DNA from: Gammaproteobacteria bacterium | GTDB lineage: Bacteria > Pseudomonadota > Gammaproteobacteria > Pseudomonadales > Azotimanducaceae | DNA length: 64,000 nt | Reading direction: 5' to 3' | Assembly (NCBI GenBank): GCA_026707735.1 | Contig: JAPOWH010000019.1 | Location: 124,001-188,000, forward strand | In this document: positions 1-64,000 of the stretch, piece after piece | How positions within the stretch are numbered: the stretch's first letter is position 1 | How the letters are laid out: each line of letters begins with the position of its first letter | Translations under genes and position numbers: made by a program | Notes under the pieces: model-generated | Database searches by the model: none | Seen by the model: the letters and a program-made list of their open reading frames with translations, nothing else | What the model was told of the DNA's origin: nothing

Positions 1-1
1 A

Positions 2-790
2 ACCACCCAGTTGGGCAGGGTCATTGAAGTGTCAATAGAGCGGATCGAGCCCAATCCGCTGCAACCTCGGTCTCGCTTCAATCAGGAAACCTTAGAGGAG
101 CTTGCTGCATCCATTCGGGAAACCGGCGTGCTGCAGCCGCTGATTGTGCGACCTGCAGCAGATGGCAGGTACCAGTTGATCGCGGGAGAACGTCGCTGGC
201 GTGCGGCGGGACTGGCGCGGGTGGAAACGGTTCCAATTGTTGTTCGCGATGTTTCAGATGAAGAAGCCGTTGCGTTTGCCCTCATTGAGAACATTCAGCG
301 AGAAGATCTCAATGTCGTTGACGAGGCACAAGCCTACGGACGACTTAACGAGGAATTTGGGCTTACTCACGAAGAAATAGGGCAGATGCTTGGAAAAGCC
401 CGCGCTACTATCACCAATCGAATGCGGTTGCGAGAGCTGATACCAGAAGTCTTGAATGCCCTGCGCGGCGGAGACATTGAGATGGGGCACGCGCGCGCGC
501 TGCTAGCTCTCGAACCTCACGAACAAGCCCAGGTCAAGGACGCAATCATTCAGCGGCATATTTCCGTGCGCAACACGGAGCAACTCATCAAACGACTCAG
601 GAAACGAAAGACGGCGAAACCCAAGGTGTCACCTGACACACTAAGATTGGAAAGGGAATTATCCGACAAGATTGGTGCGCCGCTAGCCATTCGCATGAGC
701 GGTCGAAGCAATAAGAAGGGTTCCGTCGTGATCAAGTTCACAAATCTGGACGAACTGGACGGAATACTTGAACACCTGAGAAGAAAATAG
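2..790 (+). CDS. parB: Chromosome partitioning protein ParB (5' end outside window)
   Basis: ParB binds parS sites near the origin and, as a CTP-dependent clamp, spreads on DNA to recruit ParA and condensin. The reading frame is open from base 2, with Thr-Thr-Gln before the TTG at 11, so the true start and the usual basic N-terminal tail lie upstream of the window. Counting from the TTG, the ParB/Sulfiredoxin-like N domain has the CTP-binding motif GERRWRAA at about 59-66 and ENIQRED at about 93-99. A helix-turn-helix follows at about 117-140, and a C-terminal dimerisation segment ends in LEHLRRK. Chromosomal ParB proteins of gammaproteobacteria are about 280-300 residues, so roughly 20-40 are missing. 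The downstream neighbour is the atp operon, the usual origin-proximal order. A parS-like palindrome lies at 1533-1552. The family call is certain; only the start is unknown. Confidence 0.96.
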   Translation, partial: TTQLGRVIEVSIERIEPNPLQPRSRFNQETLEELAASIRETGVLQPLIVRPAADGRYQLIAGERRWRAAGLARVETVPIVVRDVSDEEAVAFALIENIQREDLNVVDEAQAYGRLNEEFGLTHEEIGQMLGKARATITNRMRLRELIPEVLNALRGGDIEMGHARALLALEPHEQAQVKDAIIQRHISVRNTEQLIKRLRKRKTAKPKVSPDTLRLERELSDKIGAPLAIRMSGRSNKKGSVVIKFTNLDELDGILEHLRRK

Positions 791-876
791 GAAGAGTGGT
801 TAACTCAGTTGATAAAGTCTTAGGGTTTCAATACTTGCCGCCGCAGCCCATGTTCGCTGCGTCGTAGCCTGTGAGT

Positions 877-925
877 GTCGATGCATCCAAGCAGGAATCT
901 TGAGTCTTGACTTGGATGCATCGGC
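877..925 (+). terminator. Long inverted repeat after parB, probable terminator
   Basis: The arms CGATGCATCCAAG (879-891) and CTTGGATGCATCG (911-923) are perfect reverse complements of 13 bp. The stem extends to 15 bp with a G-U and a G-C pair at 877-878 and 924-925, enclosing a 19-base loop. A T-rich but interrupted stretch follows on the plus strand (CTCTTGGTTTTGG). It sits between the convergent parB and lipoprotein genes, which fits a terminator for parB. The loop is longer than usual for an intrinsic terminator. Confidence 0.6.
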
Positions 926-937
926 TCTTGGTTTTGG

Positions 938-1480
938 TTATTCTAGAGTCGCAATAGCCGTTAGCTCTTCTTTTGGCACCGCTCTGGTCCCTTCAGGCAG
1001 GTGATCTTCCACATATCGCAGGAGATCTAGTTCCAAGCTACCTACCGATCTGCACTTCTCTGTGACAAACAGGTTGGTCCACCCACCTCTACGGTCTACA
1101 TAGACACGCGTGAAAACTGGTTTGAACATCAAGTGCGTAAAGCCATCGTCCTGCACTTCGACATCTAGGTCAAAATCAAGCTTGTCTTGTAACGGCATCA
1201 TTGTTTGGATCAATGGACATTCTGCCCAGCCGTGCCAAGACTTTGTTTTGTACGAATTCGGGTCGGCCAATTCAACTTGGTGGACTTCCAAGTGTTGCTT
1301 TCTTGGTTCAATTACCGCTAGAAACAGTTGGTTTTCGTTCAGAAAGTTCAGTGCTTCCGTCCACACTACGTCAGTGTCCGCAGTGAACGCCTGATCCGTC
1401 ATCGAGGTCTTCGACAACGTCGCACAGCCCGCTATACACGCTATTAGCGCCATCGGGGTAAGTAGTCGTAAGAACTTCAT
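938..1480 (-). CDS. Hypothetical outer-membrane lipoprotein
   Basis: I do not recognise the family. The 180-residue product starts with MKFLRLL, a hydrophobic segment and the lipobox IAGC, so Cys19 is the likely lipidated residue. The following residues are Ala-Thr, which gives no inner-membrane retention signal, so outer-membrane sorting is expected. The mature part is a mixed alpha/beta domain without recognised motifs. The start was placed at 1480 because AGGA lies 8 bases upstream of that ATG; a longer in-frame extension to 1552 would add 24 polar residues before the signal peptide and would run through the parS-like palindrome. It is transcribed toward parB and away from atpI, and interrupts the usual parB-atpI adjacency. 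Confidence 0.75.
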   Translation of the reverse strand: MKFLRLLTPMALIACIAGCATLSKTSMTDQAFTADTDVVWTEALNFLNENQLFLAVIEPRKQHLEVHQVELADPNSYKTKSWHGWAECPLIQTMMPLQDKLDFDLDVEVQDDGFTHLMFKPVFTRVYVDRRGGWTNLFVTEKCRSVGSLELDLLRYVEDHLPEGTRAVPKEELTAIATLE

Positions 1481-1532
1481 GGTATGAATCCTAACTCCTA
1501 TGTACATGGACTTAGATTCCCTTGCACTGATA

Positions 1533-1552
1533 ATGGTTTCACTTGAAACCAT
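1533..1552. promoter_or_regulatory. parS-like ParB-binding palindrome
   Basis: The sequence ATGGTTTCA-CT-TGAAACCAT is a perfect 9-bp inverted repeat. Its core GTTTCACTTGAAAC differs from the canonical parS core GTTTCACGTGAAAC at one central base; against the full 16-mer TGTTTCACGTGAAACA it matches 13 positions. It lies about 750 bp after the parB stop, between the lipoprotein gene and atpI. Chromosomal parS sites cluster near parAB and the origin, so the position fits. The central mismatch may lower affinity. Confidence 0.55.
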
Positions 1553-1657
1553 AATTTTTGTCCGAATTCATTAGTAGATGCCCCGATTGCTAATGCGTTT
1601 TTTTGGACCGGTTGTAGGAGCTGGCGAGCAGGCACCCTCTCTTAGCAGGCCTCTGCG

Positions 1658-1663
1658 TATAAT
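1658..1663 (+). promoter_or_regulatory. Candidate -10 box for the atp operon
   Basis: A perfect TATAAT lies 86 bases before the atpI GTG. No good -35 hexamer is seen 16-18 bases upstream. It is offered only as the best -10 match in the 1553-1748 gap. Confidence 0.35.
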
Positions 1664-1748
1664 TCTCCCGCACCGGTTAGTTCAACTCACTCTTGAAGTT
1701 GCACGAAACCACTTGTGTGCTTCCTGGTCGTGCCGGTGGTAGATTCAC

Positions 1749-2129
1749 GTGACCATGGAAAAAAAGGACCATGCTCACCTTGCCGCGGTTGTGATTCAAG
1801 GGTTTGTAGTGTTCCTTGTCGGATTGGGCATAAGCCTAAAAGCACCGGAAATCGCCGAAGCCGTGTTGCTTAGTGGCGGTGTGATGGTGCTGGCAAACGT
1901 GTGGTTTGCGTGGACTGTTCGAAGGATCGACGATACGCAGCGGATTCTTGCGATGCATCTAATCCGGTTTGCACTATACGGCATGGGTGTCGCGGCAGTT
2001 ATCGTGTGGAGAGAACTGAATCCACTTGCATGCATTGCGACAATGATTGGAGCACACGTCGTCTACGTGGTCGCCAATTTTTTGAATAGCTTGGTCGAAG
2101 AAGGAAAAGCGAAGGAACCGAGGGAGTAG
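1749..2129 (+). CDS. atpI: ATP synthase protein I
   Basis: AtpI is a small membrane protein that helps assemble the c-ring of F1Fo ATP synthase and is not part of the finished enzyme. The 126-residue product has four hydrophobic segments (about 12-30, 35-54, 68-88 and 92-112) and a charged C-terminal tail, the usual size and topology. The GTG at 1749 is preceded by GGTGG nine bases upstream; an ATG at 1755 is a possible alternative start. It is the first gene of the nine-gene atp operon, 32 bases before atpB. Confidence 0.88.
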   Translation: MTMEKKDHAHLAAVVIQGFVVFLVGLGISLKAPEIAEAVLLSGGVMVLANVWFAWTVRRIDDTQRILAMHLIRFALYGMGVAAVIVWRELNPLACIATMIGAHVVYVVANFLNSLVEEGKAKEPRE

Positions 2130-2155
2130 CCCAAATACCGCCCTCGGACTGTTGA

Positions 2156-3282
<1,127 letters not shown>

Positions 3283-3290
3283 TTTAGGCC

Positions 3291-3761
3291 ATGTTCAACT
3301 TAGGCACCTTTTTACTTCAGCTTGTATTCTTTTTTGTATTTGTAGGCATTTGCGTCAAGTTTATTTGGCCGCCCGCCATCAACGCGATGCGGGAAAGACA
3401 ACAGCGCATTGCTGAAGGCCTGGAGAACGCGGAGAAGGCGGATGCTGCACTTGCAGAGTCGCAGCAGGAGGCAGAGAAGATTCTGCAGCAAGCGCGGGCT
3501 GAAGGGCAGCAAATAATCGATCAAGCGCGCAAGCAAGTGTCGAGCATGATTGAGGATGCCAAGACCGAAGCTCGTTCGGAGGGAGAACGGATTCTTGAGG
3601 CAGCTCGTGCCGAGGTCGCGCAAGAATCCAATCGCGCTCGCGAGATTCTTCGCAACGATGTCGCAACGCTCGCTGTAGTCGGTGCGGAACGAATATTGTC
3701 AGTCGACATCGATCGGAGCAAGCACTCCGCGATGCTTGAGGAATTGGTGCAGGAACTCTAG
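3291..3761 (+). CDS. atpF: ATP synthase Fo subunit b
   Basis: Subunit b is the peripheral stalk that links subunit a to the F1 head through delta. The 156-residue protein has one N-terminal membrane helix (about 5-26, with IWPP at its end) followed by a long charged, alanine-rich coiled coil, the standard form and length. It starts 8 bases after atpE and ends 3 bases before atpH, so all three are likely translated from one message. Confidence 0.98.
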   Translation: MFNLGTFLLQLVFFFVFVGICVKFIWPPAINAMRERQQRIAEGLENAEKADAALAESQQEAEKILQQARAEGQQIIDQARKQVSSMIEDAKTEARSEGERILEAARAEVAQESNRAREILRNDVATLAVVGAERILSVDIDRSKHSAMLEELVQEL

Positions 3762-3764
3762 ATC

Positions 3765-4304
3765 GTGGCTGAACTGGCTACGCTTGCTCGTCCCTATGCA
3801 AGCGCCGTTTTCGACATTGCGAAGGAAGAGGGGCAATTAGATCGGTGGTCGCGCACATTGGAGTTGCTCACCAGCGCGCTGGAGGCCCACGAACTCAAGC
3901 AGCTGATCGCTTCTCCGACCCACTCTCCGGCTCGCAAGGCTATCGCGCTGACGGATCTCCTTGGGGAGCAGTTGACTGAATCCATGCGAAGGTTTGTTCA
4001 CGTGCTGTCGGAGAACCGACGGTTGGAGCTGCTGCCCCACATCCGGGATGGGTTTGTCGCAAAACTAGCCGAGGAGCAGAGAACCGTGGGTGTCGAGATA
4101 ACGACCGCTGTTGAGCTGACGGAAGAAGAAAGGAAACACTTTGGAGACGCGTTGAAGAGCCGATTCCAGCGTGAAATCAGTCTCGAGACGGTAGTGGACG
4201 CCACAGTTCTCGGCGGAGCACTGATCCGCGCTGGGGACACGGTATTGGATGGAACGGTTCGCGGCAAACTCGACAAGCTGCGCAACCAACTACAGCGCAC
4301 ATAA
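3765..4304 (+). CDS. atpH: ATP synthase F1 subunit delta
   Basis: Delta caps the alpha3beta3 head and binds subunit b. The 179-residue product begins at a GTG (ELATLARPYASAVFDIA), the typical N-terminal helix pattern of the OSCP/delta family, and ends with the conserved DGTVRGKLDKL segment. Only 3 bases separate it from atpF and 12 from atpA. Confidence 0.97.
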   Translation: MAELATLARPYASAVFDIAKEEGQLDRWSRTLELLTSALEAHELKQLIASPTHSPARKAIALTDLLGEQLTESMRRFVHVLSENRRLELLPHIRDGFVAKLAEEQRTVGVEITTAVELTEEERKHFGDALKSRFQREISLETVVDATVLGGALIRAGDTVLDGTVRGKLDKLRNQLQRT

Positions 4305-4316
4305 CTAGGCAGGAAA

Positions 4317-5870
4317 ATGCAATCACTTAATCCATCGGAAATCAGCGATCTAATCAAGGATCGCATTGCCAAACTTGACATCGACGTTCAACCGCAGAAC
4401 GAGGGCACTATCGTTTCGGTTTCGGACGGCATCGTTCGAATTCACGGACTGGCGGAAGCCCAATACGGAGAAATGGTGGAATTCCCCGGGGGCGTGTTTG
4501 GAATGGCGATGAATCTGGAACGCGACTCGGTAGGTGCTGTTGTGCTGGGCGACTATCGCGATTTGACTGAAGGCATGACCGCGCGATGCACAAAGCGCAT
4601 CGCAGAGGTGCCAACGGGACCGGAGATGTTGGGACGCGTGGTGAATGCGTTGGGAGAACCCATAGACGGCAAGGGCCCTATTCAAGCAAGCGCCAGTTCA
4701 CCGATCGAGAAAGTTGCTCCAGGAGTGATTGCGCGGCAAAACGTAAGCGAACCTGTCCAGATTGGGATCAAATGCATCGATTCCATGATTCCCATTGGTC
4801 GCGGTCAGCGCGAATTGATTATTGGGGATCGCCAGATCGGCAAGACCGCGATTGCCGTTGATGCAGTGATCAATCAGAGAGGCACAGGCATCAAGTGCGT
4901 CTACGTGGCCATCGGTCAGAAAATGTCCACCATCGCGAACATCGTGCGCACCCTGGAAGAGAGCGGCGCAATGGAGCACACCATTGTCGTGGCCGCATCA
5001 GCCGCAGAACCCGCGCCTCTCCAATACATCGCTGCATACTCCGGATGCAGCATGGGCGAGTATTTTCGTGATCGCGGCGAGGACGCACTGATCATCTACG
5101 ACGACCTTACCAAGCAGGCGTGGGCCTATCGACAGATTTCCCTCTTGCTGCGACGACCGCCGGGTCGCGAAGCGTATCCGGGAGATATTTTCTACTTGCA
5201 CTCGCGCTTGCTTGAACGAGCCGCCCGGGTCAATGCGGACTATGTGGAGCAATTCACCAACGGCGAAGTCAAGGGCCAAACCGGCTCACTGACAGCATTG
5301 CCGATCATCGAGACTCAAGCAGGTGACGTGTCCGCATTCGTGCCGACCAATGTGATCTCAATTACCGATGGACAAATCTATCTGGAGACTGATCGATTCA
5401 ACGCCGGCATAAGGCCTGCAATGAGTCCTGGAATCTCGGTGTCTCGTGTGGGCGGAGATGCCCAGGTTGACTTCATGAGGAAGTTGGCGGGGGGAGTCAA
5501 GCTTGCTCTAGCCCAGTATCGCGAACTCGCCGCATTTTCGCAATTCGCATCAGACTTGGACGAAGCGACGAGACGACAATTGGAGCACGGGCAGCGAGTC
5601 GAGGAATTGATGAAGCAGCCGCAATTCTCTCCCATGACGGTCGCTGAAATGGGTGTTTCCCTGTTTGCCGCGAACGAAGGCTATTTGGAGAACGTCCCTG
5701 TAAGCAAGGTGCTCGACTTCGAGCGGGATCTACTGAGTTACATGAACTCGGAACATGGCGAGTGGATGACCGAGATCACCAGAACTGGCGACTACAACGA
5801 TGAAATCGTCGAGTACATGAAGAAGGCGATTGACGACTTTGCCGCGACACATGACTATGGGGAGTCGTAA
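4317..5870 (+). CDS. atpA: ATP synthase F1 subunit alpha
   Basis: Alpha carries the non-catalytic nucleotide sites of the F1 head. The 517-residue protein has the N-terminal beta-barrel, the P-loop GDRQIGKT at about 169-176 (E. coli has Thr where this has Ile, which still fits the Walker A pattern), the segment [23 protein letters not shown], and the alpha signature [13 protein letters not shown]. Length is within a few residues of E. coli AtpA. The stop codon directly abuts the atpG GTG at 5871. Confidence 0.99.
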
Positions 5871-6731
5871 GTGACAGTTGGCCGCGAAATCAAGAAAAAG
5901 ATTGGCAGCGTCGAGAACACGAAGAAAGTTACCAGCGCTATGCAGATGGTCGCGGCCAGCAAGATGCGACGTACGCAGGACCGGATGAATCACGCTCGTC
6001 CGTATGCCTTGAGGATTCGTAACCTGATCGGGCATTTGGCTAACTCCAGCCCCGAATATCGGCATCAGTTCATGACCGAGCGGGAAGTGAAGCGCATTGG
6101 ATTCATCGTCGTTTCAACGGACAAGGGTCAATGCGGCGGCCTCAATACCAATATGTTTCGAGAGTTGGTGCGGGAGCTTCAAGGGAAGCGAGAGCAAGGC
6201 ATCGAGTCCGATCTAGCTCTGATAGGAAACAAGGCCGCGGCGTTTTTTCGAGCCGTGGGTGGAAATGTAGTAGCCGCAATCAACGGCGTGGGAGAGGTAC
6301 CTGAAGTCGAATCGCTGGTCGGCAGTCTGAAGATCATGCTGGACAGCTTTTCGGATGGGACTATTGATCGGCTGGACCTCGTATCCAATGAGTTCATCAG
6401 CAGCATGCAGCAGCGACCTCTCGTACGCCAGCTGCTTCCTCTCGTGCAGTCGGAAGAAACGGAAATGAAACACCGGTGGGACTATATCTATGAACCCGAT
6501 GCGCGCGATTTGATCGACGGACTCGTGCAGCGTCATATTGAATCCCAGGTCTACCAGGCGGTTGTGGAAAACACGGCTTGTGAGCAAGCTGCGCGAATGG
6601 TCGCGATGAAGAATGCGACGGACAACGCGGAGAACATGATTGAGGAACTCGCCTTGCTCTACAACAATGCGCGACAGGCGGCGATCACACAGGAAATAGC
6701 AGAAATCGTGGGCGGGGCCGCTGCGCTGTAG
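5871..6731 (+). CDS. atpG: ATP synthase F1 subunit gamma
   Basis: Gamma is the central rotating shaft. The 286-residue protein starts with [21 protein letters not shown] and ends with a long C-terminal helix containing [20 protein letters not shown], both hallmarks of the family. The GTG start directly follows the atpA stop codon, which suggests coupled translation. A 42-base gap before atpD contains the ribosome-binding site AAGGAGA. Confidence 0.98.
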
Positions 6732-8162
<1,431 letters not shown>

Positions 8163-8164
8163 CG

Positions 8165-8587
8165 ATGGTCTCGCTAACACACTGCGACATCGTGAGCGCC
8201 GAGCAGGAAATCTTCTCGGGCGACGTGAAAATGGTCGTCGCAGTTGGCACTCTGGGTCAGCTTGGCATCATGCCGGGCCATGCGCCTCTACTCACGGGGC
8301 TGAAACCCGGCCCGGTCACGCTTAGGTTCGAGGATGATTCCGAAGAGGTCTACTTCGCCTCGGGAGGATATATTGAGGTCCAGCCCGGTCATGTGATCAT
8401 CTTGGCGGATACAGCCCTGAGAGCTGACGACATTGACGCAGCTGCAGCCGCAGAAGCAGAAGCTGAGGCAAAACGTGCCATGACGGAGCAAGCCGGCGAC
8501 TTGGACTTCTCGATGGCTACCTCCATGTTGGCCGATGCCACGGCGCGCCAGCGAACGCTAGAGGAGTTGCGCAAGCGCAGACGCTAG
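8165..8587 (+). CDS. atpC: ATP synthase F1 subunit epsilon
   Basis: Epsilon joins gamma to the c-ring and can inhibit ATP hydrolysis. The 140-residue protein has the N-terminal beta-sandwich (DIVSAEQEIFSG, GQLGIMPGHAPLLTGLKPG) and a C-terminal helical hairpin rich in Ala and Glu. It is the last gene of the operon. No clear terminator hairpin with a T-run was found in the 160 bases before the convergent TPR gene. Confidence 0.97.
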   Translation: MVSLTHCDIVSAEQEIFSGDVKMVVAVGTLGQLGIMPGHAPLLTGLKPGPVTLRFEDDSEEVYFASGGYIEVQPGHVIILADTALRADDIDAAAAAEAEAEAKRAMTEQAGDLDFSMATSMLADATARQRTLEELRKRRR

Positions 8588-8748
8588 AACACAAGAACCT
8601 AGTCGAATGCTGCCATGACCAAAAGGACTGTGCCGCAATCTGATCACTGCAGATGCTTCTAGCTGAAAGCGAGCTCTTAGATTCCAACGTCGACAAGTTT
8701 CCGCAACGAACGGTTCTGCGAGTGTGCCAAAAGAAAGTTTGAATAAGT

Positions 8749-9957
8749 CTAGTGCAAGCTATCCAAGGTCTCTTCGATCGACGAACGCTCCTCAGCAGCC
8801 AAATCTCTGCTCAAGAAATCTTTGGCAACACCTATAGCTTCCCCTGTGCTTCCCGTAGCATGGAGTAGCTGTATTAGGATGTCCACGAACGTTGCATTTG
8901 ATGGTTCCAATTCCACTGCTTTTCGAGCCTGGTCAACATTTTCCTCTGAAGGATTGCCAGATTCGACCCCGGCTTTCGCCAATTCGTAATACGTCAGTGC
9001 ATCATCGAGCAAGCCAACAAGTTTCTCGGCCGCGTATTCCGCGTCCTTGTGATTGTTGGTTGCCAGCGAAATCTTGTAGTAATTGGCGATTCTTCTTCTA
9101 ACTGGAAATGTAAACACGTGCTTGACCCATGCATCGTAGACTGACTTTTCCAAATCTTCCTCTAACAAGTACTTTACGGCGTCTCCGTAACTCTTGACGC
9201 TCGAATCTACTTTGCGTCGCATATCCACATACTTGACAACCACATCGTGCAATCCACGTTGATCAAAGTGATCTAGATTTCTGTTTACAAAGATCTTTAG
9301 CGTTTCTAAACGGTTAGTTGATTTGTCTCCTTCGAGCTGATCGAAAACCGAGAAAATATACTTCTCGTCTCCCACAGTATCTGCAAGCGCAGAAAAATCA
9401 CTGTCGATATCTCTTCGATTTCGCAAATAGTCTGCGGTATTGGTTAGTATCGATTCGTAGAGAGTGTCACGACGCACAACCAAAGCTTCCATTGCTGGGG
9501 GATAGGCTTTAGCCAATTCTCCTATGTCACCTAGCAGAAAGGAGACACGAACCCCGCTGTATGACTTGTTGACTGCATACTTTGGTCCCTCATCAAAAAT
9601 CCACAGGAAATACTCAAGTGCTGCGTCGTACATCCCTGCATTCATATAAGCTCGACCAAGGTCCATACGCAAATCGGAGGAATTTGAATTTCCTTTCGTG
9701 AGGGCTAACTTCGCATATGCAATTTGTTCTACGGCATCTCTCTTCGATTCTGCATTCTCAGTTGACACGCTTGCGCCAGGTTCATCTGTCGTTGCTGTGT
9801 TGGCCTGAAGTGGACTGTTGAGCGAGCTAGAGACTAGTAACATCGTTACGCCAAGAGTCCGAATGATCCTACGTAGCGAGGCAAGACGAATGGGCCGAGG
9901 ACCTAGGGTTGCGGCTGAATTCTGTAGTCGTAAAGATTTTCGCAGGGTGATTTTCAT
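8749..9957 (-). CDS. Secreted TPR-like repeat protein
   Basis: Not assigned to a named family. The 402-residue product has a long basic N-terminus followed by a hydrophobic stretch (TLGVTMLLVSSSLNS), read as a signal peptide or anchor, and a helical repeat body. TPR-like units are visible at DLRMDLGRAYMNAGMYDAALEYF and in the last 100 residues (AGVESGNPSEENVDQARKAVELEPSN). The start was placed at 9957 because AGAGGA lies 5 bases before that ATG; upstream ATG and TTG codons (9972, 9984) lack such a site. It lies 115 bases after the anti-sigma-like gene on the same strand, so it may belong to the sigma-factor operon and act in envelope sensing. That role is inference. Confidence 0.7.
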   Translation of the reverse strand: MKITLRKSLRLQNSAATLGPRPIRLASLRRIIRTLGVTMLLVSSSLNSPLQANTATTDEPGASVSTENAESKRDAVEQIAYAKLALTKGNSNSSDLRMDLGRAYMNAGMYDAALEYFLWIFDEGPKYAVNKSYSGVRVSFLLGDIGELAKAYPPAMEALVVRRDTLYESILTNTADYLRNRRDIDSDFSALADTVGDEKYIFSVFDQLEGDKSTNRLETLKIFVNRNLDHFDQRGLHDVVVKYVDMRRKVDSSVKSYGDAVKYLLEEDLEKSVYDAWVKHVFTFPVRRRIANYYKISLATNNHKDAEYAAEKLVGLLDDALTYYELAKAGVESGNPSEENVDQARKAVELEPSNATFVDILIQLLHATGSTGEAIGVAKDFLSRDLAAEERSSIEETLDSLH

Positions 9958-10072
9958 AGGGTTCCTCTTCATTTTTCGAGTCAATTCACGATTCGCGCGA
10001 AATGAATGAACTTCCGCAAGCGGTCACCTCGCAAGGAAAGAACCAAATTGATCTCTTCGGTCATCTCGGGTT

Positions 10073-10663
10073 TCAAATTGGGTTCGGGGCCACCTTAGTG
10101 AATGGAGTTCGCGCCTTCATCCTCACGGCGCTTTGTCTCACGGATAGCAAATTCTTCAGACACTGAGAATGAGCTTCGTCTAGGGAGTGACCTCCAGGAG
10201 AGTCAATTTCACGAGCGTCGGCGTTGCCATCGTTAACGTGTGAACGGAGGTCTGAAGCATCTGCCAAATAATCTGCTCTTGCTTGAGTTATGCATTCGAA
10301 TAAGGTTTCTAAATCATCGTTGGCGAGGGCGTTTTCGTCAAACACTGCCGCGAGGAGCCAACTCAGGTTAGAGTAGGTATCAGTACCTACTAACAAATCA
10401 CTGCTCTCTACGTCTTGTGTCAATAAGTAAGGCTCATCATTGCTATAGTGCCCACCATCCGCGCCGTGAAACGTAAGGAAATAACCCAGTCCACCACACG
10501 TAGACAAGACTACGCATAAAGCCGCAGCCAGAGTCCGCACCTGTGTGGTTCGACGTTTGCGTTGCTGAATAGACTCCGATATCCGTTGCCAGACACGAGG
10601 ATCGGGAGACAACTCGTTCATGTCTGGCAATTCCGCGGAAAACTGATTCGACTTATCGTTCAT
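10073..10663 (-). CDS. Membrane protein, probable anti-sigma factor
   Basis: The 196-residue protein has a cytoplasmic N-terminal part of about 45 residues with the pattern DPRVWQRISESIQQRKRR, one membrane helix (about 45-66), and a periplasmic domain of about 130 residues. This is the layout of single-pass anti-sigma factors, though no zinc-binding ZAS motif is present. Its ATG overlaps the stop codon of the ECF sigma gene in an ATGA junction (10660-10663), so the two are co-translated, which is the strongest argument for an anti-sigma role. An in-frame ATG slightly upstream is less likely. Confidence 0.65.
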   Translation of the reverse strand: MNDKSNQFSAELPDMNELSPDPRVWQRISESIQQRKRRTTQVRTLAAALCVVLSTCGGLGYFLTFHGADGGHYSNDEPYLLTQDVESSDLLVGTDTYSNLSWLLAAVFDENALANDDLETLFECITQARADYLADASDLRSHVNDGNADAREIDSPGGHSLDEAHSQCLKNLLSVRQSAVRMKARTPFTKVAPNPI

Positions 10664-11256
10664 CGTGCCTCGCAAGATCTGACCGCAGTCGTGGAACGAA
10701 AGATTTGATCGATTGACAGGTGGGGGCTCGAAATCGAATGGCGGAGTTTAGACAGTGCTCGACTCAACTGTGATTTTGAAAAGCTCTGCGATTTCTCAAA
10801 CAGGTTGCCAATCTCTGCGTGGGTGTAACCCTCGACCACGTAAAGCCATACAACTAATCTTGTCGCAGGCGGCAGCACTTGCAGAGCTCGTTCCAAGTCT
10901 ATGGTTCTTTCGTGATCAACCACCGTCGAGTCCTCTGCCAGAGTCTGTTCGTCCCAAGGAACTGCATGCTTGTGCGAACTGGAGCGCAGCACCATTAGGC
11001 AATGATTCACAGCAATCCTTCGAATCCAGCCTGAGAACGACGTTGGGTCTCTCAGCTTGGGTGATTTCGTGAACACGGCGACAAACGTATCGTGGGTAAC
11101 GTCTTCGGCGAGCTGCATATTTTGAAGAATTTGAAATGCCATCGTGTATACAGGTTTGGAAAAGTCCCTGTAAATTGATTCTTGTGCGTCTCGATTGCCT
11201 TTGGCGACGGCACGAACTACTTCAGGACGAACGACTACGCTAGCGAATCCAGCCAT
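10660..11256 (-). CDS. ECF-family RNA polymerase sigma factor
   Basis: A 198-residue sigma-70 family protein with only regions 2 and 4. Region 2 contains AEDVTHDTFVAVF and FSGWIRRIAVNHCL (about 50-88), and region 4 has LPPATRLVVWLYVVEGYTHAE with a helix-turn-helix to about residue 170. An unusual feature is the repeat-like KSQSFSKSQLSRALSKL in the recognition helix area, where relatives carry a single SKSQL element. It is followed by an overlapping membrane-protein gene and a secreted TPR-like gene, a typical stress-response cell. No strong ribosome-binding site precedes the ATG at 11256, so the exact start is uncertain. Confidence 0.88.
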   Translation of the reverse strand: MAGFASVVVRPEVVRAVAKGNRDAQESIYRDFSKPVYTMAFQILQNMQLAEDVTHDTFVAVFTKSPKLRDPTSFSGWIRRIAVNHCLMVLRSSSHKHAVPWDEQTLAEDSTVVDHERTIDLERALQVLPPATRLVVWLYVVEGYTHAEIGNLFEKSQSFSKSQLSRALSKLRHSISSPHLSIDQIFRSTTAVRSCEAR

Positions 11257-11522
11257 ATATAGAAGATGCGCAACTCATTCGCAAGGTCGCATTCACACTT
11301 GAGGTTCAATGTTGGAGGTGACAGTTCCAGACGTCTAGTTGGCCAATGAAACTTACCGATCGAGTGCGCCGACGCAAATGGGAACATCTTGGATGTTCAA
11401 GGTTTGCAGGGAAATGGTGTGGGGCCAACAGACCGATAGCGCTACCATGAACCGTTGATCCAACGCTGACTGACGGCAAATGGTGTCCGGCTGCGGAGGG
11501 AACTGTCGATTGAGGGATTGGG

Positions 11523-12359
11523 CTACTTAAGATAGTGGCCTGGCCGACGATTGAAGACAAACGGTGTGTCGGGGTCTCGGTCGCGAATTTCATTTGGCAC
11601 TGGTCCGTCCCAGTCCTGCGGCACGTCTTGATTCATTCGAAAGTACCAGCCTAGCAGCACGGTGCGGCGCAGATTTGACTGATTGGGGCGAGTGCCGTGA
11701 AGAAGCCTGGCGTCCGCTATGACCAAATCGCCTGTCTCGACCGGTACATCCACAGCCAGCGGGTGATCGTGGAACATCCACTCGTTCGTTTCCTCAACGT
11801 CATACCCTCCTCCCTCATGGGGAGGCACAAGGTGCTCGTGAATGTCCAGTCGTTTGAGATGGCTTCCCGGTATGACGCGCAAGCATCCATTCTCTAGTGT
11901 TGTGGACGAGAGATACCAATTCAGGAAAATTTGCTGCGGCCACGGCGATAGGCTAAGTGGATCGTCCCATCTTGCCCAGTCCTGATGCCAATAGAGCGCG
12001 GGAGCACCGGGCGGCTTGGATATGATCTGGAATGCGCCGCCCGACTTGAAGTCGCCCAGGCCAATTTCTTTCAGAATGTCTCTCGGGTGCTCGATCAGGA
12101 AGTCAACCACTTCGTCCTTCGGATAGTTTGCGTAGCGTTTCGCGGAGTTGCGGACTCCAATGACATGGATATCTGATCCTTGGTATTTCCAGCGTGCTGG
12201 TCGATCCATGGACTCCAGCCATTTGTCGGACCAATCGCTCAGATACTCAATCTTTCCCTTGGGAAGACGCCCATCAACCACGCAAAAGCCCTGCTCCAAC
12301 AAATTGGTGCGTGCGGGGGCGAAAGTAGCTTGAGTTGGGACTTCTGCAACACCTTTCAT
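11523..12359 (-). CDS. Phytanoyl-CoA dioxygenase (PhyH) family protein
   Basis: An Fe(II)/2-oxoglutarate-dependent oxygenase of the PhyH family, 278 residues. The metal triad is visible as H125-x-D127 (WHQDWARWDD) and distal H221 (LLHGTRPNQSN), with an arginine ten residues later for 2-oxoglutarate binding. The double-stranded beta-helix is well formed around ENGCLRVIPGSHL. The substrate cannot be told from the sequence; family members hydroxylate acyl-CoAs, ectoine and natural-product intermediates. It follows the VOC gene by 7 bases on the same strand, so both are likely one transcript. Confidence 0.85.
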   Translation of the reverse strand: MKGVAEVPTQATFAPARTNLLEQGFCVVDGRLPKGKIEYLSDWSDKWLESMDRPARWKYQGSDIHVIGVRNSAKRYANYPKDEVVDFLIEHPRDILKEIGLGDFKSGGAFQIISKPPGAPALYWHQDWARWDDPLSLSPWPQQIFLNWYLSSTTLENGCLRVIPGSHLKRLDIHEHLVPPHEGGGYDVEETNEWMFHDHPLAVDVPVETGDLVIADARLLHGTRPNQSNLRRTVLLGWYFRMNQDVPQDWDGPVPNEIRDRDPDTPFVFNRRPGHYLK

Positions 12360-12366
12360 GGAATTC

Positions 12367-12813
12367 TTAGGATTCGTTGGACATGGATTCCATGCGCGCG
12401 GCGATTTCCTCTTCGGTCAATTGTTCAACTACGGCGCAAATTGTCCATCCATTTCCTCCAGCGTCCTCGACAGATGCCGTGCGATAGCCGTAGAACTGAT
12501 CAACAGGTTCCACTCTTGAAATAGCCCCGGCAACCAGCGCTTTCTCGTAGAGAGCATCAACTTTATTGGCTGAGTCAACGTAGTAGGACAGCAAGGCTGG
12601 ATAGGACTTTTCCCCTTCCGCCGGCGTGCCGAGCATGAACGCGCAGTCGTCGATCATAATTTCTGCATGCATGCAGGTGCCGTCGGGTGCATCGTAGCGT
12701 TCGATGATCTTGCCGCCGAAGACGGTTTCTATGAATGCAAGCACCTCGGAAACGTGGGGTACTGATGCTCCAGGCGTAATTGTGTGGTGTCCTTCAGGCG
12801 GTGGAAATGCCAT
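12367..12813 (-). CDS. VOC (glyoxalase/PhnB-like) superfamily protein
   Basis: A 148-residue member of the vicinal-oxygen-chelate fold. It shows the paired beta-alpha-beta-beta-beta units: VPHVSEVLAFIETVFGGKI, MHAEIMIDDCAFMLG, and later YRTASVEDAGGNGWTICAV. The pattern is close to the PhnB/YciI-type proteins rather than classical glyoxalase I. The function is unknown. It is the first gene of a probable two-gene unit with the PhyH-family oxygenase and is divergent from glmU across 199 bases. Confidence 0.8.
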   Translation of the reverse strand: MAFPPPEGHHTITPGASVPHVSEVLAFIETVFGGKIIERYDAPDGTCMHAEIMIDDCAFMLGTPAEGEKSYPALLSYYVDSANKVDALYEKALVAGAISRVEPVDQFYGYRTASVEDAGGNGWTICAVVEQLTEEEIAARMESMSNES

Positions 12814-12977
12814 TGAAGATCCTAGTTGGAATTCGGAACAAAGGATTTTAGCGTTGGATGCCAGTTCGGCATTCAGTGTGCCTCTCTTGGCAATTGCAGT
12901 TGCTAGGTCTATGGTTGCGGTATTTGGCTTTCACACTGGCGAAGAGGTGCGCGAACGAAAGGGTCATATGACGAATT

Positions 12978-12983
12978 TATAAT
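12978..12983 (+). promoter_or_regulatory. Candidate -10 box for glmU-glmS
   Basis: TATAAT 29 bases before the glmU ATG at 13013, in the divergent gap between the VOC gene and glmU. The -35 region (about 12955-12960) is poor. A start point near 12990 would give a short leader that still includes the GAGGAG at 12995-13000. Confidence 0.4.
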
Positions 12984-13012
12984 GTCAACACGTTGAGGAG
13001 TTGGGTTTGCTC

Positions 13013-14380
13013 ATGCCGCTGGAAGTTGTCGTTCTCGCAGCTAGCCACGGCAATAGGATGCATTCGCGTACGCCTAAGGTCTTCCATAAGGTGCTTGGCA
13101 AACCTATGTTGGCTCATGTGCTCGAGACGGTGCATAGCATAGGGGCGGAACGGGTCCATGTGGTCCTTCTGCCCAATATGCAAGACCGGGCCGCTAAGCT
13201 TCTTGGTGACGACGTCAGCTGGGTGCATCAAACGGAACCTAGAGGAACAGGGCATGCCGTGCAGCAGGCTCTGCCTCACATTGCGACCGATTCACGAGTG
13301 TTGGTAATCAGCGGTAATACACCGCTGTACACCGAAAAAACACTTGCGCGAACCTTGGCAGAAGACCCTCAAAACCTCGTCATGGTCACTACCGAACTAG
13401 AGAATCCCTCAGGCTACGACAGCATTTGCAGAGATGAGCAGAATCGAGTCTGCGGAGTGTCAAAGGATTGCGATACGAATCTCGGTCAGAAGTGCATATC
13501 AGAAGTAAACGGAGGCGTAATTGCGGCACCCGTTCAACTATTGAAGGACTTGCTGGGCAAGTTAGAGTCCCGGAATGCTCACGACGAGCTCCACTTGACG
13601 GACATTGTCGCTCTTGCGGCAGAGGAAGGAGTGAGTGTCAATACCGTTCCTGCCTCTCATTCAAACGAAGTAGTTGCAATAAACGATCGGGTCCAATTGG
13701 CTCGAAGCGAACGAATAATGGCACTCCAGAGAGCCGACGAGCTCATGGCTAGCGGAGTCACCCTAAGAGATCCTAAGAGGTTTGACTTGCGAGGGTCGCT
13801 GCATGCAGGAATGGACTGCTGCATCGACATCAATGTAATTGTAGAAGGCGACGTCGAGTTGGGCGACGATGTGGAGATTGGCCCCGGTTGTGTCTTGCGC
13901 GACGTCAGGATTGGCGATGGAGTTCGTGTGCACGAGCATTGCGTAGTCGAATCCGCAACTATTGGCGATAGATGCACAATTGGACCGTTGGCTCGCATCC
14001 GCCCCGATTCAACCCTAGAGGACGACGTTCGAATTGGCAATTTCGTAGAAGTCAAAGCATCGAGAATTGGACGCGGGACTAAGGCTGGACATTTGGCCTA
14101 CATAGGGGATGCCGACGTTGGTCAAGATGTCAATGTTGGAGCGGGCGCCATCACCTGCAACTTCGACGGAGCATCGAAGCATCGAACGATTATTGGAGAC
14201 AATGTTTTCATCGGCACGAACTGCACGATGGTTGCTCCCTTGAAGATAGAGTCGGGCGCTTTTATTGCGGCAGGATCCACCATCACTAGCGATGTGACCG
14301 GAAACGTCCTGGCTGTCGGTCGGGCCCGGCAGCGCATTATCTCTCGCTGGATTTCACCAAGAAAAAGGAAAAAAGCCTGA
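13013..14380 (+). CDS. glmU: GlmU with an intact acetyltransferase but altered uridyltransferase site
   Basis: GlmU normally acetylates glucosamine-1-phosphate (C-terminal left-handed beta-helix) and then makes UDP-GlcNAc (N-terminal pyrophosphorylase). The acetyltransferase half looks intact: ARIRPDS, GNFVEVKASRIG, AGHLAYIGDADVG and VGAGAITCNFDG all follow E. coli GlmU. The N-terminal half aligns with E. coli almost without gaps (offset 3) but differs at key sites. S11 replaces the first Gly of the GxGT loop and N14 its Thr, N102 replaces Mg2+-binding D105, the YGR stretch is gone, and K151 replaces E154. K22, N166 and N224 are kept. The TTG at 13001 adjoins the GAGGAG site, so ATG 13013 (or TTG 13007) is preferred. 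glmS follows after 3 bases. Confidence 0.93.
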   Translation: MPLEVVVLAASHGNRMHSRTPKVFHKVLGKPMLAHVLETVHSIGAERVHVVLLPNMQDRAAKLLGDDVSWVHQTEPRGTGHAVQQALPHIATDSRVLVISGNTPLYTEKTLARTLAEDPQNLVMVTTELENPSGYDSICRDEQNRVCGVSKDCDTNLGQKCISEVNGGVIAAPVQLLKDLLGKLESRNAHDELHLTDIVALAAEEGVSVNTVPASHSNEVVAINDRVQLARSERIMALQRADELMASGVTLRDPKRFDLRGSLHAGMDCCIDINVIVEGDVELGDDVEIGPGCVLRDVRIGDGVRVHEHCVVESATIGDRCTIGPLARIRPDSTLEDDVRIGNFVEVKASRIGRGTKAGHLAYIGDADVGQDVNVGAGAITCNFDGASKHRTIIGDNVFIGTNCTMVAPLKIESGAFIAAGSTITSDVTGNVLAVGRARQRIISRWISPRKRKKA

Positions 14381-14383
14381 TCC

Positions 14384-16219
14384 ATGTGTGGGATCGTGGG
14401 AGCGACTGCCAAGCGGCAAGTCAGCGGCATTCTTATAGAGGGACTGCTGCGGCTCGAATATCGGGGATATGACTCGGCGGGAATCGCAACCCAGGAAATT
14501 TCAACCAAGAGTTTCAATCGCATTCGCGTATCTGGAAAAGTCCGCGACCTTGTAGTCGCGCTTTCTGAGCAACCCATACGGGGAACAGGAGGTCTGGCTC
14601 ATACACGCTGGGCTACCCACGGTGCTCCGATCGAACGCAACGCTCACCCTCACATCGCCAATGGGCGAATCGCACTAGTTCACAACGGTACCATCGAGAA
14701 CTTTGTCTCCTTGCGCAAGGAATTGGAGGACTCCGGCAGACAGCTCGATTCACAGACCGATTCTGAAGTCGTGGCTCAGCTTGTGGACCTTGGTATTGAG
14801 TCGGGTTCGACTTTCTTGGGGGCTGTTCAACAGACAGTTGCACGACTTGAAGGGGCTTTTGCGCTAGGGCTCATGTGCAGCACGGATCCCGGAACAATCA
14901 TAGCCGTACGCAAGGGATGTCCTCTTGTTGTCGGATTAGGAACTGATGAGCACTTCATTGCATCGGACGTTCTTGCGCTCAGGTCGGTTACGAACCAGTT
15001 CATCTTTCTAGACGAAGGGGATATTGCCGTCATGAGTTCGGGATCCCTGCAAATCTTCGATGAGCAGGGACAACCCGTTGAGCGAGATTCGATTCGTGTT
15101 TCAGACCAGGGAGAAAGCGTAGACAAAGGGAGCTATCGCCACTACTTAGAAAAGGAGATCCACGATCAACCGCAGGCAATTCGTAGCACTCTTGAAGGGC
15201 GAATAACGGAGCAACACATAAGCGAGCCTGGACTTGGTCGATGCGTATCGGAAATATTCGACAAAACCTCAGCAATTTCGATTGTGGGATGCGGAACTAG
15301 CTATTACGCGGCTTATGTAGCCAAGTATTGGATAGAGGACATGGCACAGATTCCGTGCAGTGCGGAAATTGCGTCGGAATTTCGCTACCGGAACGCGGCG
15401 GTGCTAGACGGCAGTCTGTTTCTGTCATTGTCGCAATCAGGAGAGTCGGCAGACACTATCGCAGCCCTGCGTCTGGCTGAACAGCGCAACTACATGCACA
15501 CCATGAACATCGGAAACGTTCCGACCAGCACTCTCATGCGTGAATCCGCTACAGCCATAGCCATGCGGGCTGGGGTCGAAGTGAGCGTAGCGTCGACGAA
15601 GTCGTTCACGACAATGCTCGTGGATCTGCTTTTGGTTGCACTACTCTTGGCTAGACGGCGTGGGTTTCCTCGGGAACGAGAGCACGAGATTGTCAAGGCT
15701 CTCCATATCCTCGATGAGGCAGTGGAGTGTGCGCTGCTGCTTGATGATCGAATCAGACAATTGGCGGAAGAGTTTTTGCTTACCCAGCATGCGTTGTTTT
15801 TGGGACGGGGAGTGCATTACCCCGTTGCGTTGGAAGGAGCCTTGAAGCTCAAGGAGATTTCCTATATGCATGCGGAAGGCTATCCGGCGGGGGAGCTCAA
15901 GCATGGCCCATTGGCGCTAGTGGACGCGGACATGCCGGTCGTTGCAGTGGCGCCCAACAACGAGCTTCTAAGGAAAGTGCAACTGAATCTTCAGGAAGTG
16001 CGCGCGAGAGGTGGACGCCTGTATGTGTTTACCGACGAAGCGGCCGACTTCGACCATCAAAACGATGTAGTAGTAATCGAAGTGCCCAAGGTGCATCCGG
16101 CGCTGTCACCCATTGTGTTCACCATTCCGCTTCAATTGTTGGCGTATCACGTAGCGACGCTTCGCGGGACGGACATAGACCAGCCGAGGAACATCGCGAA
16201 GTCCGTGACCGTCGAATAG
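14384..16219 (+). CDS. glmS: Glutamine--fructose-6-phosphate aminotransferase
   Basis: GlmS makes glucosamine-6-phosphate, the first step toward UDP-GlcNAc for peptidoglycan and LPS. The 611-residue protein begins MCGIVGA, with the catalytic Cys2 of the class II glutaminase domain. It has the glutamine-site motifs RWATHGAP and LVHNGTIENF, then two SIS isomerase domains (SIVGCGTSYYAA, SLSQSGESADTIAAL, VASTKSFTTML), and ends in the conserved DQPRNIAKSVTVE. Length is normal. It lies 3 bases after glmU. No catalytic glmS ribozyme is seen, as expected outside Firmicutes-like lineages. Confidence 0.98.
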   Translation: MCGIVGATAKRQVSGILIEGLLRLEYRGYDSAGIATQEISTKSFNRIRVSGKVRDLVVALSEQPIRGTGGLAHTRWATHGAPIERNAHPHIANGRIALVHNGTIENFVSLRKELEDSGRQLDSQTDSEVVAQLVDLGIESGSTFLGAVQQTVARLEGAFALGLMCSTDPGTIIAVRKGCPLVVGLGTDEHFIASDVLALRSVTNQFIFLDEGDIAVMSSGSLQIFDEQGQPVERDSIRVSDQGESVDKGSYRHYLEKEIHDQPQAIRSTLEGRITEQHISEPGLGRCVSEIFDKTSAISIVGCGTSYYAAYVAKYWIEDMAQIPCSAEIASEFRYRNAAVLDGSLFLSLSQSGESADTIAALRLAEQRNYMHTMNIGNVPTSTLMRESATAIAMRAGVEVSVASTKSFTTMLVDLLLVALLLARRRGFPREREHEIVKALHILDEAVECALLLDDRIRQLAEEFLLTQHALFLGRGVHYPVALEGALKLKEISYMHAEGYPAGELKHGPLALVDADMPVVAVAPNNELLRKVQLNLQEVRARGGRLYVFTDEAADFDHQNDVVVIEVPKVHPALSPIVFTIPLQLLAYHVATLRGTDIDQPRNIAKSVTVE

Positions 16220-16342
16220 TAGCTATTGGGTCTTGCACCTTCGACGCGCGCAGAATGAAACCTGTCGTACAGCAATATCGCTCACGTTAGTCGTTAGGGA
16301 ACCATCAGACTGCGCGTGAGATTGAGGCTAACAACGAGGGTA

Positions 16343-17569
16343 TTACCGTATAAGTCCCTTCTGCTTTCTCTCGATTTCCTCGCGTTCCATGCGCTCTTGC
16401 CGCGCCTGTTGAATGCATTCGGACAATGCGCTCGTAACATTGGTCGATGTCTCCGCGTCCTGAGTTCGCCAAGGAAACTGAGCGCTCTCAGGGATTACGT
16501 CGTTGTTTTGAATGATGTCCTGCTCTGGAATGCACGAGAGCACATCATCGATTTTCGAGGGTCTGATGCTTCGAAAGTTGTCCACGATGAATTCTCTAAG
16601 GCCAGGGTACCAACTCCCCCGCGTCTGCCGGTCGAATTCGTACGCTTGAGCAGCGTGCCAAACCTCTTCAAGGATGTCGGTTGCCGACCAAGCCAGCATT
16701 CGGTGCACTAGTGCAGGATTCAATTCGAACAGAGATTGCCAATAAGCTGAATTTTCTCGATCAAGCACTATTCTTCTGCTGTGAATTGCCCACGTGTCTC
16801 CAACATTTGCCGCAATGCTGAGGGCGGCATCGTATCCGTTTTTTTCCGCTTCTAGAAATTCATCCGACGGTGTAGCTTCAACCGAGCTGTTCTCTCGGGA
16901 AAACGGCCTTAGATCGCTGTCCACGGCAGCAACATGCACCGTGCCGCATTTGCTGACGAGCCAAGTCGCTTCGATCTTCGCTTCAATGACTTGCTCCTGC
17001 GAGAACCAGCTATTGAGAATGGTGTACCTTTCGTTCGCCGTCCTGCAGGCGTCCAGGTAAGCGGCGTACTTGAAGAGTTCCCTTGCTTGGCATCGTTCAC
17101 GGAGATCTATGCGCAGCGGTCCAGTGTCGAAAGCCAGTTCCGCACAGACTTGGTCCTCTAAAACCCCCAGGACCATATCGGCTCGCGAAGTCTCATCGCC
17201 ATCGAAAATGTCTTGCCAACGGGGCGCATTTCGTACCAATCTCGCGTTCTTCCCTCTCCACGACACAGGCAGGTGACCACTAAAGATTGATCGGTGGATT
17301 TCCCGCCGTCTCGCGAAGCCAAAGTAATCTACATTCGTATGTCTCCATGCGTTTCGCGTCAAGAAGTAGTCGTCCATGGCCGAAAAGCATCGATCATCGA
17401 GCCCGTCGACAACACGTTCAATTGAATCTTTGTCGGCGCATTGTTCCAACACTCGGTCCAGCGGATGCTCGGAATTTTCGATGAGTAGGACAGTATGGGG
17501 CTCTTCGGCTAGAGTTGAGCCGAAAACTAGGGCTACGGTCGCATGCGCCAAGGCAATCTTCATTGGCAT
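16343..17569 (-). CDS. Hypothetical secreted protein
   Basis: I do not recognise this 408-residue protein. It begins with a typical signal peptide (MKIALAHATVALVFGSTLAEE at its third residue). The mature part has cysteines at regular places (for example EQCADKD, DDRCFSAMDD, EDQVCAEL, RERCQARE, DACRTAN), suggesting disulfide bonds in the periplasm, and ends in a charged helix RQERMEREEIERKQKG. The start lies at 17569 or 17563: a TTGAGG site is 6 bases before the second ATG. It is convergent with glmS and divergent from uvrD. No operon partner is present. Confidence 0.6.
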   Translation of the reverse strand: MPMKIALAHATVALVFGSTLAEEPHTVLLIENSEHPLDRVLEQCADKDSIERVVDGLDDRCFSAMDDYFLTRNAWRHTNVDYFGFARRREIHRSIFSGHLPVSWRGKNARLVRNAPRWQDIFDGDETSRADMVLGVLEDQVCAELAFDTGPLRIDLRERCQARELFKYAAYLDACRTANERYTILNSWFSQEQVIEAKIEATWLVSKCGTVHVAAVDSDLRPFSRENSSVEATPSDEFLEAEKNGYDAALSIAANVGDTWAIHSRRIVLDRENSAYWQSLFELNPALVHRMLAWSATDILEEVWHAAQAYEFDRQTRGSWYPGLREFIVDNFRSIRPSKIDDVLSCIPEQDIIQNNDVIPESAQFPWRTQDAETSTNVTSALSECIQQARQERMEREEIERKQKGLIR

Positions 17570-17762
17570 CCTCAATGCTCCCAGTAGATTCTTGGATAGG
17601 CTCAAGAGTGATTTGCCGATTGGTTTGACAGTCTTCGCAGCAGATCAAATTTAGCATTTATTGCCCATGGAGTGCTAGCGATTGCGCGAAAGCAACCCTT
17701 TGAATCCCTTGATGAAGCACCTCAAGATTTGTCGTATTGCTTGTCCCATATGGGGATTCAGC

Positions 17763-17778
17763 GGGCGGGAAACCGCCC
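17763..17778. other. GC-rich hairpin with GNRA loop upstream of uvrD
   Basis: GGGCGG-GAAA-CCGCCC is a perfect 6-bp stem closed by a GAAA tetraloop, 70 bases before the uvrD TTG. No T-run follows, so it is not a standard terminator. It may be a leader structure if transcription of uvrD begins upstream. No LexA box (CTGT-N8-ACAG) was seen in the gap 17657-17848. Confidence 0.4.
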
Positions 17779-17848
17779 ATAGACCCATTTGTTAAACTAT
17801 CAAATTCTTAAAGTTACTGCTTAACGACTACTCTCGAGATATAGCCCC

Positions 17849-20152
17849 TTGACGCTGCATACAACCGAGCAATCCAAAGCATCGTCGGAACCCATACTCC
17901 AGCATTTGAACGATGCCCAACTTGAGGCGGTAAGCGCGCCTCCGTCAAACATGCTGGTGTTGGCAGGAGCTGGATCCGGCAAGACTCGCGTACTGGTGCA
18001 TCGCATCGCATGGCTTGTGGAGCGTTGCGGCGTATCGCCCTTCGAGGTGCTCGCTGTCACCTTCACCAACAAGGCGGCAACCGAGATGCGAAACCGCACG
18101 GAAAAGCTGCTGGACTTTCCCATACGGTCAATGTGGATTGGAACATTTCATGGGCTAGCCAATCGCTTGCTGCGCATACACTGGAGGGAGGCAGGCTTAC
18201 CGCAGTCGTTCGAGGTGATCGATTCGCCAGACCAAGTTCGTCTTGTCAAGAGAATCGTGAAGGAGGCCAATCTGGATGAAGGAGATTTCTCGGCTAGAGA
18301 CGTTGCGCATGCCATAAACAAGTGGAAAGACGAAGGTAAACGATCGCAGCACATCGTTGTCGACGACAACTCACCTAGGCAGCAAACGTTCTTGGACCTC
18401 TATCAGCGATACGAAGGATTGACGCAGGAAAACGGACTTGTGGACTTTGCGGAACTGCTGTTGAGGTCGCACGAGTTGTGGCTGGAGGATTCGAATCTAC
18501 TGTCGCGCTACCGTCGTCGGTTTCGCCACATATTGGTGGACGAATTTCAAGACACTAACAGCATTCAGTTCGCTTGGGTCAAGATGCTGGCAGGAGACGA
18601 GAATTTTGTCATGGCAGTTGGCGATGACGACCAATCGATCTACGGTTGGCGTGGAGCACAGGTTTCAAATATCTGGGGATTTCAGAAGCACTACGACAAT
18701 GTGCAAGTTCTGAGGTTGGAACAGAACTACCGGTCGACCCAGACGATCTTGAATGCAGCCAACACTCTCATAGCGAACAATCCCTCAAGACTTGAGAAGA
18801 CCTTGTGGACTCAGGCTGGAGCGGGCGAACCCATTCGAATTTTCAATGCCCATACCGAATTTGAGGAAGCGAACTATGTCGCCGAAAAGTGTCAAGATTG
18901 GCTAGACGATCAAGCGTTCAGTCCCAATGAAATCGCCATTCTCTACCGAAACAATGCCCAATCTCGCGTATTGGAGCAAGTCTTTAGCGAGAAATCCCTT
19001 CCCTATCGAATCTATGGCGGACCGCGCTTCTACGAGCGAACCGAGATTCGCAATGCACTGGCGTACATGAAGCTCATTCACGACCCTCACTCGGATGTAG
19101 CAGTGGAGCGAGTCGTCAATACTCCGGCTCGAGGCATTGGAGCAAAAACGATGGAATTGGTCAGGGAATCTGCCGAGAAGAATGATTCGTCTCTGTGGCA
19201 GGCCATTCATGAGGAATTGTCCGGTGAAACCTTGAGCGGCCGAGCAAAGAATTCACTTCAAGCATTTGTGAATCTTGTTATAGGCATGTCGAAGGCGTCT
19301 CATGAACGGTCTCTGGAGGAAGTGGCAAGAATCGCCATAAAGGACTCAGGTCTTTGGGACCACCACGGCAGGGAGAAAGGAGAATCAGGTCGTGCCCGCC
19401 AAGAAAATCTGGACGAATTGGTCAACGCATGTGCACAGTTTCAAGGTCCGACCGTTCTTCCGGTCGACAGGAGTGGCAATGCAACGGTCAAGAGCGATGA
19501 ACAGAAACTCCAAGACTTCTTGGACCAGGCAATGCTGGACTCTGGAGAATACCAGTCCTCCGATCAGGAAGCCGTCAACATGATGACTCTTCACTCTGCC
19601 AAAGGTTTGGAGTTTCCTGTAGTGTTCATAGTTGGGCTTGAGGAGGACCTGTTTCCGCACGTTTCCGCGTTCAATGACAGAAATGCCGAAGAGGAGGAGC
19701 GCAGATTGGCCTATGTTGGCATTACACGCTCGATGCAGCAGCTGTACCTTACTCACTCCTCTTCGCGAGCGCGATTTGGGGTGCAAAGAGAAAAACGCTT
19801 GCCTTCTCGGTTTCTCACGGAGCTGCCAAAGGAAGGCACGACTTTAGTTCGTCGATTTCTGCATGACCGCCCCACTTCGTTCAGTGCGGACGGCGTTTTC
19901 GCGAGATCGAGCCATGTGGCGCCGTCGAAAGCACCAAGCACAGCCAAAAAGCCAGCAATGAGGTCGACTCCGAGCGAAGCCGGTCCATGGCGGCTGGGAA
20001 TGGAAGTTGAGCACAGCAAGTTCGGCACGGGTACCATTGTGGATACGCGGGGCGGGGGCGGTGGCCTCCAGCTGCAAATTGAATTCAGGGAGGTGGGATG
20101 CAAATGGTTCATGGCAAACACGCCGCACTTGCGAATGGGAACTCAATCATGA
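17849..20152 (+). CDS. uvrD: DNA helicase II
   Basis: UvrD is a 3'-5' superfamily 1 helicase for mismatch and nucleotide-excision repair. The 767-residue protein has the Walker A AGAGSGKT at about 39-46, TFTNKAA (motif Ia), the DEFQDTN box, GDDDQSIYGWRGA (motif III), QNYRS (motif IV) and VNMMTLHSAKGLEFPVVF (motif V). The C-terminal beta domain (LGMEVEHSKFGTGTI) is the UvrD polymerase-interaction fold. The order and the N-terminus match E. coli UvrD better than Rep or PcrA. The start is TTG; no ATG exists before residue 35 and the ribosome-binding site is weak. The stop codon overlaps the ATG of the TRAP lipoprotein gene. Confidence 0.96.
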   Translation: MTLHTTEQSKASSEPILQHLNDAQLEAVSAPPSNMLVLAGAGSGKTRVLVHRIAWLVERCGVSPFEVLAVTFTNKAATEMRNRTEKLLDFPIRSMWIGTFHGLANRLLRIHWREAGLPQSFEVIDSPDQVRLVKRIVKEANLDEGDFSARDVAHAINKWKDEGKRSQHIVVDDNSPRQQTFLDLYQRYEGLTQENGLVDFAELLLRSHELWLEDSNLLSRYRRRFRHILVDEFQDTNSIQFAWVKMLAGDENFVMAVGDDDQSIYGWRGAQVSNIWGFQKHYDNVQVLRLEQNYRSTQTILNAANTLIANNPSRLEKTLWTQAGAGEPIRIFNAHTEFEEANYVAEKCQDWLDDQAFSPNEIAILYRNNAQSRVLEQVFSEKSLPYRIYGGPRFYERTEIRNALAYMKLIHDPHSDVAVERVVNTPARGIGAKTMELVRESAEKNDSSLWQAIHEELSGETLSGRAKNSLQAFVNLVIGMSKASHERSLEEVARIAIKDSGLWDHHGREKGESGRARQENLDELVNACAQFQGPTVLPVDRSGNATVKSDEQKLQDFLDQAMLDSGEYQSSDQEAVNMMTLHSAKGLEFPVVFIVGLEEDLFPHVSAFNDRNAEEEERRLAYVGITRSMQQLYLTHSSSRARFGVQREKRLPSRFLTELPKEGTTLVRRFLHDRPTSFSADGVFARSSHVAPSKAPSTAKKPAMRSTPSEAGPWRLGMEVEHSKFGTGTIVDTRGGGGGLQLQIEFREVGCKWFMANTPHLRMGTQS

Positions 20153-21255
20153 AATACTCCATCATTGCGGCATTGCTTGTGTGCCTAACGCTTGTTGGAT
20201 GCGCAGGGCAGTCCGATTCCGGGGCTGTCGTAGCCACCGAACCGCCCACGCAGCAAGCGTTCGACTGGAAGCTCATTACTACTTGGCCGAAGAATCTGCC
20301 TGCCATAGGCACGGCGCCAGAACGACTTGCCGTGTTGGTAGACGAAATGTCGAATGGGCGGTTGAAGATCAAAGTCTACGGCGCAGGCGAACTCGCGGGA
20401 GCCACTGAGGTATTCGATGCGGTTTCCCTAGGCACTGCCGAAATGGGGCATGGGGCTGCCTACTATTGGGTGGGGAAAGTGCCAGCTGCCGTTGCCTTCA
20501 CAACCTTGCCATTCGGAATGACGGCGCAGGAAATGAACGCCTGGCTACATTTTGGAGGCGGACTAGAACTGTGGAGAGAGCTGTACGAGCCGTTCAATTT
20601 GATCCCTATGGCTGCGGGGAACAGCGGAGTGCAGATGGCCGGTTGGTTCAACAAGGAGATCAACTCGCTTGACGATCTCAAAGGACTGAAAATGCGCATT
20701 CCGGGAATCGGCGCCGAAGTGATGAGAAGAGCGGGCGCCGCAGCCGTGTACTTGCCGGGAGGAGAGATCTTCACGTCGTTGCAGACGGGAGTAATTGATG
20801 CGACAGAATGGGTTGGACCGCTAAATGATCGCACCTTGGGATTGCACGAAGTTGCCAAGTACTACTACTACCCCGGTTGGCACGAGCCAAGCGCCACGAT
20901 CGAGCTGATCGTCAACAAGGAAGCCTACGACTCGCTTCCCCTCGACCTGCAGCGCATTGTCGAAGTGGCAGCGAGAGCAATCAATCAGGACATGCTGGAC
21001 GAATTCATGGCACAGAACTTCATTGCTCTCAAGGCCTTGCTGGAATCCAATGACGTGGAGCTTCGAAGGCTTCCCGACGATGTGATAGATAAGTTGCGAG
21101 AGCTTACCGAAGAGGTGCTTGCCGAAGTAGCAGCGGAAAGTCCAGAGGCGCAGCGCGTCTTTGAGTCGTACAAGAGCTTTCAAGAGGAAGTGCAAGCTTG
21201 GAGTGAAATCTCTGAGTATGCCTACTACAAGGCTCGGTACGAGTCAAACGAATAA
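20149..21255 (+). CDS. dctP: TRAP transporter substrate-binding lipoprotein (DctP family)
   Basis: The extracytoplasmic receptor of a TRAP transporter. The 368-residue product begins MKYSIIAALLVCLTLVGCAG: the lipobox LVGC predicts a lipid anchor, unusual for DctP proteins, which are mostly soluble. The DctP fold is seen from DWKLITTWPKNLP to EEVLAEV, with the ligand region AGNSGVQMAGWFN, MRIPGIGAEVMRRAG and DATEWVGPLNDRTLGLHEVAKYYYYPG. This pattern resembles the alpha-keto acid/mannitol-chloroaromatic subgroup, where ligands are bound via a cation. Its ATG overlaps the uvrD stop (ATGA at 20149-20152). The matching membrane subunits are on the opposite strand, converging toward it. Confidence 0.92.
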   Translation: MKYSIIAALLVCLTLVGCAGQSDSGAVVATEPPTQQAFDWKLITTWPKNLPAIGTAPERLAVLVDEMSNGRLKIKVYGAGELAGATEVFDAVSLGTAEMGHGAAYYWVGKVPAAVAFTTLPFGMTAQEMNAWLHFGGGLELWRELYEPFNLIPMAAGNSGVQMAGWFNKEINSLDDLKGLKMRIPGIGAEVMRRAGAAAVYLPGGEIFTSLQTGVIDATEWVGPLNDRTLGLHEVAKYYYYPGWHEPSATIELIVNKEAYDSLPLDLQRIVEVAARAINQDMLDEFMAQNFIALKALLESNDVELRRLPDDVIDKLRELTEEVLAEVAAESPEAQRVFESYKSFQEEVQAWSEISEYAYYKARYESNE

Positions 21256-21301
21256 ACGTTTTCCTTAGAACCTCTCTTCACGACGTAGTGAATCGAGCGC
21301 G

Positions 21302-22663
21302 TCAGAGAGCCGAAGGCAGCCACGTCGCCAACTGAGGGAAGGCGACCAACACGAGCAAAAGGAATAGCTGCAATCCGATGAAGGGCACGACTCCGCGGTA
21401 CATGTCGATAGTCTGAACCTCCGGCGGCGCCACACCTCGCAGATAGAACAGGGCGAATCCAAACGGCGGCGTGAGAAACGACGTCTGAAGATTCACCGCC
21501 ACCATCACCCCTAGCCAAACGGGATCAATACCCATTGCTAGCAGAATGGGCCCGACAATTGGCAACACCACATACGTGATTTCTATGAAATCCAGCACAA
21601 ATCCCAGCAGGAAGATTGTGACCATGACGATAGCCATGGCCGACGCCGCTCCACCTGGAAGACTGGTGAAGAACGCGTGAACCAAATCGTCTCCGCCATA
21701 GCCTCGGAATACGAGCGAGAAGATCGACGCCCCAATGAGAATGAAGAAAACCATTGCCGTCGTTTTGATGGTCGACAGCACGATTTCGTTCAGGATTTTC
21801 AAATTCAGTGCGCCATAGACGATTGACATTGCTAGAGCGCCGAGGGCTCCCACAGCTGAAGCTTCGGTAGGGGTTGCGACGCCAGCGAGGATCGTTCCCA
21901 GCACGGCGACGATCAGCACTATGGGCGGCACCAGACTTGCAAGAAGCTTTCCGAGTTCGAGCTTTTCCTCGTCCTTGGAAGGTGGGGCGCACTCCGGCTG
22001 AAGCCACGCTCGAACTAGCACGTAGGCGCCGTAGAGTGCCACTAGCAACAACCCGGGGATTAGTGCTCCCGCAAAGAGGTCTCCTACAGAAACGGTCTTC
22101 GGGGCAAAGACACCTTGAGTGAGTTGCGCCTGCTGGTAGGCGTTCCCCAGCACGTGGCCGACTAGCACCAGCGCAATCGAAGGCGGAATGATCTGGCCCA
22201 GCGTCCCAGTAGCCGAGATGGTGCCGGTTGCAAAGCCGTGGTTGTAGCCCTGCTTGATCATAACCGGCAGCGAGAGCAGACCTATAGTGACTACGGTTGC
22301 CCCGACAATTCCGGTACTTGCTGCCATCAACATGCCCACCAGCACCACTGCAAGTCCCAACCCGCCCCGCATGCGACCAACAAGCTGCGACATTGAACTA
22401 AGCAACGACCTTGCTATGTTGGTGCGTTCAAGCGTAACCCCCATCAATATGAATAGGGGCACTGCCATCAAAGTCTGATTGGTCATTAGCGAATAGAGCC
22501 GATTGGGCAGGAATCCCAAGTCTTTCGCGTCGAAGATGCCAAGAGCGATGCCCACTAGCGCGAAAATCAGACCAACCCCCGCGAGGGTCGCTCCAACCGA
22601 GTAACCCGATAGAAGTACAAGGAACAACGCCGCAAACATCAGCAGCGGTATGAATTCAATCAT
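21302..22663 (-). CDS. dctM: TRAP transporter large permease subunit
   Basis: DctM is the large membrane subunit (ion-transporter fold) of TRAP uptake systems. The 453-residue protein is almost wholly hydrophobic with about 12 membrane helices. It carries the family stretches FILMGVTLERTNIARSLL, GTISATGTLGQIIPPSIALVL and ATPTEASAVGALGAL. It overlaps dctQ by 4 bases and ends 46 bases from the stop of the convergent dctP gene. The three proteins together should form one sodium- or proton-driven carboxylate importer. Confidence 0.95.
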   Translation of the reverse strand: MIEFIPLLMFAALFLVLLSGYSVGATLAGVGLIFALVGIALGIFDAKDLGFLPNRLYSLMTNQTLMAVPLFILMGVTLERTNIARSLLSSMSQLVGRMRGGLGLAVVLVGMLMAASTGIVGATVVTIGLLSLPVMIKQGYNHGFATGTISATGTLGQIIPPSIALVLVGHVLGNAYQQAQLTQGVFAPKTVSVGDLFAGALIPGLLLVALYGAYVLVRAWLQPECAPPSKDEEKLELGKLLASLVPPIVLIVAVLGTILAGVATPTEASAVGALGALAMSIVYGALNLKILNEIVLSTIKTTAMVFFILIGASIFSLVFRGYGGDDLVHAFFTSLPGGAASAMAIVMVTIFLLGFVLDFIEITYVVLPIVGPILLAMGIDPVWLGVMVAVNLQTSFLTPPFGFALFYLRGVAPPEVQTIDMYRGVVPFIGLQLFLLLVLVAFPQLATWLPSAL

Positions 22664-23148
22664 GCTCGGCGTATGTCTTGTATGCAGCGCACAATTTCGA
22701 CCGCGGATTGAAGAAGAAGCAGTATTGCGGCCGTCGGAATGACTGTCTTGAGCAGGTAGACCGCAGGAATTCCGCCCACCTCTTGAGAGCCTTCCAGAAT
22801 GCGCCAGGAAGCCGCCACATAGTCGAAGCTGTAGGCGACGATCACTAGAGACATGGGTACCAGAAAAGCTAGATGTCCAATCAAGTTGACAAGGGCTTTG
22901 CGACGTGGAGGAAACCGACTGTAAAGCAAGTCGACACGAACATGCGCGTCATGCTTCATCGCGTAGGACAAACCAATCATGAATAGGAGAGCGTGCATGT
23001 AGACGACGGCTTCCTGCAGGTAGATGGCGTCCATCTGGAAGACGTAGCGCCGTACCACAACGAAAACCATGCAAATGGTCATAGCCAGGACCAGCCAGGC
23101 CACACAGCGCCCAGTCCATTCAACAATGAGTTGTAGCAGGCGTTTCAT
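22660..23148 (-). CDS. dctQ: TRAP transporter small permease subunit
   Basis: DctQ is the small membrane subunit of TRAP transporters. The 162-residue protein has four membrane helices and the typical centre DAIYLQEAVVYMHALLFMIGLSYAMKHDAHVRVDLLY. It overlaps both neighbours by 4 bases: its start overlaps the ubiA stop and its stop overlaps the dctM start. It is therefore translated in series with ubiA and dctM. Confidence 0.93.
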   Translation of the reverse strand: MKRLLQLIVEWTGRCVAWLVLAMTICMVFVVVRRYVFQMDAIYLQEAVVYMHALLFMIGLSYAMKHDAHVRVDLLYSRFPPRRKALVNLIGHLAFLVPMSLVIVAYSFDYVAASWRILEGSQEVGGIPAVYLLKTVIPTAAILLLLQSAVEIVRCIQDIRRA

Positions 23149-24089
23149 TGCGGCATGCTGGAGGTAAGAAAGCTCAAAGCCATGCCCGCGAAGAGGAAGA
23201 ATCCGACGACTGTGTTGTTTTTAAAGGCACGAAAGCAGGCATCTCTCTCTCGATTTCGGGTCAAGAAGGCTTGATAGCCAAATAAGCCTCCGATGATCGC
23301 GACGCTTGCCAAGTATGGGTAATTGAGATTAGCCATCAAGGCAAGAATGAGAAGTGCGGCAAGCACAACTAACTGAAGTGCTGCGATCACGTAAACATCA
23401 AGCTTTCCTAGAAGGATTGCCGTTGACTTTATGCCGATCCGTACATCGTCCTCTCGATCCACCATGGCGTATTGGGTGTCGTACGCAACGATCCAGCTGA
23501 AGCTTGCCCAGAACAACAGCCAAATCTCCATTGAAATTGTCTCGGTCACTGCCGTGCTCGCCATCGGGATTCCCCAGCTGAACGCAATTCCCAATCCAAG
23601 TTGAGGCAAGTGGGTGAAACGTTTCATGAACGGATAGACTACGGCCACGAGCAGTCCCACCAGCGCCATCCATCGCGTGATCGGATTGAGCGTGAACACT
23701 ATAGCCAGTCCAATGGCCAACAAGATTGCGAGACATATGAGCGCTTGCACCACATTGAGTCTCCCATCTGCCAGTGGGCGCGTGCGCGTGCGAGCGACAT
23801 GGGGGTCCAAATCGCGGTCGGCAATGTCATTGACAACACATCCGGCTGCGCGCATGACAAAGCACCCAAGAGTGAATGCGATGAGGATTCCTATGGGAGG
23901 AAGGCCTCCGGATGCTAGCCAAAGAGCTGCCAAAGTGGGCCAAAGCAATAGGAACGTGCCAACCGGACGGTCGAGCCGCATTAATTCCCAGTAAGGTCGA
24001 AGATGATGCAGCACGGTGGAATCCCTATTCGACGCGTGGACGGACGAACCTAGCCCATTGTATTGGGACTTGTGCCCCTGACTATCCAT
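23145..24089 (-). CDS. ubiA: 4-hydroxybenzoate polyprenyltransferase
   Basis: UbiA attaches the polyprenyl tail to 4-hydroxybenzoate in ubiquinone synthesis, in the inner membrane. The 314-residue protein has both aspartate-rich motifs that hold Mg-diphosphate: NDIADRDLD (about 107-115) and YDTQYAMVDREDD (about 200-212), set among about eight membrane helices. The N-terminal 25 residues are longer than in E. coli, but GGAG lies 4 bases before the ATG at 24089. It is unusual that ubiA overlaps TRAP transporter genes; ubiC is not seen nearby. Confidence 0.95.
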   Translation of the reverse strand: MDSQGHKSQYNGLGSSVHASNRDSTVLHHLRPYWELMRLDRPVGTFLLLWPTLAALWLASGGLPPIGILIAFTLGCFVMRAAGCVVNDIADRDLDPHVARTRTRPLADGRLNVVQALICLAILLAIGLAIVFTLNPITRWMALVGLLVAVVYPFMKRFTHLPQLGLGIAFSWGIPMASTAVTETISMEIWLLFWASFSWIVAYDTQYAMVDREDDVRIGIKSTAILLGKLDVYVIAALQLVVLAALLILALMANLNYPYLASVAIIGGLFGYQAFLTRNRERDACFRAFKNNTVVGFFLFAGMALSFLTSSMPQ

Positions 24090-24120
24090 GGATCTCCACA
24101 GCTAGCGTTGCCGTTCAACG

Positions 24121-24147
24121 GAGTTACCGGCGTCAACACTTCTCGCC
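24121..24147. repeat. Dispersed 27-bp repeat, copy 1
   Basis: This segment in the 479-base gap 24090-24568 matches 33367-33393 at 24 of 27 positions on the same strand. Both copies are intergenic. The role is unknown. Apart from this and the hairpin at 24486-24509 I see nothing in the gap. Confidence 0.4.
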
Positions 24148-24485
24148 GATCGCATGCCGACATTCAATTGCCCTTAATGCAAAATGAGCCTGCGAGTACT
24201 CGGGACCAGTAGGCGTGATTTGGTCCCAAAGTGTGGTGTACAAAATGCGTTTGAAATAGCACGAGGCGAACAGAAAGGGCAAGCACACTTCACGCCTGAT
24301 TTTGAAAACTTTAGCTAGGAATTGTTGTCACTCTTGAACTGCACTTGTATCGACTTTGGAGCCTGCGGAGAGCGTACCGGGGCGCATGTCCATTTGGACT
24401 TCTTTCAACAAACGGTTACCTAGAGCGCTGTCTGTCAATGGTGCGACGCACGATTTGTTTCACGATCTTGTAAGTTCTCACACGA

Positions 24486-24509
24486 AATGTGCCCCTTCCG
24501 GGGCACATT
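24486..24509 (-). terminator. Hairpin after the TonB receptor gene, probable terminator
   Basis: AATGTGCCCC and GGGGCACATT form a perfect 10-bp stem around a 4-base loop. On the minus strand it lies about 60 bases after the receptor stop codon. The following T-stretch is short (ATTTCG), so termination may be partial. Confidence 0.6.
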
Positions 24510-24568
24510 CCTTTGTGCTTCGCACGGATGAACCTCACTGGCCCATCCGGCTAGAGGGGAGGAACTTG

Positions 24569-27500
24569 CTACATCGAGTAGCGAAGACCGAGCGACAACA
24601 CCTGGCCTCGCGCATTCCATCGCGACGCATCGTAGGGAATACCGTTGCGAATGGTTAGAGGAGCACCACGGTCGAACAGGTTTAATGCGCCAAACCGCAA
24701 TTCCAGTCTCTCGTCGAATTGATACGTAGCGGTGGCATCGACTACGGTAAGCGATGCTACAGGTATCTCCAGATGCGCACCCGGAGAATTGTAAGGATCA
24801 AATTGAGCGCATCGTCCGACGTCATACCGCTTCTGTGAGAAGCTGCAGAAGTGAGCCCTGTCGTTTAGATAGCCGGGCGTGTACCGCGCTATCATGCTCG
24901 CGCTCAGCTTATTGCGATCCCAAAACAACTGTAATGTGGTCCTGTAGCGATCAGGGGTTGTAATGGTTCCCACCTTGTCGTATACAAGACCTTTAAACGG
25001 CTCGTCGTAGTTTTCCAGGATGCGATTGTGATGCAACTTGGCTTCGAATCTTCCGATGAGTGGTGTGCTGAAGGCATATGCGATATGTACGTCCAATGAT
25101 CTGTGCTTGCGAATCTCTGCGTTGAAGTAGTCGTAGTTCAGAGATATCAGGTCACCGCGTTCGTCGCGCACACCTAGTGGATTGTCGGGGTGAAGGGCTT
25201 GGGGCTCGTCTCGAAAATCTCGCGTGTGTAGAATCCGACCTTCGAAACTTGTATTGATCCATGCCACCTGAACCTCAAGTCCGTCTAGGAAATTGGGCGT
25301 CCAAAGGACCCTAGCGGATTGGTTTTCGGAAACTGAAGCGACGAGATTTGGATTGGCGCGATAGTACGTGTAAGGGATGACACTGTGGGTCGTCGGGCCG
25401 TCTGGATCGAATATGTCTTCGACGTTGTACGTACGCCACCGAAACGGGACTCTCGTATCGTACAGTTGCGAAACCAAGGGCTGCTGAATGTTGCGGGACA
25501 TGTTGATCGATATCCGCACATCCTCCGTCGGCAAGTAAACCACCCCAATGTTAGGGGCATTGTCGGCCTGTTTGTATTGAACAAGTTCCGCACCCTCGAT
25601 TGGAACGTACGAAAGGCTAATGCCAAGCTCCTGGACCCAGTCCAATACAGCCGGGCTCCACACCTCTGTTTCAACGTTTCTGTAGTCAGAGGTGTAAGCA
25701 CGACCTATCGAGCCCCACGTGGAGTCGATCGTTCGCATATTCTTCAGCGTGAGGTGCAACGATCTGCCCCACCATCCCGCGTGCTCTTCCGACATTAAGG
25801 GAATCCAAAACTCCCAGAATATGGTTTCGTTGCGATAAACCGGTTCAAGGGTGCCGGTCCACACCAAGTTATAGTCGAACTCGTACTTCGACAGACCAAG
25901 ATTGGCAAGGTACCGGGTCTGGTATCTGCGCGCTGTACGTGAAGCACCCGCCACATAGCTGATTTCGTCGCCTCGAAAATTCCACAGGAAACCCTTGACT
26001 GTCACACGTCCCGTTGTGGTCTTATTGAATCCGATTCGTCGTGTAGTCTCGCCGAGGAAGTGTTCGAAATCCTCGCCTTGCTTACTGCCGTTTCCGAAGA
26101 AATTGAACGCCACTTCAGGATCGGAACTCGACAACCGTCTGTAATACTCGTCCGTACCCGGGGAGTGGCGCTCGCGTGCTCGTGGCACCCCGAAGGAGAT
26201 ACTGTTTGTTGTCGAACGGGACTCAGTTAGCTCGACTTCAAGAGTGTTTCTCTCCATAAATGTCCATTCGCCGCCGATGGTCGCGGAAGTGTTTCGGTTG
26301 ATGATCTCCGAGAACGGAACGGGAAGCAGCCCGTTACTTTGCTCTAGTACGGGAACATAGTTAACGTACATTGGCTCGCCAAAGGGGTTGTAGGCGTTTG
26401 TGGCCGGAACCACTACGGTCATGGACGGAGTCCTCTGTTTCCGATAGGAGTAGCCTTCAGAGTGCAGGGCGTCTAAGAACAGCTTGACACTACTGAACGG
26501 CGCATGCTGTAAATTGAGAACCACTGCCTCTCGTCCAGAATGTGCACCGTTTTCGTGCGCAATGACATCGTGAGGTTCAATGTGGTCGGTCGAATAGCGG
26601 TCGCCCTTCCGAAAATCTTCCTTTGTCGCGCCAACACCGCTATGATCGGCGGGCAACTGGTACGTATATAGCTTTTCGGGATCGCTGTCCCTGGTACCGT
26701 CGATGTAGTAGTTGTTGTAGTAGGCTCCAGGACGTACCGAACTTCCATTCCAATGAGCGACGATGCCCGGTTGGCCTACATTGAAGTTTCGGTAGTCGAA
26801 CGCAGGACCCATGAGCTCTCTATAGTCTCGGCTCGTCCAGCCAATCTTCGAGTTGATGATGGGTTCTTGCTCGTCCTTGGACACCGTCAGGGTTCCTGTG
26901 CCGCCTCGCCAGCCCATGCCAAACGTTGCGCTGCCCGTTAAGTTGTCGCTTCCAGTCGAACTCATCTCCTGCCGTAGGTCGATGTTTAATCCCCGATAAT
27001 TTTTTTTCGTTATGAAATTTATGACGCCCGCTATAGCGTCTGCTCCATAGACAGCCGACCCGCCGTCGAGCTGAATATCAACGCGTTCGATAGCATGCAT
27101 CGGTATGCCCAATAGGTTGACAATGTCCCTCTCCGAACCTCCGTATCCAGCAACGCGGCGGCCGTTGAGGAGCACTAGCGTGTTGGATGAACCAAGTCCT
27201 TGCAGGTTAGCGGTGGCCAAGTCAAACGCATCCCAGATGTACCCGGAGTCACCTCTAAGCTCATCGCCTGTCTCGACGACGGAGGAGGTTTGTGGGTTCG
27301 TCGAATTGAATTGCCATGGAACCGTTCGGAGGAATTCGTCCAACGTAGACGCACCCGTCATAGCAATGTCCTCTTCCGAGTAGCTATGAACTAGCGCTGT
27401 GGAGTCTCCCGTGGGAAGTCTAGTGCCGGTTGTGACAATCTCTCCCATCTCCTGATCCGCATCTGTAATCTCTGTGGCCACTTCATCCTCTTCGGAATCC

Positions 27501-27685
27501 GCGGCGTCCTTTGATTCTTCGACGACGCCTTCGTCCTGTTGCGCGTCGTCTTTGTCGCTGGCTTCTTCGTCTTGGGTCGCTAAGGTACCCGTGGCCACAA
27601 CAAGCCCAAACGCCACCAGTATCAATCGTATGCTAGTTCCCGGAAGCCGAAGACGCTCGTTGGAATTGTCAGATCTAAGTTGCAC
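24569..27685 (-). CDS. TonB-dependent outer-membrane receptor
   Basis: A large (1038-residue) TonB-dependent receptor that takes up an unknown ligand through the outer membrane. After a signal peptide (SIRLILVAFGLVVATGTLATQ) comes an acidic low-complexity stretch of about 50 residues, then the plug domain with IVTTGTRLPTG, NTLVLLNGRRVAGYG and DGGSAVYGADAIAGVINFITKK. A long beta-barrel ends in GLRYSM. The GTG at 27685 is chosen because GGGGAGGAAC lies 6 bases upstream, while the ATG at 27703 has no such site. There is no STN domain. No transporter or regulator is adjacent, so the ligand cannot be guessed. Confidence 0.93.
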   Translation of the reverse strand: MQLRSDNSNERLRLPGTSIRLILVAFGLVVATGTLATQDEEASDKDDAQQDEGVVEESKDAADSEEDEVATEITDADQEMGEIVTTGTRLPTGDSTALVHSYSEEDIAMTGASTLDEFLRTVPWQFNSTNPQTSSVVETGDELRGDSGYIWDAFDLATANLQGLGSSNTLVLLNGRRVAGYGGSERDIVNLLGIPMHAIERVDIQLDGGSAVYGADAIAGVINFITKKNYRGLNIDLRQEMSSTGSDNLTGSATFGMGWRGGTGTLTVSKDEQEPIINSKIGWTSRDYRELMGPAFDYRNFNVGQPGIVAHWNGSSVRPGAYYNNYYIDGTRDSDPEKLYTYQLPADHSGVGATKEDFRKGDRYSTDHIEPHDVIAHENGAHSGREAVVLNLQHAPFSSVKLFLDALHSEGYSYRKQRTPSMTVVVPATNAYNPFGEPMYVNYVPVLEQSNGLLPVPFSEIINRNTSATIGGEWTFMERNTLEVELTESRSTTNSISFGVPRARERHSPGTDEYYRRLSSSDPEVAFNFFGNGSKQGEDFEHFLGETTRRIGFNKTTTGRVTVKGFLWNFRGDEISYVAGASRTARRYQTRYLANLGLSKYEFDYNLVWTGTLEPVYRNETIFWEFWIPLMSEEHAGWWGRSLHLTLKNMRTIDSTWGSIGRAYTSDYRNVETEVWSPAVLDWVQELGISLSYVPIEGAELVQYKQADNAPNIGVVYLPTEDVRISINMSRNIQQPLVSQLYDTRVPFRWRTYNVEDIFDPDGPTTHSVIPYTYYRANPNLVASVSENQSARVLWTPNFLDGLEVQVAWINTSFEGRILHTRDFRDEPQALHPDNPLGVRDERGDLISLNYDYFNAEIRKHRSLDVHIAYAFSTPLIGRFEAKLHHNRILENYDEPFKGLVYDKVGTITTPDRYRTTLQLFWDRNKLSASMIARYTPGYLNDRAHFCSFSQKRYDVGRCAQFDPYNSPGAHLEIPVASLTVVDATATYQFDERLELRFGALNLFDRGAPLTIRNGIPYDASRWNARGQVLSLGLRYSM

Positions 27686-27703
27686 TGCAATGTTCCTCCC
27701 CAT

Positions 27704-28841
27704 AGTTCACGATCAGTTGTCCAGGCTCGTCTATATGGCTTCCACCGAAAAACAGCCCCTCAAACTGGTCAATTGAAAAGTTACATTGGATTATACACTA
27801 GGTTTTGCGAGTCGGAATACACATAATTTAAAAGAAAGAGTAGTTAATCCACGTACCTCAAGAAAAGAATTATCGATGTCGAGAATCAGGGAATTTTTGG
27901 ATACGTGCAATCACAAACTTGTCGCCAGCCGAGTCAAATCGAAGTCTCTCTCAAAGACGACGAGAGTTGGTGTGTTGTTGCCCATTGATTCAGTTGCGAA
28001 GTGCACGCTGATTGCACCCAAGGCATGTTTGCAGAAACTCGAACAACGCCATCTAGGGAACCCCTAGCACCCCTGGGTAAGTGATTCGATCACACCCATT
28101 TTGTACACACGTAGAATACAATAATGAGAATCCCCGTGTCTGTAAAGTGGATTCCATTGTTCTGCGATACAGCGTATAATCCGGACTACACCTTAAGAGA
28201 TACTTGGGCGCTGGAGGATCGGCAGCAAATATCGTTGTAGGCGATTGTATGTTTGCTCCTGTCGGGGGCGACAACCTTGCGACAATCTGATGCTGCAAGA
28301 GCGACTTAGGAGTGCCGCTATATATAGCCATCATCGCGATAGATCGAAGGGGAAGACTTCAATTGGGCGGGAGGAGTACCTGAGCCTCAATAGTTGGATA
28401 CGCCATCACGGAAGGCTTCCCGTAGCAATGAGTTTGAGCTTTGCGATTGGGCGGCGCGATCATTTTGTCTCACCTATTTCAGTCCGCGCACTGTCAATCC
28501 ATGGCTAAATCCATACATCTGAAAATCTCACTTCCTGTCGAGTCATCACGCGTTCCGATTGAATCCTATCCTTGCGCCACAGCTACTGCAACCGAAAGTG
28601 GAATTGGTTTATTTCGCTCAAATCCGGTTTACCGCTACCACACTGTGAACTGACGCTCTTCGTATGGACCTTATAAGAAAACTCAGAGAACGAGAGCATG
28701 TCAGACCGGCTGACGTGAACACGGTTCGGCGACGAATGCGAGTGTTCTGAGCCGTGGTCCGACTCAAGAAACAGTACAAAATTTCACACCGAAGAGCATC
28801 GTATATATGCTAAATTTCGATTGTTACAAACGGAATAAAGC
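27704..28841. other. Gene-free 1.1 kb stretch
   Basis: Open frames here are short, mutually overlapping, lack ribosome-binding sites and resemble no family I know. A TATAAT on the minus strand (27795-27790) could serve the TonB receptor, with a leader of about 100 bases, but no -35 is seen. No tRNA-like T-loop motif was found. I see no other clear structure. Confidence 0.4.
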
Positions 28842-29735
28842 TTGAACATCACTGACTTAATCGCGAACGGCTGGAGTTATCACGAAACTGAGAGCGAACG
28901 CTTGGCTGAAGAGCTCGAGAACACGAGCATTGCCCGAATGTCAGTCAAGGATGTTGCTCAATGTCTACAACTATCCAACCATACGATTGGCGAACATCTT
29001 GGGGACTGGTCACGAGCTAGAAAGTTCCTTCAATCAGTACTAGACGCGAACCCTTCTTCGTCTAAGCTCTCGAACGTTGCTTGCTATCGATACGTCGCGG
29101 ATTACATGGATGCGGACCACTTCGCGGCGATACGTGCAGAAATGGATGCATTGAGCGTATCTGAACATGTGCTTGGAACTTACTTGGTATTGAAGTCGAT
29201 GCTTGCAACCGCATTGGTCGGCAGTGGATTGTGGGACAAAGGGTTCGAAATTCTCAACACCCTGAACAAAATGGCTTCCACGAGTGAGTTGCCAAAGTCG
29301 ACAATTCGTTCTCTTGCTATCACCAACAACAATGTCGCGAACGATTGTTTGGCCGCGGATTCACTGAGCCCGTCGGAGGGAAGAGCACTGTTGCATTGTG
29401 CTAATGCAGCTCTTCAATTTTGGAAGATGTGCGGTACTTGGGTGAATGAAGAGCGCGCTCTCTACCTCTTGTCGTTAGTATTTGCCAGCACTGATGCAAT
29501 GGATCAGTCATTGACCCACGCGAAAGCCGCCTTGAGAGTGATCCAATCAAATGGCGATCAGCCAGTCGACGAAGCATTCATAAGACTTGCCGCTGCCAAG
29601 GCGTATCACGGATTGGCTGACCCAGAGAGCGCGTTTAGCGAGTTAGAGCAGTCGGACAAAATCGCCGAAGGGTGGTGCGACGATGCCCTCACAGAAGAGT
29701 ATCAGTCTCTACGATCCAAACTTGCCTTTGTCTAG
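28842..29735 (+). CDS. Hypothetical protein, all-helical, TPR-like
   Basis: I cannot assign a family. The 297-residue product is predicted helical throughout and looks like a repeat of helix pairs, for example LVGSGLWDKGFEILNTLNKMA, ALQFWKMCGTWVNEERALYLLS and SLTHAKAALRVIQSNGDQ, which resembles degenerate TPR units. There is no signal peptide or membrane segment, so it is likely cytoplasmic. The TTG start is supported by GGA 8 bases upstream. It stands alone between two gene-poor stretches. Confidence 0.6.
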   Translation: MNITDLIANGWSYHETESERLAEELENTSIARMSVKDVAQCLQLSNHTIGEHLGDWSRARKFLQSVLDANPSSSKLSNVACYRYVADYMDADHFAAIRAEMDALSVSEHVLGTYLVLKSMLATALVGSGLWDKGFEILNTLNKMASTSELPKSTIRSLAITNNNVANDCLAADSLSPSEGRALLHCANAALQFWKMCGTWVNEERALYLLSLVFASTDAMDQSLTHAKAALRVIQSNGDQPVDEAFIRLAAAKAYHGLADPESAFSELEQSDKIAEGWCDDALTEEYQSLRSKLAFV

Positions 29736-30755
29736 TCGAGAGTGGACGACGTCATGGTGTCGTCCGGCGACAGCGAAGTCTCGGAGACTCTGAGTGCTCT
29801 AACGGAAAAACCAATTCCTTGCGCAATAATCTCTTCGATAATGCTCAGTTGTCCCGATAGCGCGAGAGAAACGGTGTAACGACAGTTTCCCGATCCGTGG
29901 ACGGCACCACTACTTCTCCCTTTGCGTGTATCTATCTCAGTCTCATCCGGGGTTTGGCATTGATCGTACCCATTGGGCGATCCACCGTGTCAAAAGGCCG
30001 GTCCTCAAATCTGCCTGAGATCTTGGATTGCAGGAACCGATGCGTAGATAGTCAGATTTCCAAACGCTATTCAAGCGTCCGGTTAGCAACTCGTTGCTTG
30101 AGGGGCGAACCCACACTTGCAGCCGGAACTCGCAAGATACCTGACTGTCTGGGGGCACCTGGCGAGGACGCAACCCATTCTTGGAGGTTTGTCAATCACA
30201 CCTGATCGCGCACTACGGTGTCCGGTAGTAGGAAGTTGTTGCATTGTGAAAAAGCGTGTCCTGTTCGGTGCACAATGCAGGTTCCCTGTAAGGCTATCTA
30301 CATCGTATTGGTCAGACCGCGCATTGCGCAACTTTCAACATGTAGAACTGAACTCCGTCGATAGAGCGGACACCCTAAGACCACTTGATCGAAGTCGTGG
30401 GTTTGCTTGAGAATCTTCCGGGCCAAACTCAGCAAGTCGACCCAAAATTCTGGCATTCATTGCAAACCTCACATACGCGAAGGATGAGCAACGAATGCAG
30501 TGTGCTTTATGAATTCACAACAATGTAGCGGATTTTGCGCCAAATCGACCGCGCTGAAGATACTCCCTTAGGAAAGAATTGCTGAAACTACTCGCATCGC
30601 GCATTCAATTGGGACTTGTAACTTTGCTATTCTTTATGTGCAAACATTACACCTGTACCAAGTCGGGTCACCCGCTTCATGCAATAGCCTCAGGGTAAAA
30701 GAGCGGGAACGTCGTCAATCAGATGTGATGTTTGCAATGGCCCGACACCCATGGT

Positions 30756-30777
30756 GATAGTCCCTTGAGAGACTATC
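30756..30777. repeat. Perfect 7-bp inverted repeat
   Basis: GATAGTC, 8-base spacer, GACTATC. It lies 3 bases before the next palindrome, so the pair may be one binding region or cruciform site. No T-run follows and no gene ends nearby, which argues against a terminator. Confidence 0.35.
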
Positions 30778-30780
30778 CGT

Positions 30781-30794
30781 TGAGGTTAACCTCA
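30781..30794. repeat. Perfect 14-bp palindrome
   Basis: TGAGGTTAACCTCA reads the same on both strands with no spacer, a form typical of dimeric regulator operators. It has no adjacent gene that it would obviously control. Confidence 0.4.
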
Positions 30795-31857
30795 CCCAGA
30801 GGGATGCACAGGCACGTCCCCGCCTTTTTACCGAGAGTTTTGAAGCATTATTCTCATATGAGCTATTAATATGTGGAAAGTACATTATAAAACACATTAT
30901 CATTGACGCTCCGAATGGATACGTACGTACGTGTGCGAATTGCCTGCGGTAATCCGTGCAGCAAGCCAAGGAGAATGCGAAATTTAGGTGGGAGTGGAAA
31001 CCTAACATAGCTTTGAGTGCCGGATCGAGAATACATGGTTAAGGCCTACGGCAAGTATGAATGGAAGCAGTAGCCGAACTAGTTGTTCAAGCCTATCGGA
31101 GCTGGCATTAAGGATGCATAGATTGAACGGACTGCGTTCTTGGTTGAGTCTCAAATAGCTTCACGGACGCTTAGACCGAATAGCAAGGGCGTTACTAATT
31201 TCCGAAGTACTACTGGTGTAGCTTGGACGATTGGGTGAACTAACGACAACAACAAGTGTTCCAGATGGAGGTCTCTTGGTGCCGTTTGACTCTGAAAAAG
31301 ACCAAGATTACGACTGCAAGTAGTTGCTAGGATAAGTTAACTTGAAATGCAATGCGTATTACAACCTGCTTTCCAATTGGACGAAATTGCTAGATTGTGT
31401 ACCAGTGGCGATCCCGTCATATGTCGCGACTTTAGCTATAGTGCGGTCCGAGTGCGGCTTCTAGGTCTATATGGTCTCGATGTGTCTCAGCCCTTCGCTG
31501 GCGAAGTATCGCGCTCAGCACCCCGCTCCTCGAATACACGCGGAACGAGTCTTGGCTAGCAATTTAGTTTTATGTTAATAGCAACGCGGTCATTGCGATC
31601 TCGAGCGGATCAATCACCAGAAGCAGTGAATTGCCGGGTGCGAATTGACACCCAGGTTCGGTTTGAAATTGCTATTGGCACTCGAGTCCGATGCGGTTGA
31701 TCAAGCCGCTTTGCGCGCTACTCATAGCTGTGGAGTCTGATTTGGGAATGCCTCTCGTAGCCGCCGCCGCAATGTTTATGGTCCCATTCGATGAGTATGC
31801 AACACAAGTTGCGTACATTTTGGTAAATTACACGTTTTCTGATTACGGGATATCTCA

Positions 31858-32265
31858 ATGGCAACGGGAGTAACGGATGCCGAGAAGATCATATATGGGG
31901 TAGTTGAATGGAAATCCTTGGAGGTTGCAGCGGACAACCACACGAGTCTTGTAGCACGAGAAGTGCTCAAGGAAGGATATGGACACGCCCTCGCCTACCG
32001 CTATTCATTGGTCGATGGAACGGCTCTTGTTTACGATGTTGAAGGTGACAAGTGGGGATTTGGGATCCACAGAGATTTGTTGGACCTCGCGCAGTCGATC
32101 CTTGATGAATCACATTCCGATCCGGGAACACCCACGCCAGTCGCGCGATTTGTCATCCCAAACGAATTTGATGAGCTTCAGCGCTTCCATCAGCAATCTG
32201 CAATTGTTCAGCCTGATTGTTGTACTAGCGACAGATTGGAGTTGTCTAGCGGCAACAAGGGGTAA
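31858..32265 (+). CDS. Hypothetical protein, weakly supported
   Basis: A 135-residue frame whose codon use looks like that of the surrounding genes in its first 100 codons. It contains a mixed alpha/beta stretch (YGHALAYRYSLVDGTALVYDV, FGIHRDLLDLAQSILDE) that looks like real protein. The last 30 residues (QQSAIVQPDCCTSDRLE) look less natural, so the 3' end may be shifted or decayed. The ribosome-binding site is weak. I do not recognise a family. It may be a remnant in a decaying region. Confidence 0.35.
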   Translation: MATGVTDAEKIIYGVVEWKSLEVAADNHTSLVAREVLKEGYGHALAYRYSLVDGTALVYDVEGDKWGFGIHRDLLDLAQSILDESHSDPGTPTPVARFVIPNEFDELQRFHQQSAIVQPDCCTSDRLELSSGNKG

Positions 32266-32904
32266 AAACTGTGGAAAAGCGACTTGGAGCGTGGTCTGTC
32301 GGAGCAATCTGTGGGAGGCGTGCTCAGCAAGTAGACTGCACAACGGGCGGTCAGTGTAGATGTGAATGTAATTGTGGTCAGTTCTCGTGACGGGGGTTTG
32401 TGTGCTGCTGCAAAGGCTTGTCTAGAAATGAAAACTAGGATCGAGTGTATTCCTCTCTCGCAAGAGTCAATCTGTCAAGATACAACCGGTACTGTGAAAA
32501 GTGTTCTGCAAGGATCGCAGCGATGCCCTTTTGGGGTGTACATTGCAGACTTGATAACTCATACCGATACGGGAATATCGGTGTATCGGCGAATTTGAGC
32601 CTTTTGTTGCCTTAGTGAGTGCGGGCGCATCGAGTCTCGCTTTGGAAGGTTAATGTTGGCAGGGCTAGGCACGGCTCTTCACCACTGACAAAATGGGTGA
32701 CGAAGCGGCGGCGTGTCAGGTAGAACCGTATATATTGAACCTCTCCGAGGCAACACGCAAGGGGTCGAAGAAAATACTACTCGCGGCGTGTGAGCAATCC
32801 GGCCGCGCAATCAATCGGCCCTGCGACCGATTCGGGGAACTACTTGGACAGAGCGAATTCCTACATTAGATGGCTCTACAGAAGAGCCATCGTTCGCAGA
32901 CAAA

Positions 32905-33174
32905 CTAAGCTAGTGAGAAGTGTTTTGGGTTTCGCTCGTGTTGGTCGTTGCCGTATTTTTCAATCGGGCGAGTCAGTCGCTCCCTGCAAACGCGAGAAAT
33001 ACTGGTGCATCGATCTTTCGCTTCCCTTGCGATCTCGTCTCTCAAAGTCAAGGGTACGGTGATGGTAATTTGCACGGTAGGGGGGCTATTGCGTCCCCGG
33101 CTCTGTAGCTTGCCTGTAGCTCCGTAGGTTCTTCGAGACGTGGCCTCAGGGTCGACCAATGGACGGAATTTCAT
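32905..33174 (-). CDS. Small ribbon-helix-helix-like protein
   Basis: The 89-residue product has a polar N-terminus and then a strand-helix-helix pattern: VQITITVPLTLRDEIAREAK followed by a second helix to about residue 75. This resembles the ribbon-helix-helix DNA-binding fold of CopG/Arc/MetJ, found in antitoxins and plasmid regulators. The ATG at 33174 has an excellent ribosome-binding site, AAGGAG 8 bases upstream, better than most genes nearby. No toxin gene is seen on either side within 300 bases, so it is either an orphan antitoxin or an autonomous regulator. The family call is from pattern only. Confidence 0.55.
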   Translation of the reverse strand: MKFRPLVDPEATSRRTYGATGKLQSRGRNSPPTVQITITVPLTLRDEIAREAKDRCTSISRVCRERLTRPIEKYGNDQHERNPKHFSLA

Positions 33175-33259
33175 GGAAAGCACTCCTTGCGTGCTGCCCG
33201 AAATTGGTTCGGGGCGATGCGTTGTAAATCATATATCAGATGCTAGTGCTTGCGGACCA

Positions 33260-33265
33260 ATTATA
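33260..33265 (-). promoter_or_regulatory. Candidate -10 box for the ribbon-helix-helix gene
   Basis: TATAAT on the minus strand, 86 bases before the ATG at 33174. The -35 region is poor. Confidence 0.3.
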
Positions 33266-33366
33266 AACACGGAATTTGTTTCATGCAGTATCGCTGCTCG
33301 GCCATGGCAACGGCATGCAACCTAACTATGCATGGATCGCCAAAACTAGTTCATGAAGTCTCATCA

Positions 33367-33393
33367 GAGTGACCAGCGTCAACGCTTCTCGCC
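33367..33393. repeat. Dispersed 27-bp repeat, copy 2
   Basis: It matches 24121-24147 at 24 of 27 bases, sharing GCGTCAAC and CTTCTCGCC. It lies in the intergenic stretch 33175-33529 between the ribbon-helix-helix gene and the beta-barrel gene; nothing else was recognised there except the -10 box at 33260. Confidence 0.4.
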
Positions 33394-33529
33394 CGCCTAG
33401 CGATTCCTACCGGATAGAGATTGTCTTGGCGTATATGGAGAAATACCTGTGGAATCGTGAGCTTTGGCTGTCCTCTCCATTACTCGAAGAGTTCTGTCCG
33501 CGCGGTCGTGCGATACTTGCAGAACGTAC

Positions 33530-34207
33530 TTAGAACCTGTATTGAAAATCAAGCTTGAGAGATGAATTGAATTCCCTTCCAATTCCGAAGTACTTCTGAT
33601 AGGACATTCTCGTCGAGACGTTGCTAAAGAAAAGGAAAGGTCTTCGCACTCCCGCAGAAAGGAAAAAGTGAGTATCGCTGCTGTCAAACGGTGGATTCTT
33701 TACACTGGTTGTGAACGCTTCCGGTCCAAAGGTCCGTAGCGATGTCTTTGCATTGCGTTGTGCATGAACAATGCCAAGCTTTCCAAAGATCCAAGTGGAA
33801 CGGGGAAGAGGCAGCTCGAAACCCGGAGAAAAGGAGAATACGTGCGTCTTGAGCACAGTTTCCTGTACGAATCCGAAAGGCGCATGCCGCTCCTCCGGTA
33901 ACGATATGCCGTGCGCTGGCCCCATCAATAACGTGATGGTTGGAGCAGGACTATAGGTGGCTTCTAAGCTCCATCGCTCGTTTAAGGAATAGCCAACTCC
34001 AATTTCATACCCTGAGTTGGTCTCGTAGAAGCCTAGCACACGCGGATGGTGGCTCGCCGTAGCGGAAGGAAATCCAATAGAGGGAACATCTCGCCAATTC
34101 ACGGCTCCCATCTGCATGTAGATGTCGGAGGCCAGGAGGCCGGTTGAGAGAAGAAGAGCCACGATTGCACTTAGCACCACTTTGTGCGCAAACAAACCGT
34201 TAATCAT
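33530..34207 (-). CDS. Small outer-membrane beta-barrel protein
   Basis: A 225-residue protein with a clear signal peptide (KVVLSAIVALLLSTGLLASD) and alternating polar/hydrophobic strands, such as GYEIGVGYSLNERWSLEATYS and STWIFGKLGIVH. It ends with FQYRF, the C-terminal phenylalanine signature that the BAM complex recognises. It resembles eight-stranded OmpA/OmpW-type barrels but I cannot place it in a named family. The ATG at 34207 gives a standard signal peptide but has no ribosome-binding site. A TTG at 34270 has AAGGAG 6 bases upstream and would add 21 residues. It is divergent from rubredoxin. Confidence 0.7.
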   Translation of the reverse strand: MINGLFAHKVVLSAIVALLLSTGLLASDIYMQMGAVNWRDVPSIGFPSATASHHPRVLGFYETNSGYEIGVGYSLNERWSLEATYSPAPTITLLMGPAHGISLPEERHAPFGFVQETVLKTHVFSFSPGFELPLPRSTWIFGKLGIVHAQRNAKTSLRTFGPEAFTTSVKNPPFDSSDTHFFLSAGVRRPFLFFSNVSTRMSYQKYFGIGREFNSSLKLDFQYRF

Positions 34208-34310
34208 GGGAGGGGAGCTCAAAGTATGAACCGTTAGCTGCGAGAAGCTGCACCGCGATTCGCAACGCAAGTCGAACTCCTTAGTATACGCCCGCAATTT
34301 GGTATGTTGT

Positions 34311-34319
34311 TGCTATCAT
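34311..34319 (+). promoter_or_regulatory. Extended -10 promoter for rubredoxin
   Basis: TGCTATCAT fits an extended -10 (TGn-TATnAT). The start point would fall near 34326, about 37 bases before the rubredoxin ATG. The same TGCTAnnAT form precedes tolC, the kinase and the selenoprotein gene. Confidence 0.45.
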
Positions 34320-34362
34320 GCGCCCGTTTGGCGATTACCCCGCACTCTGACAAGAACGATTA

Positions 34363-34527
34363 ATGCGAAAGTGGCAATGCATAGTCTGTGGCTGGATCTA
34401 CGACGAAGCCGAGGGATGTATTGAGGAAGACATTGCGCCAGGGACTAGCTGGAGCGACGTACCTGAAGATTTTTTTTGTCCCGAGTGCGGCGTAGGGAAG
34501 GAAGACTTCGAGATGATCGAGATTTAA
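34363..34527 (+). CDS. Rubredoxin
   Basis: A 54-residue rubredoxin, a one-iron electron carrier in the cytoplasm. The two CxxCG knuckles are C6-I-V-C9-G and C39-P-E-C42-G, with the aromatic core W4, Y13, W30, F37 and F49 in place. The pattern DIAPGTSWSDVPEDFFCPECG is typical of rubredoxins that serve alkane hydroxylases or oxidative-stress reductases. It is a single-domain form with no reductase gene adjacent. It lies between the divergent beta-barrel gene and the convergent recG. The gene is short and easily missed, but the match is very clear. Confidence 0.95.
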   Translation: MRKWQCIVCGWIYDEAEGCIEEDIAPGTSWSDVPEDFFCPECGVGKEDFEMIEI

Positions 34528-34550
34528 AACCCTAGGATTGGCTGGCGAGC

Positions 34551-36575
34551 CTAAACCGCAGCGTAGTCGCTTGTTGAAGGAGTCCACGTATCAATGATGC
34601 TGGAGGCCAAGTCGGGGTTAGAATTGATTAGTTCTCGAGCGCGCTGGCGGGCTTCCTGCAGCAGGTTCGAGTCCACGGCCAAATTCGCCACACGGAAGTT
34701 CTCCACTCCTGACTGGGCCGTCCCGAAGACTTCTCCCGGACCTCTGATTTCGAGGTCTTGCCTTGCTAGCTCAAACCCATCGGTGCATTGCCTGAGAGCG
34801 TTCAGGCGATGTCGCGAATTCTCGGAAATGGGCGGATCAAAAATCATCATGCAGTAGCTCTTTTCGGCTCCCCTGCCGACACGCCCTCTTAGTTGATGCA
34901 ATTGAGCCATGCCAAACCTATCGGCGTCGTCGATGACCATGAGTGTGGCGTTTGATACGTCGATTCCCACCTCAACCACTGTAGTTGCCACTAAGAGTTG
35001 TATTTCGCCCCGGCGAAACTTCTCCATGGTCCTATGTTTTTCGTCGGTCTTCATTCGCCCGTGCAAATGCGCAATTCGAACGCCGGGGAGTCGCTGTCCA
35101 AGCTCCTGAAGAACGTCCTGGGTTCCTCGAAAGTCGCCATCCTCAGGATCTCGTTGGTCGATTGCAACACATACCCAAAATACCTGCTGCCCCGACTCGA
35201 GGAATCTGCGTACGGCGGCTATTACTTGGTCGCGACGTTTTGCACTGTGTATTGTCGTTTCGATGGGTTGCCGACCAGGGGGCATCTCATCAATAGTCGA
35301 TACATCCATGTCTGCGAACAAGTACATGGCAAGCGTACGAGGGATGGGCGTTGCGGTCATGATCAATTGGTGCGGCAAGCGGCCCTTGTCGCGAAGCAAC
35401 ATTCGTTGATGCACACCAAACCGATGCTGTTCGTCAATGATCGCCAAGCCCAGAGACTTGAACCTCGTGGTAGTTTGAAATAGTGCGTGGGTGCCGACGG
35501 CCACCATATCCTCGCCTCGTGCGATCGCCTCTTGACGAGTGCGACGAACTGGTGCGGCCATGCGACCGGTAAGAAGTCCCACTTGAATGCCGAGTGGAGT
35601 CAACCAGCGAGAAAGGGTTTCGTGATGCTGCTCGGCCAGAATTTCGGTTGGAGCCATGAATGCCGTCTGCATATTGTTTTCGGCAGCTCGGACAATGGCC
35701 AATGCGGCAACAACTGTCTTTCCAGATCCCACATCTCCTTGAACTAGCCGGAGCATGGGATTGGATTTCGCGAGATCATCCAGTATTTCCTGAACTACCC
35801 TTTCTTGCGCTGTTGTAAGTGAGAAACCAAGTGAACTGAGAAATTGGTCCTTGAGATTGGCCGACTGATCCAAAGGGAAAGTGGTGTAAGTGCGTTGCTG
35901 AACATGTCTGCGGGACTGAAGCAAGGTGAATGCCAGCAATTCGTCGAACGCCACTCGTTTTCGAGCTGTGTTGAGACCTTCCAATCCACGCTTAGGATCC
36001 GGTTCATGCAACAGCCGGATGGACTCGCCCAACGTAAACCCCTGGTGTCGGAAATTCGGCAGATAGGCCACTTCGTCAAGAGCCTGACGAATTAGACTGC
36101 CAAGCCTAGCGCTGCTCACCCCTTGCGTCTTGCGATAGACAGGGACGAACTCTTGAGGTGGAGCGCCAGGGTCTGAATGAAACGTCCTGTACTCGGGATG
36201 CACCATTTCGAGACCCTTACGGCCCAAACGCACAACACCATAGAGTCGCAACCACATGCCTTCTGAGAGTTGGCCTACCTGACGCGGGCTGTAATGCAGC
36301 AGACGCATGTTCAAACTCTTGCTGTCGGCCTCCCCTATCGCGACGTAGACACTAGGTCGAGGCCCCCCAAATTTCTCAATGCCAAGTATTCGGCCCTGAA
36401 CATAGTGCTCACTACCTGACGTAAGTTGCGAAAACGGTGTGACACGAGTGCGGTCCTGATAGCGATATGGCAAATGAAGGATCAGGTCCAGCTTTGTGCG
36501 GATGTTGAGTTTTTGCAGTCGCTTTGCGAGAGTAGGCCCAACTCCCCTAAGATTGCTGACAGGTTCGGACGGCAT
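34551..36575 (-). CDS. recG: ATP-dependent DNA helicase RecG
   Basis: RecG remodels stalled replication forks and Holliday junctions. The 674-residue protein starts with the helix-hairpin-helix-like segment LRGVGPTLAKRLQKLNI and the wedge domain (HLPYRYQDRT, HYVQGRILGIE). The helicase motifs follow: GDVGSGKTVVAALA (Walker A), DEQHRFG (DExH), TATPIPRTLAM (motif III) and RGRVGRGAEKSYC (motif VI). It has the expected length. It lies 15 bases after ridA and closes the rpoZ-spoT-ridA-recG cluster, the same order as around spoT in many gammaproteobacteria except that trmH is absent. Confidence 0.98.
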   Translation of the reverse strand: MPSEPVSNLRGVGPTLAKRLQKLNIRTKLDLILHLPYRYQDRTRVTPFSQLTSGSEHYVQGRILGIEKFGGPRPSVYVAIGEADSKSLNMRLLHYSPRQVGQLSEGMWLRLYGVVRLGRKGLEMVHPEYRTFHSDPGAPPQEFVPVYRKTQGVSSARLGSLIRQALDEVAYLPNFRHQGFTLGESIRLLHEPDPKRGLEGLNTARKRVAFDELLAFTLLQSRRHVQQRTYTTFPLDQSANLKDQFLSSLGFSLTTAQERVVQEILDDLAKSNPMLRLVQGDVGSGKTVVAALAIVRAAENNMQTAFMAPTEILAEQHHETLSRWLTPLGIQVGLLTGRMAAPVRRTRQEAIARGEDMVAVGTHALFQTTTRFKSLGLAIIDEQHRFGVHQRMLLRDKGRLPHQLIMTATPIPRTLAMYLFADMDVSTIDEMPPGRQPIETTIHSAKRRDQVIAAVRRFLESGQQVFWVCVAIDQRDPEDGDFRGTQDVLQELGQRLPGVRIAHLHGRMKTDEKHRTMEKFRRGEIQLLVATTVVEVGIDVSNATLMVIDDADRFGMAQLHQLRGRVGRGAEKSYCMMIFDPPISENSRHRLNALRQCTDGFELARQDLEIRGPGEVFGTAQSGVENFRVANLAVDSNLLQEARQRARELINSNPDLASSIIDTWTPSTSDYAAV

Positions 36576-36590
36576 TGCTTGTGCCGACAG

Positions 36591-36977
36591 CTAGTCTTCC
36601 AGGAAAGCGATGGTCTCGATTTCTATGGATGCACCACGAGGAAGCGCACTGACTCCAACCGCGACGCGTGCGGGAAAAGGATACTGAAGCGTTTCGCTCA
36701 TGACGGCGTTCACGGTGTCGAAATTGCTAAGGTCAGTGAGGTAAACCGTCATCTTCACGACATCCTTCAGAGATGCGCCTGCGGCCTCGAGAACTGCCCG
36801 AATATTTGCAAAGACTTGCTTGGTTTCCTTGCGGAACGAGTCGGTGACCAATTCCATCGTAGAAGGATCCAAAGCAATCTGGCCGGATAGATATAGGATA
36901 TTGCCTGCCCGCATTGCATGCGAGTAGGGACCGATCGCGTCGGGTGCACTCTCGGCAGTAATGGCTTTTCTATTCAT
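36591..36977 (-). CDS. ridA: RidA family enamine/imine deaminase
   Basis: RidA hydrolyses reactive 2-aminoacrylate and related imines released by PLP enzymes. The 128-residue protein has the YjgF/RidA pattern: IGPYSHAMRAGNILYLSGQI, ASLKDVVKMTVYLTDL, and PARVAVGVSALPRGASIEIETIAF with the conserved arginine (PARVAV) that grips the substrate carboxylate. The start ATG lies 10 bases after the spoT stop. A GTG three codons earlier is possible. Confidence 0.93.
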   Translation of the reverse strand: MNRKAITAESAPDAIGPYSHAMRAGNILYLSGQIALDPSTMELVTDSFRKETKQVFANIRAVLEAAGASLKDVVKMTVYLTDLSNFDTVNAVMSETLQYPFPARVAVGVSALPRGASIEIETIAFLED

Positions 36978-36987
36978 TGTTTCCACG

Positions 36988-39183
36988 TCAGGTCAATTGC
37001 CGTTGTACGCTTGTGGTGTCGGCTCTGGCGTTCAAGCTTTTCATAATTCGGCGCAAGTGCTTTAAGTTGGCCACCGCTAACTTCATTTGCACAATCGACA
37101 ACTCTGGTGTTCGCTCAGACACATCCAGCATGCTAATGCCCGCGCCGAGTGAATTGACGGATTCCGCCAACGAGGCCAAGACACCCAGATGCGGAGCAAT
37201 GTCGATCCGCAATCGAGTGAGAAACTCGCCTTGCGGATTGTCCGTCCAGCTAACCGGCATGATGGTGCTCTTGGATCGAATCGACTTGATGTTCTTGCAA
37301 CTCGATCGATGTACTACAAGACCTTCGCCCTGCGAGATATGCCCTACGATCTCGTCACCGGGCACAGGACCGCAGCATCTTCCATATCGGACTCCCATGT
37401 GCTCGCCACCTTGCACGTAGATTGGGGCGCCATGCTCAATGTTCGCCGTGTCGTGATCTGCTACGTCCTCGTCTAGCAATCGTTGCGCCACTTGGTAGGC
37501 CAGGAGGTTGCCGCGGCCCACCTCTTCGAACAATTCGTTCCGTTTTCTAACATTGAATTCGCGAAAGACCTTGCGCAGTCGGCGAAAGTCCAGTTGCTCG
37601 AGGGAAGTGTTGGCGTTGGCCAAGGAACGATTCAGAAGCGTCTTTCCTAAAACGATCGATTCATCTTGGCCCCGCGAGCGCAGATGATCGCGGATTGCCG
37701 ACCGAGCTTTGGCAGTTTGCACGAAGTTTAGCCACACCGGGTCGGGATGCGCTGCCTTTGCACGCACAATGGACACGGATTGGCCCGATTCCAAGACTGT
37801 CGACAGCGGAGCGATTTGGTCGTCGATTCGACAGGCAACGCATTGATTTCCGACATCCGTGTGCACGGCGTAGGCGAAGTCGACCGCGCAGGAGCCGACG
37901 GGAAGAGCTAGGATGTCGCCTTGTGGTGTGAAGACATACACATCATCGGGGAATAGATCGGTTTTCAGGTTCTCGATGAATTGAACGGCGTCTCCCCGAT
38001 CTTGAAGGTTCAAGAGATTGCTGATCCATTCGTGAACTCCGCTGGTGGCGTGGCCTTCCTCAGATTCCTCGGAGTCCTTTCCATCATGCTTGATCCATCC
38101 AGCCACGAGACCGTAGCTGGCAATGTCTTCCATGTTCTTATTGCGGATCAGCAACTTGATAGATTTGGCTCCGGGTCCAATCAAAGTCACATGCAGCGAT
38201 TGATAGCCATTTGATTTGGGAATGGCAATATAGTCGCGGAATTCCCGGATTTTCGGTTTGTACAGATTGTGGGCCAAGCCCATCGCTCGGTAGCAATCAT
38301 CCGTACTGTTGACTATGACGCGGTAGGTGAAGGTATCCATGAACGCGTCGAACGAGCGTTCGTGATCGCGCAGTGAGCGGTAGATCGAATAGAGTTCAGT
38401 CTCGACATACTCTATCCTTACCTTGAGACCCGCCTCCGCAAAGCCTGATTTGAGCTTTCTAGTGATCGACTTGATCTGGTCCTTTGCCGTGCGCCGAACC
38501 CGCGCCACCAGGCGTTGCAGCCGGTCGGCACGAAGCGGGTAGAGCGCTTCGAAGGATAGCTGTTCGAGTTCCTGTTTAATGACGTAGATGCCGAGCCGGT
38601 TCGCCAATGGAACAAAGAGATCCATCGTCTCGCGGGCAATTCTCTTGCGGCTGTCTCGTGTCATTACTCCGATGGTGCGCATGTTGTGCAACCGATCGGC
38701 AAGTTTCACGAGAATGACTCGAATGTCTCGCGACATGCTCAATGTCATTTTGTAGAAATTCTGTGCTTGAGCTTCCGCGTGGCTGTCGACGAGGTGGGAG
38801 AGTTTCGACACTCCATCCACTATGTCGGCTACTGTTTCGCCGAAGACTTTCGCCAGTGATGTCTTGCTAGCGCTTGTGTCTTCGAGAACGTCGTGCAACA
38901 GGGCCGCGCATATGGTTTCGGGGTCAAGCTTGAAACTTGCCAGAATGTTGGCCACCGCTAGCGGATGCGTGATGTACGAATGACCCGTCCTGCGTCTCTG
39001 ACCCGAATGAGCCTTTTCAGCGTATTCGTAGGCGCGAGCAACCAGCCCGATTTGGGCAGGTGTCAGGTAGTCTAGGCGACGGTCGAGTTCGTTACCGAGT
39101 AGGGGTGCGGCAAGTTCATCACGACGTGCACGCTTCTCAAGTTCAGTTTGAAAGTATGACTCAGAAGTCGCTGGAGGACTCAT
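36988..39183 (-). CDS. spoT: SpoT-type (p)ppGpp hydrolase, synthetase site altered
   Basis: An RSH enzyme of the stringent response, 731 residues, with HD hydrolase, synthetase, TGS, helical/zinc-finger-like and ACT domains in order. The hydrolase site is intact (H97-D98 in [21 protein letters not shown]). In the synthetase domain, aligned without gaps to E. coli SpoT (offset 24), D283 is kept (E. coli D259). The catalytic E319 is replaced by K343 (SIKLLIRN where E. coli has VEVQIRT), the AAHWAYK motif has become VAGWIKH, and the lysine of SIYCKM is Ser. The enzyme is therefore predicted to degrade but not make (p)ppGpp. It overlaps rpoZ by 23 bases and its ATG directly abuts GAGGAG, a poor spacing. 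Confidence 0.95.
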
Positions 39184-39436
39184 CTCCTCTATCTAGCCGG
39201 GTGACGGGGTTCACTTCTTCGGTCAAGTCATTTGCCGAGTCGGACAGCACTTCGTCGGTCACCAATCCTTCAGCAATTTCCCTAAGGGCGATCACAGTAT
39301 GCTTGTCGTTTTCCTCGGGCACAAGGGGCTCGCCGTCGAACAATTGCAACTGCCGAGCACGTTCCGATGCGAGTCTGACCAACTCGAAGCGGTTCTCCAC
39401 ATGTTCGAGGCAATCTTCTACTGTTACTCGTGCCAT
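39161..39436 (-). CDS. rpoZ: RNA polymerase omega subunit
   Basis: Omega helps assemble RNA polymerase and contributes to a ppGpp site. The 91-residue protein has the standard start [20 protein letters not shown] and the segment [15 protein letters not shown]. The C-terminal tail is acidic, as in relatives. It overlaps spoT by 23 bases, more than the few bases usually seen. The gmk gene that usually precedes rpoZ is absent; an acyl-CoA dehydrogenase gene lies upstream instead. Confidence 0.97.
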
Positions 39437-39490
39437 TTGCGGGTGCTCGTTGCGGAGTGGAATTCGTTGCGCATTCTACACGAAAAACTG

Positions 39491-40660
39491 CTAGTCGGGC
39501 AGTCCCAGAACCCTCTTCGCAATTATGTTCAACTGGATTTCATTGCTGCCTCCTGCGATGGATCCCGCCTTGCCGGCGAGCCAGTCTCTAGTGATCGCAC
39601 TCGCCGCATGCGAGCCTAGTTCTTGATCGACATTTGAACCGACGGCCTGAGATCCGAGCATAGAGACTTGCAGCTCTGATCGCTCCTTTCTAAGATTCGC
39701 TCCGTAGTATTTGAAAATGGATGTCTGCGGTCCGGGAGTCGAGCCTTGGGACTCCTCAACTGTTCTCCTTTGCGTTAGACGAAATGCTTCGGCATTAATG
39801 GAGTGCCGAAGAATGCTTGCGCGCACCACGGGGTCGTGCAGGCGCCCGTTTCGAGACCCCATTGTTTCTTTAGCAAGTTCTTCAAGCGATGGTCCTGTCT
39901 CGCGGTTTCTACCAGAAGCCAAGGCGCTGATGCCGGAGCGTTCATGCTGCAGCAGACGCTTGGCTACGGTCCATCCTTTGTTAAGTCCGCCAACGAGGTC
40001 CTCCTTGGCCGCCACGGCGTTGTCGAAGAACGTTTCACAAAACGGCGACGCACCTGAAATCAATCGTATCGGCCGTACCGTTACGCCCGGCTGATGCATG
40101 GAAAATAGCAGAAAACTTATGCCGTCGTGCTTGGGTGCATTTGGGTCGGTTCTGACCAAGCAAAAGATCCAGTCGGCAAATTGAGCACCCGATGTCCAAA
40201 TCTTTTGGCCATTGACGAGGTAGTGATCGCCCTGTTCGACGGCGCGTGTCTGTAATGAAGCCAAATCGGATCCTGAACCGGGTTCGGAATAACCTTGGCA
40301 CCATCGAATCTCGCCACGGGCAATGGGTGGCAAATGCCGGAGCTTTTGGTCGTCGGTGCCATACTCAAGTAGCGTGGGTCCCAGCATGATTACACCCATG
40401 CCTCCCAGCGGCGAGGGAGCACCTAGTCTTTTCATCTCTTCAAGGAGCACGAGATACTGATCCTTCGACAGTTCAGCACCACCGTACCGCTTTGGCCACA
40501 TCGGGACAGTGAAGCCTTTCTCTGCGGAGCGTTCCAACCACTTCTTTCGATCCCCGGCCAAAGGTGTGCGTAGACCAGACTCCGGACTTCCGTCTAAACT
40601 CAGTAAGCTTTTAGGGCAGGAGCTCGCAAGCCAATCGCGCACTTCTAGTCGAAAACTCAT
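39491..40660 (-). CDS. Acyl-CoA dehydrogenase family protein
   Basis: A flavoprotein of the acyl-CoA dehydrogenase superfamily, 389 residues, oxidising a CoA thioester at the alpha-beta position. The fold markers are present: MWPKRYGGAELSKDQYLVL, YSEPGSGSDLASLQTRA, the FAD loop and GQKIWTSGAQFADWIFCLVRT. The end IAGGSNEIQLNIIAKRVLGLP is typical of the broad family used for fatty-acid and steroid side-chain substrates. The ATG at 40660 matches where relatives begin (SFRLEVRDWL), although no ribosome-binding site is visible. Upstream in-frame extension to 40756 adds residues unlike the family. Its substrate cannot be told. Confidence 0.88.
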   Translation of the reverse strand: MSFRLEVRDWLASSCPKSLLSLDGSPESGLRTPLAGDRKKWLERSAEKGFTVPMWPKRYGGAELSKDQYLVLLEEMKRLGAPSPLGGMGVIMLGPTLLEYGTDDQKLRHLPPIARGEIRWCQGYSEPGSGSDLASLQTRAVEQGDHYLVNGQKIWTSGAQFADWIFCLVRTDPNAPKHDGISFLLFSMHQPGVTVRPIRLISGASPFCETFFDNAVAAKEDLVGGLNKGWTVAKRLLQHERSGISALASGRNRETGPSLEELAKETMGSRNGRLHDPVVRASILRHSINAEAFRLTQRRTVEESQGSTPGPQTSIFKYYGANLRKERSELQVSMLGSQAVGSNVDQELGSHAASAITRDWLAGKAGSIAGGSNEIQLNIIAKRVLGLPD

Positions 40661-40938
40661 GAGGACAAGCAGGTTCTTGCAGTAACAAATGCTCGAATGA
40701 ATGATAACCAAAGTTCTTGCGATTGAATTTTTAAGGATTACCAAGGTCTCTCGCAACGGAAATCTATCTACTTGGCGTATAAAGAACTAAATGTCTGATC
40801 AACAAGAGAAGCACATTTCCCGCATATCACCTCGCACACTCTTGCTTGTCTGTATTTCCTAAGAATTTGGAGATAATTCATCGGCTAGTCGGAGCAATGT
40901 CGAGGGATTTCTCTACGTCGCTCTCGGCTCTCAGCCTC

Positions 40939-40947
40939 TGCTAAAAT
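40939..40947 (+). promoter_or_regulatory. Extended -10 promoter for tolC
   Basis: TGCTAAAAT in the 311-base divergent gap 40661-40971, giving a start near 40954 and a leader of about 18 bases that includes AGGTG. The rest of the gap shows nothing clear. Confidence 0.5.
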
Positions 40948-40971
40948 CTCCGCAAAACCTCAGGTGTCCAT

Positions 40972-42396
40972 ATGAAACGTTTCCTCTTCGCCATTCCCCT
41001 AGTCGGTCTTTGCATGACCGCCAGTGGAGCAGACATACTTGAAGTCTATGAGAAAGCTTATGCCAACGATACCACCTTCAGGCTGGCGCAAATCAGCAAT
41101 CGAATTCAAAAACTGAACAATTATTCTGCCCACACGCAATTGCTTCCCAGCATTAGCTTCAATCTTCCAAGGGGAGGGAGTACAAACAGGAATCGTGTTA
41201 CATATCCCAGCGAAATGTTGGCAGATCCAAACTATCGATTTTTTGTCTCGCCAGAGACCAACGGCGTGTGGGAGGAAAGAGAAAGCGAGACCCTAGGTTG
41301 GAGCGTGGGAGCTTCGCAGACCGTATTCAATATCAATACATTTATCAACGTAATAAATTCGAGACGACAGACCACATCTAGCAGCTACAGTCTACTTAGC
41401 GCAGAACAAGCACTTATCGTTAGGGTTGTTGAAGCTTACTTCAATGTATTGAGAACTAGGGATGCGTTGGAAAACTCGGTCAAGTCCGAAGAAGCCATAC
41501 AACGACAACTCGAACAAGCCGAGCAACGGTACGAAGTTGGATTGACTGCTAGCACCGATGTCTTGAACGCAGAAGCCTCCCGCGACAATGCCATCGTTGA
41601 TCGCATCCAGGCAATTGGGAACTTGGATATAGTGTTTGAGGCGCTGCGGGTTCTCACCGGCGAACCAATTGGGGAACTATCGCGACTTTCAGACGACTTC
41701 GAAATAGCAAATCCAGTGCCAAACTCGGAAGAAGAGTGGGTCGCTACAGCGATGAGAAACAATCCACAGATACTTTCGCAAGAAAAGTCGTTTGAAATTC
41801 AGAAACTAAATCATTGGGGACAATTGTTGAACAATGTTCCACAGGTCACGGTATCGGCAAACTACAACAGATCAGAGAGACCCTTTCAACTGGGAGAAAT
41901 TGTTGCGCCCTACGACATCACGTACGAAAGTCGGGGCTTTAGCTGGGGTCTCTCGTTCAGGATGGAATTTCAAAACGGTAGAGGCTGGGTGCAGGATCGC
42001 GTCAGCGCTTTGAACAAGGAGCAGACTCGACTCCAATTGATTCAACAGCGACTAAACGTGGAGGATCAGGTACGACGTCAGTTTCGCACGGTCGTTATTG
42101 ATGTCCAGAGGGCACAGGCGCGCAAGAGAGCCATTCGATCAAGTGAAGCATCTCTTCAAGCAACAATTACTGGGTATGAAGTTGGGACGAGAAACATTGT
42201 GGAGGTGTTGAACGCACAACGTGCAAAGTTCGGCGCCGACTTGGCATACGAAAACGCCAAGTACGACTACATCACCGGATTTTTGCAACTGAAGCAAAGC
42301 GCAGGTGTCCTTAGCGTAGCGGAAATTGAAGCGCTCAATGCTTTCATGGACAATGAAGACACGGTCACTCGTGTCACGTCGCTGTCGGGGAACTAG
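40972..42396 (+). CDS. tolC: TolC family outer-membrane efflux channel
   Basis: TolC-type proteins form the outer-membrane exit duct of efflux pumps and type I secretion. The 474-residue protein has a signal peptide (RFLFAIPLVGLCMTASGA) and two OEP repeats. The first runs from DILEVYEKAYANDTTFRLAQ to the paired EQAEQRYEVGLTASTDVLNAEA, the second from NNPQILSQEKSFEIQKLNHWG to YEVGTRNIVEVLNAQRAKFGADLAYENAKYDYITG. The repeat motif (YEVGT/L..VLNA) is diagnostic. No pump genes are adjacent, as is common for the general-purpose TolC. It converges on waaA with a 23-base overlap. Confidence 0.95.
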   Translation: MKRFLFAIPLVGLCMTASGADILEVYEKAYANDTTFRLAQISNRIQKLNNYSAHTQLLPSISFNLPRGGSTNRNRVTYPSEMLADPNYRFFVSPETNGVWEERESETLGWSVGASQTVFNINTFINVINSRRQTTSSSYSLLSAEQALIVRVVEAYFNVLRTRDALENSVKSEEAIQRQLEQAEQRYEVGLTASTDVLNAEASRDNAIVDRIQAIGNLDIVFEALRVLTGEPIGELSRLSDDFEIANPVPNSEEEWVATAMRNNPQILSQEKSFEIQKLNHWGQLLNNVPQVTVSANYNRSERPFQLGEIVAPYDITYESRGFSWGLSFRMEFQNGRGWVQDRVSALNKEQTRLQLIQQRLNVEDQVRRQFRTVVIDVQRAQARKRAIRSSEASLQATITGYEVGTRNIVEVLNAQRAKFGADLAYENAKYDYITGFLQLKQSAGVLSVAEIEALNAFMDNEDTVTRVTSLSGN

Positions 42397-43660
42397 GAAT
42401 CACCGGCATCCACGCCGAGATAGTAGATTTCAAGCGATCTAGCGCACCTTGATTCTCGCGCACGACCTCGCGAACGTTGTGGGATTGATGCTTCCACTCC
42501 TCGTGATCGTTTAGCAGTCGTGTAATCGTTCTCGACAAGTCGGTTGCGTTGCCGATGTCGTTTAGGCATCGGTTTTGCGCGAATCGCTTGCAGATTTCCT
42601 CGAAGTTGCGTCTGTCGGGTCCCATAGCGACGGGAACTCCATGGAGTGCAGCTTCGATTGGATTGTGGCCCCCGGTGCCCTCCAGACTTCCGCCAATGAA
42701 TGCTGCCTTTGCGAACCTGTAGAGACCAAACAAAACTCCCATTTGATCGACGATCAGAACTTCTGAGTCCTTATTGGCATTGCCGATCATGGATGATTTG
42801 AGTCCATAACGATTGCATAGGGATAGCACATCCGAGCAACGATTGACGTGCCTAGGTGCTAGGATGAGAATCGTATCTGGTAGTGCAGCTCGAATTTGCA
42901 GATGAGCGGCCAGTACAACTTCCTCTTCCGTTGGATGGGTGCTCCCAGCAATCCATAGATTGGCGGTTCTTGCTCGGAGCTGTTCCATGGTTTCGCTCAC
43001 TTTCTTCGGCAGGGGAGGTGGCGATCCTACATCGAACTTTATGCTTCCGGTAGTACGAATCTTGTCCGATGGCACTCCGAGATCCTTAAATCGTGCCTCC
43101 GAGTCGTCGTATTGGCAAGCGATCCCTTGAACATGCTCCAGTGTAGCCGATGTCAAATCTCCCAAGCGGGAATACCCTCGTGCCGACTTTCCTGATAGGC
43201 GCGCATTGATCAAGTACACGGGAGCACCCATGCGGGCGGTAGCACGCACTAGGTTTGGCCATAACTCCGTTTCCACGAGAAAAAGCGCACACGGTCGTGT
43301 ACTTGACACAAAACGGCGTACCGACCACGGGATGTCGTAGGGAGCATAGCAATGTCCCACCCGGTCCCCGAAACGACTAACGATTGCCTTTGATCCAGTG
43401 GGGGTAGTGGCCGTAACTAGGACCCCTGAATCGGGGTAGAAATCGAGAAGGAACTCTACGACAGGAATGGAAGCGATAGCTTCGCCGGCCGAGACCGTGT
43501 GAACCCAAATGCAGTCTTTGGGAAGACCTTTTGGAACGAATCCAAACCTTTCGCGTCTCCTATCCCGATAACTCGCGTCGAATAGACCTCGAATCAGCAG
43601 ATAGCCAAAAACAAAGGGAAGGCAAAGCCTTGATAGGACTGCGTATATCGCGCTAGACAT
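42374..43660 (-). CDS. waaA: 3-deoxy-D-manno-octulosonic acid (Kdo) transferase
   Basis: WaaA adds Kdo to lipid A precursors at the inner-membrane face, so the cell has LPS. The 428-residue protein has an N-terminal membrane anchor (LPFVFGYLLIRGLF), the catalytic glutamate region WVHTVSAGEA, and the GT-B stretch LFLVETELWPNLV. Further on are GSIKFDV, ILAPRHVNR and the nucleotide-sugar site GGSLEGTGGHNPIEAALHGVPVAMGP. The 3' end overlaps the tolC 3' end by 23 bases on the opposite strand. Confidence 0.97.
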   Translation of the reverse strand: MSSAIYAVLSRLCLPFVFGYLLIRGLFDASYRDRRRERFGFVPKGLPKDCIWVHTVSAGEAIASIPVVEFLLDFYPDSGVLVTATTPTGSKAIVSRFGDRVGHCYAPYDIPWSVRRFVSSTRPCALFLVETELWPNLVRATARMGAPVYLINARLSGKSARGYSRLGDLTSATLEHVQGIACQYDDSEARFKDLGVPSDKIRTTGSIKFDVGSPPPLPKKVSETMEQLRARTANLWIAGSTHPTEEEVVLAAHLQIRAALPDTILILAPRHVNRCSDVLSLCNRYGLKSSMIGNANKDSEVLIVDQMGVLFGLYRFAKAAFIGGSLEGTGGHNPIEAALHGVPVAMGPDRRNFEEICKRFAQNRCLNDIGNATDLSRTITRLLNDHEEWKHQSHNVREVVRENQGALDRLKSTISAWMPVIPSSPTAT

Positions 43661-43699
43661 CTGATCAGAAGTGAATTTTCACTTTTCTTGGTCCTAGCC

Positions 43700-43728
43700 C
43701 TTGAAATTCTGGACATCGTTCCCATTTA
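43700..43728 (+). promoter_or_regulatory. Sigma-32 heat-shock promoter
   Basis: CTTGAAA (43700-43706), 14-base spacer, CCCATTTA (43721-43728). This matches the RpoH consensus (CTTGAAA, 13-15, CCCATnT) closely. A start near 43735 would give about a 44-base leader before the hsp20 ATG. Confidence 0.85.
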
Positions 43729-43778
43729 TCAAGCAGACCAAGCGAAAGCTTGAAAAAATCATCCAGAGGAGAACGAAT

Positions 43779-44225
43779 ATGAAACTCATTGAACGATATC
43801 CAGTTTGGTCTCCTGCGAGCAACTTGCAGCGAGATATTGAAGACAACTTTTGGAGCTTGTTTCCACGAGTCGCTAGCCAGGTAACCCGACAATCCTCCGA
43901 TTGGACACCGGCAACGGACATCCATGACGACGGAGATCGTTTCGTACTGCGATCGGATCTGCCAGGACTGTGCGCAGATGACATCGAAATAACCGTCGAG
44001 GACGGCACCTTGTCGATCAAAGGAGAGCGAAAGTTCGAGCGACAGGAGGAAAGCAGCAACTTCCGTAGGTTTGAGCGTGTTGAAGGAGCCTTCGAGAGGA
44101 ACTTCAGCTTGCCCGACACAGCCGATCCGGAACAGATTTCTGCTTCAAGCAAGGACGGTGTTCTTGAGGTGGTGATTCAGAAGCGAGCAACTTCTCAGCC
44201 CAAACGCATTGCCGTGCAAAGTTAA
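43779..44225 (+). CDS. Small heat-shock protein, Hsp20/alpha-crystallin family
   Basis: An ATP-independent holdase that binds unfolding proteins. The 148-residue product has an aromatic N-terminal arm (WSPASNLQRDIEDNFWSLF), the alpha-crystallin domain from WTPATDIHDDGDRFVLRSDLPG to the GVLEV motif (SKDGVLEVVIQK), and a C-terminal tail with PKRIAV, the I-x-V/I anchor. The start is set at 43779 by GAGGAG 7 bases upstream; an upstream ATG lies inside the sigma-32 promoter. Heat-shock control is expected from that promoter, and a strong terminator follows the gene, so it is monocistronic. Confidence 0.95.
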   Translation: MKLIERYPVWSPASNLQRDIEDNFWSLFPRVASQVTRQSSDWTPATDIHDDGDRFVLRSDLPGLCADDIEITVEDGTLSIKGERKFERQEESSNFRRFERVEGAFERNFSLPDTADPEQISASSKDGVLEVVIQKRATSQPKRIAVQS

Positions 44226-44250
44226 ATCACGAACCCAAACAACGGTCAGA

Positions 44251-44282
44251 AGCGGGCGCATTTGACAATGCGCCCGCTTTTT
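44251..44282 (+). terminator. Intrinsic terminator of hsp20
   Basis: A perfect 12-bp stem (AGCGGGCGCATT, 44251-44262, with AATGCGCCCGCT, 44267-44278) and loop TGAC, followed by TTTTT. It is 26 bases after the hsp20 stop and is a textbook rho-independent terminator. Confidence 0.95.
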
Positions 44283-44304
44283 CGTATGGGGTTAGCAGAA
44301 ACCC

Positions 44305-46302
44305 TTAGAGCCCATCTGGCCCGCAATCTTCCTTGAGAAAGCGCAACATTGCAGAATAGAAAGTTTCGCGATGGCGATAGTTCAAAGTATTGTAGAAATG
44401 CGAGGCGTTGGGAAGCTCGATGTATTCGTAGGTCTTGTCATGCTTGTCAAGTTCGCGACGGTATTGCGTCACATGGTCAATGGAAACGCGCGGGTCGACA
44501 TCGCCGTGCACCAAAAGCATGGGCACGTTGACCTTTTCCGCTTCGTCCGTCGGTGATACCGCTCTGAGCCAAGTTCCAAGCTGTTCTTTTTCCTGGGCAC
44601 CGGTTAGGCGATCTCGATAGTTGTTCAATTGCATGACCGGGTCCGCCACAGCCGCGCCCGCTATCACGCATTGGTAGATCTGCGGGTCTCGCGTGGAAGC
44701 GATCAATGCGGCGTATCCGCCGTAGGACCATCCAGCCATCGCCATGCGGTCCGGATCCGCCAGTTCCTGTTCGACTAGGTACTTTGCGCCCGCGTCTTTG
44801 TCGGCCTGCATCAGACGACCGGCTTGGCTTGTAGGCGTGAAGCTAGCCCTGTAGAAAGAGATGCCGTAGTTCTGCGAACCCCGGTATTGGGGTTGTAGAA
44901 CGAGATAGCCGTGGTTTGCCAGCATTTGCGCCCATGGATCGTAAGTGATAGTCTCAGAAACATGAGGACCGCCATGGGGAAACACAACGAGGGGAAATGG
45001 CGGCTCGCCTTGGGGAACCGTCACGTAAGCCGGAACTTCAAGCCCATCATCAGACTTGTACTTGATATAGCGGACCTCTGCAAGGCGTGCGCTGTCAATG
45101 TCTGGCGCAACACTGCCCAAAACGGTTAGCTTGCCCTTGTTGAGCAGAAAGTAGGTTCCGGGATCAAGAGGGCTTGAGTTGAAGATCACCATCACACCCC
45201 CATCCCTGGATTGGCTGATTATGTCAACGGATCCTGCATTTGGAATTAGTTCCTGCAGTTGGGCATTTATGCTCTCTTCTCTTTCATCCAAATAGACTCT
45301 ATGCCGCCTATCGGTGAAGTATTGAACTCCGGTAACCTCGTCCATATGATTCCACGTGTTTGTGTGGTAGATAGGCGAAAGACCGTCGACGTCAGCACGG
45401 CGGAAGAGCAATTCGGCAAACTGCTTGTTCGCCGCGTCATAGGACCAGAATCCAGCCATATCCTTGCCATTGTGGGCAATCACAAAGACATGGTCCTTGG
45501 CAGCGGGATCCCTTCCAACGGGTTGAAACCGTTCAAAGGAGTCCTCGCTGATTCGATAGTACTCCTTCCAATTGTTCGATCCTTCGGGCCTGTAGTAGAA
45601 GACTGTCTCTTTGGTACTGTCGTCGAATCCCGTCGAATGCATGGCATTCCCCAAACGATCGAACCAAATGGAGTATTGTGCTAGCCTTGCGCGCATCAGG
45701 AGCTTCTTGTTGCCCGTTTCCAGGTCGAGTTCGTAGTAGGCCGCCGGCCGATACGCAGAAGCCATTCTGCTTCGATAGGCTTCGCCCTCCTGAACCGAAG
45801 TCATGATCTTGTTGGGCTTTTCCGGAAGTATGTGAACCAATCCTCCTGAACCGGCTCCAAAATCCTTAATTGCTTTCTCGGCAACATCGACCAAGGCAAC
45901 TTGGAACTCGAAGACTCCGCGATTGAATCCTTCCACTTGACGTCGAACCTGCTGCCTCAAACTCATCACGAAAGTGGTATCGCTGACCCAGGAGTACCCT
46001 TGAATGTGCATCGGATCGGACCGCTGCCGATGCACGAGTTCCATGACTTCCGCCCCTGAGATGTCAAACACTTCGATAAAGGGACCGGATAGCCGTCGTG
46101 GGTCCTCAAATCTAAGCATGCTAAGGTATTTGCCGTTCGGCGATACGCGGACTGAGCGAATGTTGGGGTTCGCCGCCCAGACTTCCGGTGGATAGGGCTC
46201 GAAGGATTCTTCGGCGTTGTCGGTTTCGTCTGCGCTCGTCGCTACCGCGAAATATCCAACAGCCAGCGCAACCAGTAAATGTATGAGCTTCAGTTTTTTC
46301 AT
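44305..46302 (-). CDS. Secreted S9-family prolyl oligopeptidase-like peptidase
   Basis: A serine peptidase of the S9C/acylaminoacyl-peptidase type, exported by a signal peptide (LKLIHLLVALAVGYFAVATSADE). The 665-residue protein has an N-terminal beta-propeller (repeats such as RSVRVSPNGKYLSMLRFED) and a C-terminal alpha/beta hydrolase. The triad is visible as Ser in GWSYGGYA (about 525), Asp in HGDVDPRV (about 603) and His in NASHFYN (about 635). The ATG at 46302 begins the signal peptide; upstream starts lack support. It follows the TonB receptor gene on the same strand, separated by a terminator, so the pair may handle peptides, one importing what the other trims. That link is inference. 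Confidence 0.92.
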   Translation of the reverse strand: MKKLKLIHLLVALAVGYFAVATSADETDNAEESFEPYPPEVWAANPNIRSVRVSPNGKYLSMLRFEDPRRLSGPFIEVFDISGAEVMELVHRQRSDPMHIQGYSWVSDTTFVMSLRQQVRRQVEGFNRGVFEFQVALVDVAEKAIKDFGAGSGGLVHILPEKPNKIMTSVQEGEAYRSRMASAYRPAAYYELDLETGNKKLLMRARLAQYSIWFDRLGNAMHSTGFDDSTKETVFYYRPEGSNNWKEYYRISEDSFERFQPVGRDPAAKDHVFVIAHNGKDMAGFWSYDAANKQFAELLFRRADVDGLSPIYHTNTWNHMDEVTGVQYFTDRRHRVYLDEREESINAQLQELIPNAGSVDIISQSRDGGVMVIFNSSPLDPGTYFLLNKGKLTVLGSVAPDIDSARLAEVRYIKYKSDDGLEVPAYVTVPQGEPPFPLVVFPHGGPHVSETITYDPWAQMLANHGYLVLQPQYRGSQNYGISFYRASFTPTSQAGRLMQADKDAGAKYLVEQELADPDRMAMAGWSYGGYAALIASTRDPQIYQCVIAGAAVADPVMQLNNYRDRLTGAQEKEQLGTWLRAVSPTDEAEKVNVPMLLVHGDVDPRVSIDHVTQYRRELDKHDKTYEYIELPNASHFYNTLNYRHRETFYSAMLRFLKEDCGPDGL

Positions 46303-46344
46303 TGAAGGTGAGGTTGTCAACATAGAACCAAATGTCAAAGAAAG

Positions 46345-46389
46345 AAAAACGGCTCTCCGCAGGACTGTCGTCGAGACAGGAGAGCCGTT
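46345..46389 (-). terminator. Terminator of the second TonB receptor gene
   Basis: On the minus strand AACGGCTCTCC (46389-46379) pairs perfectly with GGAGAGCCGTT (46358-46348), followed by TTTTT then CTTTC. A second short stem lies inside the loop. It starts 33 bases after the receptor stop codon, with the S9 peptidase gene beyond it. Confidence 0.9.
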
Positions 46390-46422
46390 GTTCTATTTCA
46401 TTTCAGTCGTTCCGATCAGACC

Positions 46423-49400
46423 CTACAGTCCGGAACCGAGACGATAGGTGAAACTTGCGTAAACAGCTCGCCCCATGAGGTCATAGCCAGCGCCCAAGGG
46501 AGTATTGCTCCACGAGAAGACTTCGGTCTCGTCGACGAACGGCGGTTCCTCATCGGTGAGGTTTCGAATTCCCGCGGTCGCTCGCCAAGTTGGACGTGCC
46601 ATCGTGAAGGAAAGCGTATGCGTGTAGTAGACGCTGCCCGATTCGCCTATGTCGCGGCACTCCACATCTGGTTCAAAGGGCGGCCGAGGATTGGGCCCCA
46701 GACAGGTGTCTGATTGGAAGCTGGGCACTGAACCGAACGCATCCTCGAAGCGATCATCTTGATCTTGACGGCCGAGAACCCTTGTGCTCAACTGAATTCG
46801 CATTTGGTTGAACTGGGCTGACGCTATGAGACGATGTCGGAATCGATTGAAGGCCCATTCCGATACGAACTCCTCTCGATCTTCAAATTCCGTAATGGTA
46901 ATCGTGGATCGCTCAAGCAACTTGTGGCCGATATAGTCAAGGGATATCAAAATCGATCGATCGAAAATCGTCACCGTATCAGAGAAAGCGATGTTGAAGT
47001 CGATGCCGCGCACCGTTTCGTTGTCTCGATTGATGAATCCTTGATGAACGTAAGTGATTCGCGGATCGTTGGGATCCGTCGAGCGCGTGATTCTCTGACA
47101 GTAGGGACTATTCAGCGATTGAGAGTTATAGCAGTCGCTGATTATGAAGCCCGCACTCGGCTCGATGATCGTGTCGTCGACCTCGATCGTGTAGATGTTC
47201 GCGCCCATTGCAAGATTGAATGCGTTCGTGAACGGCTGTTCGAAACTAAAGCCATACGTTTCGGAAACTGCGGTTTCGGGCAATAGGTCGAGTGCGCCGC
47301 CGCTCGCGACTTCCACGTTGTAGACCGCGAAATTGGTCAGCACAAACGGGTTTGCACCGTTGTTGCGGCAATTTTCGAGCACATGTTCTTCCCTTTGGTC
47401 CTGCTCGGGAATGTATTCGCCTGTTATAGGATCAATCGCTGCCGATGGAACAACGCATGGATCGAATATATTCAGAAATCCCGTTTGAGCCTTCAAGAAC
47501 AAGTTTCTAAGATTGGGCCCGCGGAACGAGGTGCCTTTGGTAGCTCGGATCAGGAATGAAGAGACTGGTCGATAGGCCAATTTTCCTGACCAGGTCCAAG
47601 CACGACCGGAGAATTCATCGTCGGTGTGCCTTGCTGATAGGTTCAACGTCAGTTCATCGGCAAAATTCATGTTTCCGATCATTGGAAGTTCGATCTCGGC
47701 AAAGGCTTCCTTGATCGACTTTTCGCCCTCGGCGCCTTGGTCGGCGGAGAAGCCCCAGAACTTGCCTTCAGCGGCCACATCATTTGGAATGGACGCGATG
47801 GAGTCTTTGCGGTATTCGACACCCAGACCCGCCGCGACTGGACCACCCTGGAGATCAAAGACGTCGCCAGTCATGTAGTAGGACACGACAGTTTGTTCAA
47901 TCTGTGTATCAAATGCGCGGACACCGAAGAGATAGTCTCGTTCCTGCTGCGTTGCAAAGCTTCCCTGCATGTCTGGCGAGAGAACGCTTGGGGCAAACAA
48001 ATTGACAGGCACGCATCCCGCGAAATCCTTGGGATCCGTTACGATGCCGAAGTCGTCTTGGCACGGAACGCCAAACAGCGAGTAGTTGCCAAGGGAAAGT
48101 TCAAACCTGTCTTCCAGTACACCCTCCCGATGAGTCTCGCCCGATCCATCAGAAAATGCCACGTAGAGTTCACCGCTCCAATTGCTTCTGGATCGGCTAT
48201 TCAGGAAGGGAATGTCGAAGCGCACTCCGCCGACGTACCGCCATTGCGCCACATCCACGTGAGTGATATTGCGGTCACCTTCTATGACCACGACAGGCTG
48301 CACCGGCCACGGTCCCAGAGGACCAACCGATTGATCGCATGTTCCTCCAGGTCCGATGTCGCATCCGAACACTTGAAAGACTGCGTCGCGAAGTGACTGC
48401 TTAGCTAGGAACTCGTTAAAGGCCAATCCGCAATCGACTCCAATGAGGCCGAACGGATTGCAAATGTTGTATGGACTAAGTGGATGCAGGATGGGAAACA
48501 GCTGATAGCCGCCTCCGTTGTGAACAGTAGATCGTTTCCCGTAGAGCACTTCGTAGAACGGCGTAATATTTGCTTCGCCTTCGAATGTGTACTCGCCGTA
48601 CGACATGAAGTTCACCCTGTGGAACTGCGGATACAGCGTTCGAAACTGCTCGTTGGCATCGCGTATGTATGGTCGCCAAGACACGTCATTGAGTGGGAGG
48701 CCGTTTTCGTGTGTTTGGCCGCTTTCGTTCGTCCAGAACCACTGACCTCCGAGGCGAATTCGCGACATGGAAAAGTCCTTCCATCCGCCATTCGATTCCC
48801 CGGGCGTGTAGAACAACAATCCGGCGAAGGGAACTCTAGTCACCCAATTCCCATGCAAACCGGGATAGCCGCACTCGTCCCATTCCATTCCATACCAGTA
48901 CTCGAACCACAGGCTCTTCGTTCGAACTTCGCCATCGGGCGTGATTTCAGCTTCTTGCGTGCAGCCTGCCGTGTGAGGAGCGTCGGCTGCGGTGACCTCT
49001 TGACTGAAGTTGTACGTTGCTCCCATGCCGAAGAATCCTCGGTCATAGTTCTGTCCCCACATGAACGCGACGTTTCTACCGTGCGTACCGGCATAGTTGT
49101 CGCGATCCGCAAACAGATCAATTTCGAGTCCGTCGAAGTCCTTGCGCAGGATTATGTTTGCAACTCCTGCGATAGCGTCAGATCCGTAGACCGACGACGC
49201 TCCGTCGAGGAGCAGTTCGTATTGCTGAACGAGAATCCCTGGCACAAGATTCAGATCAGGATTGCTAGGCGCTCCTTCGACACCAGCCGGAGCCAAACGT
49301 CTTCCATTGATGAGAACGAGAGTACGTTCGGGGTCCAACCCGCGCAAGGCCACAGTGGATGCCGCCGGACCATCGTCAAGCACGTAGCCCGTAAACGTCA

Positions 49401-49731
49401 GGTCAATTTGAATCCCACTTGTTTGTGTCGACTTCTGCAATATCTCGGAAGATTCGACCAGACCCGCCTCTCGTTCCACTTCAGCTGTAATAATCTGCAG
49501 GGGAGAAATGTTGGTGTAGGTCGTTCGCTTCAGTCTTGAACCAGTGACGATCATGACTTCCATGTCCCCGTCAGCATCTGCAGCTTCCGGAGTCTCGCCT
49601 TGCGGCTCCTCGACGTCATCTTCGTCCTCATCTTCTTCAGTTTCTTGTGCCCAGGTGACAAACGACACAGAGAGAACAAGCGACATGAGCAACCACGCAA
49701 TGGTGGATGTTCTAAGGAATCTTCTAAACAT
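46423..49731 (-). CDS. TonB-dependent outer-membrane receptor
   Basis: A 1102-residue TonB-dependent receptor. After the signal peptide (STIAWLLMSLVLSVSFVTWAQ) comes a very acidic stretch (ETEEDEDEDDVEEPQGETPE), then MIVTGSRLKRTTY and the plug (RTLVLINGRRLAPAG, DGASSVYGSDAIAGVANIILRK). The barrel is long, with extended loops carrying several cysteines, and ends YASFTYRLGSGL. A weak GAGG site precedes the ATG. The plug pattern with NGRRLAP and GSDAIAGVANI is that of the large receptors common in Xanthomonadales- and Alteromonadales-like gammaproteobacteria that feed on polymers. Its neighbours are an S9 peptidase downstream and the ExbB/ExbD-like block upstream. The ligand is unknown. Confidence 0.94.
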   Translation of the reverse strand: MFRRFLRTSTIAWLLMSLVLSVSFVTWAQETEEDEDEDDVEEPQGETPEAADADGDMEVMIVTGSRLKRTTYTNISPLQIITAEVEREAGLVESSEILQKSTQTSGIQIDLTFTGYVLDDGPAASTVALRGLDPERTLVLINGRRLAPAGVEGAPSNPDLNLVPGILVQQYELLLDGASSVYGSDAIAGVANIILRKDFDGLEIDLFADRDNYAGTHGRNVAFMWGQNYDRGFFGMGATYNFSQEVTAADAPHTAGCTQEAEITPDGEVRTKSLWFEYWYGMEWDECGYPGLHGNWVTRVPFAGLLFYTPGESNGGWKDFSMSRIRLGGQWFWTNESGQTHENGLPLNDVSWRPYIRDANEQFRTLYPQFHRVNFMSYGEYTFEGEANITPFYEVLYGKRSTVHNGGGYQLFPILHPLSPYNICNPFGLIGVDCGLAFNEFLAKQSLRDAVFQVFGCDIGPGGTCDQSVGPLGPWPVQPVVVIEGDRNITHVDVAQWRYVGGVRFDIPFLNSRSRSNWSGELYVAFSDGSGETHREGVLEDRFELSLGNYSLFGVPCQDDFGIVTDPKDFAGCVPVNLFAPSVLSPDMQGSFATQQERDYLFGVRAFDTQIEQTVVSYYMTGDVFDLQGGPVAAGLGVEYRKDSIASIPNDVAAEGKFWGFSADQGAEGEKSIKEAFAEIELPMIGNMNFADELTLNLSARHTDDEFSGRAWTWSGKLAYRPVSSFLIRATKGTSFRGPNLRNLFLKAQTGFLNIFDPCVVPSAAIDPITGEYIPEQDQREEHVLENCRNNGANPFVLTNFAVYNVEVASGGALDLLPETAVSETYGFSFEQPFTNAFNLAMGANIYTIEVDDTIIEPSAGFIISDCYNSQSLNSPYCQRITRSTDPNDPRITYVHQGFINRDNETVRGIDFNIAFSDTVTIFDRSILISLDYIGHKLLERSTITITEFEDREEFVSEWAFNRFRHRLIASAQFNQMRIQLSTRVLGRQDQDDRFEDAFGSVPSFQSDTCLGPNPRPPFEPDVECRDIGESGSVYYTHTLSFTMARPTWRATAGIRNLTDEEPPFVDETEVFSWSNTPLGAGYDLMGRAVYASFTYRLGSGL

Positions 49732-49989
49732 AGTGTTCTGCCTCAGTTTCAGCTTCGCGCGTGATCAGGAGATGTAGCGACAAACTCCTTGCCGCAGGCG
49801 CACTTCTCCTACACGAGAAATTTCCATGTGGACACTTTATCAAAAATTGAACGACTAGTGGGATTTTTGGGTTGAATTTCGCGACTTGAGACCTTGAATT
49901 TGTTGCGACCCAAGGCCGGGGGCTTCGGTTCTTTTGTATCCGTTGTTGAGACGGGGGAATTGGAATTTGGATTGGCGACGGTGCAGGAA

Positions 49990-50811
49990 CTACTCGATTC
50001 CCATTAGCTCGCACTTGCGCTTGACGTTCCCCTTTATGTCCTCGCGGTGGCAGGGAATCAGGTGGGCGTCCTGGATAGGGCCACGCGGACCGTCGAGTCG
50101 ATAGCCCTCTGTCAGCCAAGTTTCCACATGGATTACGGTAATCGTGTCGTCGTTGCGAAACCTGAGGTTTGCCGGGCTGATGTACTCAAAGAGCTTGTCA
50201 TCGTCCAAAAGCACGAGATGGACGTTTCGATCAATGCGCCCGGTGCGCACGACAACGGCCTCATACGACGAGGATCCGCGTGATTCCTCGTTCGGGTCCA
50301 TTTGCTTGTCTTCGTCGCTCTCCGACTCGTCGCTCTTGTTGTCGGAGCCGTCTGGCAGCACTGCGCGAATTGGAGAGGTTACCGCCCGTGCAAGCCTGCC
50401 AAAGATCCCCCTTCTCTTTTTTGGTTCTTTCGCGGATTCCGAGTCCCCGACTTGCGAATTGTCGACTTCTTCCTTTGGTGCCAGTTGTGTTCCCGCTGCT
50501 TGGTCGGAACTCTCCCCCTTGATTTCTCCCAAGATCTCCTCTATGTCGCGATCGGAGATGCCCTCGTCCTCCGAGTCCTTTAACGCGAGTTCGTAGCATC
50601 GTTCGCGCGTCTCTTCGTCTTCAATCTTCTCGCATGCCGACAGCAGCTCAAGCAGGGCGACTTGATCGTCGGACAATGCATCGAGGTTCTCTTGCGAGGC
50701 GCAAACCAAGTTGCCACAAACCATGCATGCTAGTGCTGCCACAAATACGTGAGCAAACCAATCGTGACGACGAGCATTCACAGCTAGAGACAAATTCCTC
50801 GGATTGAACAA
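49990..50811 (-). CDS. Hypothetical secreted protein with C-terminal beta domain
   Basis: I do not recognise this 273-residue protein. It has an N-terminal hydrophobic stretch (HVFVAALACMVCGNLVCAS), a helical segment with a Cys pair (SACEKIEDEETRERCYELAL), a long acidic, serine-rich linker, and a C-terminal beta-rich domain of about 90 residues (VVRTGRIDRNVHLVLLDDDKLFEY to the end). The region after the signal resembles small periplasmic proteins that carry the two-Cys DEETRERCY element. The start codon is TTG and uncertain. It lies 48 bases after the TPR/TonB-C gene on the same strand, so it probably belongs to that unit. Confidence 0.6.
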   Translation of the reverse strand: MFNPRNLSLAVNARRHDWFAHVFVAALACMVCGNLVCASQENLDALSDDQVALLELLSACEKIEDEETRERCYELALKDSEDEGISDRDIEEILGEIKGESSDQAAGTQLAPKEEVDNSQVGDSESAKEPKKRRGIFGRLARAVTSPIRAVLPDGSDNKSDESESDEDKQMDPNEESRGSSSYEAVVVRTGRIDRNVHLVLLDDDKLFEYISPANLRFRNDDTITVIHVETWLTEGYRLDGPRGPIQDAHLIPCHREDIKGNVKRKCELMGIE

Positions 50812-50859
50812 TTCAAGTATATGGACTCTGTTGCGCCCGTAGGAAGATGGAGAGGAAGC

Positions 50860-52221
50860 CTATCTTCGCGGAGACAGGGAACGGGAGAGCGCGTAGTTGT
50901 AAACGAGAGGTACATTTCTTGCGCGAACCGATTCGCCGTCCTTGAACGCCGGCCGGTATTTCGCTCGCTCTGCGATAACTCGTACACGGTACTCCATGCG
51001 GTTGTCTGGTGACGTCGCGACGGTCTTGCGACCTACCACTGTTCCACGATTATTGACGTGCAAGGACAGTTGCACGACCCCTACCCGAATCTGTTCCTTA
51101 TCCATACGCTCGGGACTGACCCAGGAACGCGTGACGTTCATGTGAATGAGCTTGGGTTGCGCAAAAGCCTCTTCCAGCAAGTCTGGCGTGGGTTCCAGCA
51201 AATCCCACGCGTCGCGGTATAGCTGAATACCCTTGTGAGGCCGGTTGAACAACACATGCCAATCTGCAAGATCCAATAGAGCTGATGCCTGCTCTTCATT
51301 AGTGGCTACCGGGTTGGTCAGGACAATGTGGCCAATGCTCTCCAATTCCTCCTTGCCGAGTTCGTAGTTGCTCAAGCGCCTGCGGAACGGTTTGGGTTCC
51401 CAACCCGGCACTCGCGGTCGGAACCAAGGCGCGAGCTTAGTATCGGGCATGGGAAAGCTGGTTTCTCGCAACGCTTGAACATAGCTTCGGCGTACCGCAA
51501 GAGCGAATGAATGTGCAGGCGGATAGTGCTGCTTCACATGTGAACGAAGCTTGTCGTACACTACGAGCGCAGCGCGAAACTTTCTCGTCGATTCGTACCA
51601 ATCCACGAGTCGTATTTGGCCTTGAATCCGTCGAGGATCAGATTCCTCCTCGTACTCCCGCAACACAATGCTGTAGGCGTATTCGTGTCGATCATTAGCC
51701 GATTGCCAGGCTCCGATCCGAGCTAGCATGTTGGCTTCGCGATAGGCAAGACCAATGTGTTCGGGAGAATGGAGTCCATTGGCAATTCTTGAAATGTCAG
51801 AAGCAACACGGTAGGCACTAAGAGCATCTCGGTAGTGATCAAGCCGATAATGGGCGTCGCCAAGCACGGTGTACAAGTCAATGAGGGTCTCGTCATAGGG
51901 ACCCGATTCCTTCTTCAAGGCCTCGATGTCGCTTGCGATCACACTGATTGCCTCGCGCGCTTCGCCTGCATTGATTCGAGTGCGCCAGTCGGCCAGCTCG
52001 AGCCGTTGTTTCGGCTGAGTTTGGAGTTCTTGGTCTACGCTGCCGTCGGTTTCGCTCGCGCACGCATGCCAATGAGCAAATGCGATGCCACTCGCAAGCA
52101 TTAATCTAACGATCTTGGTGCCTTTTGACGCCGCAGTGTTTCGAAGAGCCACGGGATGAGTGTGTGCCGTTACGCTAGCTTGCGATCCGAGACTCCATGA
52201 TATCCCCTGACCGACAATCAC
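50860..52221 (-). CDS. TPR protein with C-terminal TonB-like domain
   Basis: The 453-residue protein has a hydrophobic N-terminal segment (VRLMLASGIAFAHWHAC), a helical region with TPR units (IDLYTVLGDAHYRLDHYRDALSAYRVAS; ALLDLADWHVLFNRPHKGIQLY), and a final domain of about 75 residues. That domain has the pattern VGVVQLSLHVNNRGTVVGRKTVATSPDN then AKYRPAFKDGESVRARNVPLVYNY, which matches the TonB C-terminal fold that contacts receptors. It lacks the usual proline-rich spacer. The GTG at 52221 has AGGA 5 bases upstream; a TTG at 52236 is an alternative. It follows the FGE/ExbB-like operon after about 200 bases and may be the transducer of that channel. The function is inferred. Confidence 0.7.
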   Translation of the reverse strand: MIVGQGISWSLGSQASVTAHTHPVALRNTAASKGTKIVRLMLASGIAFAHWHACASETDGSVDQELQTQPKQRLELADWRTRINAGEAREAISVIASDIEALKKESGPYDETLIDLYTVLGDAHYRLDHYRDALSAYRVASDISRIANGLHSPEHIGLAYREANMLARIGAWQSANDRHEYAYSIVLREYEEESDPRRIQGQIRLVDWYESTRKFRAALVVYDKLRSHVKQHYPPAHSFALAVRRSYVQALRETSFPMPDTKLAPWFRPRVPGWEPKPFRRRLSNYELGKEELESIGHIVLTNPVATNEEQASALLDLADWHVLFNRPHKGIQLYRDAWDLLEPTPDLLEEAFAQPKLIHMNVTRSWVSPERMDKEQIRVGVVQLSLHVNNRGTVVGRKTVATSPDNRMEYRVRVIAERAKYRPAFKDGESVRARNVPLVYNYALSRSLSPRR

Positions 52222-52424
52222 TTCAATCCTGTGCAATCGTAAGGATTAAATTGGACCAGACCCCATTCACCGTATGCGGGTGTGATCCATATAACCGAAA
52301 TCGGCCGCTGCACCACCTTCGCATCGATCAAGCTTGTGGAGCTCGCAAAAGTCTTTGCAAGTTCAAGCGAATTTGGTCACGGAACGCACTAGCCACGATG
52401 TGATTGCGCGTACGTCCTGCCGAG

Positions 52425-54002
52425 TTAGTCGTAGACCACCCTAAAGCCAATGGTCTCTGTTCGGTGATTGAGAGGCACTTTGCGTCCAAACGTCGTGCGT
52501 GCGGTGTCTTCACCCGGTAGCATCCAATTCCCGCCTTGAGCCCACATTACGACGGTTCCAGCATCCAGGGATACAGATCGTGTCCATTCGGAGACATTGC
52601 CTGCCAAGTGACGAATGCCCTCGCGGGTTACATCCTTGACATTGGCGTCGCAGGGCACGAGTCTGCCCGCTGCGTCATCACCTGTCGCCGCTGCTGCCGG
52701 ATCATAGGAATCGCCCCACGGGAATATGCGTTTCTCGGTACCGGATGCTATGGCGCGCCATTCGTCGGCAGATGGAAGGCGGCCCCCCGACCAGCGTGCG
52801 AAGGCATCGGCGGACCACCAGCTAATACCGGTCACTGGCAGTTCGAGCCTTTCCTTCTGGCGAGTCCAATCGAGTGGTTCGTAGGAGTGCCCGGCAGGCT
52901 CGTTGTCGTTTCCGTAGAGGCCTACTTTGACGAGCGGATCGTTGAGGAACTTGCTGTAGTCTTCTCGGCTTACCTCGCAGCGGTCTGCGCGAATACGCAA
53001 CTTTTGATTTTCGGAGGAGAGCAGCAAACGAGTGAGGGAAACGTCGCTGTCTGGAGGAAGTGAGGTTACAAAATTAGCTACGCGGGCTTGGTTGGGAATG
53101 CCCACAGTGTAGCTTCCGCCTTGCACGGAGATGGTGTTGCCAGCGGGAGTTCCCCAGGGTAGTACGGGAGGGGGCGGCAATTCATAGACGCATCGAAACC
53201 CCAGATGGTGACTTTGCATTTCCAGGTCAATGGGAAGCCACGCAGCGCTCAACGCGTAGAGTTCCCGGGCGCTGGTTCGGACTGGCGGCGCACCCACCAC
53301 AGGCCTTTGATTGGGACTTGGCAGCAACATTGGATCCATGGTTCCGGCTGTCCATTCCATCACATTGTTGGCAATGTCTTGTACACCATTTGGAGTGCTT
53401 GCGGCGGGATGCCTACCGCACTCCTGCTGGGCATTGCGGTCAGGTTCCCGGTAGGGCCAATGCCCGGGATCGAATTCGTTTCCCCAAGGATAGAGGCGTC
53501 CTTGACTGCCTCTCGCTGCCGCTTCCATTTCCTCCACCATCGGCAGCCTTCCACCAATTGCTTGACAATACAAAGTCGCGCCGCGTTGGCTGACGCCGCT
53601 CGCTGGCGAGTTCAACCTTCCTGCAGTGCGGTGGCCTGTAGACAAAGATCGAAGCCATTCCGGCGCCGTCTCGTCAGGGTTGCTTGAACGAGTCATCGTC
53701 CAGTCAACAAATCGCTCGTAGTCTCTCTGCGAGACTTCGCACTCGTCTACTTGGAACGGCGCTATCAGCACATTGCGCTCTCTCTTGTCGAGCCTAAGCC
53801 TTAGTTCAGCGTTGAGGTGGCCCCGCTCCAAGGCTTGCATGACGCCGTCGTCGACTGTTCGGGCCTTGGCGTTTGGGGCCTCCCAAGCGCCAAGTTGGAT
53901 TTGGATGGCATCAATGTTCGTTCGGCCGATGTTCAGCCAAGTAATGACAAGTCCGGCTAGGAGCAGTAGAAGCAGAATGAGGGTTGGTTTTCGCCAGTTC
54001 AT
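52425..54002 (-). CDS. Membrane-anchored protein with two FGE-sulfatase (SUMF1-like) domains
   Basis: A 525-residue protein with one N-terminal membrane helix (PTLILLLLLLAGLVITWL) and two SUMF1/FGE-fold domains in tandem. The first (about 80-290) has EVSQRDYERFVDW, GGRLPMVEEMEAAARG, LYPWGNEFDP, NNVMEWTAG and LGFRCVYE. The second (about 300-525) has EVSREDYSKFL, GISWWSADAFARWSGGRLPSADEW, FPWGDSYDP, AGNVSEWTR, GGNWMLPGEDTAR and IGFRVVYD. In true formylglycine-generating enzymes two cysteines sit in the segment after GGSW; here the second domain has no Cys there and the first lacks the segment. Catalysis of that kind is therefore unlikely, and a binding role is more probable. Its ATG overlaps the preceding gene in an ATGA junction. 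Confidence 0.9.
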   Translation of the reverse strand: MNWRKPTLILLLLLLAGLVITWLNIGRTNIDAIQIQLGAWEAPNAKARTVDDGVMQALERGHLNAELRLRLDKRERNVLIAPFQVDECEVSQRDYERFVDWTMTRSSNPDETAPEWLRSLSTGHRTAGRLNSPASGVSQRGATLYCQAIGGRLPMVEEMEAAARGSQGRLYPWGNEFDPGHWPYREPDRNAQQECGRHPAASTPNGVQDIANNVMEWTAGTMDPMLLPSPNQRPVVGAPPVRTSARELYALSAAWLPIDLEMQSHHLGFRCVYELPPPPVLPWGTPAGNTISVQGGSYTVGIPNQARVANFVTSLPPDSDVSLTRLLLSSENQKLRIRADRCEVSREDYSKFLNDPLVKVGLYGNDNEPAGHSYEPLDWTRQKERLELPVTGISWWSADAFARWSGGRLPSADEWRAIASGTEKRIFPWGDSYDPAAAATGDDAAGRLVPCDANVKDVTREGIRHLAGNVSEWTRSVSLDAGTVVMWAQGGNWMLPGEDTARTTFGRKVPLNHRTETIGFRVVYD

Positions 54003-55756
54003 TCAGTCCTGTCAGTCCTGCGCATGCCCGGTCTCCAAAACAGCACAAGCACGATCACCAACGCTGCCAGCACGCAATACAGAATGACCAGCCACGTCTT
54101 GACTCCGAAAAATGCAACATCCGCCCTAACTGCGATGGACTGGCCATCAATGCGAACTCGATTGCTCTCTGCTAGTACCGACAGCAGTCCATCGTCGTCG
54201 ATCGTTGAGTAGACGAATCCCACAACAATGTCGTCAAGGTTTGGCGTGATGTGGGCGACGGCGCGCCATTGCGGAATCGGGGCAGCCTCTTCCACGGGCG
54301 GTAGGAGAACGACGGAACCTTGGTGAAGCGTAACCTGCAATCCCTTCCAAATGTCGGGAAATCGGTTCAAGCTCAACTTGGGTATCACATAGTCGAAACC
54401 CTCTGGGGGATTTCGCGGATCGACAATGGCTTCCACATCGAACAGGATCCTATTGGGGAGGAACTTCAAGATTGCTTGATCCAACTCCTCCACAGTGGTC
54501 ACTTCCAAGGAAACGGACTTGGGTGGAGCGAACCCATCGTCAATCTGGTTCGAAAGGCTCATTGAATCGTACAAGTCCTGCACCACGGCCAATTGATCGG
54601 GAGTGAGATCGGTCAGTCGCTCGGTGTTTTCGGCTATCGCGATAAGGAAGTCGGCAAGAAGTTCCGTGGGAGGCTGTCTTGCATCCAGAGAGACCTGCAA
54701 ATCATCCAGATACAGCATCAAAGCGCCGATCAGTTCAAGCATGTCCGTTATAGATGGAGCCAAGCTCGAGTTGTCTCCCAATATGCTCGGATCCGCCAAC
54801 CGCAGTTGGATCGAATCTTGGTTGGGCTCGCCGTCGCCTTCCAATGCACCAGACTGGGATCCTGCTCCCAACGCGCCGCTGGGACCTCCCGATGGCGATC
54901 CCATTCCGGGCACTCCACGCTGGCGGGCGTCGGGAAAGCTCCCGAATGTGCTGGGATCGTTTGGCGCACCCATGCCCAACGCGGAACCTTCGGGAATATC
55001 GGAACCCTCCAATCCTGAACCACAGTCCATTCCTGGCGGACAATCTTCCATTGATGTCGGCGGCCAGGATCCTTCGCCAAATTCATCGTCTGACTGCTCG
55101 TCTTCCAAGTCGAGCAATCCTCCAAGATCGGGCAATCCGGGAAGTTCTTCGGTTGAAGTGCCAAGTCTTCCCTGGCAATCCTGGAAGCTGACTCCGGGAG
55201 GACAATCTCCGAGCGATCCCGCATCCGATCCCGCGCCTTGACCTCCCATGAAGTGCCAATGCCAGATCCTAATCCCGTGATCTCTAAGAATTGACATCAA
55301 CAAGTAGTAGGTTCCCACGTCATAAATGTCGCCCCGAATGCTCTCTCGGGACGAAGGAAGCAAGTCGACCAAAAACTCATCCAGAGTATTTGGGGATTGG
55401 AGCAATTCGCTACGCGACCACACCGTTCCCGTATAGGGGTCGCGTACGGCATTTCGATGGAATTCGAGTACAGGCATCACAACCGGGTGCCACACTTGGT
55501 CAATTCTGGAATTCTCGTAGTCGTGCAGGAGCGCTGGAGAACTTGCTGCCATGCGATTCAACACCAAAGAAGTGCTGAATTCCCGTGTCATGACGACGCC
55601 AATTTCCTGGACTTTTTCCGAGTAGCGTTCTTCCTGTTCCGCGCGGGCGGCAATGCTCAGCACGATGACAATTACCAGCACAGCGACGCCGTTCGCAAGA
55701 ATGTCTACAAGTGCGACACCGGCGAAATTGGGGATGCGGGAAGCCGCTGAATTCAT
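53999..55756 (-). CDS. Large ExbD-like membrane protein with an Asp in its first helix
   Basis: A 585-residue protein with two membrane helices. The first, near the N-terminus (VALVDILANGVAVLVIVIVLSIAAR), has an aspartate at the start of the helix, at the place of the proton-carrying Asp of ExbD, TolR and MotB. A large periplasmic region follows, with a Gly/Pro/Ser-rich low-complexity centre (about 170-320) and a folded helical/beta part, and a second helix lies near the C-terminus (TWLVILYCVLAALVIVLVLFW). I know no named family with this form; the ExbD relation rests on the N-terminal helix and on the ExbB-like gene upstream. Overlaps of 4 bases link it to both neighbours. Confidence 0.7.
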   Translation of the reverse strand: MNSAASRIPNFAGVALVDILANGVAVLVIVIVLSIAARAEQEERYSEKVQEIGVVMTREFSTSLVLNRMAASSPALLHDYENSRIDQVWHPVVMPVLEFHRNAVRDPYTGTVWSRSELLQSPNTLDEFLVDLLPSSRESIRGDIYDVGTYYLLMSILRDHGIRIWHWHFMGGQGAGSDAGSLGDCPPGVSFQDCQGRLGTSTEELPGLPDLGGLLDLEDEQSDDEFGEGSWPPTSMEDCPPGMDCGSGLEGSDIPEGSALGMGAPNDPSTFGSFPDARQRGVPGMGSPSGGPSGALGAGSQSGALEGDGEPNQDSIQLRLADPSILGDNSSLAPSITDMLELIGALMLYLDDLQVSLDARQPPTELLADFLIAIAENTERLTDLTPDQLAVVQDLYDSMSLSNQIDDGFAPPKSVSLEVTTVEELDQAILKFLPNRILFDVEAIVDPRNPPEGFDYVIPKLSLNRFPDIWKGLQVTLHQGSVVLLPPVEEAAPIPQWRAVAHITPNLDDIVVGFVYSTIDDDGLLSVLAESNRVRIDGQSIAVRADVAFFGVKTWLVILYCVLAALVIVLVLFWRPGMRRTDRTE

Positions 55757-56301
55757 GGCATTCCGTCCACGTGGTCGCGAATGTACTCGGGAATGTCGTC
55801 GAGCACGACGGACTTCAGAAACTCGTTGTCAGCGATTATCCAGCTAATGTGTCTTTCCTCTCCAGGCCACATTTCGCGTATGCAATCTCGCGCCTTGGAC
55901 ATTGTGGTCACGCTTCCTTCAAGGAGAAAGAACAGCAATTGGTCCTGTTCGTTCTCGTAGATGCGTTGCGCATAGCGCCGATAAGCGCTGCCAGGTTTGC
56001 AAATATCGTCTTGAGCAACGCCTTCCGCAGTTTCTACTATGCGAAGCATCTCTGGAAAGACGATGATCGAATAACCTGAACCACCATCTTCTCTTTCTAT
56101 GCGATAGTCGCCGTTGTCTGCGGATTCTTTAAGGCGTTCCTGGATGGCCGCTTCCGAGACCACATTAACGACGACGAGAAAGACAAGCATCAAGGCGAAC
56201 ATACCCCCGAATACGGCCATCATGGGGGCGCTGTTCTCCTCTTGTTGAGAAATGCCCGCCGTGCTGCCGCGACTTGCGGAGTTCTTTCCGTCAATAAACA
56301 C
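55753..56301 (-). CDS. Small single-pass ExbD/MotB-like protein without the helix Asp
   Basis: A 182-residue protein with a short polar N-terminus, one membrane helix (about 26-50, MMAVFGGMFALMLVFLVVVNVV) and a periplasmic domain of about 130 residues. The topology is that of ExbD/TolR/MotB, but no acidic residue lies in the helix, so it should not carry protons itself. The soluble domain has two cysteines (DDICKPG, ARDCIRE) and helps define an unknown family. It starts at a GTG that overlaps the ExbB-like gene by 11 bases and ends in a 4-base overlap with the next gene. The position suggests it is the second partner of the channel. Confidence 0.65.
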   Translation of the reverse strand: MFIDGKNSASRGSTAGISQQEENSAPMMAVFGGMFALMLVFLVVVNVVSEAAIQERLKESADNGDYRIEREDGGSGYSIIVFPEMLRIVETAEGVAQDDICKPGSAYRRYAQRIYENEQDQLLFFLLEGSVTTMSKARDCIREMWPGEERHISWIIADNEFLKSVVLDDIPEYIRDHVDGMP

Positions 56302-57328
56302 GTACGTTATCGCGTAGGTATCTTTCCAATGTCGACAAGGTGCGTTCCTCGCCGCGCTGCACTAGTGCAAGCAAAAGCGCCAAGGCGATGCTGAGAGATA
56401 GAGCGATGAGAGTAGTGTCGAACGCGATTCCCAGTGGGGAAATTGCGGCTCCTAGCTCGCTGCTCAGTCCACTCAAGCCCGATTCCGAGGAAATGATTCC
56501 TCGTATGCCATCTGCTGCCAAGGATATGCCTAGGACTGTTCCGATGAATCCAAGCACAGGAGTTGCAAAGCTGATGTAGCGAGGGACGAGATATGACTCG
56601 TCGTGTCTTCGCCACAGGAATTGCAGTTGATTTTCCAGAGTATCAGGGTTGCGCGCAACGTTGCGAACTCGATCCAGATTCGAATTTGTGCTCGCGACAG
56701 CGTCGTTTTCCCAGCGATTCATCGACAGACGGAGGTAGAAGGCGTTCCACCACTTGCTGAGCAGCATGAGGACGCCCCAAAAGAAAATAAACACGGTCAA
56801 AGGTGGAATAATCCCGCGAGCAAGAAAGCGCTGCGTAATCCCGGCAGCAGCTTCTGCAGCGCCCTCAAGCCACTCCAATGCTAGCAAGGTGCCGGCACAG
56901 AGGATTAAAGCTGTGACCATCGTGAGGTAGAGATTCGGTCCACCGAGAAATTTTGCGAGCCACTCAAGCGCATCCGACTGGCGCATGGATGCTGCCTCGA
57001 TCCACAGACCTGAGACGTAGAGAGCGATGGCAACCACGAACAATGGCACCAGCCGCGAGGTCCACGAGCCGCTTTCACCGTAAAAGATCACTTCGAATGC
57101 CGGCAGCGTGAATGTGAGTGCAACTGCGGACAACCCTACCATCCCGGCATAGCCAAGAGATAGCAGAAGAATTCTCCGCGTGTGCCGCCAAGTGTACATG
57201 GCACCCACAAAGATAATTGCGATGATTATCGGAATTGCGGCGAATGCGATTGACCAATTGAAGGCCTGAATGACATTCACTGAGACAAGGCTCAGCAGAA
57301 GCAGATAGAGGATTGCGGCTACGACCAA
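56291..57328 (-). CDS. MotA/TolQ/ExbB-family proton-channel protein with extra helices
   Basis: A 345-residue membrane protein. The last 110 residues match the MotA/TolQ/ExbB domain: ISFATPVLGFIGTVLGISLA, then AAISPLGIAFDTTLIALSLSIALALLLAL, the two pore helices with the small-residue and Thr pattern of the family. Before it lie about six further hydrophobic segments (about 2-25, 28-48, 54-80, 90-110, 130-155, 172-192), which ordinary ExbB/TolQ proteins lack. A cytoplasmic loop with WRRHDESYLVPR precedes the pore helices. It is the first gene of a four-gene unit (channel, two partners, FGE-fold protein) with overlaps of 11, 4 and 4 bases. Confidence 0.88.
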   Translation of the reverse strand: MVVAAILYLLLLSLVSVNVIQAFNWSIAFAAIPIIIAIIFVGAMYTWRHTRRILLLSLGYAGMVGLSAVALTFTLPAFEVIFYGESGSWTSRLVPLFVVAIALYVSGLWIEAASMRQSDALEWLAKFLGGPNLYLTMVTALILCAGTLLALEWLEGAAEAAAGITQRFLARGIIPPLTVFIFFWGVLMLLSKWWNAFYLRLSMNRWENDAVASTNSNLDRVRNVARNPDTLENQLQFLWRRHDESYLVPRYISFATPVLGFIGTVLGISLAADGIRGIISSESGLSGLSSELGAAISPLGIAFDTTLIALSLSIALALLLALVQRGEERTLSTLERYLRDNVRVY

Positions 57329-57526
57329 CTGTGATCCTTAAGGCTAGGTTTAGGGATTAGCACGGATTGAGATTGAAATGGTATCGCATTTGATAAAAGC
57401 GGATTTGAGCCACTCAACTTGGCTTAGAGTCAACGATCGCAATGGCGTTCCGACAATTATCGGTTTTGGGTAAGATTGCTCGTGAAGTCATATGCTTCGC
57501 CCGACACCGGTTGCATAGGAAAAGTT

Positions 57527-59209
57527 ATGAATGCGCCCAAAACTGATTTTTGCATGGGTATCCGATCGCAGAGATTTCCAATGCTGCAAACAGCGGCGGG
57601 CATGGTCGCGATGCTCCTAGCGCTGATTGCACATAGTCAGGAAACGGTGATGGAGTCGCGTCCCGCGCTGGCCGAGACATCCCTTGGGATGGTACAGGGA
57701 ATGTCGTTGAGCAGCACTGTGGATGTATTCAAAGGAATTCCATACGCCGCCGCTCCGGTAGGGGAATTGCGCTGGCAATTGCCGCAACCGGTAGCAGAGT
57801 GGGAAGGGATTTGGAAGGCCGAAGAGTTTGGCCCAGATTGCGTGCAACCCCGCGCTCCTAATGCGGAAGGGCCGGAAATGTCGGAAGACTGCCTATACCT
57901 CAACGTCTGGCGCCCTGCTGGCTCCAAAGGGCCATTTCCTGTGATGGTGTGGATTCATGGTGGCGCGTTCCAATTCGGCAGCGGATCAAGCGAGTACTAC
58001 GACGGTGCGGAGTTTGCGGAGTCCGGCGTTGTATTGGTAACCATCAACTATCGATTGAACCTCGCAGGATTCTTCGCGCACCCCGCGTTGAGCGAAGAGA
58101 ATGAACATGGCATTTCGGGAAACCAAGGCATTCATGATCAACTTGCCGCGTTGAAGTGGATTCAAGACAACATCGGCGCATTCAATGGCGATCCTGACAA
58201 CATCACGATTTTCGGTGAATCGGCCGGATCGATGAGCGTGTGCTATCTGGTGGCGACCCCACTGTCCAAGGGGTTGTTCCACAAAGCAATTGGCCAATCC
58301 GGAGGATGTTTCAACAAGCATCCAGCATTGGACGACCCATTGGAAAATCCACAAAGTACAGAGGGAGAAGTATCTGGGGGCGGACACGTCGTTGGTGAAT
58401 TTGTGGGGAGACTCTTGGGCGCAACCAAGTCAGGTGCAGAAGGACTTGCTGAACTGAGGGCTAAGAGCCCGATGCAGCTTGGAGCATCACTTGGCGCGAG
58501 CGGTCGGTCCATGTCGTGGCGATCGATTTATGTGGATGGCCACCTCTTTCCGGACCAGATGCGCAATCTAGTCGCTTCTGGCAAAGGCAACGTGGTTCCG
58601 GCAATAGTCGGGTCCAATACAGACGAAGGCACGACTCTCTACTACAACCTGCCGGAAAACGAGCTTGAGGACTGGAAGGAGAACATTAGAGCGAACATGG
58701 GCGAGAATGCGGACCGTTTCATCGATCTCTACATGAAGGATGCCATGGAATCCACCAGAACGGCATCGCAACAGATGATTTCGGATACAACGTTTGCCTG
58801 GGAGATGCGCACGTGGGCGCGGCTCGTGGCTCAGCACGACACGAACGCCTTTCTCTACGTATTCAGCCATGCAGCCCCGCTAGCACTGCCCAACGCTGAA
58901 CCAACTCGAACATTCGGCGCTTTTCACGCAGCAGAGATTCCCTATGTGTTCCACAATAGCAACGAAGAAATCTGGAACGATGTCGATAACAAAGTTTCCA
59001 ACCTCATGCACTCCTATTGGGTGAACTTCGCTAAGACGGGCAATCCCAATGGGCCTGGATTGCCTGCATGGGATTCGTATGATCGCGAGCGTGACAATTC
59101 CATCGATCTAAACGGCGAACCCAAGATGATCGAGGGGTTTCGAATGGCCAAGCTGGATGCCTGGGAAGATGTCAACTCTCTTGAACCAGCAGTTGCACCA
59201 CAGGAGTAA
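57527..59209 (+). CDS. Secreted type B carboxylesterase
   Basis: A 560-residue alpha/beta hydrolase of the carboxylesterase/cholinesterase (type B) family, exported by a signal peptide (MLQTAAGMVAMLLALIAHSQ). The family marks are EDCLYLNVWRP, the oxyanion loop WIHGGAFQFGSG, the nucleophile elbow FGESAGSMSV, the acidic residue in GSNTDEGTTLY and the histidine in GAFHAAEIPYVF. AGGA lies 6 bases before the ATG at 57527; upstream starts add a stretch unlike a signal peptide. It is divergent from the ExbB-like operon and followed by the kinase gene on the same strand. Substrates of such enzymes range from esters of small acids to steroid and terpenoid esters. Confidence 0.93.
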   Translation: MNAPKTDFCMGIRSQRFPMLQTAAGMVAMLLALIAHSQETVMESRPALAETSLGMVQGMSLSSTVDVFKGIPYAAAPVGELRWQLPQPVAEWEGIWKAEEFGPDCVQPRAPNAEGPEMSEDCLYLNVWRPAGSKGPFPVMVWIHGGAFQFGSGSSEYYDGAEFAESGVVLVTINYRLNLAGFFAHPALSEENEHGISGNQGIHDQLAALKWIQDNIGAFNGDPDNITIFGESAGSMSVCYLVATPLSKGLFHKAIGQSGGCFNKHPALDDPLENPQSTEGEVSGGGHVVGEFVGRLLGATKSGAEGLAELRAKSPMQLGASLGASGRSMSWRSIYVDGHLFPDQMRNLVASGKGNVVPAIVGSNTDEGTTLYYNLPENELEDWKENIRANMGENADRFIDLYMKDAMESTRTASQQMISDTTFAWEMRTWARLVAQHDTNAFLYVFSHAAPLALPNAEPTRTFGAFHAAEIPYVFHNSNEEIWNDVDNKVSNLMHSYWVNFAKTGNPNGPGLPAWDSYDRERDNSIDLNGEPKMIEGFRMAKLDAWEDVNSLEPAVAPQE

Positions 59210-59295
59210 CTGGCTATTTTCGAGTCAAAACGATTAATTGCGTTGAATGGATCAACTGATCGAAGGTCGGTACTTGGTCGCGAGAAGAAGCCGTT

Positions 59296-59304
59296 TGCTA
59301 CGAT
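59296..59304 (+). promoter_or_regulatory. Extended -10 promoter for the kinase gene
   Basis: TGCTACGAT, about 29 bases before the GTG at 59333. It has the same form as the sites before rubredoxin, tolC and the selenoprotein gene, and suggests that the kinase is transcribed separately from the esterase. Confidence 0.4.
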
Positions 59305-59332
59305 TGACACCTTGTAGTATTCGCCGACAGTT

Positions 59333-60364
59333 GTGAAATACCCTAAACGGCCCGATGCTTATCCAAACGTCTTCAAGAAGGAGACGGATGCACAATTGCC
59401 ATCAAGACCCGACAATCGAACACGGTACATGTACTTCAAGCCTGTGGCAAGGGGCGGCAAGTGCGTTATCAGCAGTTGCAAGGATCTCCACTTGCGAAGA
59501 ACGGTCTGCTACAAGACATTGCGACCGGAGATCGCTTCAAATCCTGCAGAGCAAGCTCGATTTCTGCGAGAAGCTCGTGTTACTGCGATGCTGCAACATC
59601 CCAATACTGTTCCAACGTATGAACTCGGGCGGGACATCACGGGCAAGTATTACTTCACCATGAAATTGGTTCATGGATTGACGCTGCGCGAGATCATCGA
59701 TCAACGAAAGCAGCGCCGTCGCCGGGATTCGGAAAGTATCAATCTAACACGTTTGATTGAAATACTAGTCCAAGTGTGCCATGCCATGCATTACGCGCAC
59801 ATCCACGGCGTTGTCCACCGCGATATTAAACCGGAGAACATTCTCGTTGGCGACTTCGGGGAGGTCATGCTTCTGGATTGGGGAACGGCGAAGGTCTGGG
59901 ACGACACTTCCAAGACCAATGTGCACGAAGACAAGAATTCGCCGGGCTACAAGCTCGCAAAGATCGACATTTCAGACGCGAGCATCGACTTGACTCGCCG
60001 GGCACCTCTGGATGGCACGCCTCCTCATATGTCGACAGAACAGCTTCAAGATCCTCTTGACGTCGACCATAGAACCGACATTTACAGCCTTGGAACGGTG
60101 CTGTACGAACTACTGACACTGGATCGTATGTTTCAAGGCGATGACGTGGAAACCGTTCTGGAGCGCATTCAATCTCAAGACTTTGTTCCACCTCGAGAGC
60201 GACGGCCCGACTTGGACATTCCCGAGGAACTCGAGGAAATATGCTTGCGGTGCACTCTGGCTGACCGCGATCAACGCTACCAATCTGGAGACGCTTTGAT
60301 AGTCGATCTCGAGCGATGGGTTTACTCTGCGAAAGTAACAGAGACCTCGACAATCGAGGCGTAG
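59333..60364 (+). CDS. Soluble Hanks-type Ser/Thr protein kinase
   Basis: A 343-residue protein kinase without membrane helix or sensor domain. The catalytic elements are all there: a reduced glycine loop ARGGKCVI, K61 (YKTLRPE), E80 in the C-helix (FLREARVTAML), H162-R163-D164-I-K-P-E-N, and D182-W-G in place of DFG. The activation segment ends in HMSTEQL rather than the usual APEQ, and DHRTDIYSLGTVLYELLT follows. A long, basic loop (QRKQRRRRDSES) lies in the N-lobe/C-lobe junction. It is the kinase nearest to the ExbB/FGE-fold operon, 2 kb away on the other strand. Kinases of this class often act with FGE-fold proteins in other bacteria, but no link is proven here. Confidence 0.9.
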   Translation: MKYPKRPDAYPNVFKKETDAQLPSRPDNRTRYMYFKPVARGGKCVISSCKDLHLRRTVCYKTLRPEIASNPAEQARFLREARVTAMLQHPNTVPTYELGRDITGKYYFTMKLVHGLTLREIIDQRKQRRRRDSESINLTRLIEILVQVCHAMHYAHIHGVVHRDIKPENILVGDFGEVMLLDWGTAKVWDDTSKTNVHEDKNSPGYKLAKIDISDASIDLTRRAPLDGTPPHMSTEQLQDPLDVDHRTDIYSLGTVLYELLTLDRMFQGDDVETVLERIQSQDFVPPRERRPDLDIPEELEEICLRCTLADRDQRYQSGDALIVDLERWVYSAKVTETSTIEA

Positions 60365-60390
60365 CGCTCCAATCAGCGAATGCGCGGATT

Positions 60391-60399
60391 TGCTATGAT
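60391..60399 (+). promoter_or_regulatory. Extended -10 promoter for the selenoprotein gene
   Basis: TGCTATGAT, with a start near 60405 and a leader of about 30 bases before the ATG at 60436. It supports separate transcription of this short gene from the kinase gene. Confidence 0.45.
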
Positions 60400-60435
60400 G
60401 GTGCAGTCTGTGTGATAACCAACTGAAATCGCAAG

Positions 60436-60654
60436 ATGGACGTAAAAATTACCTACTGCAATTCTTGAGGCTACAAACCCAAAGCGGCCAGTTTGGCTGC
60501 AAAGTTGGAACACGAATTCCAAGCCAGCGTTGAACTGATTGCTGGCGGTGGTGGCATCTTCGATGTAGACGTGAACGGAGATTTAGTCTACTCAAAGCAT
60601 CAAACGGGAGAGTTTCCTAACGAAGAAAGCCTAGTCGCTGAATTGCGGGCTTAG
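60436..60654 (+). CDS. SelW/Rdx-family selenoprotein with in-frame UGA
   Basis: A 72-residue thioredoxin-like redox protein of the Rdx (SelW/SelT/SelH) family, with selenocysteine at residue 11 encoded by TGA at 60466-60468. The N-terminus is MDVKITYCNSU, so the motif is C8-N-S-U11, exactly the CxxU of SelW. After the UGA the frame stays open for 61 codons and shows the family pattern GGGGIFDVDVNGDLVYSKH followed by TGEFP, which rules out chance. It ends at TAG 60652-60654. A hairpin 22 bases after the UGA fits a bacterial SECIS. The ribosome-binding site is weak. A reading that stops at the UGA would give only 10 residues. The convergent thiG lies downstream. Confidence 0.88.
60479..60508 (+). 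promoter_or_regulatory. Candidate bacterial SECIS element
   Basis: GCGGCCA (60484-60490) pairs with TGGCTGC (60494-60500), 7 bp including one G-U, around loop GTT (60491-60493). A lower stem CCAA (60479-60482) and TTGG (60505-60508) adds 4 bp across an internal loop. The apical loop begins with G, 22 bases after the UGA, within the range of the bacterial SECIS model. SelB would bind this loop to decode the UGA. Confidence 0.65.
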
Positions 60655-60779
60655 AGTTTTTTTCGGAAACGTCGTTTATCGTCAATATTGGCCTCGTTGT
60701 CGCGGCTTCAAACGTGCGAAGACGCGCGTGCGTTGCCCGATGCAGTCTGCGCACGGAAACCAAACTGAAGTCTCGAGAA

Positions 60780-61598
60780 CTATCTCGTTTTGGACTCTTT
60801 AACTCTTGGTTCCGTCTGCCGCCAGAATGGCTGATCCAAAACTGGCGTCGATGCGTGAGCCGTGTCGCTGGGGGCCATGGGACCTGCAAGGTACGCCAAA
60901 CGGCCTGCTTTGACGGCATGGGACATAGCAGTTGACATTGCAACAGGATCATCTGCGGTCGCTACCGCAGTGTTCACCAACACTCCATCGAAGCCTAATT
61001 CCATAGCCAAAGCGGCGTGCGATGGCAATCCAATGCCTGCGTCCACCAGCAGGGTCGCTTTGGGCATCCGGTCTCGGAGCGTTTCTAATGCATAGCGATT
61101 AATCAATCCCTTGCCGCTGCCTATTGGCGATCCCCACGGCATGATGACTTCGCACCCGAGCCCATGAAGTCTCTGGCAGACGACCAAGTCGTCTGTGGTG
61201 TAAGCAAAGACCTTGAACCCGTTTTCAAGCAACTTCTCCGTCGCTTCGATGAGTTCGTAGGGATCGGGCTGAAGGTTGTATTCGTCACCGGTCACTTCCA
61301 ACTTGATCCAATCAGTTTCGAAAATTTCGCGACTCATTTGCGCTAGGAGCACAACTTCCTTGCTTGACCGACATCCAGCCGTGTTGGGAAGAACATTGCA
61401 TCCTAGTTTGGAGATGCGTTCCCAAATTGATCGCCCGCCCTTTACTTCAGGCGATTGACGACGAAGGCTCGTGGTGACAACCTGTGCACCGGAGCACCTT
61501 ATTGCCTCTTCCATGATTGCTGGTGATGGGTAGCGAGCGGTTCCAAGAAACAGCCTGCTCGACAGAGTGACCCCATATACGTCCCAAGTATCGGCCAT
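60780..61598 (-). CDS. thiG: Thiazole synthase
   Basis: ThiG joins 1-deoxy-xylulose-5-phosphate, dehydroglycine and ThiS-thiocarboxylate to the thiazole phosphate of thiamine. The 272-residue TIM-barrel protein has [13 protein letters not shown], the Schiff-base lysine in [22 protein letters not shown] for phosphate binding, and [30 protein letters not shown]. It follows thiS by 3 bases. No clear terminator was seen in the gap to the convergent selenoprotein gene. Confidence 0.97.
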
Positions 61599-61601
61599 GC
61601 T

Positions 61602-61799
61602 TCAACCACCCTCTACAGGAGAAAGTACATCGAGCGTGTCTCCCGCCGATACGCGGAAGTCGTCCCACTTCTCCTTCGCAACAAACTCTTGGTTGACTGC
61701 GATGACCACCTTGTGGCATTGGTAACCCAATGTTTCAACAATGGTTTTCAGTTCGTGGGAGGCTATTTCCACGTCTTTGCCATTTACCATGATGTTCAT
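61602..61799 (-). CDS. thiS: Sulfur carrier protein ThiS
   Basis: A 65-residue ubiquitin-like protein with the C-terminal Gly-Gly (SPVEGG) that is adenylated and thiocarboxylated to carry sulfur for ThiG. The beta-grasp pattern is NIMVNGKDVEIASHELKTI and VAINVQ-like VIAVNQEFVAKEKW. The start is the ATG at 61799, which overlaps the thiO stop in an ATGA junction; longer upstream frames are artefacts. Its length and ending are standard. Confidence 0.96.
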   Translation of the reverse strand: MNIMVNGKDVEIASHELKTIVETLGYQCHKVVIAVNQEFVAKEKWDDFRVSAGDTLDVLSPVEGG

Positions 61800-62764
61800 T
61801 TGCACAACACCTTCTCGGTTGCGGCGTTGACAACTGCGGGTGCAACGAGATAGCCGTGTCGATAGAGCCCGTTGACGCTCAGTACGCCGCCGCGCCATTC
61901 CACGCGTGGAGAATTGTCGGGAAATGCCGGACGCAATCCGATGCCCAACTCAACGATTTCCGCTTCCTCGAATCCTTCGTGTATTGTGTAGGCGGCCGAT
62001 AGAAGCTCCAAAGCGCTGCGGACCGTCACGCCTCCCTCGTAGTCGCTCTCGAGTTGAGTTGCACCGATGACATAGTGCTCTCGGTCACGCGGCGCCACGT
62101 AGAGACTGTACTTGGGATGCAGCAGGCGAACGGGTCGCGATAGTTCGACAGCGGGTGCGTGCAGGCGCACAACCTCTCCCCGCACAGCTCTAATTTCCGG
62201 GTGGTTAGTTCCGACACCACGACAGTCCACTACAAGCTCGGCTTCCAACTCAAAAGGATCTACTTGAGTTTCATAGTAGATGTCGCCACATCGATTCTCC
62301 AGTGCTCGAAGTAGCGCTCGATTGTCAAGCCATCCTTCCTCTTCCAAGTAAAGTGCGCGATTGAAGCGATGCGATAGACTGGGTTCGATTTCCTGTATCT
62401 GGCTCTTGTGCAAAGGACGGAACGCAGTGACTCCATGTCTTCGGAGACTCGATTCAAACTTACGCAGCAAGTTTTCGTCATTAGGATGAGCCACGACGAC
62501 GGAGCCGTCCAGACCATATGGCACCCTAAGCTCCTGTAGCCAGTTTGGCCATATGCGCAAACTCTCCTGTGCCAACCGCCAAACGATCTCGTTCGACTCT
62601 GGACGTTCACTTTGCGCTGCTAGCATGGATGCTGCCACGTAGGCTGCACTGGTTGGATTGTCGTGTCGATCGCGTTCGTAGACGGTGACTTCATGATTCT
62701 GAAGGGTGAGGCGCCAGCCAAGCAAGCGTCCAATAAGGCCTGCTCCGGCGACCTTAACTTCCAA
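61796..62764 (-). CDS. thiO: Glycine oxidase ThiO
   Basis: An FAD-dependent glycine oxidase that makes dehydroglycine for ThiG, replacing the radical-SAM enzyme ThiH of E. coli. The 322-residue protein starts with the dinucleotide fold VKVAGAGLIGRLLGWRL. It has the DAO family segments VDCRGVGTNHPEIRAVRGEVVRLH and the substrate region SLYVAPRDREHYVIGATQLESDYEGGVT, and ends with GLRPAFPDNSPRVEW and NGLYRHGYLVAPAV. Its presence suggests thiamine synthesis under aerobic conditions. It starts just after thiC (gap of 2 bases) and overlaps thiS. Confidence 0.95.
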   Translation of the reverse strand: MEVKVAGAGLIGRLLGWRLTLQNHEVTVYERDRHDNPTSAAYVAASMLAAQSERPESNEIVWRLAQESLRIWPNWLQELRVPYGLDGSVVVAHPNDENLLRKFESSLRRHGVTAFRPLHKSQIQEIEPSLSHRFNRALYLEEEGWLDNRALLRALENRCGDIYYETQVDPFELEAELVVDCRGVGTNHPEIRAVRGEVVRLHAPAVELSRPVRLLHPKYSLYVAPRDREHYVIGATQLESDYEGGVTVRSALELLSAAYTIHEGFEEAEIVELGIGLRPAFPDNSPRVEWRGGVLSVNGLYRHGYLVAPAVVNAATEKVLCK

Positions 62765-62766
62765 AT

Positions 62767-64000
<1,234 letters not shown>

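Follow-up and report, generated by a model that had tools for sequence, protein, structure and literature searches.

The question raised by this locus is whether a TGA codon lying within a short reading frame ends translation or is read as selenocysteine (Sec, U). The frame occupies positions 60436–60654 on the forward strand of the window, i.e., the whole stretch of 64,000 nucleotides that was analyzed, and comprises 72 codons with an ATG start and a TAG stop when its TGA is translated as U; the product then reads MDVKITYCNSUGYKPKAASLAAKLEHEFQASVELIAGGGGIFDVDVNGDLVYSKHQTGEFPNEESLVAELRA. The in-frame TGA is codon 11 (60466–60468, forward strand) and completes a CxxU redox motif, Cys8-Asn-Ser-Sec11 (C-N-S-U, residues 8–11; 60457–60468, forward strand), beyond which the frame continues with the GGGGIFDVDVNGDLVYSKH stretch and TGEFP, exactly as the initial annotation of this DNA had read it. 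The assignment to the SelW/Rdx family made in the same annotation is borne out by two profiles: Pfam PF10262 (SelT/SelW/SelH, Rdx) matches residues 3–71 with 74.2 bits against a cut-off of 22.6 (E = 1e-20), which places the product in the family, and NCBIfam TIGR02174 gives 65.9 bits, above its curated threshold of 34.2. The Rdx/SelW homology spans both sides of the UGA, and in an alignment of 20 sequences (A1) both Cys8 and the U position, written there as C, are invariant. The narrower model NF041051 was missed by 0.2 bits (87.8 versus 88). Within its own genome, the gene of the window is the single Rdx match. No clear Shine-Dalgarno sequence was seen 5′ of the ATG in the window copy; the sequence aaaggag is found 5′ of the start in L018 and other relatives. 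TTG or GTG stands at the position of the ATG in L046, L048 (at 4001) and several other relatives.

Conservation of the TGA was assessed in a set of 58 related genomes, including that of the window, 34 of which contain a protein match. A match with exactly one stop is present in 29 genomes (own genome included), and in all 29 the stop is a TGA at the position of codon 11. Seven further matches, distributed over seven genomes of which two also possess the TGA form, are stop-free and show 28–33% identity; Cys occupies the U position in L043, the one of the seven that was inspected, so that the replacement of U11 by Cys that had been anticipated for homologues was seen in this relative. Genome contigs were also scanned with patterns that exclude the U position, derived from an alignment of Sec-type members only. 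TGA occurs at the codon 11 position in 80/80 of the loci kept, these being the best 80 of 412 relatives and a biased, non-independent set, because of that selection, the Sec-type-only query and the genomes shared among loci. The 80 loci overlap with the 29-genome set, several of them coming from the same genomes, and two (L109 and L113) share one contig. The record titles among the best 80 of 412 name Gammaproteobacteria/Pseudomonadales, Planctomycetota, Phycisphaerae, Acidobacteria, two “Proteobacteria” and a few others, with single records from Alphaproteobacteria, Deltaproteobacteria and Thermodesulfobacteriota. The initial annotation had regarded a sense codon in homologues as a sign that the TGA is a sequencing error or a pseudogene stop; what the 29 stop-containing matches and the 80 kept loci carry at this position is, in every case, TGA. 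No match was found in the phage collection.

The sequence following the UGA differs from that of the closest relative with a dN of 0.110 and a dS of 1.331. Among the 29 genomes, the median dN/dS for this part of the gene is 0.206 and the maximum is 0.480, as calculated from the 113 usable of 406 pairs (dS of 0.05–2; the other 293 pairs were dropped for length, or with a dS that was undefined or outside this range). These values indicate purifying selection on the sequence downstream of the TGA.

A hairpin with the features of a bacterial SECIS element lies at 60484–60500 (forward strand), and consists of a 7-bp stem (60484–60490/60494–60500) and a GUU loop (60491–60493). It begins 15 nt after the UGA, and the G at the first loop position lies 22 nt after the UGA, in agreement with the stem-loop described in the initial annotation, which had also called for a SECIS prediction here. 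The rules for bacterial SECIS elements, as set out in passages of PMC13188914, comprise a loop of 3–9 nt, a stem of 4–16 bp, a G in the first two loop positions, a spacing of 16–37 nt and an MFE of at most −7.5 kcal/mol. The hairpin conforms to every one of them (loop of 3 nt, stem of 7 bp, G first, spacing of 22 nt, and MFE of −13.1 kcal/mol over 45 nt), though many chance sequences pass too: the same rules accept 182 of the 2029 TGAs on both strands of the window and, among 2000 versions of the gene recoded at random with synonymous codons, 581; a stem of ≥6 bp is present in 67 and 219 of these, respectively. Of the 2000 recoded versions, 597 fold at least as well as the native sequence, and the z-scores for folding of the window sequence alone are −0.91, −0.36 and −1.23 for 40, 53 and 71 nt, respectively. 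On a single sequence the hairpin is unremarkable and not above chance; the SECIS was therefore rejected as a proof from one sequence.

The comparison of relatives gives a different type of evidence for this element. In a set of 81 sequences (70 distinct), the seven pairs of the stem correspond to 490 cells, 98.4% of which show standard pairing, as against 16–48% when the partner is slid by 1–3 columns. Changes on both sides occur in three of the seven pairs (33 cells in total); the pair 21–33, for instance, is G-U in 38 of the 70 sequences, C-G in 19, G-C in five, U-A in five, U-G in two and unpaired in one. Because the pairs 21–33 and 24–30 both join third codon positions, the protein sequence leaves their joint change unexplained. 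In a shuffle control (500 shuffles, five measures), the observed values were reached by no shuffle for three measures and by two and five shuffles for the others; since related rows inflate the shuffle counts, more weight is given to the sliding control and to the contrast between two serine codons. The Ser19 codon straddles the upper end of the stem and the first part of the loop; it is AGT in 79/79 serines among the 81 rows (the other two being Gly and Arg), despite six possible codons, whereas Ser53, present in 80 of the 81 rows, is encoded by TCG (31), TCC (27), TCA (10), AGC (10) and TCT (2), and never by AGT. The fixation of AGT at Ser19 together with the covariation is therefore interpreted here as a sign that the RNA itself is under selection. 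All 81 of 81 rows have the loop G, and the apical part, nearly frozen across loci titled Gammaproteobacteria, Planctomycetota and Acidobacteria, is almost always A-G-U-Y-U on top of a C-G, U-A or G-C pair. A tentative and rather unlikely extension of this pattern is that the recognition code of SelB is tighter in this group than in the general bacterial SECIS model, and that selW spread between phyla with its SECIS as a unit. Models of the bacterial SECIS could be improved with the help of this set of synonymous-site covariations.

The reading of the UGA as Sec implies a complete machinery, and the initial annotation had predicted SelA, SelB, SelC and SelD elsewhere in the organism. All four genes were found in the own genome (3,367,782 bases in 29 contigs, 95.8% complete). 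The tRNA-Sec scores 71.9 bits against a gathering score of 47 and has the anticodon TCA (UCA), with ten weaker tRNA-Sec matches falling below the cut-off; selA matches with 515 bits, selB, which adjoins selA, with 367 bits, and selD, on contig C7 approximately 3.6 kb from the tRNA-Sec, with 273 bits. The selD sequence is part of a 729-aa frame (L125:8552–10741, reverse strand) in which a Pyr_redox_2 domain is followed by the AIRS domains, and CGGC, a CxxC motif, precedes the AIRS domain. This domain order and the CxxC are shared with the Ndh-SelD fusion described in passages of PMC2398784, from which no difference was seen; according to the same passages, nearly one in two Cys-type SelDs from the marine samples studied there is such a fusion with CxxC. 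Among the related genomes, selA was found (E ≤ 0.001) in 29/29 genomes with the UGA form, where G032 contributes sub-threshold fragments alone, and in 12/29 genomes without the UGA form, where the G034 match is sub-threshold (Fisher p = 5e-7, kinship not corrected). Eight genomes of the same family (G004, G022, G026, G028–G030, G034 and G035) have selA and no selW match, and selW therefore need not be the sole user of the machinery.

The best explanation of these observations is a functional SelW-like (Rdx) selenoprotein gene, the UGA at codon 11 of which, we infer, is decoded as Sec through SelB and Sec-tRNA-Sec; we place the probability of this reading at approximately 0.97. The roles of SelA, SelB and SelD in the pathway are established. 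In this organism, SelD, fused to an NADH-dehydrogenase-like domain, would make selenophosphate, SelA would convert Ser-tRNA-Sec to Sec-tRNA-Sec, and SelB carrying Sec-tRNA-Sec would bind the hairpin downstream of the UGA and decode codon 11 as selenocysteine. The evidence from homology and comparison lies far beyond chance, and a chance frame was rejected on the basis of the TGA in relatives, the covariation and the dN/dS values. Chance, a pseudogene and a sequencing error are all very unlikely. A genuine premature stop, or a miscalled base in an ordinary Rdx gene with Cys (TGT or TGC), would be in keeping with the errors that assemblies can carry and with the distant stop-free Rdx genes of related genomes mentioned above, but the identical TGA recurs in 28 other genomes from this bacterial family and in all of the best 80 of 412 loci, purifying selection acts downstream of it, and the RNA hairpin is kept by synonymous compensatory changes; such a defect is thus extremely improbable.

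Reading of the UGA by another route, either general recoding to Trp or Cys or near-cognate read-through, has no specific support and is also very improbable, if slightly less so than a defective gene. Against it stand the four Sec genes of the own genome, the selA that accompanies the UGA gene in the 29 genomes, and the agreement of the hairpin with the published bacterial SECIS model, all of which favor decoding of the UGA as Sec.

The 72-residue product was modeled with AlphaFold2 from the single sequence, and the five models have mean pLDDT values of 85.7, 84.8, 63.2, 45.6 and 42.5. The best model (85.7) shows the secondary-structure order E-H-E-E-E-H, with the first strand at residues 2–8 and the first helix at 14–28, and places CNSU (residues 8–11) between them, as is characteristic of the family; the model is a predicted thioredoxin-like fold of the SelW type. 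A Foldseek search of the PDB with this model gave 23 matches (E ≤ 0.001). They are without exception chains of eight entries for SelW-related proteins and MIEN1, namely, 2fa8, 2p0g, 2ojl, 2obk, 3dex, 2oka, 2npb (mouse SelW) and 2ljk (MIEN1), and the same eight entries were found by a sequence profile search. The fold is shared with mouse selenoprotein W (2npb) and with the bacterial SelW-related structures 2fa8, 2p0g, 2oka and 2obk, the TM-scores (query length) of the first 23 matches being 0.63–0.84. The window gene differs from that of mouse selenoprotein W in the position of the recoding signal: here it is a hairpin within the coding sequence, whereas the eukaryotic SECIS is located in the 3′ UTR, as stated in parts of PMC1088965. 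By analogy with the family, the product is most likely a CxxU oxidoreductase of the thioredoxin fold, and the pair Cys8-x-x-Sec11 would probably form a selenenylsulfide while cycling in thiol redox chemistry. The neighboring genes say little on function. A protein-kinase gene lies upstream, and thiG, thiS, an FAD oxidoreductase gene and thiC lie downstream on the other strand; a thiG-containing cluster adjoins selW in 9 of 81 loci, including the window, although some of the loci are not long enough to reveal it. The wider neighborhood of the 81 loci gave no usable functional hint, the larger clusters being mixed with shadow frames.

Descriptions of SelW-like selenoproteins from marine bacteria date from 2005 and 2008 (PMC1088965, PMC2398784), and the statement of the initial annotation that the bacterial family was already known is supported by the portions of these two papers that concern it. 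In those portions, SelW-like proteins are reported to have a bacterial SECIS (PMC1088965), and a count for ocean samples gives 427 SelW-like proteins (CxxU) in the Sec form and 56 in the Cys form, SelW-like and SelD being the most widespread selenoproteins there (PMC2398784). Few or no Cys homologues of SelW-like proteins are noted in Sec-containing organisms in a passage of PMC1794560. As far as these passages of the three papers go, the window gene agrees with them; it shares the family, the CxxU and a bacterial hairpin just after the UGA with the SelW-like selenoproteins of the Sargasso Sea and Global Ocean Sampling sets (PMC2398784, PMC1088965), and shows no difference in kind from them, only the particular genome being different. 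A partial literature search by title or abstract opening returned no publication on selW in this lineage. Both the phenomenon and the family are thus known, and what is new is this gene in this genome; knowledge of the SelW-like family is unchanged by it. Its presence means that selenoprotein synthesis very probably takes place in this gammaproteobacterial lineage, which is known from MAGs and has kept selW and its recoding signal under selection. Selenoprotein genes are often wrongly annotated: in an excerpt of PMC12013277, a correct NCBI annotation is reported for only 195 of the 298 selenoprotein genes known from 20 test genomes.

A motif scan of the window for TGA codons close to a Cys yielded 51 frames, including the selW gene. 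The other 50 were judged by eye to be unconvincing; one of them, which we take to be glmU, runs on past its TGA stop. Elsewhere in the own genome, the frame matched by formate dehydrogenase is free of stops, and PF02627 (CMD family) has no match. The matched part of an AhpC/TSA-like gene on contig C18 (L127, C18:516300–518700; match at C18:517312–517704, reverse strand) contains a single TGA, located in TTNWUPYC (UxxC). A SECIS-like hairpin, GCAGCU-AGUUG-AGCUGC, comes after it, and the AGUU loop of this hairpin resembles that of the selW hairpin. Judging from these sequence features, this gene is likely to be a second selenoprotein gene of the genome. The number of large redoxin-containing frames in this 3.4-Mb genome is striking: there are 37 AhpC/TSA matches, 23 of which lie inside frames of 491–723 aa. 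One such match, to AhpC-TSA/Redoxin at residues 44–153, is in L125:10866–12845 (reverse strand), where no other Pfam family was detected at E ≤ 0.001. The matches are located on C15, C2, C10, C5, C18, C9 and other contigs, and some are clustered, as on C15 at 87–94 kb and 218–230 kb.
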